Part shown: positions 1 to 64,000 of the stretch, in pieces
How positions within the stretch are numbered: the stretch's first letter is position 1
Layout of the letters: every line of letters starts with the position of its first letter
Notes under the pieces: generated by a model
What the model was told of the DNA's origin: nothing
The model's input: only the letters and a program-made list of their open reading frames with translations
The model's database searches: none
NCBI GenBank assembly: GCA_001600175.1
Contig: BCJC01000001.1
Coordinates: 1,072,065-1,136,064, forward strand
DNA: 64,000 nt
Reading direction: 5' to 3'
Source of the DNA: Erythrobasidium yunnanense
Lineage: Eukaryota > Basidiomycota > Cystobasidiomycetes > Erythrobasidiales > Erythrobasidiaceae
Translations under genes and position numbers: made by a program

Positions 1-153
1 CGGACAAATAAATGGATGTGAGCACTCGATGAAGCTGCAGTCCGCGAAAGCAAAATTAGTAAAATAGCAGTAATCAAATTTGCCATGCGATAGTCGAAAA
101 TGAAAGTACAACAAACAACAACCGTAAGATAGACTAATGAGATGATGTTGCGC

Positions 154-1166
154 CTATGCATTCGTGGTCGCGCTAGGCGTTGCATCTGCTTCCTCGAACA
201 AAGCTCGCGTCCTAGCGCTTGGTCCGCTTTCGCCTGTCTGAGTGCCTTTCAACTTCTTATCTGCTTCAAGGATCCCTTGCGCTTCTTTAATTGCACGTCG
301 TCGCTCAGATAGAATGTACTTGATGCGAGCCATCGATTTCCGGCACTGCGAGGGCATAGAGTCAGAGGAGCTACATAAAGGAGAGTAAGTGGCCTACTCG
401 ATGTAACTGCTCTTGCAAGTACGTGTATGAGAAGATGTCCACTCCCGATCGACGAGCTTCTTCTTTTTGCGTGTATAGCACATTTCGCTCCACGAGCAGG
501 CGGTACCATAGCGTGTGTAGATCGCTAAATGACTTCCTTCTGAGCTCATCAGCATGCCACGGCCGTCCTGCATATGAAGCCTCATCAGCATATAGCTCGC
601 AGCAATCGAGACCTCGACTAACCGCTTCTTGCAGCTATGTTGTCTGGCGTCTCGAGCGCAAACGCCAATGAGTTTGCAGCAGATCCTTTTATGATATCTT
701 CTCCTTGCTTTGCCTTTCCAGCTGCAATCTTGATATCGAAGTCTTTCTCGACGTCTGCCCTCGATTTCTCATGAAAGAAAGCCCATAGCGGATGTCTCTT
801 CGGCTGATTCTGCCTCTGTTCTAGCAGTATCTTCTTTGCTTTCTCTGCTTCTTTCGCTGCCACTTCTGGCCTTGACAGCGTGTCTTCTGCGTCCCAGATT
901 TTCTCGAGATCTGGCCATTGCTTTCCTTCGTAATCATACCGTGACAGTGTTCCGTCTTTCAAGCTTTTATGCAATGGCGGTATACCATAAGTCGTCCTAT
1001 CTCTCTTTGGCCGCCCTGCTGCTGGAAGTCGAGCATTTGTCCCGCGAGGAGTCTGGTGTCGAGAGCCTGCAGCCTGAGCAGCCGGGAACGAGCTGAATGA
1101 CCGCGAGAAACAGCAACGAAGTAAAGACGTCGAGCAAGACGCTGCAGAAGAACTGGCCATGTTCAT
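154..1166 (-). CDS. MRPL4: Mitochondrial large-subunit ribosomal protein uL29m (MRPL47/Mrpl4)
   Basis: Structural protein of the mitochondrial 54S ribosomal subunit. Three exons read on the minus strand: 1166-623, 567-398 and 345-154. They join in frame to about 301 residues. Splicing exon 1 to 2 creates the family signature [15 protein letters not shown] followed by [15 protein letters not shown]. Exon 3 continues with [16 protein letters not shown], the typical uL29m tail. The N-terminus ([10 protein letters not shown], then a Ser/Arg-rich stretch) looks like a mitochondrial presequence. The start could be 1166 or 1160; an in-frame ATG at 1196 is less likely. Intron donors are GTTAGT and GTAGGC. 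The identity comes from the conserved central block and I am confident of it. Confidence 0.93.
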
Positions 1167-1442
1167 GGCGCAAAGATGGGAGTGGTGAAGAAGCAAGAAA
1201 CTCGCAAGATGCTGCTCTCGAGGACTAGAAATGCAGCCAATGCAACAACGCCGTCTCGGGCTATCAGTTCATCGAGGTGATGAAAGTGTGCAGCGAACCA
1301 GCATGAATAACAGCGGCGCGCCTAGCCTTGCGACTTTCGCTCGCCGACCGAAATCACAGGACGCACTGACCAGGTAACGTATTTGAAAACTCTGCCACGT
1401 CTCTCTTTCTCCTTTTCTCTACACCACGCCAACTCGTTCAGG

Positions 1443-2702
1443 ATGTCTGTGGACTCTGCGCTCAACCATGACATCCTTCGTATGGTCTTTGAAGAATTCA
1501 GGCCTCAACCGACGCCTCGTCGACTCGGCTATCTACCTGTTCTTCTGGACGCCGAGCGAGAGAAACAGAAAACGCTATACAATCTGGCACTCGTGAACAA
1601 GAAATTCAATGCTCTTGCAACACCCATACTCTATTCCGTCATGTTGCCTCATGCGTCCGGCGACTTGCACACCAGCGATAGCAGTAGCGCAAGTGCCATT
1701 CGCCGACCCAGCACTTATGCTGCAGGTGTCTCAAAGGCAAATAGCACCTACACACGCAAATTACATCTCTTCTACTCTAAGCTGGATAGCGAAGCAGAAG
1801 ATGATGCAATGTTGGCCCTTCTAGCTGCCTGTGCTCCGGGTATCGAAGGGCTCTACATTCAAGGAGACATAGATTGGGTACCAGATCGCCTGGACTCCCT
1901 GCTAGTGGCTTGCAAGAATTTGCAGCACCTAGCTGTCTGTTTGCCTTTGGGTGATAAGGACCTCCTATACGGTATTCTCTATCCTCTCTCCAGAGAAATG
2001 CGGACGCTCTCTAGTATCCAAATGTCTCCACATCCTGAAACCGGCTGGGGAACACCGGAGGAGTATTCTGTGGTAGCGCGACTTTCCGTACTGGCCGTGC
2101 ACATCGACACCGAAGCATACAAGGATCCCCTTCATGGCCTTTGCCATATCTGCAAGGCTGGAGCAGTGCAAGTCTTGTCTGTCAGAGGCTCCTGCGAGAG
2201 CCGGCTTTGGACGCCGGAGACTCAGCAATTTGGCCCGTGGGACAACTTATTGGAAATACATCTATATTCCGAACATCAGCACAATGACCTCAGCCTAGCC
2301 TTCGATTCCAGCATGAGGACCAATGCTTTCCACATGCTACCTGTCATCGAAAACCTGAGAATCACTTTGCTGAGCGAGGGAGCGGACGGTGGAGAGGCAG
2401 AGCGCATCAGATGCTTGCCTTCGAACCTGGCCAGGCTGTACATAGGGGAGTACGCCCCGCAGGGACCGCTGCAGATGGCGGAGGTTCTTACCGAAGACCC
2501 TCGTGTGTTGCCCTTCCTCTCTGAACTGGAGATAGGCGCAGCGAACCTATGGTTATGCTGGCAAAGGCATGCGGAACTACGATCAGGTTTGGAAACCCTT
2601 CAAGCGATCTGCAAAGGTCGCGGCATCAAGACAAAGCCGGAGAATTTGACAGCAGGTGTACCGTGGACAGTGCTTAGCCTGGGGCGAGCGGGACTTTCGT
2701 AA
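1443..2702 (+). CDS. F-box-like protein, tandem copy 1
   Basis: Intronless gene of 419 residues. An N-terminal F-box-like segment (LNHDILRMVFEEF, then LVNKKFNALATPILY) is interrupted by the insert LGYLPVLLDAEREKQKTLYN, which all four copies share. The rest is leucine-rich and resembles the irregular LRR region of fungal F-box proteins. The C-terminus carries the array-wide motif RGIKTKPENL. F-box proteins usually bind Skp1 and recruit targets to SCF ubiquitin ligases; that role is inferred here and the target is unknown. The start is chosen at 1443 because the paralogues start just before the F-box. A longer in-frame start at 1383 exists. Confidence 0.8.
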   Translation: MSVDSALNHDILRMVFEEFRPQPTPRRLGYLPVLLDAEREKQKTLYNLALVNKKFNALATPILYSVMLPHASGDLHTSDSSSASAIRRPSTYAAGVSKANSTYTRKLHLFYSKLDSEAEDDAMLALLAACAPGIEGLYIQGDIDWVPDRLDSLLVACKNLQHLAVCLPLGDKDLLYGILYPLSREMRTLSSIQMSPHPETGWGTPEEYSVVARLSVLAVHIDTEAYKDPLHGLCHICKAGAVQVLSVRGSCESRLWTPETQQFGPWDNLLEIHLYSEHQHNDLSLAFDSSMRTNAFHMLPVIENLRITLLSEGADGGEAERIRCLPSNLARLYIGEYAPQGPLQMAEVLTEDPRVLPFLSELEIGAANLWLCWQRHAELRSGLETLQAICKGRGIKTKPENLTAGVPWTVLSLGRAGLS

Positions 2703-2980
2703 GCATCTGGGATTTCCATTATTTTTCTAGTGTTGCACATCGAGGCAGTCTGTCTAAGATACGTGCACGGGCGAATATGCTATCCACATGCTCGGACACG
2801 AGTTTCGTGTTGTACCTTTACAGCGCTTCTCGAGCTCATTGCCAGATGACAAATTGCTCACCAGCCGTGCACCCCAAATGACTAGAAGCACTCAAACCGC
2901 GCGAGTCAGCCTGTTCAACTCGGCACTGTTCGTACGAACGAGAGATAGCTTTTCTTCGTCGACCCACTGCAGCTTCAGCG

Positions 2981-4288
2981 ATGAAACGAGCACCACGTTC
3001 ATTGGCGTCCCTGCCCAACGAGATACTTCATCACATCCTCCTTCAATTGCAGCCTGTGGCCAGTCCTCGCGAGTTTGGCTATCTCCCTGTTCTGGTTGAA
3101 GCCGAGGTGGACAAGCAGGCAGCGTTGCTCAGCCTCGTTCGCACCAGCAAAGCCTTCCATGCTCTGGCGACACCACTTCTCTATGCCACAGTCACTCCAC
3201 CTGCACCTGCTGGCTTCCCGCTCGAGTTGATGGGCGAGATCGAAGGCCTTTCCAGCTGCTTCTCAAGCACCAGTCACAAGATCAACTACACCCACATACG
3301 CCATCTACACCTCTTCCTTTCGAAAGATCACGACGAACTGGACCACCACGTCAGACTGGACATCCTCGCGCAATGCGCAGAAAGCATTGTCGAGCTCAGT
3401 ATTCAGGGAGACTCTGAATACATGTTGCCGGGAACTTGCTGGGACCGCTTGATTTTGCTACTAGAGCGAGCCGGCAAGCTAAGGCATCTGGCTCTCTCAT
3501 TCCCCAACCTCAGTCCCGGACATATGCAGAATTTGACAGGCCCGCTCGCTGTACAAATTCGATCCTTCTCCAGCATGCAGCTAGTCCCTCCTCCGCACGT
3601 GCCTTTCTACTTCAGACACCTCTTCGTTGAACCCTCGTTGATCATCCAAGAACTGCATCTCCAGATGGCGGACTCGGACGGCGAGGGCGGAAGGGATCCG
3701 CTAGCCAGTATACAGCTCCTTTGCAGGCCAAATAAGCTGCAGACATTGTCGTTCTCCGGCTCTACGACCGAGACGCTGTGGACTCCAGGTGCTCAAAGGC
3801 TGGATGGGCTTTGGACCAGTCTCAAGGAGATACGTCTAGATAGCGATGTCAGCTGGAGACCCCTTCGCTTTCATCCTACTCTAGCCCCGCAAGCGTCTAC
3901 CGTGCTGCCGGTCCTACACACGCTCAAAACCACGCTGCCCTGGGCAGCGGAAGACCCGCAGTTGATGCAGGAGATCAGGTGCTATCCTTCGAACCTGGTC
4001 AGGTTGCATATTGACAAGTTCTGGTGGAGAGTTCCGGGTCTATTGGCAGACCTGCTCAGCTTAAAGCCGGATCTGTTGCCGTGTTTCCGATCTCTGGAGC
4101 TGGGCTTCTCGTCTCTGACCCTTCAGCGAAGACAAGTAGCGTTAAGTAGGGAAGGATCGCAGCCTGATGGAGCGGATGCGCTGCAAAGGATTTGCCAGAT
4201 ACGGGGCATAAAGACCAAGCCCGGTTGTCTAACGCCGACATATCATCCGGACGAAAGTGAGGATGATGAGGATGATGATCATGCTTGA
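2981..4288 (+). CDS. F-box-like protein, tandem copy 2
   Basis: Intronless, 435 residues. The start MKRAPRSLASLPNEILHHI leads straight into the F-box, followed by FGYLPVLVEAEVDKQAALLS and LVRTSKAFHALATPLLY. The Leu-rich body keeps array motifs such as CYPSNLVRLHIDKF and RGIKTKPGCL. It ends in an acidic tail of Glu/Asp residues not seen in the other copies. It lies 278 bp after copy 1 on the same strand. It is the most diverged intact copy: the EKQKALYNLL block is changed to DKQAALLSLV. Function beyond a probable SCF adaptor is unknown. Confidence 0.8.
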   Translation: MKRAPRSLASLPNEILHHILLQLQPVASPREFGYLPVLVEAEVDKQAALLSLVRTSKAFHALATPLLYATVTPPAPAGFPLELMGEIEGLSSCFSSTSHKINYTHIRHLHLFLSKDHDELDHHVRLDILAQCAESIVELSIQGDSEYMLPGTCWDRLILLLERAGKLRHLALSFPNLSPGHMQNLTGPLAVQIRSFSSMQLVPPPHVPFYFRHLFVEPSLIIQELHLQMADSDGEGGRDPLASIQLLCRPNKLQTLSFSGSTTETLWTPGAQRLDGLWTSLKEIRLDSDVSWRPLRFHPTLAPQASTVLPVLHTLKTTLPWAAEDPQLMQEIRCYPSNLVRLHIDKFWWRVPGLLADLLSLKPDLLPCFRSLELGFSSLTLQRRQVALSREGSQPDGADALQRICQIRGIKTKPGCLTPTYHPDESEDDEDDDHA

Positions 4289-4755
4289 AGCACTGTGTCT
4301 GGCCTCAACTGGTCGCGCGTCAGAGGCATCACATAGATCTCAGGTCGCCCCTGCATCTAGCCTGCACAACACGCTAGATTTGTTGTGATTTACCAAGTAA
4401 TCCTTTTCTTGCTCGCAGTCGGAACACATTGACTTCTTCGAGCGGAGCTTGCCCTTTCCCAAATGCGAAGCAATTGTTACCTGTTGCGCCGCAGTGAAAA
4501 ATTACAAGCTCTGCTGTACATAAAGGCTACTCGACACGTAGAGCTGCTTCGCTCACTCCTACTAGAAGACATTCACCTCTACGTTGGCCGGTTCGATTTA
4601 CCTTTTGTCCGGTGCGCGTTCTTGGTGATTGAAGACAGGCCATTCGTTTACTCACATTGGTTCATCTAATTATCTCTACTGTAGAGCTGGGCACTATTCT
4701 TCCTTCACTGCTGCCAGCTCAGCCTAGGATTCACGACAAACTCGCTTTGCCGGCA
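4289..4755. other. Intergenic spacer between F-box copies 2 and 3
   Basis: 467 bp holding the 3' flank of copy 2 and the promoter side of copy 3. I see no second gene. Confidence 0.5.
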
Positions 4756-6047
4756 ATGTCCATCACAAGACCTCCACGTTCTCTCAGCTCTCTTCCTATC
4801 GAGGTTCTGCGATGTATTATCGAAGAATTACGCCCTATCCCCAGTGCGCGAGAGCTAGGCCGCCTGCCTGTCTTTCTCAAGGCGGAGCGAGAGAAACAGA
4901 AGGCTTTGTACAACTTGCTCCTCACAAGCAAGTCTCTCAATGCAATCGCGATCCCCACCCTCTACGCAGCCCTGCTTCCTGCAAGTAATGAAGCAGTGCC
5001 TCTCACCTCGCATGCGGCAGTACCGAAACTACTGAGAAGTGTGACAGCGATTCTCAAGTCAAAGAAGACAAACTTTAAGCATGTACGACAACTCCATCTC
5101 TGCTTAATGGATCGCTGGTACGAAATCAAGGAGCAGACACGTTTATTGCGTATTTTGGAGGCATGTTCTGCCACAGTGGAAAGTGTGGCTATTATGGCCA
5201 ACTGCAACGAGACTATTCCCTGATCATCGCCACAACTGTGAGTAGTCGTTTGGCTGAATGTGGGCGACTTCGACATGTGACGCTCAGCATGGGACCTTAC
5301 GACCGAACGAGAACCATCTCCCACATTCTACAAGTTCTTCGCTCGGCGCAGCAGACTCTGCATAGCCTACAGCTCAGCATGTTGTCCAATCTATCCACTG
5401 GTGATGCTTCTGAGAAGTCCGGATACCCTATATCTGCGCTGGCTGTGCATATCGAGGCATGCCCCGGCTTCTCTTTATCCAGCTGCAAAACCTTTCTGAA
5501 CATCGCTGGAGTAACAACTTTGTCTTTATCGCCCAATCAAAAACTTGGAAACGTGGGAGAGCACGATCCAGAGCTGCTCAGATGGGGGAGCCTGCGAGAG
5601 TTGCAATTGCGCGGGGAGGGGCGCTGGAGGTTTATGGGATATCGCTCCGGCCAGGTGCAGGAGTCTGCTGCATCTCTTCCTGCTCTCGAGACACTGAAGT
5701 CGTGGTTATCGTACGGAGCCGAATATATTACAGAACGTTTCCACGATCGTACAGAGCTATTCAGGGACCTTCCAGGCAATACAGTGCATTGGGAGATCGA
5801 ATCCTTCTACTTACTGGATCTATATGCATTAGCAATCTTTCTGCAAGATCCCTCGAGGTTACCGCGTCTCTGTCGTTTGGGCCTTAAGCTAGACGGTTAC
5901 GCCGGTGGACATACGACAGAGAGGTATTAACATTTACTGGCAACACTCTACTCTTTGCAGAGAGTCTGCAACTTCCGTGGCATAGCAACCAAACCAGCCC
6001 ACCTCGAAGCAGCTCTGTCAAAGGATGCCGGGAAATGGTCAGGATAG
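4756..6047 (+). pseudogene. F-box-like protein, tandem copy 3, pseudogene
   Basis: Starts MSITRPPRSLSSLPIEVLRCI, very like copy 4. The reading frame runs to 5223. It then needs a one-base shift near 5215-5223 to continue in the frame ending at 5930, where ECGRLRHVTLSMG aligns with CKRLQHLALGID of copy 4. That frame meets TAA at 5928-5930. Beyond it, the same frame goes on with VCNFRGIATKPAHLEAAL, matching the RGI.TKP..L end of its sisters, and stops at 6045-6047. One frameshift and one nonsense codon therefore separate it from an intact gene. A GTGAGT at 5236 could suggest an intron, but splicing there would remove conserved sequence. A sequencing error at one site cannot be excluded. Confidence 0.75.
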
Positions 6048-6470
6048 TCAGCCAAATGACGTGAAGCAGAACACGCGAAGGAATGTTCGAACGGATAGCC
6101 AGGTTCCAGACGAGAAAGCATCGTATCGTGCAAGCCCACTCACCCGTCACACAGCTCCGAAACCGATGTCAGCTAGTCACAGTCACCGTCTGTATATCTA
6201 CTCAAGATAGAGTCTCTATGTTTTGATAGCCTTGAGCGAGACATACTTAGCTATAGGGTGTACTTACTGAACCGCTCTCCTCTTTGCGCCGACACGCTGC
6301 AAGTCTCGACTTTGTACTTCCTTAGTCAAGCATACTATGAGAGGCTTGAAGAACATCGCTGAGCAGCTCGCCTACATCAAGTGCCTGTCGCGTCTAACGT
6401 GCACAGACCTCGCTTGCAGGAAAACCTCGCCGTCCTCTTGCTTGTCTCTCGCCAACTCATTAGACCAGCC
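6048..6470. other. Intergenic spacer between F-box copies 3 and 4
   Basis: 423 bp with no recognisable gene. It probably holds the copy 4 promoter. Confidence 0.5.
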
Positions 6471-7754
6471 ATGAGACCATCTTCACGCTCCTCCTGTCCA
6501 CTTCCTATCGAGATCCTTCGCTGCATCGTCAATGAACTGCAGCCGATACACTCTCCGCGGATACATGGATATCTGCCTGTCCTGACAAAGGACGAGCGAG
6601 AGAAGCAGAAAGCGCTATATCGCCTTCTATTGACGAGCAAAACTCTCAACGCATTGGCTATTCCTGTTCTTTACTCGGTCATCCTTCCGGTTTCAAACGA
6701 GCCATTGGAATTGAGCTCATCAGTCGGGGTGCGCAATCTCGGTCAAAGCTTCACAGCTTCTTTCAGCAAGACAAACTATCGTTACGTCAGGCACCTGCAC
6801 CTCTGCCTAGAAGGCTACAGCGGGGAGTACGTGCCATACCTGCAGATCTTGCAGGCATGCACGCCTACATTGGAGGACCTAGCTATCGTGGGCCACTACA
6901 AGAATCCGATCCCTGAAGATGTTTTCGCATCCATGTACGAGCATCTATCCCGCTGCAAGCGTCTCCAACATCTAGCTTTGGGCATAGACGCCGAACACGC
7001 GCCTGAGGCTCTATATCGAATGGTGCGGGGACTTTCTAAACCAACATATCCACATACTCTTCATACCCTTCAGCTCCTGCATCTACCAGATCTACCTATG
7101 GACAGCGAATACAGCTCTACCGAGCCGTGTCTATCTGTACTCTCGGTACACCTTGGTAGTCACTCTTCGTCTTCAATTCCGAATCTGGCTCTGCTTTGCA
7201 GGCCTGCGGCGATTGGCATGTTGTCGTCAGCCTACCCCTTTGGTAGGCAGTCTCAGCAGCTACGGACCACGTTCGAAAGTCTAGAAGAGATCCATTTGCA
7301 AGGCCATCACAGCTGGTACACTTTGTGTTTACACGATAATCTGGCAGAGGAAGCCTTCCAACTCCTATACGCTTTCAGAACGCTCAGATCATGCCTCGTA
7401 CAGTGTCGGGACAACGCACAGCTCATGACGGAGGAGGAGGAGCAGGCTATGTTCTATGTTCTGGAGTGCCTTCCTGGTAATATGGTCAATTGGCACATAG
7501 AAGGATTCTACGTTGCAAATCTCGAAAAGTTGGCCATCCTGCTTGAGGAAGAGACAGATATACTCCCGTCTATACGCTATCTGGAGATTAAGCTGGAGTC
7601 CTACACTGGCATCCGAGAAAAGGATACTACCCTTCCTCGTCTCCTCCTGGCTATCGAGAATCTTCAAACGATATGCGAAAGTCGCGGTATTGAGACAACG
7701 TTGGCGGAGCTTAGACGCGGACTTGAGAAGGAGGTTATGAGTGGGGACTGGTAG
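6471..7754 (+). CDS. F-box-like protein, tandem copy 4
   Basis: Intronless, 427 residues. It begins MRPSSRSSCPLPIEILRCIV, then HGYLPVLTKDEREKQKALYR and LLTSKTLNALAIPVLYSV. The Leu-rich body contains CLPGNMVNWHIEGFYV, matching LPGNTVHWEIESFYL of copy 3. It ends with RGIETTLAEL, a changed form of the RGIKTKP motif. An in-frame ATG at 6381 would add 30 residues with no counterpart in the sisters, so 6471 is preferred. Copies 3 and 4 are the closest pair in the array. Probable SCF substrate adaptor by fold; the substrate is unknown. Confidence 0.8.
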   Translation: MRPSSRSSCPLPIEILRCIVNELQPIHSPRIHGYLPVLTKDEREKQKALYRLLLTSKTLNALAIPVLYSVILPVSNEPLELSSSVGVRNLGQSFTASFSKTNYRYVRHLHLCLEGYSGEYVPYLQILQACTPTLEDLAIVGHYKNPIPEDVFASMYEHLSRCKRLQHLALGIDAEHAPEALYRMVRGLSKPTYPHTLHTLQLLHLPDLPMDSEYSSTEPCLSVLSVHLGSHSSSSIPNLALLCRPAAIGMLSSAYPFGRQSQQLRTTFESLEEIHLQGHHSWYTLCLHDNLAEEAFQLLYAFRTLRSCLVQCRDNAQLMTEEEEQAMFYVLECLPGNMVNWHIEGFYVANLEKLAILLEEETDILPSIRYLEIKLESYTGIREKDTTLPRLLLAIENLQTICESRGIETTLAELRRGLEKEVMSGDW

Positions 7755-8137
7755 TGAGCATACAGGCAGCAAGTTAAAGGGTACCAAAGGTTTCACAGAC
7801 TCTACCTAGTCTCGTCATTGGAGGTTTGCCAGGAAATTTCATACAGCCTTTCTCTATATTGATAGAGGACCTTGGTCAGCATTGCAGATCCTGATATCGA
7901 TGGTGCCTCGCCGTCCCCGATTGCCCTGTCACGAAATTAGGGGCCTTATCGCCAAAGTATCGCTTGCTTCTGCACCCACCGAAACATCAAAGAAGCTACA
8001 CTGTTGCCCAACCTGGCTTATATACGAGGCTCCTACGACTTGCTGGCTACTCTGAATCCCTTGCGTTTACCGTTGTGACCTCGGCGCCGCGACCCCTTCG
8101 ACCTATCTTTATCATCTAAATTCAACGACCTAGCTCG
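7755..8137. promoter_or_regulatory. Spacer with likely asparagine synthetase promoter
   Basis: 383 bp between the F-box array and the synthetase start. A TATA-like TTATATA lies near 8019, about 115 bp before the ATG. Nothing else is evident. Confidence 0.35.
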
Positions 8138-10744
8138 ATGTGTGGATTCTCCGCCGTAGTGTACCTCAATGGTACTGCTCCGCCCGAAGAAACGAGGGAG
8201 GACCTCGAGAAGTCTCTCGACATGCTGGCCCATCGGTATGCTCGGCCTTGAGATACTTAGGCGGAGTTGCTGACAGCTTGAACTCCAGCGGACCCGACTC
8301 GAAAGGCATCTACATTCATCCAACTGGTACCGTTGCGCTTGGACATGTCCGGCTATCTATTATCGACCTGGCTACTGGCCAGCAGCCCCTGAGCGATGAG
8401 GATTCCAAAATACATGCGGTCGTGACTGGCGAATTCTATGACTTTGAGCGAGTTCGTGAAGAGCTCAAAGCGCAAGGTTGCAAGTTCCGCACGAATGGAG
8501 ACTCGGAGCTTCTCGTTCAGATGTACATGATCTATCTGCGAGTCCCGAATCGTGCTAAGATTCAGCGAACAGGTACAAACTGTACGGCCTCAACGCGATC
8601 CTGTCTCTTCGAGGCGAATTCGCTTTCGTCCTCTGGGATGACAGACAGAAGCGCTTGTTCGCCGGTCGAGACAGAGCTGGCATCAAGCCTCTGTACTTCG
8701 TTCAAGTTGGCGAAAAGATCCTTATCGCAAGCGAGATGAAGGCTTTTATACCGATGGGTTGGCGCCCTGAGTGGGACGTAGAGAGTATTGCGCAGTACGG
8801 ACAGTACCACGATGACAGAACCGTCTTCAGAGGGGTGGAGAAAGTGAGCCTGCAAGTCCTTCGGCAGTCTGAAGCGGTGCTAATCGTATCTGCAGCTCCG
8901 ACCCGGTCACTACATGATAGCTCGCAGACATACTCCGGTCCACTTTATGCCCTACTGGGATCAGAAGTACCCCGATGCCAATCAAGTCGAAACGAGAACA
9001 GTTGAGGAGATGATCCAGGGTGTCCGAGAAAGGCTGATCGAAGCCATCCGTCTTCGCCTTCGATCGGATGTCCCGCTTGGCGTGTATCTGTCCGGCGGGA
9101 TCGACAGCTCGTGTTTGGCTGGTATTGCGACGCATATACTCAGAGAGAAGGATCCAGATGCCAGAGTCACAGCTTTCACCCTAAGCTTCCCGAATGCAGA
9201 GAGCAGATACGATGAGGGCCCGATTGCCCAGCGTACAGCGGAATTCATCGGTGCAGATATGCGAGTGCTCAAGCCTACCGAGGAGGATATCATCAATGCT
9301 TTCGAGGCGAGTTAACTTTTTATGCTTGCCTATCACTCCGGCTGATAATAGTTCGCACAGGGCTGCATCTGGCACTCAGAGCTGGCACTGTCAGATCTTG
9401 GAGGAGCAGCAAAGCATCTGCTGTCGAGACTTGTGCAGAAGGAAGGCTTCCGAGTTGTCCTAACTGGCGAGGGAGCCGACGAGATCTGCGCAGGGTGAGT
9501 GGGCTGTTATGTGATGGATGCAAAATAAGCTGACACAATGTCTTGCAGGTACCCATTCTTCCTGCCTGACTACCTAAGAGCACCTGATCTAGCTTCTAAG
9601 AATCTTGGTATCGATCTGCCTTCTGCTTCGGAGCGCGAACAGATTATCAAGCTGCTTGAAGCCGAGTCTCTCGAGTCCGACATGGGCATGACGCCAATGT
9701 CATATACCGATTCGAAAGTTGCTCGAGCCATGCTTGGAGGCATTTCCCTGCATCGAAACTTTGCAGTCGCAACGCCTCCGCCTAGCATCTTCACAGAAGC
9801 TGCGAGAGACTCCATGGGAACTGTCGATGGAGCGCTATGTATTGCGGAATACATGAACGGAATAGTCAGACAGCACGCTATCGATGGAACCTGGCATCCA
9901 CTGCATGTCGCCATGTACGCTGAGAACAAGACAACGTTAGTGCTTTCGTGTCAGGAAGCTATATCCAGAGCTTACTCTTCTATTCAGTTTGGCAAACTCG
10001 CTGCTCAATCAGCTCGGCGATCGCAACGAGATGGCTCACAGCATTGAAGGCCGAGTGCCTTTCTTAGACTCGAAGCTTGTCGACTATGTCAACGGTCTAC
10101 CACCGTAGGCTTGATCTCCGTTCGTTCGACGTACATTCTGACTTGGGCCCCAATCCAGATCTGTAAAGCTGCGTCCTACAAAAGCAGAAGACGGTAGCTG
10201 GAAATTTTCGGAGAAGTGGATTCTTCGAGAGGCTGTCAGACCATTCATCACTGATGAGCTGGTAAGGACACATGCTGTACCGAAGGGAGAACCGCCGATA
10301 CTGACAAAATCGCTGAACGTAGTATGCCCGAAAGAAGGCCATGTATACCGCTCCCATCTCCAAGCAGGCGAATGGACACACCAATGGAGATGCTGCTACC
10401 GCTGATCCTGTCGCGGAGTCGGAGAAGAAGGACAACCAGACAGCCAAGGAGCAGGCTCAGCCGATTATCGACATGCTGAAGAGGCAGCTAACGAAGGAGA
10501 ATATCGATCAGCTTGGTTTCATCGACTATGCCGAGGTCAAGAAACAGTTTGACATCTACATCTCGGGAGACTGGACAGCCGGTGAGTAGCCCTGTTGCGC
10601 GAGCTAGTCGTCTGAGATTGCGACTGATGGGACTGAGCAGGCTACGGAGGTCTTCCGCGATGCTTGAGAATCTGCTTGCTCATTTACAGCTTGCTCATTC
10701 TCAGACAGCGGTTCGGAGTGAAGAAGTGGGTACCCGACTTCTAG
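8138..10744 (+). CDS. Asparagine synthetase, glutamine-hydrolysing (AsnB type)
   Basis: Makes asparagine from aspartate, ATP and glutamine in the cytosol. Ten exons close in frame to 705 residues: 8138-8235, 8289-8522, 8573-8843, 8896-9306, 9361-9494, 9549-9935, 9988-10104, 10159-10261, 10323-10581, 10641-10744. The class II glutaminase begins MCGFSAVV, so Cys2 is the nucleophile, followed by HRGPDS and RLSIIDL. The synthetase domain has the PP-loop SGGIDSS (about 267-273), WHSELAL, TGEGADEICAGY and EGRVPFLD. Oddities: the usual NGE oxyanion motif reads TGE (Thr79), and the intron at 9307-9360 has a GC donor (GAG|GCGAGT). A low-complexity insert sits after YTAPISKQ. It resembles the bacterial AsnB-like lineage found in some fungi more than yeast Asn1. 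Family assignment is secure; the physiological role is inferred. Confidence 0.92.
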
Positions 10745-10893
10745 GCGTTTCCTCCGGATACAAGTAGCTTTCTCTCGCTAGTGATAGACCTTCTCTGTTC
10801 TTCCAATATACTGTAGTCCAGTTGCTGCTGAAGTTGAAACACGAAACACTTGCTTTGCGACTTGTTCATTTATGCCTAAGCATCCTCGATGAC

Positions 10894-11851
10894 ATGACTG
10901 CGCCGCATCAGATTGGTCTGAACGTCGAAGATGGCTCTCTTCCTGTCTCGAGCGAACTCTTGTCGCTCCTATCGAGCTTCAGCTCCCAAGTCGGCGTTAT
11001 CTTCGACGAGCTTTCCCGTAATCCTCAGCAAGCTGGCAGTAGCTCTACATTGTCCAGCGACTTCGCGCAACCTTTGACTGTCCTTTCTGAGCTCGATGAG
11101 CGTTTGGCCATCGTGCTGCAACGTGCGAAGATCCACTATGCAAATCAGACGAGGATCAAGCAACTTGAAGACCAGCTCGTGCAGTATGAATTGGATTGGC
11201 GACAGGAGATGCTTATGCTAGAAGAACAACGCAAGTCGTTGAAACGACTTGTGGATGCTGGAAATAAGGACAAAGCTGCTATCGAGCGGGCTCAGAAAGG
11301 TACGCTCGAAGTGCAATACGTGCTACTGCACACCTATACTAATGTTTTGTACGATTGCAGCGGCTCTGAAGCCCTCTACAGTCCTGTCGTATGCGCGTAT
11401 GCTGGCGCCATTCACCTCAGCACCACCGCGTTTAAAGCCTATCTCGGGAGAAGCTCCTGGCGCTTCAGACCACATTGTACCGCCAGGAGGCATTCTGCCA
11501 TACCCTACGGAAGAGACTATGCGTCGCGGAAGACTGGCTTTCGCCGAAGTTGGCGATATTGGCGAGACGAGCGCGATGACCGGTGGTGAGCTACAAGGGC
11601 ATTCCAGAACGGTCGTATATCAGTATATGCTAATTCTCCGCCTAGTCAAACCGCAATCTCCGCCTGCGATAACAGAACAGCAGCCTACCGCAACTGGCGT
11701 GCAGCCTGTAGGCAATCAAGCTGCAAGGAAACCTCTGGCAGCTATAAGCCAGCCAGAAGAAGACGAAGACTTCGGCTTCGATCTGGATCTCAATCCAGGT
11801 TTGTCAGATCGCGTCCAGTTGTTCCGAGATCTTGCTGACTGGGCAAGCTAG
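10894..11851 (+). CDS. MED4: Mediator complex subunit 4
   Basis: Component of the Mediator middle module, which links transcription factors to RNA polymerase II. Three exons (10894-11299, 11361-11585, 11646-11851) give 278 residues in frame. A helical/coiled segment (IHYANQTRIKQLEDQL to KSLKRLVDAGNKD) is followed by the family block LSYARMLAPFTSAPP and PYPTEETMRRGRLA. These match the Vitamin-D-receptor-interacting/Med4 signature of a YA-R-A--T--P core plus PYPTE-MRRG. The C-terminus is acidic (EEDEDFGFDLDL). The second intron donor lies inside a GGTGGTGAGC repeat, so a 3-nt alternative is possible. Assignment rests on the YPTEETMRRG region. Confidence 0.88.
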
Positions 11852-12404
11852 ACTTGTGATGTGGAGCAAACACATGCAACATACCTCTGATGATGATGAT
11901 CGAAGCCGGAGGACCTCTGCTACATACTGCCTCAGATATCAGGAGGCCATACTGCACATCTACCTTCGTGATGCCCCATCATGTCGGCACCGCTCGTATG
12001 TCGCGATCACCGGCCCACAAGATGATTGGCAGGTCTGCAGTAGATCCAGCTTCGCTAGCTTCGCTCGCTGGGTCTCTGTTTCTAGCGCGAGGGCGATAGG
12101 CGGCCTTGTACAAGTTAAGGCAGAGGCAGGAGTCCGCTGGGCATATCTGGAGATACAAGAGACTCATCACATAGCAACATCAGGGAGCGTCTGACCAGAG
12201 AGCGAGCGAAACCGACATGGAAGGCCAGACGCCATTAGCCGGTGTTCAGCTTTGAATCGCGTAGTTTTGGCAAGACGTTCGAGGAAACTGGATTGGGAGT
12301 TCCTCCACTGTTGCATCTAGCTAGAATGAGACGATGCAGGCCTTGTTGACGCAATGCATGATAACCGGCATTAGGCTTTCACCTCGCCCAATCGTTATCA
12401 CAGC
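11852..12404. other. Intergenic region MED4-MTC1
   Basis: 553 bp holding the MED4 3' flank and the MTC1 promoter. Open frames here lack codon structure or similarity I recognise. Confidence 0.4.
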
Positions 12405-14250
12405 ATGTCACGTCCATCGACGCCTTCGAGTACGAACAAGCCAGCAGGCAGTCGAAGTCATCGCGACGACGTTCTGCAATTTCTCGACAACTTGGACAGC
12501 TATCAAGGAACACCTCCGCCATCAGCAGGCGCAGGCTCCGGATCTGGGTCCAGCAAGAACGCCAGCAGCAGCGCGAAGTCCAGTACATCAGCAGCTGTAG
12601 CTGGCGACAAGGAAGACCCTCAGAGCGTGCTTGACTTCTTGGACGAGATTGTGACGAGCAGGGAGCGCCGGGCGCCAGCAGCTGCGACAGCGACATCTGG
12701 ATCTGGAACAGCTAGCAAGAGAAACACGGTAGCCTCAACAAGTAGTGCTGGTGGCCTACCTCGTTCGGGATCGCGGTCAACGCTCAGAGACAGCACCTCA
12801 TCCGGCAGAGGCTCGTATCTCACACCGCGCGAAGCAACAACACCCACGCCTGCCGCTGCATCTCCTTCAGGCAATTCTGCTGCAGCTACAGGGACAAGCA
12901 CCGCTGCTCAAGCTGCCGAGAAACTAGAAGCGGCGCCTTTGCCGGAAACCGCGAGTGCATCAGCTTCGACATCTGGCGGCGGTTGGGGCTGGGGCAGCGT
13001 CTGGTCGCAAGCTACAAACATCGTTCAGCAAGCCAAGACCGTAGCAGAAGAGGTGAGCTAATCGCGACTGCCTAGTGAATGCGAACTAATCCGGTCACGT
13101 TTGTGTCATCAGCAAGTATCGAAGAACTTGCCCAAGAACCTCCCTCAACTCCCTGTTTCACCTTCTACTGCATCTGCACAAGGCGCAGCCGCTTTGTCGA
13201 CCGCGACTGATCGAGCTCAAGCATGGCGAAGCGGGGCATTATCGTTCTTGAGTGATAATCTGTCAAATCTGGATATCGAGAAGCTGCGCAAGGACATCAC
13301 GGATACTGGATTCAAAGCATTGAAGGATGTAATGGATGCTGTTGCACCACCTATCGCTCAGCATGAGGTGATTCAAGTGAATCTCAGCCATGATATGGTT
13401 GGCTACGAAGGTGTAGAGACGCTTGTCTACCGGTCACTCGCGAAGGTAAGCCATGCAATCGCTGTTGAGAAGAGTCAAGCGCTTATACCCTTGCCTCTGT
13501 CAGATCATGGAGCAAGTTCCAGGCGGAGATCTCGTCGTGAACAAGGGCCCATCAGAAGATGTACCAAATCACGAGAAGGGTGCACGCTCCAGCTTTGACG
13601 AGACAGCTGTGCTCAACAACCCAGAAGGCACTGCCCAAGATGACGATAGAAACCTAAACTTAGTCGAAGGTTTCGCGGAAGCCTACAAGTTGGCCGATGC
13701 GAATCTAGAAGCTATGATTAAGAAGACGTATAAGCCACCTAGCACCGATGAGGCTGATCCTGAGAAACCCAAAGCACATGCTAGAACTGCCTCCATAACC
13801 GTCCCCGTCACCATCTGCCCAGTCTACATGCGCATCCAGCCCGTCTTGGCACCTCTTCCTTTCCCTTCTTCCTCTTCTTCCACTCCTTCAGACGCCTCTA
13901 CATCCGAAGAGAAACATCTCTACTTCATCCTTCTCCTTCGCGATCCTACAAACTCCCTTGTTCATAGGACATTGACGCAGTCTATGCCTAAAGCCTGGCT
14001 GGACATTCCATTCGAAGAAAATGAATGGGTAGAAGACATTATGGTCGATGTTATTCGTCGAGGTGTTGAGATTCTTGGCGAAGAATACGTCAAAGGCAGA
14101 ATGAGCGGAAGATTGCTCAAGGCGGGTGTGAATCCCCTCGATGCTGGTAGTGAGAAGGACAAAGAAGTACTATTCGAAGAGAAGGATAGCGAAGATAGCG
14201 AGCGGGAAAGTATCGAGATGGTCAGTGCAAGCGCTGGAGTGCCGACCTGA
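12405..14250 (+). CDS. MTC1: Maintenance of telomere capping protein 1 (Mtc1-like)
   Basis: Three exons (12405-13052, 13113-13445, 13504-14250) join in phase 0 to 575 residues. The N-terminus has DDVLQFLDNLDSY, then a long Ser/Ala/Gly-rich linker with a second VLDFLDEIV. A WGWGSVWSQATNIVQQAK helix precedes the conserved domain. Later blocks include HDMVGYEGVETLVYRSL, YFILLLRDPTNSLVHRTL and SMPKAWLDIPFEENEWVEDI. This order fits the Mtc1 family, known from yeast as a cytosolic/vesicle-associated protein with genetic links to telomere capping and ER-Golgi traffic. The C-terminal tail is acidic (SEDSERES). Exact function here is inferred. Confidence 0.8.
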
Positions 14251-14725
14251 TCCAGTCGCAAATCTACGCGAGAAGCTGTTCACCTTCACATGCCTATTCA
14301 GCCCTATCGAGAGAATCTGCTTTACGTTGTCAATGCGCTGCTGGAACGCGCTGCTGGGCAGCTCTTTATCCGAACTATTATCCGATACCGAAATCTCCGC
14401 TAGAGCGTATTTAGCTACGTGGGTAGAGTATATATTCAGAAGACACAGTGTAAGCGCTTCCCACCTTCTTGTTGTACCGAAGAATCGCATTTCTTTCAGA
14501 TATATATTACCTCTGTCCGGCTTCTGTCGTGTCTGCCTGAAATCTTATGCTGTGATGCGGGCACTCTATATGTGGTGCTCTATGTGAGGTATCTTTTCCA
14601 CGATCATTGCAGCCTGACCTGGCGGACTACGCTTATTTCGCATCTTCCAACTCGACGCCAAAAAGCTTTCTGCAAAGCACCCTATATTCTGTCGCTCTAG
14701 CTCTCTATACCGACGTCAAAAAGTG
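14251..14725. other. Intergenic region MTC1-BTB gene
   Basis: 475 bp with no gene I can support. An AT-rich TATATATT at 14426-14435 may belong to the promoter of the next gene. An undetected 5' exon cannot be excluded. Confidence 0.35.
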
Positions 14726-16098
14726 ATGCAAGTCGCTAGCTCTTCGCGTTCAGCCTCGGTGTCTGGATCTGGCAGTCCATCGATGGCCTCCACAGGAAGT
14801 GTGATGCCCGGGACAGGCTTCACGACGCCCATTTTCATGTCGGGACACGGCAAAGAGCGCGATGTCTCGCAGGACCAGAGCGAAAGCGCCAATGGCCAGA
14901 TCAATGTGGGCGTAGAGGCGGATCAAGGCGACGCTGAAGCAGCTGTAAACGGCCATGGAAACGGTATGCAAGTCGAGTCTGAGGATTCAGCGCTCCTGGA
15001 ACATCTAGTAAGCGAGCTATTCCAGAATTCTTGCACTTCTAAAGTCCGGCTGACTTGCTGCCCTTCCTGCCTTGCTTTGTATTCTAACAGTATCAAAGAG
15101 GATTCATCAAGTAAGTTACATCGAAAATGGTGTGCCCAGCCCTACTTGCGACCCTGCTGACACCCATCTTCCAGCGGCGAATATGCAGACATCCAGCTCC
15201 ATTACCGCCCGGATCGACAGCCATTCAAGATGCACTCGATAGTACTCGCTCTGTCACCTACATTGGCATCTCTGCTCGCCCATCCGCATTCCCTTCCGCA
15301 ATCCCGAGACATATTTCTGTCTCTGTCTGGACATGATGAGATCACAGATGGTGCGGTCGACACACACTTTTGGCCATATCGTATGCTAACATTGTCACAG
15401 AGGCCCTATGGATAGCCCTTGGCTACCTATACTCGACGAGATCGCTCGGCCAGGTCAACCCGTCAAACGCTCATGCTGTACTTTCAGCATCGCTACTTCT
15501 CCAGCTGCCCAAGCTAGCCTACTACGCCGCTACCGTTTGCAAAGAGTCTATCGAAAGCATCGTCTCGCCCCAGCAGGTCAGATTCTGGGTCTCATACCTC
15601 GACGCTGCCGACAACAAGCCTGGCAAAGAAGCTCACGCCCATGACTACTGGACGGAGTTGAGACGGGCACTCACGTAAGTATCACTCATGCCTTACCCTC
15701 CGTCAAGTAGAGCTAAAGTGCGATCTGATAGGCACCGGCTAGTAACATCGCTACCTGCATCCTTGCATGCATTCTCGTCCGAGACCGCTGCTCAACAGCA
15801 GATGGAAGCGCAGACTATTCTTCAGCACATCTACTCCGTCCTCTCCTTCACTACCTTCAAGGAGATTCTCGAATCACCTTTACTAGGAGTCGAAGGAGGC
15901 GGTCGACTAAGTGATCAGACTCGCTTCAGTCTTGCCAAGAAGTGCGTCAACGAAAGGAAGAAGCTGTCTGCCGCGGCAGGTGATGCCGACTTCGAGGAAA
16001 CGGTCGTGCTGGCGTTCGGGGGAGCTACGGGCGGCAGCAACGTCAACATCGTAAGGCGACCCAAGCAGAACAGAAAACTATGGAAGGTCTCTGGCTAG
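14726..16098 (+). CDS. BTB/POZ-domain protein
   Basis: Five exons (14726-15007, 15091-15110, 15175-15350, 15401-15674, 15732-16098) close in frame to 372 residues. Exon 2 is only 20 nt. An N-terminal Ser/Gly-rich region of about 90 residues leads into LYQRGFINGEYADIQLHY and FKMHSIVLALSPTLASLL. These are the first strand, helix and hinge of a BTB fold. EALWIALGYLYS and VLSASLLLQLPKL follow, matching its later helices and a BACK-like region. BTB proteins dimerise and often act as Cullin-3 adaptors; no partner domain is visible, so that role is only possible. The start at 14726 is the first ATG in the frame; an upstream exon remains possible. Confidence 0.78.
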
Positions 16099-16577
16099 AT
16101 TTTGAGATGCTCAACGTAACTCGTAAGTCTAAGGACCCCAGGCATAAATTGGCAGGTACTATTCGCTTCATACGTAATGTGTAATGGGATAGCAGTCTGC
16201 ATTCTACATGGGCAAGGGTTGAAGAAGTATTAGTAATGCATACAATGTCAGCTAGCATCCTCCAATAACAATATGGTACTTTGCTTCTTCGTCTCTTTCG
16301 CTTTCACTCTAAGCCGCTGGCTGTCATGTCATTCGACGCTCCCTGCGTAAATGGCGAAGAAAGTCAAACACGAAACCTCAGCTATCGTTGCAAATGCCTA
16401 CGCTCGACAGCCGCCCTTTGTCGCTTTCGACGGCCATGTTTGCCGGGAGCACTGCGAGCGCAGTCGACGCTGGCAGGCCATTACGATAGTTTAGCTCATT
16501 CATCTTCAGCTTCTATATCCTGAAGACATCGTCAGATTCTTCCCTCGGTCTCTGACGCTGCCGTAGCTTGAAGCTTG
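16099..16577. other. Intergenic region BTB-phosphotransferase
   Basis: 479 bp with no recognisable gene. Confidence 0.4.
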
Positions 16578-19194
16578 ATGTCAACTCAAGGCCGTTCGTC
16601 CCGCAATCCAGGAGGAGCAGTATGGTTCATGCACAAATCCAGTCAAGATGTCACATCTCCTCTGCTGCCTCGAGATCAAGGCGGGTCCCGCAGCGAGATG
16701 CGACCCTCTGCGCGATCTGGGCCTGCCTTATCTGCCTGGCTGGGCCACATTCTACGCTCCTCACTACTCAAGAGATGCATCATCTACGTAGCAGCTTTCC
16801 TTATCGCCTTTTTAGTCTTCATCGTCACACCTCCACTCTACGAAGCTAGCCTGTTCGCCAACCGTCCTCAGCATCAACTTGGCCTAACATCGGCATCGCA
16901 GATACTGAGGGATACGATCAAATATGTCAAGCAGGATGTCAAGATCACCATGACCCCGGAAGAATGCACAAAGTCAGACTTCGATGAAGCTGGCTGGATC
17001 CTGCATTCAAACGTTGAGCAGGACGATACGGACAAACTGCCTTGGTACAAGCAGCCATCTTTCGAAAGACCCGGTACGCCCAAGCTGCGCATGCTGGCGT
17101 CTCAAAGCTCGATGTCGCAAGCATGCACAGATCTCTGGATATCGCAAGAGAAGATCTGCCTCGAAATTAGCCAAGGCGAGGGTTTGCCTGAAGTGGACGT
17201 AGACTTTGCATGGACTTTCGTCGAGCCATCAAATCACTGGGAGAGGTGGAAAGATGCATTCGTCAAAGGCGATGTCAATTTCGATCTTACGAAGGGGACC
17301 CGTAACAAGAACTTCAGGTAAGCCCCCATATCCAGCAGCAAGTTGATAGTCCTGACTCTGTCTTGATAGAGAGCACAATCAGCTTATGTATAGTGTACGA
17401 TCGGTCCTCAATCTGTTGCCATTCGTCAAGAAAGGCACCTTGTTATCAGCATCTCTGCCTCTCACCCGTCCGATCGAGACTACTTCGCTGGAAGAGGACT
17501 TCATCGGTAAAGACTCTGCTGGCGCGTCTTGCAGAGTCATGCAGACCCCTCTGTGGCTGAATGCCTCGATGGCCACGCAAAACTCCTCGCGGCTTCAGCT
17601 GCTGTCGCATTGGGATCTGTTTCACTCGTCAGAAGTTCAGGATCTCCCGACATGGCGCAGAAAGGTACTACCAGCGTTCAATAGGTGAGCAGGCTACGTC
17701 GCGCAGACTGTAGCTGGCGCAGTACTGACAGATGTTGCACCCAGTCACGCCATGGAGAGTCAGCTCGTCAACATACCCAACCAATCTGAGATCCTTATTT
17801 ACATGAATGATGACTTCTATATCGGCCGCAGCATGGCTCCAAGCGACTTCGGATCAGTTCTTTATGGGCCAGTCTACCGAGTCAAAGTAGACAAATGGCT
17901 CGTGGGAACGTCAGACCGGGAGAGACTGAATCGCTACAACCCAGAAAACAGGAACAAAGTCTCAGAATGGACAGCAGGCTTGATCAACGAACGGTTCGGA
18001 AAACGGGATCGCAACTGGCTGTGCCATGTGGCCTACACTACATCGGTGCCGATGATGCAAGAAGCCGCTACAATCTGGTCAAGCGAGCTGCGGGAGGTAA
18101 GCTGTGCATCCAGGATAAACTCTGTCATTATGCTGACGAAGGCTTCGCTAAGACGGCAGAAGCACGCTTTCGAGGACGAGGCGTAGAGACTTACCTACCT
18201 CTTCTGGCCACTCTGTACAACATGGAGCGCCATCGAGAAGCACTCCTTTGGTCTTTCTTCATGGCGAGAAGTGATACTGACGGGTCCGGAACGTATTCTC
18301 TGGCTGAACGGGCAGAGATGCTTGCCACCCTCGGAGGGAGAAGAACAGGAAACCAGCACGGCTTTCGCATGCCTGACCGTCCAGTCTACTACGGTACTTA
18401 TTCCGATCCTTTCGAAGAAGCAAGTCTTGAAGCTCCGCGAGAAACAGAAATCAAGTGGTCAAGCAGAGATGGCTACTTCTATATGGCAACCTACCATCGG
18501 ACCTTTCCAGACCTCGATGGCCGACCATCCTACTTCTGCAAGATCAGCTTGCAGAAGTGTTTTGGGTCCGAATTCTTCTTCGATAGATACGACGAAGACA
18601 TGTCAACAACGAGCGACTGGCTTTTCAAGAATATGGCATACGCCGACCCGAAATGCGGAGACTGCATCATTGCTGGCCTCATCACTAGTTCCGGAAGAGA
18701 CGGTCTAGAAGCCTTCTTGCCAAAGGTTGGACAGCTTCAGCATCTGTTTCCGAAGACTGCATCAGATGGACGCATCGAAGTGCCGTATCTCGGCGACACG
18801 AACAAAGAATGGATCGATCAGGACGTATCTTTGAAGACTACCCTTCGTGATCGCTGGACACCGAGAGACTTTGCTGTCCGACTGATACAGCGCTACAGCT
18901 ATGTTATCGGTGAGAAGTGATGCTCTTTGTTTCCAGCCTCGCATGCTGATGCCGCTTGCAGGAGACTCCCCCTATGTCTTCGACAAGTTCGATGCGCAGA
19001 CGTCAAGGACCAGCCGGCTGTTAGACGGCATCTCAACACGAGATCCTCGACATGCTTTTGTTGCGCTGAACGACGGCCTTCCGGACGATACAACCGACGC
19101 AGAAGCAGCAGAGAACGACAGACTGCTGCGTGATTGGCATGAAAAGATGTGGGAGCAGCCGACTGCCTTTGAACTTCCGCTGGACTACGTATGA
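16578..19194 (+). CDS. Stealth-family sugar-phosphate transferase (Xpt1-like)
   Basis: Five exons (16578-17317, 17370-17684, 17745-18096, 18153-18909, 18962-19194) give 798 residues. It is predicted to be a type II Golgi membrane protein: a short cytosolic tail, one membrane segment at about 66-86 (IIYVAAFLIAFLVFIV), then a lumenal domain. Conserved Stealth blocks appear in order: DFAWTFVEPS, REHNQLMYSVRSVL, NSHAMESQLVNIP, then IYMNDDFYIG with the acidic pair. Next are FGKRDRNWLCHVAYT and a C-terminal RYSYVIGDSPYVFDKFD block. The family includes Cryptococcus Xpt1, which puts xylose-phosphate on O-glycans, and bacterial capsule phosphotransferases. The intron before 18153 ends in the less usual CTAAG but has a TGCTGAC branch site. 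The transferred sugar cannot be read from sequence. Confidence 0.85.
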
Positions 19195-19593
19195 GATATT
19201 TGTTCGCTCTAGAAGGCCCATTCACAACCGCACTACTGCTGGTGCTCCGTGACTTCCGCTACGACATTAAATCTGCTGATACTGGTCTTCGCCTTTCACC
19301 TATCCCTTGATTGCCTTTCAGCCTGACATCCTTTATAGCCTTTGTTGCTCAATACCTTTGATTAGGTCAAATATTTCCCAAGACGCATAACCCGTTCATC
19401 GTCAGTCAAAGTACCTTTCGCCCCTTTGGCGCGGGTAAGAGTTACCGTCTGTCACCACGACTATAAAGCGTGCTGCAATAACTGCATGCTCTTGACTCTG
19501 CTATCCTCACATACGGTTTTCGCAGCATTCAGCACAACAGATACACCAACGTACTCCATCCTCCTTACCTCGCACCGACCCACACCTCGTACT
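19195..19593. other. Spacer before small Cys-rich gene
   Basis: 399 bp. ACTATAAAG near 19461 may be a TATA element for the next gene. Nothing else is recognised. Confidence 0.3.
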
Positions 19594-19923
19594 ATGCCTT
19601 GCCCGCCTCATGTGGAGTTCAAGTATTATCCTGTGAAGTGGAGCAGATCGCTTCGGGAGTATACCGCGGCCTACTGGAAGTGCCGGGCCTGCGGTATACA
19701 AACACCATATCACCAATGCTATGTTGCAGGCATGGAGGATACGGGAGCCAACGACGGTGACGGGAATGTCATCCGAAGATGTCGAGCCGGCTGCGGGTAC
19801 AAGAGGGCGGACGTGAGTGTCCACTATCCGCGATACAATGGGCAATTGGCTGATAGCATCTACAACTTCTCCCTAGCCGCCACAATAAGGGTGCCCGATA
19901 CGACCTCCCAAAAGAGACTCTGA
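19594..19923 (+). CDS. Small Cys-rich hypothetical protein
   Basis: A 109-residue frame starting MPCPPHVEFKYYPVKW. It holds WKCRACGIQ, a later YHQC, and RRCRAGCGYKR, that is CxxC, C and CxxxC groups that could bind zinc. No signal peptide or membrane segment is seen from this start. The frame extends upstream to 19426, but the extension is Cys/Thr-rich and looks non-coding. I do not recognise the family. It sits alone between the phosphotransferase and the large minus-strand gene. Confidence 0.5.
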   Translation: MPCPPHVEFKYYPVKWSRSLREYTAAYWKCRACGIQTPYHQCYVAGMEDTGANDGDGNVIRRCRAGCGYKRADVSVHYPRYNGQLADSIYNFSLAATIRVPDTTSQKRL

Positions 19924-20725
19924 TGTCTCGCCAAAACGAATGGGCGTTCGACCAGGCTGCAAAGTGTACTCATCTTCCTTCCTTTCACGCATAGCATCCC
20001 TTTACGCCCTCAACCATGGTCGTGACTGCGGACTTGACTAGCGTGATGCAGACAGCTAACGATCAGCTTAAAACTAACACCTTTTGTCGAGACATCCTTT
20101 GCAGACTTGAAGGTCGGTTAGTAGCTACCACGCGAGCACAAACAAACGGCTTCGCAGCACGTGAAACCACTTTCGTCGGTGAAGATGTGAAGAGAGGCAA
20201 GAACATTCCCGTCTGCGATGCCTCTTGCTGCACATATCGCGCCATACATAAGGCAAAACTGCGTGCTATGTCCATATTCTTCGTACCGAGACTGATGCTA
20301 AGTCGAGCAAGTGCAGTATATGAAGTAGAATGACAAGTACGGAGTAATTGCTGCCGAAAGCATCTTTACTACCCAAACTGCGCAAGACAGCCTTACTTCA
20401 AGATGGTATATATATGATGCGTGGAGGCACGCCGAGGCACGGTACTACTCCTTCGCCAGAAACAACATCTCGTCGGGTAATGAAAAAACTGAGACGCCAA
20501 AGCTCTGAAGATTATTGGATTTGAGTACGCTGGCAGCTTTGCGTCTGTGTACAGCAGATCAGATACGATGAATGCTGCATTACAATTCGTCACCGACTGC
20601 CCGACTCCCCAACGAGACTAATACGAGCAAATGAACTTTATGGTACAATGACAAACTACGGCTGACTGATGTATAGGCGGCGTTCTGGTCATCTTGATGT
20701 GACCAAGCCTTCGAGGTCGAAAAGC
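19924..20725. other. Gap between small Cys-rich gene and large minus-strand gene
   Basis: About 800 bp containing two convergent 3' ends and the weak ORF listed at 20016-20333. Confidence 0.4.
20016..20333 (+). CDS. Possible small hypothetical ORF
   Basis: A 105-residue frame with a good start context (CAACCATGG) but no recognised domain. Several Cys residues lie near CDASCCTYR. It may be chance in an 800-bp gap. Confidence 0.2.
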   Translation: MVVTADLTSVMQTANDQLKTNTFCRDILCRLEGRLVATTRAQTNGFAARETTFVGEDVKRGKNIPVCDASCCTYRAIHKAKLRAMSIFFVPRLMLSRASAVYEVE

Positions 20726-23700
20726 TCACGAGTCAGATGTAGATCGGGTGTAAGTCTGCTGAGGAGAAGCGGAGATTGAGCCGTTGCGGGTGAGATTGAA
20801 TTGACCTTCATCGAGACCTCTTGTGAGTTCTTCGATAAGTGCAGCCACCTGGTTCTCGTCCGTTTCGATCACTTCGAGCTGCATCACGACAGTGTCAGGG
20901 ATATTATAGCACTAATGATAAGTGGAGACTCACCACAGACCGCTGCGACGCCGACAAGCTGGGATGTCCAGTTGCTGTCCTGCCGGTTTCTGTAAGTTCG
21001 GCCGCTTTGCGAGCTGCTTGGTTTCTTCGGACCATGAGACGAAGAGGGTCCGAGTCGATTGGCTTTGCTTTTTGAGCCAGTTCTTCTTCAAAGCTATGAT
21101 CGCTGGCTTGCCGCCGATGCATATCGACAGGGAAGAATGACTGTCTATCGACGACGGTATTACGGTCTGCTCGAAGCGACTGTATGATGTTGAAAGCGAT
21201 ATCTCCGTTGGCATACTCTGCGAGCTCGATTCTGGAATGCCGCGATGCTGTGCTTATCCGCCTCATGTCAATGCCTGGAGCTAGTGCGAATGACGCCCGC
21301 TTGAGATCGCTCGAAGCACCTGGAATACGGCCTGAAGCGAGTACAAGCCCAAGATCTGCAGGCAAGCTAGGGGGCGGAGGTATCTCCTCATCATCGTCAC
21401 CGTATAGTCCGTAGATAGACCTCGCATCGTACGAGCCCATGCTCCGGATAGACATGCGCGCGTGCGCCAAGGCAGCATGAGCTGCGCGTGTATCGCTAGC
21501 TGTGGAGCTGGCTGTGACAGAAGGTGACATTGCTTGGGCAATTGCAGGCTGTCCTGCCTGGGGAAAGCTGTCGTTGATCTTAGGAGAAACGGGCAACGGA
21601 TTGAGTGCTTGTTCGACTTCTGATTTCCGTCTATGATGCGACCTAGCCGGAGGAGGTGTAGGTGGGCGATCATGGACAGAACGTCTGGCTGACCCTGTAC
21701 TTGTATCGGCTTCCGAGATACTCTTTCGATGGCCTGAAGTTTTCGGGTCCGGTGACATAGACATGCTGGTATCTGCTGATGGCGGTGTCTTGCGCTCTTT
21801 GCCTGATAGCGTTCTATGCATAGACTTTGATGTGGATGTAGATGCGCTTCTCTCGGGTCCTGGCTTGGTCTGCGCTGTCTGGGGTGGAGTCATGGGATAT
21901 GCAGGTCCTTCCATGCTGAAGGTAGCAGGAATGATGACCGTACTTTTAACGATTCTATCATCTTCGTTTGGCAAAGTCGATTCCCTTCTGGCATTCTTGT
22001 ACCCCGCAGCACCGACCAGCTCATTGACGCGATCTGCATCTAGCCCTAGTGCAGTTGCTGCTTCGAAGAGCTGCTTCATGCTATCGACACTTGTAGCTGA
22101 AGTCCGATCGCCTTGGCCGTTTGCCGGCTCTGTTAGCTGCCCTGTAGAAGGCGCTTCTCTAGCAATTTTCCCAGCCTTGGGCGAGGTCTTGTCTGAAAGG
22201 GTAAGTGGAGCTGTCTCTGCAAAGTTGCTCGTCCCCTGACTGCTGAAAGAGCCATTTGCGCATCGACGATTTACGGCCACAGAGTATGTAGCTGGTACTC
22301 TTGATTCAGAGGAGACCTTGGCTGCCGAAGGGTGAGGAGAGGTGGGAAATGCGTTATGCGCATAGTCGATGATGGAGACCTTGGCTGAGTGCGTACTGGC
22401 CGGAGAGCGGGTGGAAGCAGGAGGAGGTGGAGAATCTAGTATCATCGGATCGGGTATGTAGCCTCTGTGTAGGTCTGTAGACTGCTTCCGCCGCCGTAGC
22501 TTGGACATGATGCTTCGGATGCTAGTTTGTGCATCTCCCGCACGAGACGCTGACCTCCCGCCATGATGCTGCTCCTGCGATACATTGCTGACATTACTGC
22601 CTCCACGCTGCATGGATAGAGAGTCTGACAGGCTTGCAAGCGACGCATCGGCAGACTTTTGGTTGTATGCACCATCCTCCTTCGAAGAGTTGCTTTCAGA
22701 CTCCTTCTTGCTATGTCCAGTACTCTTATTCAAGCGCATCTTGAATTTCAAGCCTGCTGAGCTAGGTTTCCTCGAGAGGCTGCCTTTACCAGTACCATCG
22801 GCTCTTGTAAGCTCCTGATCAGGGGATCTGAGACCAGCTATAGTCTCGACACTGGGCATGTGCTCTAGATTCGCGCTTGCAGAGACTAATTGCGGAGTCG
22901 AGATCTTGAGGTTCTTGGTACTTTTACGATGAAGAAGCGGTTTCCGACCGGTAGGGGCTTCAGGCGAGAGTGGTGGAAGGCCGAAGTCTGCTCTTGTACC
23001 ACCACTGCTGTTCTTCAGAGCATTCGTCGCTTCAGAAGCCTGATGCTGGACATGCCGAATAAGCATTGAAGGCGTAGCATTGGAAGTTCGAATGCCTTTT
23101 GTGCGAAGTATCACGCCCGCTGAAGGTGATGGAGCAGGACTCATCGCCGGTGGTGATGCGGGGAAAGAGGAAGCCGACAAGTCTGCTTTCTGGACCGCTT
23201 CCCTGCCTGATGTCGAGGTAGGAAGAGGTTCAGGAGTAGGGCTCGGAGCAGGTCTAGGATTGAAGTAATCGTTTTCAGAGTGGTCTAGGTCTTCCGTAAA
23301 GCGACTACCTGAAGAAGGTGACATTGTGGTTGATGCGGGAGGCGAAAGAGGTGTGGCATGTCGAAGTGAAGAAGCTGACTTCTGACGAGCGTGCAGAGGC
23401 CGGGAAGAGGGGTGTATAGGTGTCGCTCGCCCACTTGATGTTGGAGAACTGGACTTGTCTTTCTTCTCTCGAGCCAGCGAGTTGGATCGAGAGCGAGATA
23501 ATGAGGAAGCGTCTGCGAAGATACGCATCGGGTCAGTCTTACGATTTTTGTGAAGATTGCATTGGCAGAGTAACCCACTGCTCGGCTGCCGACGTAGCTG
23601 AGACAATGAAGGCATCTGCTCCGCTTCTTCCATGAACGGGCTTCCCAACCCATTCGCACCTTGCAAAGAGGGAAGTATCCTCTCTACCGGGGACTCTCGA

Positions 23701-26700
23701 TCAGTATCAATTTTTCGGTACAATTCGATACTGGGACCGGAAACTGATACTGGAAGAGACTGCGCACTAGCTTGTCTCTCCATAGCTGATTTGGCGAGGA
23801 CATTCTGGATCTCGAGAAGGTCTGCCATGTTCAGGCCTTGGATCTGATTACTGATAGTGTCAGGGTCTGGGTCCTCGGAAGAGACTTGTCCAATCGTGAT
23901 ATGCTGTGATTGCACTTCATCGTCTTCCAGCACGCCAGACAAGCGGTTCAGGTTCTGGGAGCCCGATGGGAAGTCGGCATCAACAGGTGAGAAAGACGGT
24001 CCATTCCAGCTTGATCCGGTACTAATACGGCTCTGGCTTCTACTCGGAGGTTCCTGCTCCTCTTCCGCGATGTCTTGCTGTCCGACCTCCTGAGCAAGAA
24101 AGACCGTATTCCTCGGACTTTCATCTGTCAATCCATCCTGCCCCAATCTTGGGCTGAAGCCTTCGTAATCTCCTTCAGGCACGGGTGACGGAAAAGCATA
24201 TCCATCGAAGTTCGGCTGTTTGACCTTTGCTTGCGCGACTGGTTTAGGGACTTTATACAATGATGAACTCGTAGAGTCGATTGATGAGAATTGTGAATAG
24301 GATGCTTTCGTTTGTCCGTTGGGTGCGGGCGGAAGGGCTAATGAGGGTTGTTGTGAGGGAGCCTGAAACTGTCGAAGAGAATGTAAGGAAGAAGACGTAG
24401 ATGCTGATTTCGGGATAGGAGGTAAGCTGATAGAAGGAGGTGGTGAGAGCGGAGGAGTCGCTTGCGAGTTTAGAGAGGAGATAGAGTGCTGAGATGCAGA
24501 AGGCGTCATTGTCACACTGCCATTGTGCGCATGACGCGTCAAGGAAAAAGAAGTAGAGGTAGAATGGGGAAAAGTGCTTTGTACAGCAGAGACGGGTGGA
24601 GGTAGTCGGACACTTCCGTTGGAAGAACTCGTGGGTAATTGATTCAAGAGCACACTCTTCGACTGTGGAATGAGCTGTAGGATCTGAGGTGGTGCCGACG
24701 AGGCTGGCTGCACTTCTGCTTCTTGCGAGAACTCGCTCGAGTTGGAAGAAGAAGAAGGCACTGGACTGGGTTGTAAGTATGCTAGGCCAGGACTGTGCGA
24801 GCCCGTGCTTGAGATGATAGATGTTGTTGGTCCAAGATGGTTCAAATTCTGCTGCTGCTGCTGCCGCAGATACTGTTGTCGATCGAAGAAGGTAGGCGAA
24901 GTGGGCCTCTCCGTAGCGTTCGTCTGTTCGGACTCTGCCAGTGATACATGTTTATCCACATCTTGTCCCTCATTGTCTTGTTGGGCCTGCTTATGTGCCG
25001 CTGCGTTCAAGTCTTGTATACTTGGTATCCGCAATAGAGGCGGATCGATCTCCTCCGTGTCATCGTACACGAATTGTCTTCCTCTATGGCTCGACGCGTT
25101 CGACGAAGTCGTAGTAGATGAAGAATGCATGTTCCTCTGATATGGTGGGTGTTGCGGGTGGTTACCATTCATATATGGCGCGAGGTATTCTGACTGATTG
25201 TACGTGTTCGTAGATGGATCATCGTGATGAGGATTGGTGAGATAGGACTGGTAGCGCAGTTCGCCAGAATGGCCTTCGCTGACATCGTCATCGTGCGCGT
25301 ACGTGTACTCATAGTCCTCCTCGTCTTCTTCTTCCTCATCACGGAGCATGTCCCGCTCATCTCCTTCACGGTGGTAGTCCTCCTGCACAGGCTCCATAGG
25401 ATCGTCCGTCTCTCTCAACTCTGCCTCGATATCCTCCAGGACCCTCGATATCCTATTTAGCTGTTTCCGCGTCAATGGCATCAACGGCAGTACTGCCGGG
25501 GGCAGCAATTTGCCAGCTTCTTCGCCTTCCACCTCATCATCTCCCAGAGCCTCTTGCCTCTGCTGTTCGTCCGAATCGCGAGGTCTGTATGGATCGTATG
25601 ACATCCGGTTCTTCTGCTTCTTGTCGGCCAGACCCAAGCCATGGTTCAGATTTCGCAGAGGCGACGATATTGGCATAGGCGGCAAATCCTCGAAGCGTCC
25701 TTGTAAGCTCTGCGGGCTTATACTGTCCAGATCTGGGCTCCTCCCTTCCGAAGCGCTCGAGCTTCGATTGCCATTACTAGTAGCGTACTGCTTCCTCGTC
25801 CTACGTCTGTTGGGCGTAGAGGATGCTGATGGTGAAGCACCGGGTGTGGGCGTCCCGCTTGATGAGTGTAGATCTTCATGGCTGGGCTTGATGAATTTCG
25901 ACACGACATCTCGCTCAAGACCACCGCCTCCGAATAGACTGTTCCCGCGCGCTGCATCTCGAGCTGCGTAGAACGCTGCTGCAGATGCAGAAGCTGAAGT
26001 TGGTGTCGAAGCTGAAGTGGAAGCAGCAGAGGCTGGTGCGGACTGCGTCAAAGAAGTCTGCGAGTATGATCTCGTTGGCAGCGGCGATGTGATAGGTGTA
26101 TAAGGTGAATGTGAGCGATTCAAGCGGCGCGTAGAGTTGCTTCGTGATTGTGTGCTTGGCCTCCTCGAATCTGGATTGCCTTCGCCTGAACTGCTTTGAA
26201 AAGTTAGAGACTCTTCTTCCATGTCATTCATCCCCTGATCTGAACTGGCCAAGGCCATAGACTCGCGTTCTTCGGCCCATGTGCCCAGATTCGCTTGATG
26301 TTGCTGGCGAATGCTGTTGTTGCGCTGGAACGGTGACGATGATGACGATGCTTTGCCAGTGTTGGATGCTTCGTAGAGTGACTGTATGCGATACTGCTGC
26401 ATTATAGTTGCCTCTTCGCGTTCGGTAAGCCGGCCGTTCTCGCGCTGAGAGCGGCTGTGAAGCATCTCGTTAGGATTAGTAGGATGCATAGTGATGTTGG
26501 TGTGCCCTTACAGATGCGACTGCATCTTGTCCATGCTGATGAGCGATCCATCCTGAGCTCGAAGACGCGCGAAGAGATCGGGCTGCGATGTCGCTGGATC
26601 AGTTATAGCCTAGTCTGACCACTGACCACTGCATACCAGGATCACAGATGTCCTGAAGTCGTTGCTTGCACCGAGATTGAGTCCAAGAGGCGCCAGTTGC

Positions 26701-26813
26701 GCTGTCGTAGTCGCTGAAGTTGGAGGGGATAGCTGAGCAGAGTCATCGTGTATCTGTGTACTGTTCTGCTGCTTCCCACTCTTGCTCTTGGATCTTAGAC
26801 GTAGTTTATGCAT
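20726..26813 (-). CDS. 1973-residue Ser/Pro-rich protein of unknown function
   Basis: Four exons (26813-26637, 26582-26512, 26454-20934, 20878-20726) close exactly in frame. The N-terminus, assembled across two introns, reads LGLNLGASNDFRTSVILPDL, then FARLRAQDGSLISMDKMQSH and RLTEREEATIMQQYRIQSL. It looks like a conserved folded or helical segment. The huge third exon is low complexity (Ser, Pro, Gln, Thr), with acidic stretches and a Gln run, and many potential Ser phosphorylation sites. A short ordered tail (RLMVRRNQAARKAAELTETG) and the last exon (LEVIETDENQVAALIEEL) end it. I believe similar N-terminal motifs occur in other fungal proteins, but I cannot name the family. A polarity or signalling scaffold is only a guess. 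Confidence 0.75.
24849..24864. repeat. (CTG)n run in coding sequence
   Basis: Short trinucleotide run that encodes glutamines of the large minus-strand protein. Confidence 0.7.
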
Positions 26814-27352
26814 GGCATATTTCTGGGAGTTCGCAGCAGTCAAGAATGATCTCGCGTGGACTTCTGCAAACTCCGACAACCTGCACAGCATGGAGCAAGA
26901 ACGGCGCACAACAACGAGGAAGATATATGCTCAATCCAGTGCTGCTACATACGGCCTTTCTATGCCTTTTCGAACGACGAAGATCCGCCGAGAACTGTAT
27001 TTTTCGCTCTCTAGATCAGCAAAGACCGCGTAACTTGGATTCAAGGACAGCTGAATCCCTCTGACTACTCCAATGACACGTACTCGTCATGCCAGAATGG
27101 CCTGCTTGACGGTCTGTATGGCCAACAAAGGCAGCGAGGAAATGGCACTCTGCCGGGCCAGTTCAAGGGAGCGCTGTAACCTTGATGCAACGAAATCATG
27201 TCGATTTGCACATCACCTCTTAGCTTCCAACTCACAACAAAGACACTCCCTCATCGCGACTCTGCGCCTCTGGTAGGCCTTTCGTCTTTTCGCTCCGCAT
27301 TCTCGCTCCTGCACACCTCAGCCGCTTACAAGCCCTCGTACGTTACTGCACA
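26814..27352. promoter_or_regulatory. Divergent promoter region with first array upstream blocks
   Basis: 539 bp between the minus-strand giant gene and RNxSS unit 1. It carries array block A at about 27145-27174 (CTCTGCCGGGCCAGTTCAAG) and block B at about 27258-27280 (ACTCTGCGCCTCTGGTAGGC). Both recur before units 2-4. Confidence 0.55.
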
Positions 27353-27667
27353 ATGGACCGACAAGCCTATGCTACCCGCATGCGCAACGATGCCGCTCTT
27401 CAGGTGTACTACCTGACTCAGCAAGCTAGGCTATCTGGAACGACGACCAGCTATGGAAACATCTCTGCAGTCCCTGCCATGCGCCGAGATAGTACCAGTA
27501 GTACTAAAAGAGGCTCACTCTCTAGTGCTGGTAGTGGTAGTGACGTCGGCAGCCCTGGTGCAGGCACTATCAACACCGGTAGCGCCCCAAGACAGCGCAA
27601 TAACAATGGTAGACCCAGGCCTCTGGCTCGGAACACATCATCGTTCTTTAGCAGCCCCAGTCGATGA
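27353..27667 (+). CDS. Small Ser/Gly-rich protein, RNxSS array unit 1
   Basis: Intronless, 104 residues: MDRQAYATRMRNDAALQVYY, then a Ser/Gly/Asn-rich body, ending LARNTSSFFSSPSR. No known domain, signal peptide or membrane segment. The support is comparative: the same start style, low-complexity body and RNxSSx(F/Y)F end occur in the next two units, with two shared upstream DNA blocks. A nuclear or RNA-binding role is conceivable from the basic, disordered body, but nothing shows it. Confidence 0.6.
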   Translation: MDRQAYATRMRNDAALQVYYLTQQARLSGTTTSYGNISAVPAMRRDSTSSTKRGSLSSAGSGSDVGSPGAGTINTGSAPRQRNNNGRPRPLARNTSSFFSSPSR

Positions 27668-28109
27668 AGGCAGACACATGTTACCCGCAGATATGCCTAC
27701 CTTCTAATGCATACATGTACTTTTCCCCCGATTCCGCCCACAATAGCAATCGCAAGCGTGTTTTCAACTCTCCTCACTTCGCTACCCAGTTCTTCTTGAA
27801 ACGCTCTGCTAGGGATAGGACACTGGTACTCAGCATTAACATCTGACATATTTGCTAATCCGTCTCTTAGCTGTTCATGACCATCTACAAGATATGACGG
27901 CCAGCAGCCGAGCCCATGCAAGGGAAGTTCAGGGTGGAGGGGCGGCGATCCGACGACCCTCAGCCTCACTGTATCACCACTTGCTCTATATCCAACTTCC
28001 CTCTGCCATAAGTCGCAAGCTCCGTACCTTACTCCCGACTCTGCGCCTCTGGTTAGGCCCAGTCAAATCATACGTTCAGTCCGCTCCACAGCTTGCAGTC
28101 TTGCAGACA
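27668..28109. other. Spacer, array units 1-2
   Basis: 442 bp carrying block A at about 27911-27934 and block B at about 28037-28060 for unit 2. Confidence 0.5.
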
Positions 28110-28559
28110 ATGGACCCTCGAACCGCTGCCTACGCTAAGTACATGGTAGACTACACGCGAGCCATGGGCGATCCCTCGACTGCAGATTTCGCGCAACGCC
28201 ATGCCCTCAAACAGCTTAATCGACAGCCTATCCTACGGAACCCAGCATGGGATACCCCTACAAGCGATCAATTACCTCCTACACGTAGTCGGGGAAATAG
28301 CAATGCCAGCAAGAATGGGTTTGGCAGGGGATCGATCTCAAACGGTAGTGGTTCTACCTTCGCCAGCTCTAGCGCAGGCACATGCAGTGCAAGTACGCCC
28401 AACAGAGGCGGCGGTCGACCTCTGAATGCGCAAGCATCGACTCCTGCAGGCGCCAATGGCAGATTGGTACGAAGCTCCGTCTCTGGCGCTAACTGTCCAG
28501 GCGGTGGTGCGCGACCTTCCATGGCTAGGAACCAGTCATCCTCGTATTTCTCGGTGTAG
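28110..28559 (+). CDS. Small Ser/Gly-rich protein, RNxSS array unit 2
   Basis: Intronless, 149 residues. It begins MDPRTAAYAKYMVDYTRAMG, has a Ser/Asn/Gly-rich centre with Arg, and ends MARNQSSSYFSV. Block B (GACTCTGCGCCTCTGGTTAG) lies about 50 bp before the ATG and block A (CATGCAAGGGAAGTTC) about 190 bp before it. It is the longest member. No family is recognised. Confidence 0.6.
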   Translation: MDPRTAAYAKYMVDYTRAMGDPSTADFAQRHALKQLNRQPILRNPAWDTPTSDQLPPTRSRGNSNASKNGFGRGSISNGSGSTFASSSAGTCSASTPNRGGGRPLNAQASTPAGANGRLVRSSVSGANCPGGGARPSMARNQSSSYFSV

Positions 28560-28930
28560 ATATCAGTCAATGAGCGACGACTTATGCGTTGAAGACTCCG
28601 AGCCTATCCTTTGAACCCTCTCTGATCACTCTGCATCTCAAACTCTTCCTCACATGGGAGTGACAGCATGACACTGCTTCCTCGTCATCTTCAACACAAT
28701 CTATCTGCCCATCTACCTCTCTGCAGGGTGATGATACAAGCTTTTCGCAAGATAGAACGCCAGTCTGCCGAAACCATGCAAGGGAGGTTGCATGTTGAAA
28801 GGGAGGGTAATCTATCGATCAGGATAACAGCACAAATAACTCCTTGTTCTGTCCGTATTCCTACTCCCTTCCAGACTTACATCGTTACTTTCTACTTCAA
28901 CTCCACGCCTCTGATTAGGCTCCGATAGTC
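28560..28930. other. Spacer, array units 2-3
   Basis: 371 bp carrying block A at about 28760-28795 (CAGTCTGCCGAAACCATGCA) and block B at 28899-28920. Confidence 0.5.
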
Positions 28931-29224
28931 ATGCAGAGGAACCCATCCCAAATTCAGATGCAAGAAGCTCGCAAACGCCAACGGTACGCAAGAGGTATCG
29001 CACTGTTCACGATGAGACAGCGAAACGACGTATGCTTCAATGCCATCATGCGAACAGCAGACCCATCATATAACACACATGCATCTCCTGTCAACGTCGA
29101 CCGAAGAGATAGCCGTGCACGAAGCTCTATCTCTGGCGCCAGCACCCCTGATAGCAGTGGCCGACCCGCTGCGAGTAGGAACATATCATCGCCGTATTTC
29201 ATCGATGCAGGCAACAGACGTTGA
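28931..29224 (+). CDS. Small Ser-rich protein, RNxSS array unit 3
   Basis: Intronless, 97 residues. A basic N-terminus (MQRNPSQIQMQEARKRQRYA) is followed by RSSISGASTPDSSGRP and the end ASRNISSPYFIDAGNRR. Block B (CTCCACGCCTCTGATTAGGC) ends only about 10 bp before the ATG, so at least here it would lie in or next to the 5' UTR. Function unknown. Confidence 0.55.
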   Translation: MQRNPSQIQMQEARKRQRYARGIALFTMRQRNDVCFNAIMRTADPSYNTHASPVNVDRRDSRARSSISGASTPDSSGRPAASRNISSPYFIDAGNRR

Positions 29225-29587
29225 GGAAGATCCCCAGCACTCAGTACCTGCAGGTGTACCCACATGCAACGCTGTAATTGCGAGACCCTACGGATGACAC
29301 GGTACTGACCTCCAACAGTGACAATGTGACCTCTCTGCCGCTGATTGTAGCTAAAACCCAGCTTTCACAAGAGTGAGTGCCACTCTACCGGGACCATGAA
29401 AGGGCGTGCTTCCCTTGAAACGGAGGCCATCTGACACTCTTGAGTTTGCATGGTCGAAACGATACATCAGCCATTCATCTTCCTCTCGGCTGATCAAATC
29501 CTTCAAAGCGTCCGGACCTCAACTCCGCGCCTCTGGTCAGACAACCTCATCTATCTGAAACCAAACGCTCTCGCTACGCTCATAAAC
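29225..29587. other. Spacer, array units 3-4
   Basis: 363 bp carrying block A (CACTCTACCGGGACCATGAA) at about 29380-29410 and block B (CTCCGCGCCTCTGGTCAG) near 29523-29540. Confidence 0.5.
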
Positions 29588-29782
29588 ATGTCAAATTGGT
29601 ACCGCAGAAGGCGAGATGATCCGTCCACCAATATCGTCAGTAGTGCAGGTCGGACGCCTCCCATCTCATCGCTCAACACCGTTCCAAGCGGCACCGGTAT
29701 AGCTTCATCCTCTACTTCTGTCTTCTATGTCCCGAGAGGCGGTCAGGATTCCAACGGCGGGTGGATCGATCGCTGGCGTTAG
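29588..29782 (+). CDS. Small Ser-rich protein, RNxSS array unit 4 (short, diverged)
   Basis: A 64-residue frame, MSNWYRRRRDDPSTNIV to SSSTSVFYVPRGG. The C-terminal motif is only partly kept (STSVFYV), but both upstream blocks are present (A near 29380-29405, B near 29520-29541). It may be a decaying copy. Confidence 0.4.
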   Translation: MSNWYRRRRDDPSTNIVSSAGRTPPISSLNTVPSGTGIASSSTSVFYVPRGGQDSNGGWIDRWR

Positions 29783-30247
29783 GATCCCTAGAGGAAGGAG
29801 CCGGCAGATCAACAAGTACTAAACACTCACCATCGTGCCTTTGCAGTAGTACAAGCATCAATCGCTGGGTGGACATCTCAGATTCAGTATCACTGGCGAG
29901 GTGCTGTTCCAGCACATCAATAAACATCGATTGAAACGGCCAAGCTTCCGGTTTTGAGTGTACAGATGATCATATGAGCATGCGAAGATGGCCACTAGCT
30001 GATCTTGTAATGGGACTGTGCCTGCACCGTCAGTTATTCTTTGGCTGGCGGTCCGGCATCGAGAAACGTCTTTCTAGGAGATTGATCTAGCACAAAGTTT
30101 GTTTGATGAGTGTATAGCTACAGCGTCTATGAATGGAATGCTTATCAGTAGAGATGGAAGGCGAACTGTAAAGAGGAGAGGGGTGGGGAAAGAGAGAGAG
30201 GTCGGAAGAAAGAGCCCCTCCTCTTCCAAGATCTGTGCGGCCTCGCA
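29783..30247. other. Convergent 3' region
   Basis: 465 bp between array unit 4 and the acetate kinase stop. No gene seen. A GA-rich stretch lies at 30150-30225. Confidence 0.4.
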
Positions 30248-31716
30248 TTATGGCTTGTCTCCAAATCTCTCCTTGGCCATCTGTGCGCACACCCCTTCTT
30301 CGTCCGTCAGCACTCTCAGCGCTTTAATCCTACTCTCTTTCCCCGTAATCTCCACAACGTCCTCCTCACTCTTTCCCGCATTCTCATTCTTCTCCTCATC
30401 CACTTCTATTCCCAAATACTCCAATTGGTCCAGTATCGATTTTCTCAAATCCGCGCTTTTCTCCCCAATACCACCAGAAAAGATTATAGCATCTGGTCTT
30501 CCTTTTAATGGGATAAGATAAGAACCTATATAATTCAATATCCGATTCTCGAATATCTCAACGCACAGCCTCTCTTTGCCTTCATCACTATCACTTTGAA
30601 TCCCTTTTGAGATCTGTGAGTTGGCTCGGGATTGGATGGAGCCGTATTCATTCGTTCCGCATAAGCCTTGGAACCCGCTTTCTTTATTCAGGATGAGCTC
30701 GCCGGACGCTATGGACATGCCTTTTGTATCGACCATCTTGCCGGAAGAAGAGGGTGAGGGGAAGAGGTGGAATATGAGCGATGGGTCGAGAGAGCCGGAT
30801 CGAGTGCCTCCTGGAAGACCTTCGAGGGGCGTGAGGCCCATCTGCGCATCTCGCCGTCAGCTTATTTGTATGAAAGGTGGGTGGAGTTGACGCACCGTCG
30901 TATCGTAGCTCTTTCCATCTTTGACACAGCACATGCTCGCTCCACTTCCCAAATGACATATGATGAGATTCGTCTCTTCTTCTTTCTTCTGCAAGTAGTG
31001 TGCGACTTTGGACAATATGCTGGTGTAAGACAGGCCGTGGAAGCCATATCTCCTAAGCGGGACGGGCGGTGCATGCTCGGGCTGCTTGATGGGATACGTG
31101 TAGATATGAGGAGGGATAGAGCGGTGGAACTGCGATCAGAATAGGTGTATCAGTGGGAGTGAGGGAATTAGGGGGAGAGCAAGAGGGAGGGCGCACAAGG
31201 GTGTCGAAGCAGAGTAGGTTCTTTGCTTTGGGTAATGCTTTCAGTACTGCTTTTACAGTGAGTACTGCGTGGTGGTTGTGTAGTGGAGCGAAGGCCGACA
31301 ACTATCATCATATAGTCAGCCTGGCCTTAACGCAGTCGCAATGAGTTGGGAGTTGAGACTGCTACCTCCTCCATCCTTTCTAATGCTTCTGGATGTTCCC
31401 TTGTGACCACTACCGGCTCTTCCACTGTCCCTCCATGGACTATGCGATGTGTGACTATCGCTATTTCCCTAGCATCTTCGCTCAATTCCACGCCGTCCAG
31501 TGTATGTAGTTCCTTCAAGATGTCGCTGAAGATGTCTGCATGGGATTCTCCCTTAACACTGATGGTCTTGCTGTCTGATCCATGGTGTATCTTCAATGAT
31601 GCCTGTTCACTCCCTATGCTGCTCGCTGAGAGTGTTGCTATACTTGTTAGTGCTGGGTAGCTGTAGAGGCTGCTCTTCAGGGACGATGACCCGCAGTTCA
31701 AGGCAATCAGATACAT
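30248..31716 (-). CDS. ACK: Acetate kinase
   Basis: Interconverts acetate plus ATP and acetyl phosphate plus ADP. In fungi it is usually paired with phosphoketolase. Four exons (31716-31366, 31301-31197, 31129-30896, 30841-30248) join in phase 0 to 427 residues. Family motifs are complete: [12 protein letters not shown] at the N-terminus, [54 protein letters not shown] and IFSGGIGE. An in-frame ATG at 31740 would add 8 residues, but [12 protein letters not shown] is the normal start. The start codon lies 65 bp from that of the divergent Zn2Cys6 regulator. Assignment is secure. Confidence 0.93.
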
Positions 31717-31781
31717 CGCACTTAGTGGTTGCAATGACAAGGAGCTGTCATTCTTCTGCTAACATTTGCGCGAGTATTGCC
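31717..31781. promoter_or_regulatory. 65-bp bidirectional intergenic region (ACK / Zn2Cys6 gene)
   Basis: The start codons of acetate kinase (-) and the Zn2Cys6 gene (+) lie back to back. Any core promoter must be very compact, or the 5' UTRs must overlap the opposing gene. No CGG..CCG pair is evident within the 65 bp. Confidence 0.6.
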
Positions 31782-34700
31782 ATGGACTACAACGACGACG
31801 ATGTGATAGTTGGAGATTATACTGCAGGATACACTCAACAGCTGCATCAACAACCCACAGCAAGCACATCCACATCCAATAAAGGCAGCTCGAATGGTCC
31901 GGCGAAAGCATCAGGAAGCAAGAAGAACACCAGCAAAGCAGCAGCGAAACAGTCACAATCATCATCACAGTCACAACAATCAGCTGTAGCTGCAGCTTCA
32001 TCCGCTGCGAACCAGGCTGCCGCAGACGACGAAGACAAGAAGAAGCGCTCCTCGAAAGCATGCGACGCATGCAGGAAAGCGAAGCGAGTCGCACATACTA
32101 ACACTAATTGATACATACATAGCCATGCTAATGGAGTGTGTGATTGCGCAGATGCAAATGCACCCGCAACACTAACCCCGACGGTACCGAAGACCCACAA
32201 TGCATGAACTGCAAAGCGAATAGCATAGACTGCACCTTCCTGGGAGCAAGCAAGAAGAGGTGCGCTCACACTCTCGACCAATCTACATAGCCTGGTGCTG
32301 ATGTATGGGATATGCGACTGTCGGCCCGGTTTGTATCGCAGAGGACCACCGAAAGGCTACATTGAAGCTATAGAGAACAGGATGCACAGAATGGAAGCAC
32401 TCCTGGGAGGACTACTCAATAACGACGATCCCCGCGCACAAGCGTTGCTGGAGGAGTAAGTTCAGACCTCAGCTCGTTCGGACTCGCACATTTTAATGCT
32501 GTATCTCTCGCATGGTAACAGCCTCGTCGGCGACATAGAAGCGCGCGAACTGCTATCGAGAGACTTGCTGGTCGCTACAAAGACGGGAAGAGACAATGCC
32601 CCCGTCCTGAAATCATGGCAGAGAGCGACGTCCTCTGCAGCCGGAGTAGCAAGTAGTGGAGGTGGAAGTGCTGCGAAACAAGAAGAATACGACCTACCAG
32701 GTCTAACGAATAACGGGAAGGGAAAGACGCCAATCACGCAGAGGGGTTTTGCACTGCCTGGCTTTGGAGGGAATAGCGGAAGTCAAGATCAGAGTACAGC
32801 AGGGGCGTTTGCGAATATGGGAGGAGGAGTGGGTCAGAGACCGTCTCGGTTATCTGACGAAGATTTGATCGATGGAAGCGGAGGACTGGGCCAAGGAAGC
32901 AACAACTATGGCATGGACTTCAGTACATCCACAGGCAACTTCTCCACAGATGGAACGACGATATCAGGTTCCATGAACGCCTTACAGATTCCTGGCCCTT
33001 CCTCATCTACCGCAGGCAGTCAGCCTTTATCAACTTCACCACGGCATCAACGGCGGCGTCTTGAGCACACGACAAGCGATAGTACCAAAGACGAAGCAGC
33101 CAATAAGCGTTCCAACCTCTTTTTCCAGCAGAAACAGCGATCAGCGACGCTCGCTGCGCCAGCTACTATTCCACATACGGGTACAGCATACTATAATCTC
33201 TCAGCTGGCTTACTTTCGCCGAACAATAACAATATTTCCACTATGCCGGATCTTAATACTGCGGATAGTCCCAGCACGACTATATCAGCGCGATCGCCTG
33301 ATGGAATGACAGAGGGCGTCTCTCCGCCTCTATTATCTACAAGCTTGCAGAATACCCAACAACAACAACAACAGCAACAGCAAGCGAATAACCAATCCAA
33401 CCAATCTCAAGACGGGCCAATGAGCGAATTAGCCGATGTGGTCGGCCAGCTCTCGCTCGACGAGAACCGTGAAGTGCGCTATCACGGTCGTTCCTCTGGC
33501 TTATACTTAATTTCCAAATCCGCACGATATCAAGATTTCTTCTGGCGGTTTCCACGAGCGGGCGTCTGGCCACCCGCTGCTGACGAGTCCAATTTCCATA
33601 AAACAGAAGAAGAGATGTGCGCGAAATTGAATGTCAACAGTGTATTGCCGGATAAGAGGATGAGCGACCATTTACTGGAACTATATTGGATATTCGTACA
33701 TCCGCATATACCGCTTCTCTATAGAAGCTTGTTTGTGAGACAGTATAGGAATACAGTACATGCTGGAGGAGCAGACAATGCACAAGACGGTACAACGACG
33801 TCAACTACGCCCGGCTCAGCGGATTCAGCAAGTGCAATTACGAGTAACGGCAAGCCTGCGCCTGCACAAGCTGTAGGCGGCAAAGTGCCCGCTGTGCTTT
33901 TACTAGCAGTATACGCCGTAGCTGCACGGTACAGCGACAGCGGCGGTCCTCGAATCGAAGGGCAATACTGGACCGCCGGGGACGAATACGCATCTAAAGC
34001 CAAAGAGCTCATCCATGAAGATTTCGGTTCTTCTCGTCTAACAACTATACAAGCTATGCTCCTACTGGCGTATAGAGAGATAGGATGTGGTGCGATGGCC
34101 CAGAGCTGGACGTTCGTGGGAATGGCAGTCAGAATGGCCCAGGATATGGGGCTGTTTAGGGATGTGGATAAATGGTTCCTGCCCGTCAATGCCTTTGGGT
34201 ACGAGGAGAAACAGACAAGGAAAAGAGTCTGGTGGACCGCTATCGTGCTGGACAAGGTGGGTCCATCGTCACATTCTCCCGTTTTGTATATTAATACTGA
34301 TTAATGCGGATTCAAAGTACGTGTCGGCGTACATAGGCCGGCCTATGGCCATCTTCGAGCGAGACTACGATGTCGCCTTACCAGCTGAAGACGAGCCAGA
34401 CGAGCATGATATTTGGAGGCCCATCCGTCCAGATGGTACAGACTGGTCCGAGTCACCCATCATGGACACGTCCGACAATCCCGTCTTAGCACAAGTGCGC
34501 AACTACCCTCAGGGCATAAAATCAAATTCTATATCCTGCTTCAACCATTCCGCCTCTTTATCCGTCTTGTTCTCAAGGATTATAGCGAATCTATATGCTA
34601 TAAGAGTACGAGTGCTCGGACAGAACTCGGAGAGTCTGTTAGCGCACCTGGATCAAGCACTAGCGAATTGGTATATAAATTTACCACCGCATCTAAGGTA

Positions 34701-36372
34701 TAACTCGGCAAGCAGAAGAGTACCTCCGCCACATGTGCTAGCGCTCCATTGTCAGTTCTTCGCGGCACTCATACTGCTGCATCGACCTTTCATACCGGCT
34801 CCTGGGCAAGACAAGACAAAGACCGCTTTTCCTTCCCATTCTATCTGTACGACAGGCGCTACGGCCATCACGAAGTGGGTTTCCTCCACCATCGATCACT
34901 TCTGTAAGCATTGACTGATGTCACGATCGTAGTATCATCGCAGTCTACAGCAAGACATACACTCTTCGGCAGTCCATTCCCATGCTTACGTACTACATCT
35001 TCAGCGCAAGTATCATGCATGTCTATAACTCCACCTACGACGAAGCTCTCGCACCTAGCGCAAAGATCCATCTTGTGAAGTGCATGAAAGCGCTCCAAGA
35101 GATGCATGTAACTTGGGCTAGCGCAAGTCGACAATGCGAGCTGCTACTTGGAATAGTCGATTTACGAGACGTAGACGCTTCGGAATCGAGGTCGAATAGC
35201 AGGATGAATAATGATGAGTCGCAGCAGAGTCGCAAGAGACAAGCAGAGACGCAGGAAGTGGACTCTAGATCGGGATCGGGTAACGCTACGCCTTCGGCAT
35301 CGTTCTATCAGCTTCCAGACAATAGGAGGACCGCGTCATCGACCTCTGCCTCCGGAGCAAGCGGCGCAGGAAGCTCGCAGAATCGATCATCATCCCAGTC
35401 TGGATACGGTGCAAAACCCAAAAGATCCGCTGGTATGAACGTCAGGAGTCGGCACAACTCAGTCACTGCTGCTGGGCTTCGCAAAGATGGCTCCACGCCT
35501 GATTCCAGGATCGCAGCTTCTGCTTTCCAGGCACCACCGGGCGCCTCGGCTTCGTCAGGTCATGGCCTGAGCACATCCGTACCGCTCGCAGACTTTACTT
35601 TCCAATCTCCTTCAGCACACTTTATGGGTTTGCCAAGTACTGCCGAGATACCCACCACATCTTCGATGTTCAACACCTCTAGCATCTTCGATCTTTCCCA
35701 AGGCTTCCAAACAGGTACTTCACCCTCCTTCCCATCGATCAACATAGGCAATCTTCCCACTCCGTCTACCTTTACGACCTCTCTTCCACAAGCTTCCCAT
35801 ATCTCAGCTTTCGCTCAGGAGCCGCATCACAGCTTTGATATACTCAATCTATCATCAGGCTTGTTCGGCGGCGAGTCGAATGATCAAGACATGGCTCCCT
35901 CTGCTTCCGCTCAGCAGAATAACTTCTTCAGCCAGGATGACGGCTCTACAGCAAGCCAGGACCTTTTTGCAAGCATGGGTCTGCCTAGTCCTCCCGCACC
36001 TTCCAACACCAACAATACAACAGGTAGCACCTATACAAACCTGTCGGACTTCCTCATGGATCCCTTCTGGCAAAATCTACAAGCTCAGCAGGACGCGGGT
36101 CACGCTGCTAGATTAGCAGGCGCAGAATCCGAAATGAATTCTGCTGGAATGTCGGACATGAACAGCGGCATGGATTTCTCAAACATGCAATCGAATGCTT
36201 TCTTCAGCTTGTGAGCCTAGGCAAATCGCCTAGCGGAATTTGACTTGCATCAATGCTAACGTCGGAATATTCCAGGTCTCCCCTTGGCGAGCCGTCTCCT
36301 GACTCGTGGTCTGCTTTTCAAGGCCAGAATATGAACATGATGCAAGATCCGCCTGAGTCACAACAACAATAG
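31782..36372 (+). CDS. Zn(II)2Cys6 fungal transcription factor
   Basis: Seven exons (31782-32083, 32152-32259, 32342-32455, 32522-34256, 34318-34903, 34944-36210, 36276-36372) give 1402 residues. After a Ser/Ala/Gln-rich start, the zinc cluster reads KACDACRKAKCKCTRN, then CMNCKANSIDCTFLG. It is followed by RGPPKGYIEAIENR, a linker and dimerisation helix. The middle has the fungal_trans regulatory domain (HLLELYWIFVHPHIPLLYR, AYIGRPMAIFERDYD). The tail is Ser/Asn/Gln-rich and looks activating. Correct cluster spacing (Cx2Cx6C) needs a GC-AG intron after 32083 (AA|GCGAGT); a GT donor at 32087 breaks the frame. It may regulate the adjacent acetate kinase, by position only. Confidence 0.88.
33355..33386. 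repeat. CAA/CAG microsatellite encoding polyglutamine
   Basis: A (CAA)n-(CAG) run inside the Zn2Cys6 gene encodes about nine consecutive Gln. It is likely length-variable between strains. Confidence 0.75.
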
Positions 36373-36484
36373 CGATGACCTCCTTCGACTCAATCTCATC
36401 AATCCAATGAAGAAATGTACAAAGTACCGCGTGTTTTTATGCAGATATGCTCTTCTTGCCCATCAACATTGAATCTTTGTTAAT

Positions 36485-38617
<2,133 letters not shown>

Positions 38618-38718
38618 GGTAAAGTCGGACCGGGCTAGAGGAGCGAGACATGAAGCTGGTTAAGTCCTCTGTGAACCATTGTCCAGCACTATTACGATAT
38701 TAAAGGAATAAAATGCTA

Positions 38719-41366
38719 CTACAAGCCAACCCAGCTACTCCGTCCAGCAGGATTATGTAGCTTCGTCTGGCCTATCTTCAGCCGGACGATACCCTCCATA
38801 CTATGCGTCCTTTGCAGATCCATCATAAAGCCCGTACTTGAAAGACTATCGTTCCCGATATAAGGTGAAGGTATCGGTAAGCCAGCTGTATCCAAGACAG
38901 GCGACATATGCGCGGACATCTGGCTTGTAGACCGACTGTCCATTGGCGAGCTGGCGCGCTGCCGCCTTGATGCTAGAGCTCCGTTGCTCGTAGCCGCGCT
39001 TGTCGTTGTATGTACTGATGAGGCGTGCGTAGGAGATGGAGCCATCGTATGTGCTGGAAGGGGCAGATATACATCCGCTGCCCATTCGAACCAGACTCGC
39101 CGCTTGGTTCCATCAACGAGGCGGAAGAGATGTGCATCCAGCTCACACCGCGGCGGCAGGTATAAGGGTTCCTGCATGGCATCGTCAATATTTGCTGAAA
39201 TCTGACAGGCAGCACAGAACTCACCTTGAAGGGGAAGTAGAGCGGGAACCATGAGAGCATATTTGGATCCATACGTTCCGGATGTATAGATATCCCAATA
39301 TCATTATATAGCTGCGCCTCAAAGTACCCTGCAAAGCCATGGCATATGCCTCCGTTCGGAATATGGAAGGTAACATGTGCCGTCCTTGCATTATGGTGAT
39401 TCGTGAGCGGCAGGCCTGTAGCTTCGTCATATACAATATCATTTCGAGGATGGTCGAAACCCCAGCATTCTGCGTATTTCGCCCAGTTTTCGCGGCCGCC
39501 TTGTTCGGACAATATGCTGTGCGCTTGAAACATGACGACGTAGGGTTGTTCAGGGTATTTGGAGTCGGTGGAATTGCTGACATCGGAATGAAGCTTGGAA
39601 GAAGCGACGGGAGCGAGGTAGGAGGTGTATGAAGATGGTATGCTGATGCCGCCCGGTGATAGTGTCCGCATCACGCCGTCCAGACACCTGTAAGCAAACT
39701 CGTCAGCTTAAAATAGCTGAATCGAATAATGAGTCGCTTACTCTGGAGACAGCTCATTATCGCCGAAGGACCCCAGAAGTTCGCTGACGATGATATCCGC
39801 TTGCACAGACGGCTTGAAGCCCCTCATGTCCGAAAAGACTAGGTCCACCGCATCTCCCCATTCCACAGCTTTCCTCTCTTGCAGAATCACAAATGCATTC
39901 GGGTTCTTCTCGACCGCCGTGAGCGATATCGGCTTATCTGCGCGCTGCGCAGCTCGTATACAGCCTTCTACTAGAGGTCCTCGTCCTGCTCCGCATACGA
40001 AGATCACGGTCGGCCGCCCACCTGGTTGTGCACGGTCCATAAGTGCTCGGTATACAGCTTCTTCATACTGCCGATACTTGACAGGATCTCGCTCGAAGCC
40101 TTCGTAGGTATCGTTTTCGAGGTCGTCCATCAGCGGTTGGAGGGGAGCTTGCAGGTAGTCCATGTATGACCCGGCAAACTGTTCAAGCGGGTCTGATATT
40201 GGACTTTTTCGTTCGAGGAATCGTAGGCTACAAGGAGAGGTCTGGTCAGGATCAGGCCAGAGCGGTTGAGCAGGTACGACTCACTAGCTAGCATAGGCTT
40301 CTGGCCCTCCTGCAGTGTGTACACCACGATGGGTGCCAGAAAGAATGATAGTAGGCCTATACTTCCATATCCCTCGAAAGAAAGATTGGCATGTTTTGCT
40401 CAGAACCGGGTATCCTTTTGCGTTCGACAAGTACGCAGAGGCGGGAAGAAAGACGAATCGAAGGGGTTCTGCATGCCAACGCTGTGTGACGGCTGAAGGT
40501 GGTAAGGGTGTCGCCAGATCGAGCGTGACTGACAAGCGAGGGTTATAGCTGCACATTGAGCGTATCGTATTCCACATGTCCCACGTCTTGCTGCCCATAC
40601 CGGTATACGTGTCATTTGGATCGCTGATCGGTATCCGTATCGATAATTGCAAGAAGCCAGGCGTCTGCAAGATATCGGCGACGCAGCGGGCGTAGTCTGT
40701 GATATATTCCATGTTTCGCGGAGCAGGTAGAATGAGAGTCTGAAGGTGAAGATGTGTTGCGTAGGCTATCTCTTGCCGTAATGCGAGTTCGCTATCGAAT
40801 CGAATGCCTTCAACATGGCTGTCAAGCTCGATCCAGTCTGAAGCCAGCCCAACCATCGAAAGAACTTCCTCTGCACATGCGCTGCGTCAGTCATATTTCC
40901 TGTATGACTGGAAAGCCCACTTACCAGACCGCGTAGCATTGACTTCACCTCTCCTGAAAGCACCAGCTAATCTCCATAACTCTGCTTCTTTCGCGCGCTG
41001 AGCGTTTTCCAGCATATCCTCCGTCATATCTTGAGTACTCTCATACTGAATAGCCAGCATCTTGCTACTACTCGTTGCGACCGGACCAGGAGCACTCGCA
41101 ACGCATAGCGACTCCCATCTCTGTTGCCAGTTTCCATTCGTCAACGGCGCGCATATCAGTTCAAACTCTGAATCTTCGTTGAGATGCTGCTGAGCTAGAC
41201 GCTGCAGAGGTGTCGGGGCGCTTGGACGAGGAGGACCATATCCAACGACGGGTTCGCTTTCTTGCTGCGCGTTCGCACTGGTAGAAGCTGATGTCTGACC
41301 AATGGGAATCTCATCTTGCGCTACGTGTAGAGCCAGAGTGCTCCTGTAGCTGCCATATTGTTCCAT
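38719..41366 (-). CDS. PRMT5: Protein arginine methyltransferase 5 (Hsl7/Skb1)
   Basis: Makes symmetric dimethylarginine on histones, Sm proteins and cell-cycle regulators. Five exons (41366-40925, 40870-40285, 40227-39742, 39687-39225, 39171-38719) close in frame to 809 residues. A TIM-barrel-like N-terminal half is followed by YLQAPLQPLMDDLEN and the SAM-binding VCGAGRGPLVEG (about 422). SELLGSFGDNELSPECLDG carries the two catalytic glutamates, and SIPSSYTSYLAPVASSKL follows. The beta-barrel end RRVWFEW and LHNPAGRSSWVGL is split by about 85 Ser/Thr/Pro-rich residues (about 700-784), an insertion animal PRMT5 lacks. It shares a 562-bp divergent upstream region with the esterase gene. Confidence 0.93.
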
Positions 41367-41928
41367 CTCGGTCGCGATAATTTCAGAATTTCAAGAGCTT
41401 CTTCACGCCAACTCGCAAGAAACGGTCGCAAGATGACCAGGACGAGCTAGAGAGGGAAAGGATGAGATGTTGTTAGCTGCCAGCAGCGTCGTCGGCGACT
41501 CGTCGCGTTTGAAGGACTTCAAAAGCAACGGAAAAGAAGCAAACGGCGAGGGAGCGAGAAAGCCAGTGAAGCCAGCTGCCATCATCATCCTTACATCCAT
41601 GAAACAACGATGAAGATCTAGAAGATAAACCTGGCCTGCATTCATGGACATTGTTGACTGCGATTGAAGCTGTTCCCGCTTGCATGAACTGAACAAATGT
41701 CGAGTACATCCCGTTCTGCCAGCTCGGATACACGACGACATACTTGTACATCATCTCTTTGACGAGTCTGGCGTGTTCTCGTCCTGCTGGCGTCCGAGCT
41801 GTGCTGGGTGGGTCCTGCAAACAAATGACATAAGTAGGGCGTCCAAGCGCAAGTGGAAGCGCATGATAAAGAACGCAAACTCCTTCTCTTCCTTCTCTTT
41901 CTCTCCCTCCATCTTATCTCGTTTGACA
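41367..41928. promoter_or_regulatory. Divergent promoter region, PRMT5 / secreted esterase
   Basis: 562 bp between opposing start codons. A pyrimidine-rich tract (TCTCTTCCTTCTCTTTCTC) lies at about 41881-41905, just before the esterase ATG. Long frames here carry no family signal. Confidence 0.45.
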
Positions 41929-43211
41929 ATGTTACTGCGACTTACGACTTTCGCGCTCTTCGCTGTTACGGCTGCAAGTCCAGTGCTGGTCCAACGACAA
42001 ACATACCCAACTGTTCCTGCTCCTGCCGTACTCGCACCTGGACAGGATACAACAGACCCAAAGGCTTTCCTGCTGTACAATGCGGACCAGACGTAAGCTT
42101 GTACGTCTATATTTCGCATTCACTGGCTGACCAGAATTTGCAGAAACTACCCATTTACCGTATGCTCTACGTTGCAGGACATCGTCCGCGTCAGCTAAGA
42201 GGCAGGATTGCATCTATACAGGTCCATCAACCCGACCGCACTACTCGCAACCTACCACCTCTCGAAGGACCGCTTCCCCTGATATTCTCCCTCACTGGCT
42301 CAGGCAGTAGAGGTAGCGCAGATGAGGCCGTCAAGGTACGTCTCATATTTTCTCGACCCTGCGATAGCTCTAGTGTGCTTTGTTCAACAGCTTTCAAGCT
42401 GGGACGGAGTTGGCCGCCAGATTGCCAAGTACAACGGCGGCAACGATACTACCAATAGCAGATTGGCAGCTGAGGAGTTCCTGACTGTCATACCGATCCA
42501 CCCAGACGATACAGCTCAGAATGAGGCAACATGGGACGTGACTGCTCTTGCTACCGTTCTAGGCCAAGTCCTGGCAACCTTCGACATCGATCCTAAGCGG
42601 GTAAGCTTTATCCGATATCGAAGACGATCTGAGCTGAGTTATCGTCTCTTCTGCAGATCTACCTCCGTGAGCAACTAGTCTAAAGCGAATGCAATGAATT
42701 CCTCATGCTTCTGATCCACAGAGGGCTACTCCATGGGAGCATGGGGCGGTTTCAACATGCTTTTCGCTCATCCAGACCTCTTCGCTGCCGCGATCCTGTT
42801 CAGTGGCTCGACGGGCGCCACCATATCAGAGATGAAGAAACTAGACGGTAATTCTATTCGCGTCTACCATGGCTCGCTAGATCGAGTAAACCTAATTCAG
42901 CAGATCGCTACTGCTCAGTACAATTGGGTAAGCCCGCTTCCTATGCAATTAGGTATAGCTGACAGGGACGACAGTATTCGGCGAACGGCCCATCCAGCAT
43001 CGTAGACCGTACTATGAAGACAATAGGACCCATCCCCGGCGCCGATCACGGAGTCATGACATGGCTACCTTTTGAAGATGAGATCGATACGGACGGATAT
43101 CCAGGCGCTCTGCCTTGGCTAGTCACGCAGATCAAGCCCGAAGCAGGTGGGTCTTCGCCAATATCAGCCTGAGTCTGATAGTATACTGACTTGAACCTAG
43201 GTGTACTGTAG
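41929..43211 (+). CDS. Secreted alpha/beta-hydrolase (esterase/depolymerase-like)
   Basis: Eight exons (41929-42092, 42144-42159, 42222-42335, 42391-42600, 42657-42666, 42722-42927, 42975-43146, 43201-43211) close exactly to 300 residues. Three coding exons are only 16, 10 and 11 nt. A signal peptide (MLLRLTTFALFAVTAASPVL) starts it. NYPFTVHQPDRTTRNLPP and LPLIFSLTGSGSRG form the early strands. QGYSMGAWGGFNM, assembled across the 10-nt exon, is the nucleophile elbow with Ser in GYSMG. GADHGVMTW supplies the likely catalytic His. The layout matches secreted feruloyl-esterase/PHB-depolymerase-like hydrolases. The substrate is unknown. Confidence 0.83.
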
Positions 43212-43321
43212 AGCGTAGTCGTGCATAGCCCTAGTCGAATACACGAAGGCCGCCAAGACGTCTGAAGAACAAAATTCTGTAGATCTACATCCAAGCTGAA
43301 CGCAGTCCAAGAGACGGCTCT

Positions 43322-43788
43322 TCATCCCCATTCAACAAACACGCGGTCGTACTTGCTTGAAACTTCGTCGTTGAACTTGTCGACATACTCGAAGACATTC
43401 CATCTGATATGTGCGTCTACTGCAAACCACCTCAGTGCTTGAACGTCATTCGGGTTTTTGAAGCTACTGATGGCAAAGATCCGGAGGAGCGTTCCGTCTT
43501 CGCAGATCACACTTTTGCTGATCCAGCTGATGTTCACTATTTTGTAAGTAGACTGCGTCGTCGCCGTTCGGGGAAGGCTGGGCGAAAGTCGTGCGTCAAG
43601 GCTCGACATTGCGCTGCAGAGAAGCTGACCTACTTTTTGGCCTCTTTGTCCCTCTTACTGTGGCCGAATGTCTTCTTGGATAGCGTCGAGGCTGCGGAGC
43701 CTCTGCGCTTGGGAGCATTACTGACTGTTGCTTCGGCCGACACGCTTGAGCGAGCTGATCCTGGGGCTTAGGCTTGCACTGATGGCAT
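43322..43788 (-). pseudogene. D-family protein, decayed copy (D-psi)
   Basis: Minus-strand copy of the D family downstream of D1. The start at 43788 gives MPSVQA, then TAA at 43770-43768 as codon 7. The same frame continues PGSARSSVSAEATVSNAP and KRRGSAASTLSKKTFG, matching SRRGSVSSRLSTKSFSG of D2. The domain exon reads KSVICEDGTLLRIF, SSFKNPNDVQALRW and SSKYDRVFVEWG, aligning with the D domain. No normal GT-AG intron joins the two parts cleanly. Similarity plus the early stop indicates a dead gene. An undetected upstream exon is the alternative. Confidence 0.6.
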
Positions 43789-44159
43789 GCTTGTTGACAG
43801 TAATTCTTGGGCTCCGTGTAATGACTATCTAGGTGCTTCAATGAGGACTCCTTGATGGCAATCGTGAAAAGCGGGACCAACCTTCACACAAGGCTCATTA
43901 ACGTTTAGGGGACTTGGAAGACCATTGTTTCGCTCTTTAAAGGAAAGCATGGTCTGTCTGCAAAGGTCGCCGTCAAAAGATGCTTCGATTGTCAGCAGCA
44001 TTGTAAGCTTCAAAGCAGCAGACTCTCCGTTGGCATACGAAAGCTTTTTGCAAAGAGCGAAGTACACGCCGCATAGGCCAGCGTGCCTGGCTTACACCAA
44101 CACAAATATCGCACAGTCATGCTCAATGAAGCCGCAGCAGCTCATATCAACGCATTTGC
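43789..44159. other. Spacer between D-psi and D1
   Basis: 371 bp. An 80-residue minus-strand frame (43825-44067, MYFALCKKLSYANGES) has no similarity I recognise, and I do not call it. Confidence 0.35.
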
Positions 44160-44799
44160 TTAACGAGGGCCGTGTCTGTGTTTGTGTTCTGACTTCACGA
44201 TGCGGTATCCCAGGGAGGGCCTTCCTTCGGCATCCTGAAAGACGCAGTTGTAGTTTCTCTTGAAGAGAATAAGCCGATTCTGATGGCGAGTGAAGAAAGG
44301 ATCGGTGCGAGAAGAAGCATCTGATGCCAGGTCTTTCAGTGTTGTGACATCTTCGGACTCCTTGAAGTCAGAGAATCGGAAATTTTTGCCATCGCAGACA
44401 ATTTTCTTAGCAATGGGATCGGGGTTGATGAGCATGTATTCAGACTGCTTTGGCGCAGCTCTGCAATGCAATGAGGGGGATTTGTCAGCCGACGTGTAGC
44501 TTCGTCGCCGAGACGTACACGAATGGGACTCACTCTCCACTCTTTGTAAGTTTCTCTAGCTTAGTTGTTAGTTTGGTTAATTTGTTGTGGAACCGAAGTT
44601 GGGTCTTCTTGTTCTGTAGATCAAGCAAAGTGACTCTTTGCTCGATTGGTCTGTCACTGAAGCTCTTGAATGAGAGGTCGGATGAGACGGAAGACCTGCG
44701 ACTCTCGGCAGCGATGGAAGTTCGACGACTGTCTCCGCTGATCAATGATGCGCCAGAGATGCTTGAGCGCTTAGAGTCGAGTGAAGATTTGTAGTCCAT
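44160..44799 (-). CDS. D-family protein D1 (single domain), function unknown
   Basis: Two exons (44799-44534, 44460-44160) close in frame to 188 residues. The N-terminus is Ser-rich with repeated RRxS sites (DSRRTSIAAESRRSSVSS), like kinase target sites. A short helix follows (LHNKLTKLTTKLEKL style). The C-terminal domain of about 80 residues reads INPDPIAKKIVCDGKNFRF, SDFKESEDVTTLKDLASD and FKRNYNCVFQDAEGRPSLGY. The same domain appears twice in D2. There is no signal peptide or membrane segment, and I recognise no family. Evidence is paralogy and clean splicing. Confidence 0.65.
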
Positions 44800-45241
44800 G
44801 TTGGTCCTTGTGGCTGCTTTTCCTGGCTTGCGATAGTTGCGGCTTGATGATTCCTCTTTCGCTCGAAGCTTGGAGCAGAGGCAAGAGAGGTGAGCAGGAT
44901 CTCCAGAGCAGTAGAGGGCTCAGCATGGCCTTTGTGAGCTTGGTTCAAGGGGTCGCTTGAAAGGCGGAATCGAAAGCATAGTCTGGGGAATTTGTCGGTT
45001 GTTGGTCTTCACCGGCTATGCATTCAGACCGCGTTGTAGACTGCCTCTTTCGTGCAAGGCCGTAAGCACGACGAGCCATTTAAGGCTCTGATAGACTCGC
45101 AACCGAAGTCTTTCTCATGCTTTGTGATATATCGCTGTCGATCCTCAACGCAGAAGTTACGCCTTTACGCAGATTCGCTGAGCTCACTGATTCTCAGGAT
45201 CTATGTGCCCGTGTCTATCGGCGGTCTCCATGTGCCTTCGT
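44800..45241. other. Spacer between D1 and D2
   Basis: 442 bp with no supported gene. It contains the D1 promoter side. Confidence 0.4.
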
Positions 45242-46148
45242 CTAGCCACGAAACCCTAGAAACGGTTCTCCTCGTGCGCTGAGATAGACATAGCCATATG
45301 TTTTTGCGAAAGCATCCATTTTGTCTCGGTACGTATCGGTAGAGCCAGTTGGGCGAAAGACCCTGGCAGATAATGACAGATCGTTCAAAATCCTACTGTC
45401 GAGGGGATTGTCCTCGAAATCACGGAAAGAAAAGGTTTTGCCATCGCACACTATTCTGTTGGAGATGGGATCGGGCGCGTATATCGTGTACCTGTATCGT
45501 ATGTTTGCAGATGAATTGCTATTGACGAGTTGGCATTAGCATGGATGCAGGTGTTAGGAGCTGGGTGAGCTTTACGTACGAGTCTCCTTCGGCTTTTACC
45601 AATGTGAGCGTTCCCTCAGCGTTGATCCGGACACTGTCGTAGGTTTGGGCGAATTCGGCAAGCGAATCGCGAAAGACGCCGACCCCAGACCCCCCCTTGG
45701 ACAGCGAGTATAGTGCTAGTCTCCGCAACACTTCTCTATCTCGAGGAACCTGGAATTGGCACAAGGCAAAACTATTTCCCTCGCAGATCAGCTTTTCAGC
45801 AAAAGGATCGTACCCATAAATGGTGTGGCCAGGTCGATGTACCCTGATGGCAAAGGACATCAGTACATGAGCAAGCATGCAGAGTTACACTTTAGCTGCT
45901 TACGACTTTGGTTTATTCGGCTTTCGAAGACGTTCGTATATGCGGCTCTGATTCCTTAGTAGCTGATTGTCGGCGGCCTTTGATCGCTCGGCTTCTGGGA
46001 GGCCGCTGAAGCTCTTTGTAGAGAGCCTTGATGACACTGAGCCCCTGCGACTGTCGCTTGCAGGGAACCGACTGTCGCTGTTCATGCTTGTCGATGATGC
46101 AGCAGATAAGCTCGAGCGAGCCGATCTGGTTTGGGTGTTCTTGTTCAT
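45242..46148 (-). CDS. D-family protein D2 (two tandem D domains), function unknown
   Basis: Three exons (46148-45904, 45843-45580, 45491-45242) join in frame to 252 residues. Exon 1 is the Ser-rich N-terminus (SDSRRGSVSSRLSTKSFSG, then NQSRIYERLRKPNKPK). Exon 2 encodes the first domain: IYGYDPFAEKLICEGNSF, CQFQVPRDREVLRRLAL, FAQTYDSVRINAEGTLTL. Exon 3 encodes a second copy: IYAPDPISNRIVCDGKTFSF, RDFEDNPLDSRILNDLSL, FAKTYGYVYLSARGEPFLGF. Each domain occupies one exon, so an exon duplication is likely. If the second intron (45579-45492) is not spliced, a one-domain protein with a short tail results. Confidence 0.65.
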
Positions 46149-46593
46149 TTTACGTATCTCATCTACTTCAACGGGCTTGCGGAGGTAGTAAGTAATAACT
46201 TTGTATTCGCTGTGGTAATTGGAGCAGAAGCAAGACAGGTCAGCGAGCGCGGGAGACTATCTGCTCGAAACTCACAAACAGCAAAGGTTGAACAAACCCA
46301 TGTGAGCTGGCTTAAAGGATCGTCTTGAAAAGTGAGGCGAAAGGTGACATGAAGGGCGGACTGAAAGGCTTTGAATGCAGACGATTGTCAGAGTCGGCAC
46401 ATTGCTTGCTGCTGAGCATCGGTAGACACTCCTAGTACTCGCAGTGTGCATAGAATATCTATGCCGGTTTAGTAAATCCTCGGTCCAAGGCTTGATGTCA
46501 CAGGATCATTTGCTTGCGCGGTTGTTGGCTGACAACATAGTCTTGTCCAAGCTTTACAGCGACGCTTCACCAGCTGCATGATAGTCCGAACCT
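46149..46593. other. Spacer between D and C arrays
   Basis: 445 bp with no supported gene. It marks the border between the D and C families. Confidence 0.4.
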
Positions 46594-47075
46594 TCACCAG
46601 TAGTGTGCAGCCCATTCGGCCCAAGTCTGATTACGCTTGCGATCGGCCGCTCGTAGCCAGTTTGGGTTTGTGAAGCCATTGTCGAGATACTGCGGCGGCA
46701 TGTCATGGTGCGGCTTGATACGTTTAGGGTGTGGCTTATTTGGCGCGAGGTACGCAAAGCTGGGCCTTGCCTCGGATGCGATGTCCATCAAGATGCGGGT
46801 CTTGCTTGCCAAACGCTCTTCGAACGCGTCGATCTCTTGCTCGCTCAGCGCCGAAGCCTTGAATCTGTTGATGTACTGGTAACCACTCGTCGAGTTCCAT
46901 TTGACGATGTAGATGGGATCCCCATTGTTCGGGCGCTTGCTGATTTTGCAGGAGCGGAGGACCTGTTGCAGGCCATATGAGCGGGCCGTCTATCGTGTTT
47001 ATGCTATTGAGCGACAGGGATAGCCTTACTCACCTTCTCGGACTTCTTGACTTTGACTGGCTGTAAGCTTGACAT
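46594..47075 (-). CDS. C-family protein C1, function unknown
   Basis: Two exons (47075-47034, 46962-46594) join in phase 0 to 136 residues. Exon 1 encodes only MSSLQPVKVKKSEK. Exon 2 starts VLRSCKISKRPNNGDPIYIV, then KWNSTSGYQYINRFKASAL, a helix, and a basic Pro/His linker. The family end is NPNWLRAADRKRNQTWAEWA. The Y-I-V-K-W pattern with following aromatic residues faintly resembles a chromo or SH3-like barrel. That is only an impression. It is small, basic and without a signal peptide, so nuclear or cytosolic. I do not recognise the family. Confidence 0.62.
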
Positions 47076-47200
47076 CTTGCGGTGAGGGCCGTGACTAGAA
47101 GATACTCAGCAACGTTACAGCTTTGGCTTGTGGCACTTCTGGAGCATGCGTAGTGGCAGGTCAGCGAGAGTTGGTATGTGTAAGATAGCCATGAAAGCCA

Positions 47201-47512
47201 TCACACAGCTTTACGTAGCCTTGAAGGGGGTTTTGTAAAAGGGAAAGACGAGCAGGAGCTTCGACAGAGTGCATGGTAGGCCGATGAGTAGGCGAATTGT
47301 CGAGATGTTGCTTCTGCCAAACCAAGACGAGTAGAACTAAGCGGCTCCATCGCTGAATCTACCGGCTCGACCTGAGCATCGTCCATCCAGGACACGATGT
47401 AAGGCAATCCGTGAGTGCAAGCTTCCACTAAACGAGGATGTACTGGATACTCACTTGAGGCTATACCCGATGTTCTGGTTCGGAGCTGAGCATACTGTCC
47501 ATGACCAAATCG
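47201..47512 (-). pseudogene. C-family decayed copy C-d1
   Basis: A frame with GLPYIVSWMDDAQVEP aligns with the IYIVKW region of C1, but the NPNWLRAA end is missing. An upstream ATGCTCAGCTCCGAACC resembles the start region of C-d2 (ATGTGCTCAGCTTCCGG). No intron joins the parts in frame. A remnant is likely, though a diverged short gene is possible. Confidence 0.35.
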
Positions 47513-47668
47513 TTGGTGAGTCAGTCAGACATGTATGTCAGTTCACAGCGGTTTGGCGACCAGGGTGCATCTTACAGCACGATACGTCTGCTTTTTGGAG
47601 TGAAAATACAAAGCAGGTTAGATAAGCTAAGGAGAGCAAATCTTGTTTGGCAATCAGCTCTTTGATGA

Positions 47669-48064
47669 TCATCTGCGCCAGTATCGCTCCGCCCAATCAC
47701 TCCAAGACTCCCTGCGTCTCGTATCGGCAGCTCGTAGCCAATTGGGGTTGACTCGACCATCTGGCAGATATCGCGGCTCCTCGGCGTCTTCAGCAGCGCG
47801 TCGTTGACCTTGCGGAGCTGCAGTCAGGGCGCGTGGTGGAGCTGCAGGCAGGGAGATGAACTCGAGTCCTTTGTTCGGTGTGATCCTCATGGTGGAAGTC
47901 GTTCCGCGACGGGCTTCAAACGCAGCAGCCTGTTCCTTGTCGAGCTCAGAAGCTCTGTATGTGTCGACTGTCCAGTCTTTATGCGACGTCTTTCATTTGA
48001 CGTAGTAAACTTTCTCGCCAGTTCGTTTGAGCTTGCCCTTCGTGACTTTGCAACTGCGGATGAC
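47669..48064 (-). pseudogene. C-family copy C2 with in-frame TGA (pseudogene)
   Basis: The main exon, preceded by a clear acceptor (CATACCAG), reads VIRSCKVTKGKLKRTGEKVY, then YVK and TGA at 47995-47993, where C1 has TGG (YIVKW). The same frame goes on as KTSHKDWTVDTYRASELDK and ends NPNWLRAADTRRRESWSDWA. A single G-to-A change separates it from an open frame. A possible first exon, MPTP, lies at 48148. The C-terminal part (from MRITPNKG, 47890) stays open for 73 codons and could be translated alone, but this is probably a young pseudogene. Confidence 0.65.
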
Positions 48065-48239
48065 CTGGTATGAAGGAGGCGTAAGCTCAGTGCCATGGCT
48101 ATCATGCTATGGTAGCTGATTGGCCAAGCAGCCCACCGGCGTAGGCATACTGCTTTCCAAGATAAGCCAAACTCTCAGTGAGATGTACGGGGTTTGCTGA
48201 ATCGTTAGCTGGAACAGCGGTTGAGGGTAAGGCCTATAG

Positions 48240-48530
48240 ATTTTGAAGCTGAACAGCAGGCTAGGCTGCTCAGCATGCAGGACGGACAGCTCTGCCCGGC
48301 ACAGCTCTGCCCTGAGAACTTTGCTGGGAAGGTGTGAAGTGGGCAGCCCGATCGTGTGAGTGTGGGCAAAATGCCCTTCAATTTCACAAAGCATAGGGTC
48401 TTGCCTGATCCACCTGATTGTTTCGATCCGGTGGGCCATGGGAACATAATTCAGTTGCAGCTTGTTACGCGAGTATCGCGTTGAGACTCACCTCCGGGTA
48501 CTGCCAACTTTGTAATCCGGAAGCTGAGCA
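48240..48530 (-). pseudogene. C-family decayed copy C-d2
   Basis: ATGTGCTCAGCTTCCGG with a GTGAGT donor near 48490 resembles an exon 1 of the array. Downstream, frames are short (SGKTLCFVKLKG is the only hint of the VKW strand) and no NPNWLRAA end is found. The flanking ACATAGTCCCTGAACAAATT resembles ATACTGTCCATGACCAAATC near C-d1, so these two remnants share ancestry. Confidence 0.3.
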
Positions 48531-48721
48531 CATAGTCCCTGAACAAATTATGAATGGTGGATAGACTGTAGGTCAGCGGCAAGCGCCTATGCACCTGCAG
48601 TGCTATTTGAGGCCCGACAGATTTGCAAGTCAAGATGGGCATACAAGGGCAGTTCGGCTAGGTCGAAAAGCAGAATTTTGGTAGTTCAGCTTTTATAGCA
48701 GCGAGCTGCTTGGAGAGCTTG

Positions 48722-49208
48722 TTACCCTCGCCAATGGCGTTCAGACCACTCACTCCAAGACTCCTTACGCTTGGTTTCCGCAGCGCGCAGCCAGTTTGGG
48801 TTGCCGAAGCGTCCATTCTCCAGGTGCCGGTACTCCTCAAGGTACCGATACTCCGGTGGCATAATACTGACAGGCCTTCTGCGCTTCGGTTTTGATTTCT
48901 CTTTTGCGACTGCGCAGATTTGTGGCCTCGACTTATTCGAAATGTCCATAAAGATGCTGTTCATGCCAGCCAGATGGTCTTCGAGCATATTTTGGTTTTG
49001 TTCAGATAACTCCTTAGGCTCGTAACTCTCTTCGACCTTCTCTCCATAGCTCGTCTGCCACTGAAGATAGTACCTCCCACGTTTGAAGGTGACTTTGCAA
49101 GAACGCAGGACCTGCCATTTAAGAAGGATGTTCAGCGGAATCATTACGATAGAATGCTGGCCAACTAACACTGGGTGGCCTGTTGACCTGTCGATTGCTG
49201 TAAGACAT
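48722..49208 (-). CDS. C-family protein C3, function unknown
   Basis: Two exons (49208-49170, 49111-48722) join in phase 0 to 142 residues. Exon 1 is MSYSNRQVNRPPS with a strong GTTAGT donor. Exon 2 reads VLRSCKVTFKRGRYYLQW, QTSYGEKVEESYEPKELSEQ, then a helix and a Lys/Arg-rich stretch (KEKSKPKRRRP) that could be a nuclear localisation signal. It ends NPNWLRAAETKRKESWSEWS plus ERHWRG. It is the best-preserved member with C1. No recognised family. Identity as a gene rests on paralogy and splicing. Confidence 0.62.
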
Positions 49209-49609
49209 GTTGTTCTGGTGATTGGCGAGGACAAGCAGGGAACTTCGTGCAATGGACTTCTGTTAGGCCTTGTACTGCTGTAACAGATGCAGAAGCAAGA
49301 GGAGGATACCATTTCGATGTTGATGTGAATCTGCTAGCCGAACATTGTCAGTCAGTCCCAAGGCACAGCTCCTACGTAAAAAAGCAGTTTTCGCGCAGTG
49401 CAGGCCACATTGGAGGTCCTACGACGGAGCAGACTTTGCACACGTTCGAACGTCAGCATGACGATTGTCGGTGGGTACGTCAGGAACATCAGTTGGATTT
49501 GAGACACCAGGAACGCCCCATCGACAGTGAGTGTCTGTCGACTACTCTCGGCCAGCTGCGTGCATGTCTGCAGGTGATGTGCGATCCACACTGTTATTGC
49601 CTAGATTGT
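49209..49609. other. Spacer between C3 and CCT5
   Basis: 401 bp. Long frames on both strands have no similarity I recognise. It is probably the CCT5 3' flank and C3 promoter. Confidence 0.4.
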
Positions 49610-51841
49610 CTAAACTTCAAAATCCTGGATAACATCGTCGATCTGGAAGGGCGTAACATTTCTCATCAATCTTTCCGGCCTATCCAACCTAGTATCATGC
49701 AGTACATACCTTCAAACACAGCCTGACCATCTGCGTAGCCAGCAAGTACGCTGATCTTTTACTCAAGTATGGATCCACGACGTTCTGTTTCCGCATGTCG
49801 TTCTCTCCCTTCCCTAGACAGTCGATGCCTAGTCTGAAGTTCTTCTCCGTAACTTGGCGGGACTTCACATCTGCTAGTGCGTCGATGGGTGAAAGACCGG
49901 AGTTTTCTGCCAATGCGAGGGGGATGGAGTCCAGTGCGGAAGCGAAGGCGCGCATGGCGTATTGTTCGATAGTCGGGATCTGCGTCATTCAACGAATTAG
50001 CATCTATATCTTGAAGACAGCTAGCCTAGAGAGGCGTGAACCCACCTCATCGGCCGCTTTGCTAACAGCGATACTACAGCTAATCTCGGCAGCTCCTCCT
50101 CCATACACGACTCTATCATCTTTGACCAAGTTCCTCACTACGCAGATCGCATCGTGTAGGGAACGCTTGCTCTCATCAATAATCATTTTGTTGCTTCCGC
50201 GTACGAACACGGTCACGGCGCGCGTGTTGGCACAGTCGGAAATCACTAGCATCTTGTCTTTCGTGGTGCCGAAGGTCTGAAAAGCAGTCAATATGCTGGT
50301 CAGCGTGGAGATGGTAAGAGAGAAATAGGGATGACCCACCATCTCTTTCACAGACCCGGCCGTTCCGAGCTTCTCTGCTGTCAAGTCTTCAAAGCGAGGT
50401 ACTATACGTCCATTCGTTGCGATAGCAATGAGCTAGCCAAGAGATTGCATTATCAGCATATTGAAGTCACCAAGCAAAGGATGACGAAGTGAGTTGCTCA
50501 CCTCAATCTCCGGTCCTCCAACCCATCTGACCGCTGGCAGTTCATTCTGCATGAGGAGATGATTTGCCTCGTCATCGAAACCCCATTGGCAAATGACCAA
50601 GTTCGCTCCTGCATGTTTGACTCTATCTATCATTTCCTGGAATTTCTCCTTCTCATACTCTTGCAACTTCTTATACTCTTGAACACTCGTTATGTCTAGC
50701 TTATGTTTCGTCTTGGGGCGGGGAGGCTCGAATGGGCATGTCAAGATTGCGATTTTCGCATCTTCGACCAAGCGAGGCATTTGAGGATGTGAGAAATCCT
50801 TGTCGATCACTACGCCTCGGACTAAGGCACTGTCTTCGAGCGCTCCGCCGACTTTGCCATCGACCTTGATGAGCTCGAAATCGACGTCCCGGCGCTCCAA
50901 GTCGGCCACTGAAAGAACGGCGTCCACGGCGATCTTGGCGAAGAGTTCAGGTGCTTTCGAGACGCTGCGAATACCACACCGAGTCAGGTCAGCTTGCAAT
51001 CCAAAGCAAGCAGTGAAAGCTGTATCCACGCACATCTTGCTTCCCAGACTTGTCCTTGCGACCTTTTCCAATTCTGCCGTATCGTCCTTTGTGAACTTGA
51101 TTCTGTCGCACGACTTTTCGAGCTCTGCCACTGCAACCGCACACGCTCTCTCGAACCCATCTGCAATCTTGATAGGGTGTATCCCTCTATCTAGGAGCTG
51201 TTCCGACTGTTCGAGCAGTGCTCCTGCAAGGACAACTACGCCTGTTGTACCATCACCGATCTCGTCATCTTGGGACTGGGAGAGGTTGACCATGAGTTTT
51301 GCAATCTGGTGGTCCAACTCCATGCCCTTCATGATGGTCGCTCCGTCGTTTGTGACTGTGATGTCGCCATCTGGAGACACGAGGATCTTGTCGAGGCTGC
51401 GTGAGCATCACATTGCGTTAGTTGGGCCAAGCTTGCATAAAGTGTAGAGTCAGGGCGTGTCGATTTTCGAGAGAACAGCCGGGGTTCGCGAAGAGTGACA
51501 GACAGTGGAGAGTGTATACTGACCCTCTCGGTCCCAAGCTTGTCTTTAGCAGCTGCGACACTGATTTTGCTGCGAGGATGTGGTTCTGCAAGTTAACGAG
51601 CTCAGATTCTGGATGCCAGATCTCGCTCGATTGCGTGATCCACCTTTATAGCTGGTATTCCATGAGTTCTCGTCTTTTGCTGCGAACGTAGCAGGACCAG
51701 CGGGCGGCCTGTCCATCCCAAATCCACGACAATTTCGCGTCAATCTCCATCTCATCCCAACTGGTTCGCCGGTGATTGTGACTGACCATACTCGTCCTGC
51801 CCGATGTACTGTGCGCTGTTGGGGTCGATGTTGAGGGACAT
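49610..51841 (-). CDS. CCT5: T-complex protein 1 subunit epsilon (CCT5)
   Basis: Subunit of the cytosolic TRiC/CCT chaperonin that folds actin and tubulin. A multi-exon gene. The start is [19 protein letters not shown] (exon 51841-51787), then [40 protein letters not shown] and [20 protein letters not shown]. ATPase motifs [12 protein letters not shown] and the later [12 protein letters not shown] are intact. [18 protein letters not shown] and [20 protein letters not shown] follow. The last exon encodes [10 protein letters not shown] and stops at 49610. The epsilon assignment rests on the N-terminus and the [12 protein letters not shown] block. No defects seen. Confidence 0.95.
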
Positions 51842-52027
51842 GGCACACTCAATTGATGGGAGAGAGACCGGTCAAACGACGAGCTGGATGCAGATAGCTT
51901 CTGAAGGTTGATTCTACATGGAATATCTAGCCAGAATCTACGTGTAATTCTATGCTATGCTACAATCTATCCATCATTTCTCGCTGCTCCCCAGGCTCTC
52001 CCTTGGCCTTGCTCTCATCAACTTATC

Positions 52028-54201
52028 ATGCTCGCTGTCCGTGCAGCAGCCAGGAGGAGGGGAGCGTCGACGGTACAGCGTAGAGTATGACCATCCATCG
52101 ATCATGGAAGATGTCGGTTCCCAGCTGATCCGACGACTTCGCTTTCCAGTGCTACGCTACCACTCCCAATCCATCCCCCGTCAGACCATCCCCCATCGTC
52201 CCACAGGCGCCCTTAGTACAGCCTACTGCTACTCCGAAAATCAAACGACGTCGCGGTCTGCGCCTCCTCGTCGGATCCACCCTGCTGACGGCAACCTTCT
52301 ACGGAGGATCCCTCTATGCCTCCCAACTCAGCGAGCGATACAGGGACTTCTTCACTACAGAAGTACCGTTAGGAGAGGTCATTGTACACGCATGGGAAGA
52401 CAGGAATGGCCTCGACAAGACACTCGTAAAGAAACTCAGCAACCAGGCGAAAGCAGCGGCGGGCAAAACGGATGAACTGCAGAAATCGAGGGAACAACGT
52501 ATGGCTGAGTTCATGAGGGTCAAACAGGAACAAGCTGCTAAAAAAGCAAATGAGATGAAGGAGAAACTAGAACAGGCGGGTAAAGAAGCTCAGAAGGGGA
52601 TAGAGAATGCAACGTCAGATATCAAGGACAGGGCGCACCATGCTGGAGAAGTAGTCAAAGATAAAGCATCGCAGGTGATGCATGCTGCGAAACAGGGGGC
52701 AGACGACGCGACGGACGCACTCAAGCATGGAGCACATACGACAGCGCAACAAGCTGAAAAGGCAAAAGAGGCAGTCGCAGATGCTGTCACTCCTTCAACA
52801 GTACCATACACGAAGGAAACTGTTCCAGTAGACTACCAACGCCCAAGACAGCTCGACGCCTCTCCTCAGCCTCCAAAAGTAGCTCCTGCAGAACCATACA
52901 CTGCTCCCTTGCCCGTAGGCTTCGAGCCACCACCTGGGTATGCTGTTCCTCGGGCTTCAAAAGCATCAGCAGCCATTACACCTTCCGTACCTGCACCCGC
53001 TCCGGCACCTGAACCACTACCTCTCGTCGCACCTACGGTTTCCGATTTGTCTGCTTCAGAGCCTGTACTGGGCCAATTGGCAGGCACTATCGACTCTCTG
53101 GCGAAATACCTGAATGACTCGCCATCTGTAATTGGGGGAAAAGGTGCTCGCGAAGTAATCAGCACTGCATCTCTAGACTTACAAAACCTGGGTAAACGCT
53201 TGAATGCGATTAAAGACGAAGAGAAGGTGAAGCTCGATCAAGTGTTGCAAGAAAAGACGAAAGAATACAATGATTCGCTCCTTTCAGCTGAACGAGAATT
53301 GGTGGAACGCTTGGAGAAGCAGGAAGATGACTGGAAGAGCTTGTTTGACAATGAGCGCAAGCAACTCATAGAAGCTTATAGAGAGAAACTGAATGGCGAA
53401 CTAGAAGTTCAGAAAGAGCTTATCGAACAGAGGTTGAAGGAGGAAGTCATTTCCAAGGGCATAGAATTACAGCGTGATTGGCTGGCGCAAGTGAAATCTA
53501 GGGTAGAAGAGGAGAGGAATGGTCGACTGGGCAAATTGGAGAATCTGCAAGGAGAGATTGAGAACTTGTCAAAAACGACGCTCGGAAGCGCAGATTGGTT
53601 GAATGAGAATCGGGACATCAATAAATTGTGGACGGCAATAAGGAGTGCGTGGAAAGCTTCTGTAGACGCGGACTCGCCTACTCCTGCTTCCTTCAATAAG
53701 GAACTCTCGGCACTACTCAACGTCGCTAGATCCTCTTCCTCTTCCTCACAACCAGCGTCGGTAGACGATACAGTCATTTCAAACGTTATATCCACCATCC
53801 CTCCCTCTATCGCAAGTGAAGGCGTCGAGACCTTATCCGTGCTCAGTACATGGTTCAACACGCGCCTCTCACCCAAGATACTCAAAGCTTCTTTCTTCCC
53901 TCAAAACGGCGGGTTCATCTCCTACCTCTCCTCCTCCTTCCTCTCTCTGTTCCTCTTCAAAGGAAACACGGAAATCGGCTTTGTCCAAGGCGATGATGTC
54001 GTGTCTGTCCTCTCGCGCGCACAGGCGTATCTTCTAAACAGAGATTTAGATAGTGCGGTCAGAGAGATTAATCAACTGAATGGATGGCCGAAGATACTAG
54101 CGAGGGATTGGTTAGTCGCGGCGAGGAAACATCTCGAAGTCAGACAGGCACTCCAGATCGTAGAGGCGGAAGCTAGTCTTAAAACACTACTCATCTTGTA
54201 G
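52028..54201 (+). CDS. MIC60: MICOS complex subunit MIC60 (mitofilin)
   Basis: Organises cristae junctions in the mitochondrial inner membrane. Two exons (52028-52084, 52150-54201) give 702 residues. The start MLAVRAAARRRGASTVQRR is an Arg-rich presequence. A Pro-rich linker leads to the membrane segment LRLLVGSTLLTATFYGGSLY (about 57-76). The middle is a Lys/Glu/Ala-rich coiled coil with a Pro-rich break. Then comes a long coiled coil (about 300-460) and the C-terminal mitofilin domain: LSTWFNTRLSPKILKASFFP, GDDVVSVLSRAQAYLLNRDL, INQLNGWPKILARDWL. Domain order and length fit fungal Mic60. No anomalies. Confidence 0.9.
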
Positions 54202-54826
54202 AAATTACGAGGCATCACACCTCATATACAAAATACTATAGAGAATATATCAAGTATCGATGCTTTGGGCTCACTTCGGATTCGGAAGGCTGCAACATCG
54301 ACTGACAGGGAGAAGAGGTGCTCTCGTATCTCGCCTGAGCCTGTCAAAAGCATGAGGCATCTACGTTTTTCGTTACAGCTGTCTGACAGCATCTAATCGA
54401 TTCATGATGATTTCTCATCTAGTCTATCGTATAGCAACAGACAGCAGCATAGCTTTCGTCAACACAACAACACGTTCAGATTACAGATGCTAAGACTATC
54501 GAATGTCCATAGATCGTCCGTAAAATGATTACTACGGTTCAGGACTTCTAGAAATGTGCGCGCGTTCATCGATGGCATGAGGAATCTATTCTTGTTCGTT
54601 CGTCTTCTTGTTATTGTTCTATTATTCTTGCCTTGCTCAGGCTGTCTATGATTTTGCCGAGCAGAGTGGCAGATTTGCCGTTCTAGCTTGATGGTCTTTT
54701 ATATGCAGCGGGACCAGCCTTGACTAGCCTTACAATATGCTCTGATCGAGCGAGGAATGTGCTGGATGGCAGCTTTGTGGCTTGCAAGCCTTGTATAATG
54801 TAATGGTCGCTTGTCGCCTTTGACTT
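54202..54826. other. Convergent 3' region MIC60 / mannosyltransferase A
   Basis: 625 bp, AT-richer, with no supported gene. Both neighbours end here. Confidence 0.45.
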
Positions 54827-56462
54827 TTATTCGTGTACGACGAAATAGTTGGGAAGGCCGATGATGGTAGCGTTAATTCGTTTCGCCATGACGCCAAAAC
54901 CTGATCTCACATCCGTCTCATCAGTTGCCTGCTTCAAAGTAGAGAGATGTACGCACCTTCGGTCTCGACTTGATGATCTTCGACCCAGCTTGGGAAGGTA
55001 GCGCCTAGTCTATGGATATTGGCATTGACGAGTGTCGCTACTCCTCCCACCGCGTTGAGCGGGACTGTCTTGCCTATGTACGCTCGAGAATCAGGGTCGT
55101 ACAGACTATTAGGTACAGAATTGTCGAGTGATCGATCGTTCCGTGGTGTATCGATATTAGATGTGGTATAGTTATGTGGTATAGCGTTATGGGCGGTGAA
55201 TATAGAGGAATTGCGTGCCCAGGACGTCGTGATGTTCGGACGAACCCATAGATCTGTTAGGTGCTTGCGGTACGTAGGACGGCTCCGATCGCCTTCGTGC
55301 AGAACGACGTCCGCTGATAGCTTGGCTTTCATAGCTATCGATCTTGGCGTTTCTTGCCAGCTGGAAACCGATCTCATCAGTGACGACTTTTTTTCAATGC
55401 GAGGTTCGGCAACTCACTTGTTCAGATCGTACCCGTGTAGCCTACCATCCTTCTTTCTACGAGCTGTATTGGGCGTGATCACGTCCGCTGCAGTCCCATC
55501 CTTTTGACTAAATTGCAAAAGATCTCGAATGATGGTAGTCGGCACTTCTGCAACGTCCGAGTCTAGCCAGAATACCCAATCTACATCTGATCTAAGAGTT
55601 GAAGTGAGTAAAAGCGTTCTGGCCTTCGCCATCAATTTCCTAATTGAAATTAGGTCAGCTCGCGCTGACGTTCGCTGACAATGAGTCCAGCGCACCTCCT
55701 TTGAGCCTGTATCCAGTTCCTATGCCGTGCATCTCCACTAGGGCTAAGCATGTCTAGATTCTTCTTCAGTAGCGTGATCCTCCGATACTGTGCCCTTCTT
55801 TCCTGTATCGCTATCCAGCTCAACAGGCTAGGAATAGTACCATCCTCTTCGTCTCCTACAAGGAACCCGATAGACGTGTTCTGCTTGGGATGCTGCAGAC
55901 TTTCCAGCAATCGAAAGAAGGACGGTAGAGAGCCTTGGGCGTTCCGCATAGGCGTGAGGATGAGGATATGCTGGCCGTCTGGTTCTATAGAGGAAGTAGT
56001 GGATTGCATATCTGCAACCTCCACAATTGTCGTATTCCCAGCAGAAAAAGAAGGTGGAAAAATAGTCGCTATCGAACGCGTGCCGTTTCTCAGGGCAGGT
56101 CTGCTCCATCCAGCTTGCGCAAGCTGAGTATCTGAGTATACAGGAGTGGGAACGAAGGTTCCACGATGTACATTGACTGCACAGTGCCAGCCGTATATAG
56201 CTGGAATCAACAGGATGAGGTGTAAAGACCAGTAGAGCGTTCGCAGCCAGATCCATTTTTTCGTGCTGCTTTTCGGCAGCTGGGATTCCATATAGCATTT
56301 TTCGTCGTAAGAAGCAGAGTGTGATGATAGAAGTGTTTCCTGGTCGCTGTCTTCCACGTCTGCATCCACGTCCTCGTCTAAAACCGTTACCGCGTCGAGC
56401 TCGTCGTCGGTGTTTTCAGATTCTGTTGTTGATAGATCATTGAAAACCGTGTAGGATGCCAT
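54827..56462 (-). CDS. Mnn9/Anp1/Van1-family alpha-mannosyltransferase, copy A
   Basis: Golgi mannan-polymerase-type glycosyltransferase (GT62). It starts MASYTVFNDLSTTESE, with an acidic cytosolic tail and a membrane segment (LYWSLHLILLIPAIYGWHCA). Catalytic blocks: HILILTPMRNAQGSLPSFF, SIGFLVGDEEDG, GDARHRNWIQAQRRKLMAKA and DVDWVFWLDSDVAEVP, which has the DxD metal site. HGYDLNNWQETPRS is formed across an intron. VGGVATLVNANIHRLGA and HQVETEGFGVMAKR follow. The last exon ends GLPNYFVVHE and stops at 54827. Three introns were placed by frame. Which of Mnn9, Anp1 or Van1 it matches cannot be said. Confidence 0.87.
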
Positions 56463-57641
56463 GTCATGATGGTAGAAGTTGCTAAAAGATCAAGAAACTG
56501 CGAGACACAGCCATCAAGCTTCAGGCTGGCAGGGTGCTGCGCTTTTTCGAGGTGTTGGCTGTGACGGATGGCCAAAGAGCTGACTCCGACACTGTTTGAT
56601 GATTTGGATACTGCAAAGCCAAAATACAGAGTGTTAAATACAAGGAAGACCCAGTCATCGAAAAGATTGGTATTCTTGCGTCGACTTGGTGAAAAAGTCG
56701 CGCAGCTAGATTTGTATGGGGTAACTTCGTCGTGGTATTGGTACATCTCATCTCATCGCGAAACACATACCATACGCTTACAATACCTCGCGTATACATA
56801 CGCGCGAGAGCGAACATAATAAATTATCGTACATCCCGAAAAAGCATTTTTCAAGCTCCGCCGGGGGTGATAAAGAAAAGCAGAGTAAGATGAGAAAGAA
56901 AGGAAGAAGAGTCCAGGTGGGAGAAGAAGGAGAAGAAGAAATAAACGAGATGGTAACTACAGAACATTCTAAAAGGGGGTTCGGTGAGAGGGTAAAGGCG
57001 GAAGAGATGATCCAGCCAGAGGCCGAATAGGAGACCACTAAGCAAGCAGGTATTTGGAGAAATGCCAGTGCATAGATTGAAGAGCATGTCCCTGCTCGAG
57101 ACAGCCAAGTAACGTAAAGCAGGCTTCGGACTGATTTCCGAATATGCTAGTTCTGCGCGCTTCGTTGACTGTTGATGAGAACTACTGGTAGGTAGGAGCT
57201 GGAGAGAAGGTGTATAGAAGGATGAGCGGCGTGTCGATGGCGGTGGTGTCGATATCGACAGAGGTCAGCCATGTGATGAAATGGAGGAGAAGGGAGGCAG
57301 GGGCATGAAGAGTATCGTGCGACTGGTCATTATGCCTCTGAAATGTAGCCCGTCTCTCGTCATTCATCCAGATCTCGATAGGTATTGCCGACTGGCGTTG
57401 CTGGCGATGATTGCAAAAAGCGTGGAATAGAGCCAATTGCGACGGAGGGGGATGATAGAAGGTGTCGTGTAGGTTTGTGGATGTATGTAGGATTAGATGG
57501 CCGGGTTTTGCGAACAAATATTGATGAGGTTTCGTGCAAGCGTCTTGATATGCGTAAGTTCTAGGTGTCTTAATAAGGGTATCGTAGTCTTCTCTTGTGA
57601 TGATGCGTGTGCACCCAGTGTGCGAACTGCTTTCTTGTGCT
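56463..57641. other. Region between mannosyltransferases A and B
   Basis: 1.18 kb. It holds the promoter of copy A, a purine-rich stretch at about 56868-56960 (AAAGAAAGGAAGAAGAG type) and the 3' side of copy B. A 182-codon minus-strand frame at 57182-57730 overlaps the end of copy B. It has no recognised domain and I do not call it. Confidence 0.4.
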
Positions 57642-59621
57642 CTAGATACCCAATTGACCATATTCCGCGACTGTGTTCGCAAGCGAAGAATATTAGCAAA
57701 CGCGACAGGCAAAGTAGAGTATATGCTCACAATAGTGGTACACTAGGTAATTTTGTAGGCCTACTATCCGTGCGCCCGCTTGCCTCGCCATCACTCCGAA
57801 TCCTGATGAAGAAAATGTCAGATTGCGTTTAGTTAGTTGAGAGGCGAGACCTACCCTCCGTCTCCACTTGATGATCCTGCACCCAACTTGGGAATACAGC
57901 CCCGAATCTATGCGTTTCCGCCCTCACTAATGTCGCTACGCCTCCTACTCCATCTAGATCCATCGTCCTCCCGATATACGCGTCGCTTTCTGGGTCATAC
58001 AGATCTGTAGGACCCTCGATCTCTGGCATGTATGGGAAGTACGGCGAATTGTCGTTCCATGTGGAGGTGATATTGGGTGGTACCCATGACCGAGCGAGGA
58101 GCGCTCTATGCGTAGGTCGATTCTGTTGCCCTTCGTGCAATATACGATCTTGTGGCAGTTTCGCCTTCATCTTGAGCGATTGTGGTGTTTCCGCCCAGCT
58201 GCGAACGATATTCACTTAGTAACCTAGACGGAACAAAGCCGAACACGGCGCGCGACTCACTTATTCAGATCATATCCCTGTATCTGGCCCGGGCCTAGCC
58301 TTCGCATGATATTGGGTGTTATCACGTCTGCGAGCGGCATCTGGTCTTCCAGATTCGCGTTCGTATTATCGTAGTTGTCCGGGTAGACACCTGCATGACC
58401 GTAGTATAGCAGATCTGCAATCATTGATTTCGGCGCTTCTGCAAGATCAGAGTCTAGCCAGAGGACCCAGTCTACAGAGGGTTCCAGCGTTGAAGTGAGG
58501 AGCAGGGTTCGCGCTTTCGCCATAAGCGAGCGGCGTTGGCCTTGCAACCAGTTCTTATGCCTTGCGTCACCGCCGGGTGTAATGATGCCGAAGTCCTTCT
58601 TCAACAAGCTAATCTTGCGATAGTGACCGAGGTCTTGCTGCTTGCCAACCCATTCGTGCACTATCTTGCCCGTGTCGTCCTCCTCGTCTCCTATCAGGAA
58701 TCCGATGGATATATTCTCTTTCGGATGTTCTAAACCTGTCAATAAGCTGAAGAAGCTATCTAGTAGGTCTACTGCGTTCTTGAGCGGTGTGAGGATGAGG
58801 ATATGGAGGTCGTTTATGTTTTTCCTCCCGTCTGTGCGGATTGCTTTTTGATCAAAGTCGTATAACTGTACTGATGTACCTTGTTGTTGCTGTTTGCTGA
58901 GTGTTGGAGGTGGGTAGCTGACTGCGCCAGGAGTCATTGTCGGTTTCGCGGCCTGAGCGAGAGGATGGTGAGAGAGCGAGTTTGGAGGGTTTGATGGGAT
59001 GAGGACCGGTCTCTGCCAGCCTGCTTGCCCAATTTCGTACTTTGTATACACTGGTATGCGCATGTACCTCCCCGACCAGCGCATTGTGATAAACATGTAC
59101 CCCCCATAGAGGGCGAAGCCGAGTATGGATGCGAAGAGGGCACCCTGCACGGTCAGGGAGAGGAGCTTACGCAGCAAGTGCCAGAAGTTGAACTGGTATG
59201 AGGATATAGCTGCGACTCCATCCTTTATGATTTCGCCGCCCTTTTCTGCCCAGAGGTGCGGGCTGTATCCCGGGACAAGCGTGCTATCGCTGCTGGACGA
59301 ATCTCTGTGACGATGGACGTGCCGCTGCCTCTGCGTCAAGCCATGAAAGGATCCCATATTGATAGATGCAGTCCCAGATCCTCCCAGACCACCACCTCGA
59401 GCACTACCCCCGGCTGAAGTGATAGGGCTGCTGCTCGCGGTCGTTGTTGGAGTCGTTTTATCCTTGTACGTCGGGCTGTTTGCTCTGTCTGAACCAGATG
59501 ACGAGCCACTGCTGCTGCTGCTGGCCTCACAGCTGCTATGGCTGCTGCTGTGCGACAGCGGGAGGTAGGGGGCCGTCGAGTTTGTCGAATCTCCAAACCA
59601 CGACGATGTCGCTCGACCCAT
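57642..59621 (-). CDS. Mnn9/Anp1/Van1-family alpha-mannosyltransferase, copy B
   Basis: Tandem paralogue of copy A. It starts MGRATSSWFGDSTNSTAPYL, with a longer Ser/Thr/Gly-rich tail and a membrane segment (LTVQGALFASILGFALYGGY). HILILTPLKNAVDLLDSFF, SIGFLIGDEEDD, GDARHKNWLQGQRRSLMAKA and DWVLWLDSDLAEAP repeat the catalytic layout with the DxD site intact. VGGVATLVRAETHRFGAVFP and HQVETEGFGVMARQ follow. The final exon is inferred from GTGAGC donor, TTTGCTAAT branch and CACAG acceptor, giving YHYFAEYGQLGI and a stop at 57642. Without that splice it would end about 10 codons later in the intron. Copies A and B probably sit in related mannan polymerase complexes. Confidence 0.85.
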
Positions 59622-60917
59622 CTATGCAGAATCTGAATCTGACACACTCTGATGTCGTCTGCTCTCCTTGTGCTGCTGCTGCTGCTGCCTTCGTCCTTCC
59701 AAAACGGGCCTACCGCGAGCTCGGATTGAGGACCGATGTGGTGGTTGAATGTTACGCTGAAGGAATGGCGTCGACGACGATGGTATATGCTCAATAATGC
59801 TCGCTGTTGTCGCGCAAACGAATGGTGTGCGAACTCAGCCAACGAGCGAATGTCTTGGAAAAAAGTGCAGTGGTCTGGCCAAAGGAGCCTGGTGCACCGC
59901 GCGGTCGAGTGGAAAATAGCAAGCTAGCACAGCAACAACCTCAAAGATGACAATGCCCATCTACAAATGCTCGCAACACGTAGTATACTCATATCATCAA
60001 ACTGCATCGCGCCGACACTTTGGCTCAGGCCATGTACTCTGCTAAACAAAGGTACCCCAGCCCAAGCTGTGCGACAGCGATATCCTCGTCAGCTCGGTCG
60101 TGTGTTCGTAGATGAGTTACAAGCAGCAGGAAAGGATAGCGGAAAACTGCTTGCGACCCATCCTGGATGAAGAGCTCTTCATTTGAAAGCTCTCTTCAGC
60201 AGTGGCGGACGGAGAGCACACAGCCTCGACCCCCTCCGATTCCGCCTGTAGCTCATTGACAAGGAGGACTCGTAATTGTTCTTGTCATGCCTTACTTGGC
60301 GCGGTATCACGCAGAATGTTTGAGCACTACAAACTGCCCCGCAAAGCGTCTCGAAGAGAAGTCTGAATTGCAGAACTGTTGAGTTTGCATGTAAATGCGT
60401 GAACGGGTAATCATTCGATTCATTGTGAGTCAAGCAGCTGTTAAATACGTCTCATTCGGTATCATCGCGGTAGGAATTTGAGCGCGTTGAGGGGGAGAAC
60501 GATATCGAAGTGAGTGTGGGAAGGGCCAGCTAAGGCAGTGTGTATTACTGAAGAGGAGAGAGTGGAAGGCCAAGCAAGGCAGAAGCGCGAAAGAATATGG
60601 GCGATAGATAACACGCGTAAAGAGGGTTCCTGACCGCGACAGAATAAGATGAACGCGTATGGGAGAAGGAGATTTTCGCTCTGCAATGGATTTTTGCAGC
60701 ATTGTAGCATCTAAACAGAGCATGCGAGCGTGATTATCCATTCGAAGAGAAGACGAATGGTAGATCTAGCAGCGACTATACGCATTGTAGGCCGGTACGT
60801 CTTTGACTGCGTAGTCGTATTAATTTTCGTATATATTCGAGAGTATACAGACACCTTTGCTGTTCATACTTGCAACTCGGGTTGGGTGTTGACCAGAACA
60901 TACGCCAGGCGTGGAGG
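59622..60917. promoter_or_regulatory. 1.3-kb divergent region, mannosyltransferase B / WD40 gene
   Basis: Longest gene-free stretch. Near the left end a (CTG)n run (59670-59688) would lie in the copy B 5' UTR. ATATATTCGAGAGTATAC near 60831 is a TATA-like element before the WD40 start. Small frames on both strands (for example 60430-60741 minus) have no support. Confidence 0.4.
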
Positions 60918-62623
60918 ATGCAGACGACTGACACCGACTATCTATTCCAATCTGATGCGCAGCTAGAGCAGTCATCAGCACGTCAGGAGAAGTCACTTCG
61001 AACAGCCAAAGCAGGCTCTCCGTTCAAGCTTTCATCGAAACCTCTGGACGCCGTAATCCACAGAGATGCTGGAGATGCTGCAGAGGCATCATTGTGGACT
61101 GCAGAGAGTGGCTTCGTCATTAGAAAGTCAGATGTAAAGGTAATGCGAGCGAGCTTATGTGTTGAAAAGGTTTGAAAGCAAAGGCTGACGCGCGACGATA
61201 CCGCAGACTGGAAAGACGAAACAAATCCTCAAAGGCCACGCTGGGCCAGTCACTTCCCTCGCCTTCTACAAACCTCCTGAACTGCCGCTCGAGATCCTCT
61301 TTACTGCTTCTTGGGATAAGTCCATACGTGCCTGGGACGCAAAGGTGCGTCGTGTTCTCGCAGGGTTGCAGTTCTCCTCCTCCGCTGATGCATTGTTTAC
61401 TATCAGACAGGACCCCTGCTGTCCATCACCGCGAACGCACACTCTGACTTCGTCAAGTGCTTGCTCGTAATACCCTCTCTACGCATCTTGATCTCTGGCG
61501 GATCCGACAAGGATATTCGTATATGGGACCTATCTTCGGATGCTCTGAAGCAATGGCCTTCTTCAGCCAGTTTCGACCTCGCAAGTTCAGGCAGCGAGAC
61601 TGACCAATCTCCCAAAAACAGCCTATCTTCTTTGGCCTCGCTGAAAGGGCAGCATACACGACCTATAGAGGCACTCGTGTGCTATCCGGTCTTCGAGAAG
61701 AGTAATGAACAGAACGGTGACGATCTGGTGCCAACGCAAAGATGGTGTCTATGGAGTGCAGACAGTATGGGCAGGATCTGTACCTGGGAAATCTACCGTG
61801 ATGGGCAGCAAAACATCAGAGCGGACTTCAGGACCACTTGGCTCGCGCACGAAACTGCCATCTATGAGATGCGAGTGTCAGAAGGCGAGCTGTGGACAGG
61901 TAAGTTCACCCAACAACATAGCCGAGGAGCACAAGCTGAGCTTCTTTCACAGTGTCTGCGGATCATCTGGCGACTCTGTGGACGTATGACCCGACTGAAC
62001 CTTTCAAGCAGCCAACCGCGACGATTCGGTTACCGCATCCTTCATACGTAAAGACGATACTGCCGCTAGAACAGGTTCTACCTGGCAACAATATGCACTA
62101 TGTCATTACTGGTTGCTCAGACGAGCAAATCAGGATATGGGACCTATCGCAGCTCGACGATTCGGAAGCTGGACTGGCTTATTCCGACAAGCCAGCGAAG
62201 AAGTCTCTGGTATCGAATGCGGCGAACGCTCTTGAAGCGTATAAAGATGGGAAGAAACCCCCGGGGCTAGTGTATGAACTGGAAGGGCACTTCCACGAAG
62301 TCTGCAAGCTCATGCTGTGGTCAGCGAAAGATGAGCAAGCTCTGGAGGCTACTACGCAGAGCATCCCAACCTCTTCGGGCTCTGGCAGGGAAGAAGTATA
62401 TATCGTCAGTGCTGGATTAGACTGTACAGTCAGGAAATGGAAACTGAAGGATGTCCTGGAGCTCGCTAGGATAGGTGGATCAGGCAGGGAGACGGATGAG
62501 AAGACAGAGTCGGAGAAGCAGACTCTCCGCGATATACAATATGGCAGGGAAGAACAGCCCAAAACATCGGCCATGACTGTTGAAGAAGAGGCAGAGCTGG
62601 CAGAGCTCATGAATGAAGACTGA
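60918..62623 (+). CDS. WD40-repeat protein
   Basis: Four exons (60918-61139, 61207-61344, 61407-61899, 61953-62623) close to 507 residues. WD repeats are visible as LKGHAGPVTSLAF, then ASWDKSIRAWD, GGSDKDIRIWDL, SADSMGRICTWE, SADHLATLWTYD, GCSDEQIRIWDL and GLDCTVRKWKL, so a seven-blade propeller is likely. An N-terminal lead (DTDYLFQSDAQLEQSS) precedes the propeller. The C-terminus is helical and acidic (TVEEEAELAELMNED). Insertions lie between blades (for example PAKKSLVSNAANALEAYKDG). It is a binding platform by fold. I do not recognise the orthologue. Confidence 0.82.
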
Positions 62624-62940
62624 TGCGGAACAGCTGGAACATTATGCGTGGAGGGGGTACAAAAAGGGACCCGTTCGCAGAAGGAATGTGCGAACGTCTT
62701 TGGAGCTGTCAGGTACACATCTTTATGATGTCAGAAGAAACGCTTCGACAAGGTACGTTTCGCAACGTGAGAGCTTGACCAGAGAAAGCTAGTTGTGTAC
62801 TCTAAGCTCGTAGAAAAGCAAAAGTAGAAAGGTCTGATGACATCTTATCTCGTTATCGTGTTTTTTGGTCTCCGCGTTTTTGCTTCTTCTGTCCTGAACG
62901 GACTTGAAAACGCAACAGAGTCTACATCAAAAGGAGAACA
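62624..62940. other. Spacer WD40-DUG1
   Basis: 317 bp with no gene; WD40 3' flank and DUG1 promoter. Confidence 0.4.
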
Positions 62941-64000
62941 ATGGCAGCTACATTCGATACATGGGTTGAAGAGAACCAGGAGTTGCTCATCGAGCGACTC
63001 AGAGAAGTCGTACGCCCAATCCCATGCAAAACCCCATAGCCATACGATGGCTTTCGCAAGAAGCTCGATGACTCTGATGCATGTCAATACCGCTCTTGTT
63101 ACGCATAGGTCCGCATTCCTTCTGTCTCCGGCGACAAGAACTACCGACCACAATGCTTCGAGATGGCCCAATGGGCATTCACGAAGATGCAGTCTCTAGG
63201 CATCGAGTAAGCGACCTATCAGCTTTCACACGAAACCGAAGACCTTGCGAACCAGTCTGAATGCCTTCCCGCTTTCCAGTACCCAGATGTGCCCATTAGG
63301 TACCTGGCTTTTCCATCCCCAAGGGCAAACACAAGCTGACTTGGAATCGCAGGCAAACATACAATGGACGGAGAGGAACTCGAGCTCCCACCTGTCGTGC
63401 TCGGCACGCTGGGTAACGACCCCGCCAAGAAGACCATCCTTCTTTACGGTCACTTGGATGTGCAGCCCGCCAACCTCAGTAGGTTCGCATTGCGGATGCA
63501 GCAGGAAATATCTGATACATGATATACAGGCGATGGATGGGACACCGAGCCTTTCGAGCTTCACCACGACCTGAAATCCGGAAGACTGTATGGTCGAGGA
63601 TCAACAGACGATAAGGGACCTGTGCTAGGCTGGCTCCACGTCATCGAAGCTCATCAAGCTGTAGGACAAGAGCTGCCCGTCAACTTGAAGATGATCTTTG
63701 AGGGTATGGAGGAATCTGGCTCGGTTGGCCTCGAGGAGTTTGTGGTTCGCGAGAAGGATGCCTTCTTCTCCGGCATCGATGCTGTTTGCATTAGCGACAA
63801 TTACTGGCTCACGACCACCACGCCCGCTCTGACTTACGGTCTCCGAGGCCTGATGTACCAGAAGGTCACTATCTCTGGTCCTTCGGCAGATCTACACTCC
63901 GGAGTCTTCGGAGGTACCGTACACGAGCCAATGACCGATCTCTTCCATCTCTTCAGCAAGCTCGTCTCCCCATCTGGAGAGATCCTCGTTCCTGGCATCA
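62941..64000 (+). CDS. DUG1: Cys-Gly metallodipeptidase (DUG1/CNDP type, M20), 5' part
   Basis: Cytosolic zinc dipeptidase that degrades Cys-Gly from glutathione. Five exons are seen (62941-63009, 63109-63206, 63256-63299, 63353-63478, 63530 to beyond the window edge); all joins keep the frame. It reads [34 protein letters not shown], then [19 protein letters not shown]. Metal and catalytic motifs follow: [11 protein letters not shown] (first zinc His plus Asp), [14 protein letters not shown] (bridging Asp), [17 protein letters not shown] (Glu pair) and [25 protein letters not shown] begins the lid domain. The gene runs off the right edge. Assignment is secure. Confidence 0.92.

Follow-up and report, generated by a model that had tools for sequence, protein, structure and literature searches.

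According to our analysis, the window, that is, the whole 64,000-nucleotide stretch of DNA that was analyzed (G000:C1:1072065-1136064, from the 20,915,242-base, 10-contig genome of a probable basidiomycete), carries four diverged units in tandem on one strand between about 27145 and 29900. Each unit consists of a block A, then a block B, and then a frame begun by the first ATG after B, as listed here.

27148 to 27169, plus strand: block A of unit 1, the most diverged copy of A, without CATG
27259 to 27279, plus strand: block B of unit 1
27353 to 27667, plus strand: ORF 1 (104 amino acids [aa]), from the first ATG after B, with RNTSSFF near the C terminus
27903 to 27924, plus strand: block A of unit 2
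28038 to 28058, plus strand: block B of unit 2
28110 to 28559, plus strand: ORF 2 (149 aa), from the first ATG after B, with RNQSSSYF near the C terminus
28763 to 28784, plus strand: block A of unit 3
28900 to 28920, plus strand: block B of unit 3
28931 to 29224, plus strand: ORF 3 (97 aa), from the first ATG after B, with RNISSPYF near the C terminus
29383 to 29404, plus strand: block A of unit 4
29522 to 29542, plus strand: block B of unit 4
29588 to 29782, plus strand: ORF 4 (64 aa), from the first ATG after B, without the C-terminal motif, perhaps a decaying copy

The frames, of 104, 149, 97, and 64 codons in units 1 to 4, start 757, 821, and 657 bp apart along the array (ATG to ATG), which confirms the positions given in the initial annotation, where four frames had been placed at a spacing of 657 to 821 bp behind A and then B. 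The two blocks had been described there as lying about 95 to 120 bp apart in a constant order, and we measured 95, 119, 121, and 123 bases from the end of A to the CGCCTCTG of B in units 1 to 4, with the same order in all four. The order and spacing from A to B are roughly fixed over the four units, and the distance from the core of B to the ATG ranges from 12 to 75 bases.

The array takes up much of a 3.76-kb gap between two ORFs on the minus strand. One of them (20904 to 26489) is uninterrupted, encodes 1861 aa, is Ser-rich, and has no Pfam match, while the other (30248 to 30841) is judged by eye to be the end of an acetate kinase gene; the minus-strand stretch from 31330 to 31740 is similar to acetate kinases, with 4h0p as its top match (E = 1.3e-12). 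Neighboring ORFs include ones with fungal-specific transcription factor, Mitofilin, and Anp1 domains, and several ORFs resemble, by eye, exons of split genes.

When the region from 26490 to 30247 was compared by BLAST with that from 20000 to 36000, units 2 and 3 aligned both upstream (181 columns, 64%, E = 5e-7) and at the coding end (107 columns, 66%, E = 7e-8), and units 3 and 4 aligned upstream (108 columns, 68%, E = 7e-5), while unit 1 gave weak short matches to unit 2 only (E = 0.009 in block B, and 0.025). This self-comparison finds the units homologous beyond chance, unit 1 being the weakest member. Mean pair identity over whole units is 0.45. In a conservation profile of 24-column windows, where those with fewer than 60 scored pairs were left out and much of the N-terminal body is consequently uncovered, mean pair identity reaches 0.65 to 0.67 in A and 0.67 to 0.73 in B, against 0.25 to 0.51 in the scored part of the protein body, in line with the earlier statement that conservation is higher in the blocks than in the protein bodies. 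The C-terminal coding part forms a third, lower peak (0.43 to 0.61), and identity just beyond the stop codon of unit 2 is still 0.54 to 0.57, for which coding constraint gives no explanation. Homology reaches outside the two blocks, which are its conservation peaks; within the homologous units, conservation is highest in A, B, and the C-terminal coding part.

The first ATG after B begins the frame in all four units, and the chance of a frame of such length in Markov sequence of local composition is 0.017, 0.006, 0.018, and 0.108 for units 1 to 4, these values not being independent. Constraint on the encoded protein was examined by relocating the observed substitutions and comparing protein similarity over the C-terminal stretch (30 codons for units 2 and 3, 13 codons each for units 1 and 3 and units 1 and 2). 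In this test, whose gaps were placed by eye in the sense frame and which is thereby biased towards that frame, the sense frame keeps more protein similarity than relocated substitutions give in all three pairs (P = 0.010 for units 2 and 3, 0.0026 for units 1 and 3, and 0.0004 for units 1 and 2), and none of the five other frames passes the 0.05 level in two or more pairs; the best of these, one of the antisense frames, has P = 0.033 for units 2 and 3 and 0.42 and 0.16 for the remaining pairs. Synonymous changes are significantly in excess for units 1 and 2 alone (P = 0.032; the other pairs have 0.060 and 0.37), and in the N-terminal block of units 1 and 2 the sense frame is not preferred (P = 0.32). 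The C-terminal pattern of units 1 to 3 is found at 62 to 69% DNA identity, and codon changes of the AGA/CGA and CGG/AGG type leave Arg in place. At the protein level, the score of units 2 and 3 is reached in 0 of 1,000 shuffles, and those of units 1 and 2 and units 1 and 3 correspond to P = 0.010 and 0.014, the best alignment of units 1 and 2 lying in a Ser/Gly-rich stretch and leaving their motifs unaligned. In units 1 to 3 it is the sense frame that shows C-terminal constraint at the protein level, and the blocks, which might have been the selected unit according to the initial annotation, appear not to be the only one, since this part is kept as well.

A further property of the sense frames is a lack of Glu, a measure picked after the proteins had been seen and one of six: there is a single Glu among 414 residues of the four frames, where the null gives 12.3 ± 3.4 and none of 3,000 simulations is as low. 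The five other frames contain 11 to 19 Glu, and among the other ATG-initiated ORFs of 90 to 160 aa in the window (n = 71), 8 contain no more than one, including 1 without any; stretches of 100 aa free of Glu are seen in known genes of the window too, at up to 10% of the positions of one ORF. Codon usage is uninformative as a test of coding, with values of 0.021 to 0.099 for the sense frames, 0.000 to 0.070 for reference ORFs, and an overlapping range for other frames. Taken together, the frame test, the first-ATG frames, the protein scores, and the lack of Glu, which are not independent of one another, favor small-protein genes. Open frames are also present on the opposite strand of units 1 to 3 (27451 to 27636, 28268 to 28570, and 28954 to 29265, minus strand; 61, 100, and 103 codons), the three sharing one relative frame; within the array, at least 97 codons are open from 4.5% of antisense start points.

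Unit 4 keeps A and B intact, and its frame ends without the RN-x-SS motif. Its protein has no significant similarity to the other three (P = 0.26, 0.33, and 0.67), and a stretch that is similar to the other units in DNA, not above shuffles, lies in a different frame with an early stop. Judging from these features, unit 4 may be a decaying copy whose coding function is disappearing or already gone; an assembly error or chance resemblance is the alternative for this stretch. Four small genes had been noted initially, of which unit 4 is doubtful.

The four proteins have predicted pI values of 11.7, 11.1, 11.5, and 11.2 and net charges of +9.5, +10.6, +9.6, and +3.5 (ORFs 1 to 4), with 13 to 19% Ser, 9 to 16% Arg, and 5 Lys in total. 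In a simulation of the four frames, Ser is high (P = 0.004), Asp is somewhat high (P = 0.033) and not depleted (20, null 12.9), and Lys is low (P = 0.04). Their basic nature is itself no evidence of selection, because Arg (P = 0.20) and net charge (35, null 30.9, P = 0.34) match the expectation from composition. The ending RNxSSx(F/Y)F noted for three proteins is indeed present in units 1 to 3, but it is near-terminal, with 2 to 7 residues following it, and in RNTSSFF of unit 1 SS is followed directly by FF. Over all six frames of the window, RN-x-SS-(x)-(F/Y)F has three occurrences, each within the array, and across 76 loci of the genome it is found only in those overlapping the array. A structure model of ORF 3 built from the four-sequence alignment has helices at residues 5 to 31 and 34 to 41 and no fold in the rest, at low confidence (mean pLDDT 56.7, pTM 0.25), and a search for amphipathic helices found nothing striking, the largest moments being 0.24 to 0.40 with starts in the first 45 residues. 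The proteins are best read as small and largely disordered, with a near-terminal aromatic motif. Units 1 and 3 also contain RRDS, which we take to be a PKA-type site.

Relatives of the four proteins were sought in the organism's own genome, in Pfam, and among PDB sequences, and for ORF 3 also in prokaryote and viral contigs. Within the genome, ORF 3 finds ORF 2 (E = 0.05) and ORF 2 finds ORF 3 (E = 0.07), ORF 4 finds itself alone, and ORF 1 finds itself and one chance-level place with two internal stops (E = 0.74). A genome search with the last 30 residues of ORF 3 matched ORF 2 (E = 0.06) and nothing outside the array. DNA queries with the whole array and with one upstream segment returned only self-matches from the genome. 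No match to Pfam was obtained with six translations at E values up to 10, and no credible one among PDB sequences, where there was one chance hit (E = 1.9); the view that this is no known family therefore holds for these libraries. For ORF 3, the scan of prokaryote contigs gave 91 pattern matches and that of viral contigs 29, of which 0 were confirmed, and such an array was not noticed in the titles and abstract openings of the papers found. Since the protein searches miss some sister units (ORFs 1 and 4 find none), equally diverged copies elsewhere would escape them. On the best reading, the family would be lineage-specific.

The pattern of paired blocks is the stronger test of uniqueness because the protein and DNA searches fail to show all sister units. 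The pair pattern MAAGGGN{94,124}CGCCTCTGRT was composed from the four units, so that only the absence of further places is informative; in the 20.9-Mb genome it gives 5 rows, all in the four units (two rows of unit 3 share one B), with no place elsewhere and 0 in the reversed control. The B pattern without mismatch occurs in the genome at these four places only, and with up to two mismatches at 80 places against 60 for the reversed control, near background; in the window, with up to three mismatches, it has 4 matches against 1.00 expected, a count reached by 1 of 100 shuffles. Block A alone is weak in the window, where it has 3 matches against 1.43 expected and 15 of 100 shuffles contain as many. 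When the window was scanned with a profile of the A-B segment, the result was the four units, whose E values are circular, and two chance rows on the minus strand (E = 2.2 and 8.4). We rejected A and B as sites scattered genome-wide on the evidence of 55 loci examined outside the array, which on both strands hold 27 A-like and 293 B-like sites and no pair 80 to 140 bases apart, in a test that recovers units 2 to 4 and misses unit 1 because its block A departs too far from the pattern. With up to two mismatches, the block A pattern occurs at 178 places in the whole genome, of which the first hits were examined, against 91 in the reversed control, an excess of about twofold that might reflect a more general site or an effect of composition.

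A structural or small-RNA role of the blocks, raised in the initial annotation, is not supported. Nothing in the window matches Rfam at the gathering threshold, with two chance-level matches below it in the array, none of eight segments folds in excess (z from -1.68 to 1.16), and the four A-B segments give a weak consensus fold (-6.47 kcal/mol); among its 18 weak pairs, 7 have both-sided changes that still pair in at least one of the four sequences. The D-arm-like look of block B suggested a tRNA or Pol III origin, which was rejected, as ARAGORN found 0 tRNAs in the window. Block B as a splice site (its copies end near AG) was likewise dismissed, no common GTRNGT-like donor being visible by eye in the A-B stretches. 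A scan for bacterial-type promoters and terminators, ill-suited to a fungus, found 2 and 0, with no excess over shuffles. Elsewhere in the genome, a partial 5.8S rRNA-like stretch (G000:C1:4391638-4391762, minus strand; 61.1 bits, above the family cutoff) precedes by about 300 bases a gene that by eye is HSP70-like, and no other rRNA part was noticed within the 3 kb read around it.

We deem it probable that the array is a gene family with copies of its promoter blocks, derived by old local tandem duplication of one lineage-specific small-protein gene. One small gene would have been duplicated long ago into four head-to-tail units, whose upstream DNA and, in three copies, protein tail would have stayed similar while the remainder drifted. 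Given their position and conservation, A and B are most simply read as regulatory blocks (putative promoter or leader): A may be an upstream activator site, B may mark the transcription start or form part of the 5' leader, and copies sharing both could be expressed together. The product would be a small, mostly disordered protein rich in Ser, Gly, Asn, and Arg with a helical N terminus, which may dock on a partner via R-P-x-x-(A/S)-R-N-x-S-S-(x)-(F/Y)-F, docking that phosphorylation at RRDS in units 1 and 3 might control. Such an adaptor role, suggested by the kept motif, is a tentative proposal.

Alternatively, the units could be non-coding, with A and B belonging to a repeated RNA or a regulatory island (for example, for a neighbor gene) and the frames arising as by-products of base composition. 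The greater conservation of the blocks than of the bodies, their retention in unit 4 without a related protein, the charge at the level predicted by composition, the antisense frames of 61, 100, and 103 codons, the 4.5% of antisense starts that open at least 97, and the 7 weak pairs that keep pairing would fit this explanation. However, we consider it unlikely in view of the sense-frame constraint in all three C-terminal pairs, a lack of Glu specific to the sense frame, the first-ATG frames of all four units, the Rfam result with chance-level matches only, and the eight segments without excess folding. It is still less probable that the array is a relic in which all the duplicated genes are decaying and the similarities are left over: whole-unit identity of only 0.45, a seemingly broken unit 4, and the lack of any member outside the array in the genome searches agree with decay, but units 1 to 3 retain frames of 97 to 149 codons with a common C-terminal pattern at 62 to 69% DNA identity, and Arg is maintained through AGA/CGA and CGG/AGG changes.

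Within the favored interpretation of a duplicated small-protein gene, the near-terminal motif is unexplained and the lack of Glu is odd. We would give very little credence to the more far-reaching idea of an undescribed fungal small-protein family nearly devoid of Glu, with a fast-changing body between a conserved promoter pair and a C-terminal docking motif, the odds of which are reduced because the basic charge is no more than composition gives. If it were true, the copies would vary their cargo while keeping expression timing and binding partner, and the lack of Glu might permit synthesis when tRNA-Glu is short or serve nucleic acid packaging. At present this is one small gene family in one genome; if expressed, it would be a compact natural test of duplicated orphan genes that retain regulation and a binding motif while the rest drifts, and the motif is a handle for finding the partner.

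Among known systems, the sperm nuclear basic proteins and protamines of animals (PMC9917458) resemble the array proteins in being small, basic, and fast evolving, a comparison which is our own. Compared by description, they differ in that Arg here is 9 to 16%, charge is no more than composition gives, and the organism is a fungus and not an animal. The Arg content of protamines is far above this range. Another likeness is to PIP-box proteins, which carry Q-x-x-(aliphatic)-x-x-aromatic-aromatic and include the fungal ribonucleotide reductase inhibitors Spd1/Dif1, small disordered proteins likewise having a motif that ends in two aromatic residues. PIP-box identity was rejected since position 1 is A in unit 1 and R in the two others, never Gln, and position 4 is T in unit 1 and S in the two others, never aliphatic, and the array proteins differ from Spd1/Dif1 also in having no Pfam match at E values up to 10. 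Local tandem arrays of lineage-specific small-protein genes exist in fungi as a general kind, and the array looks ordinary in kind, a local diverged small-gene family and not a new kind of element. It shares with them head-to-tail copies at one place, diverging bodies, and common upstream sequence, whereas here the upstream sequence holds two sharp blocks and the kept part of the protein is a short near-terminal motif unnamed in Pfam.
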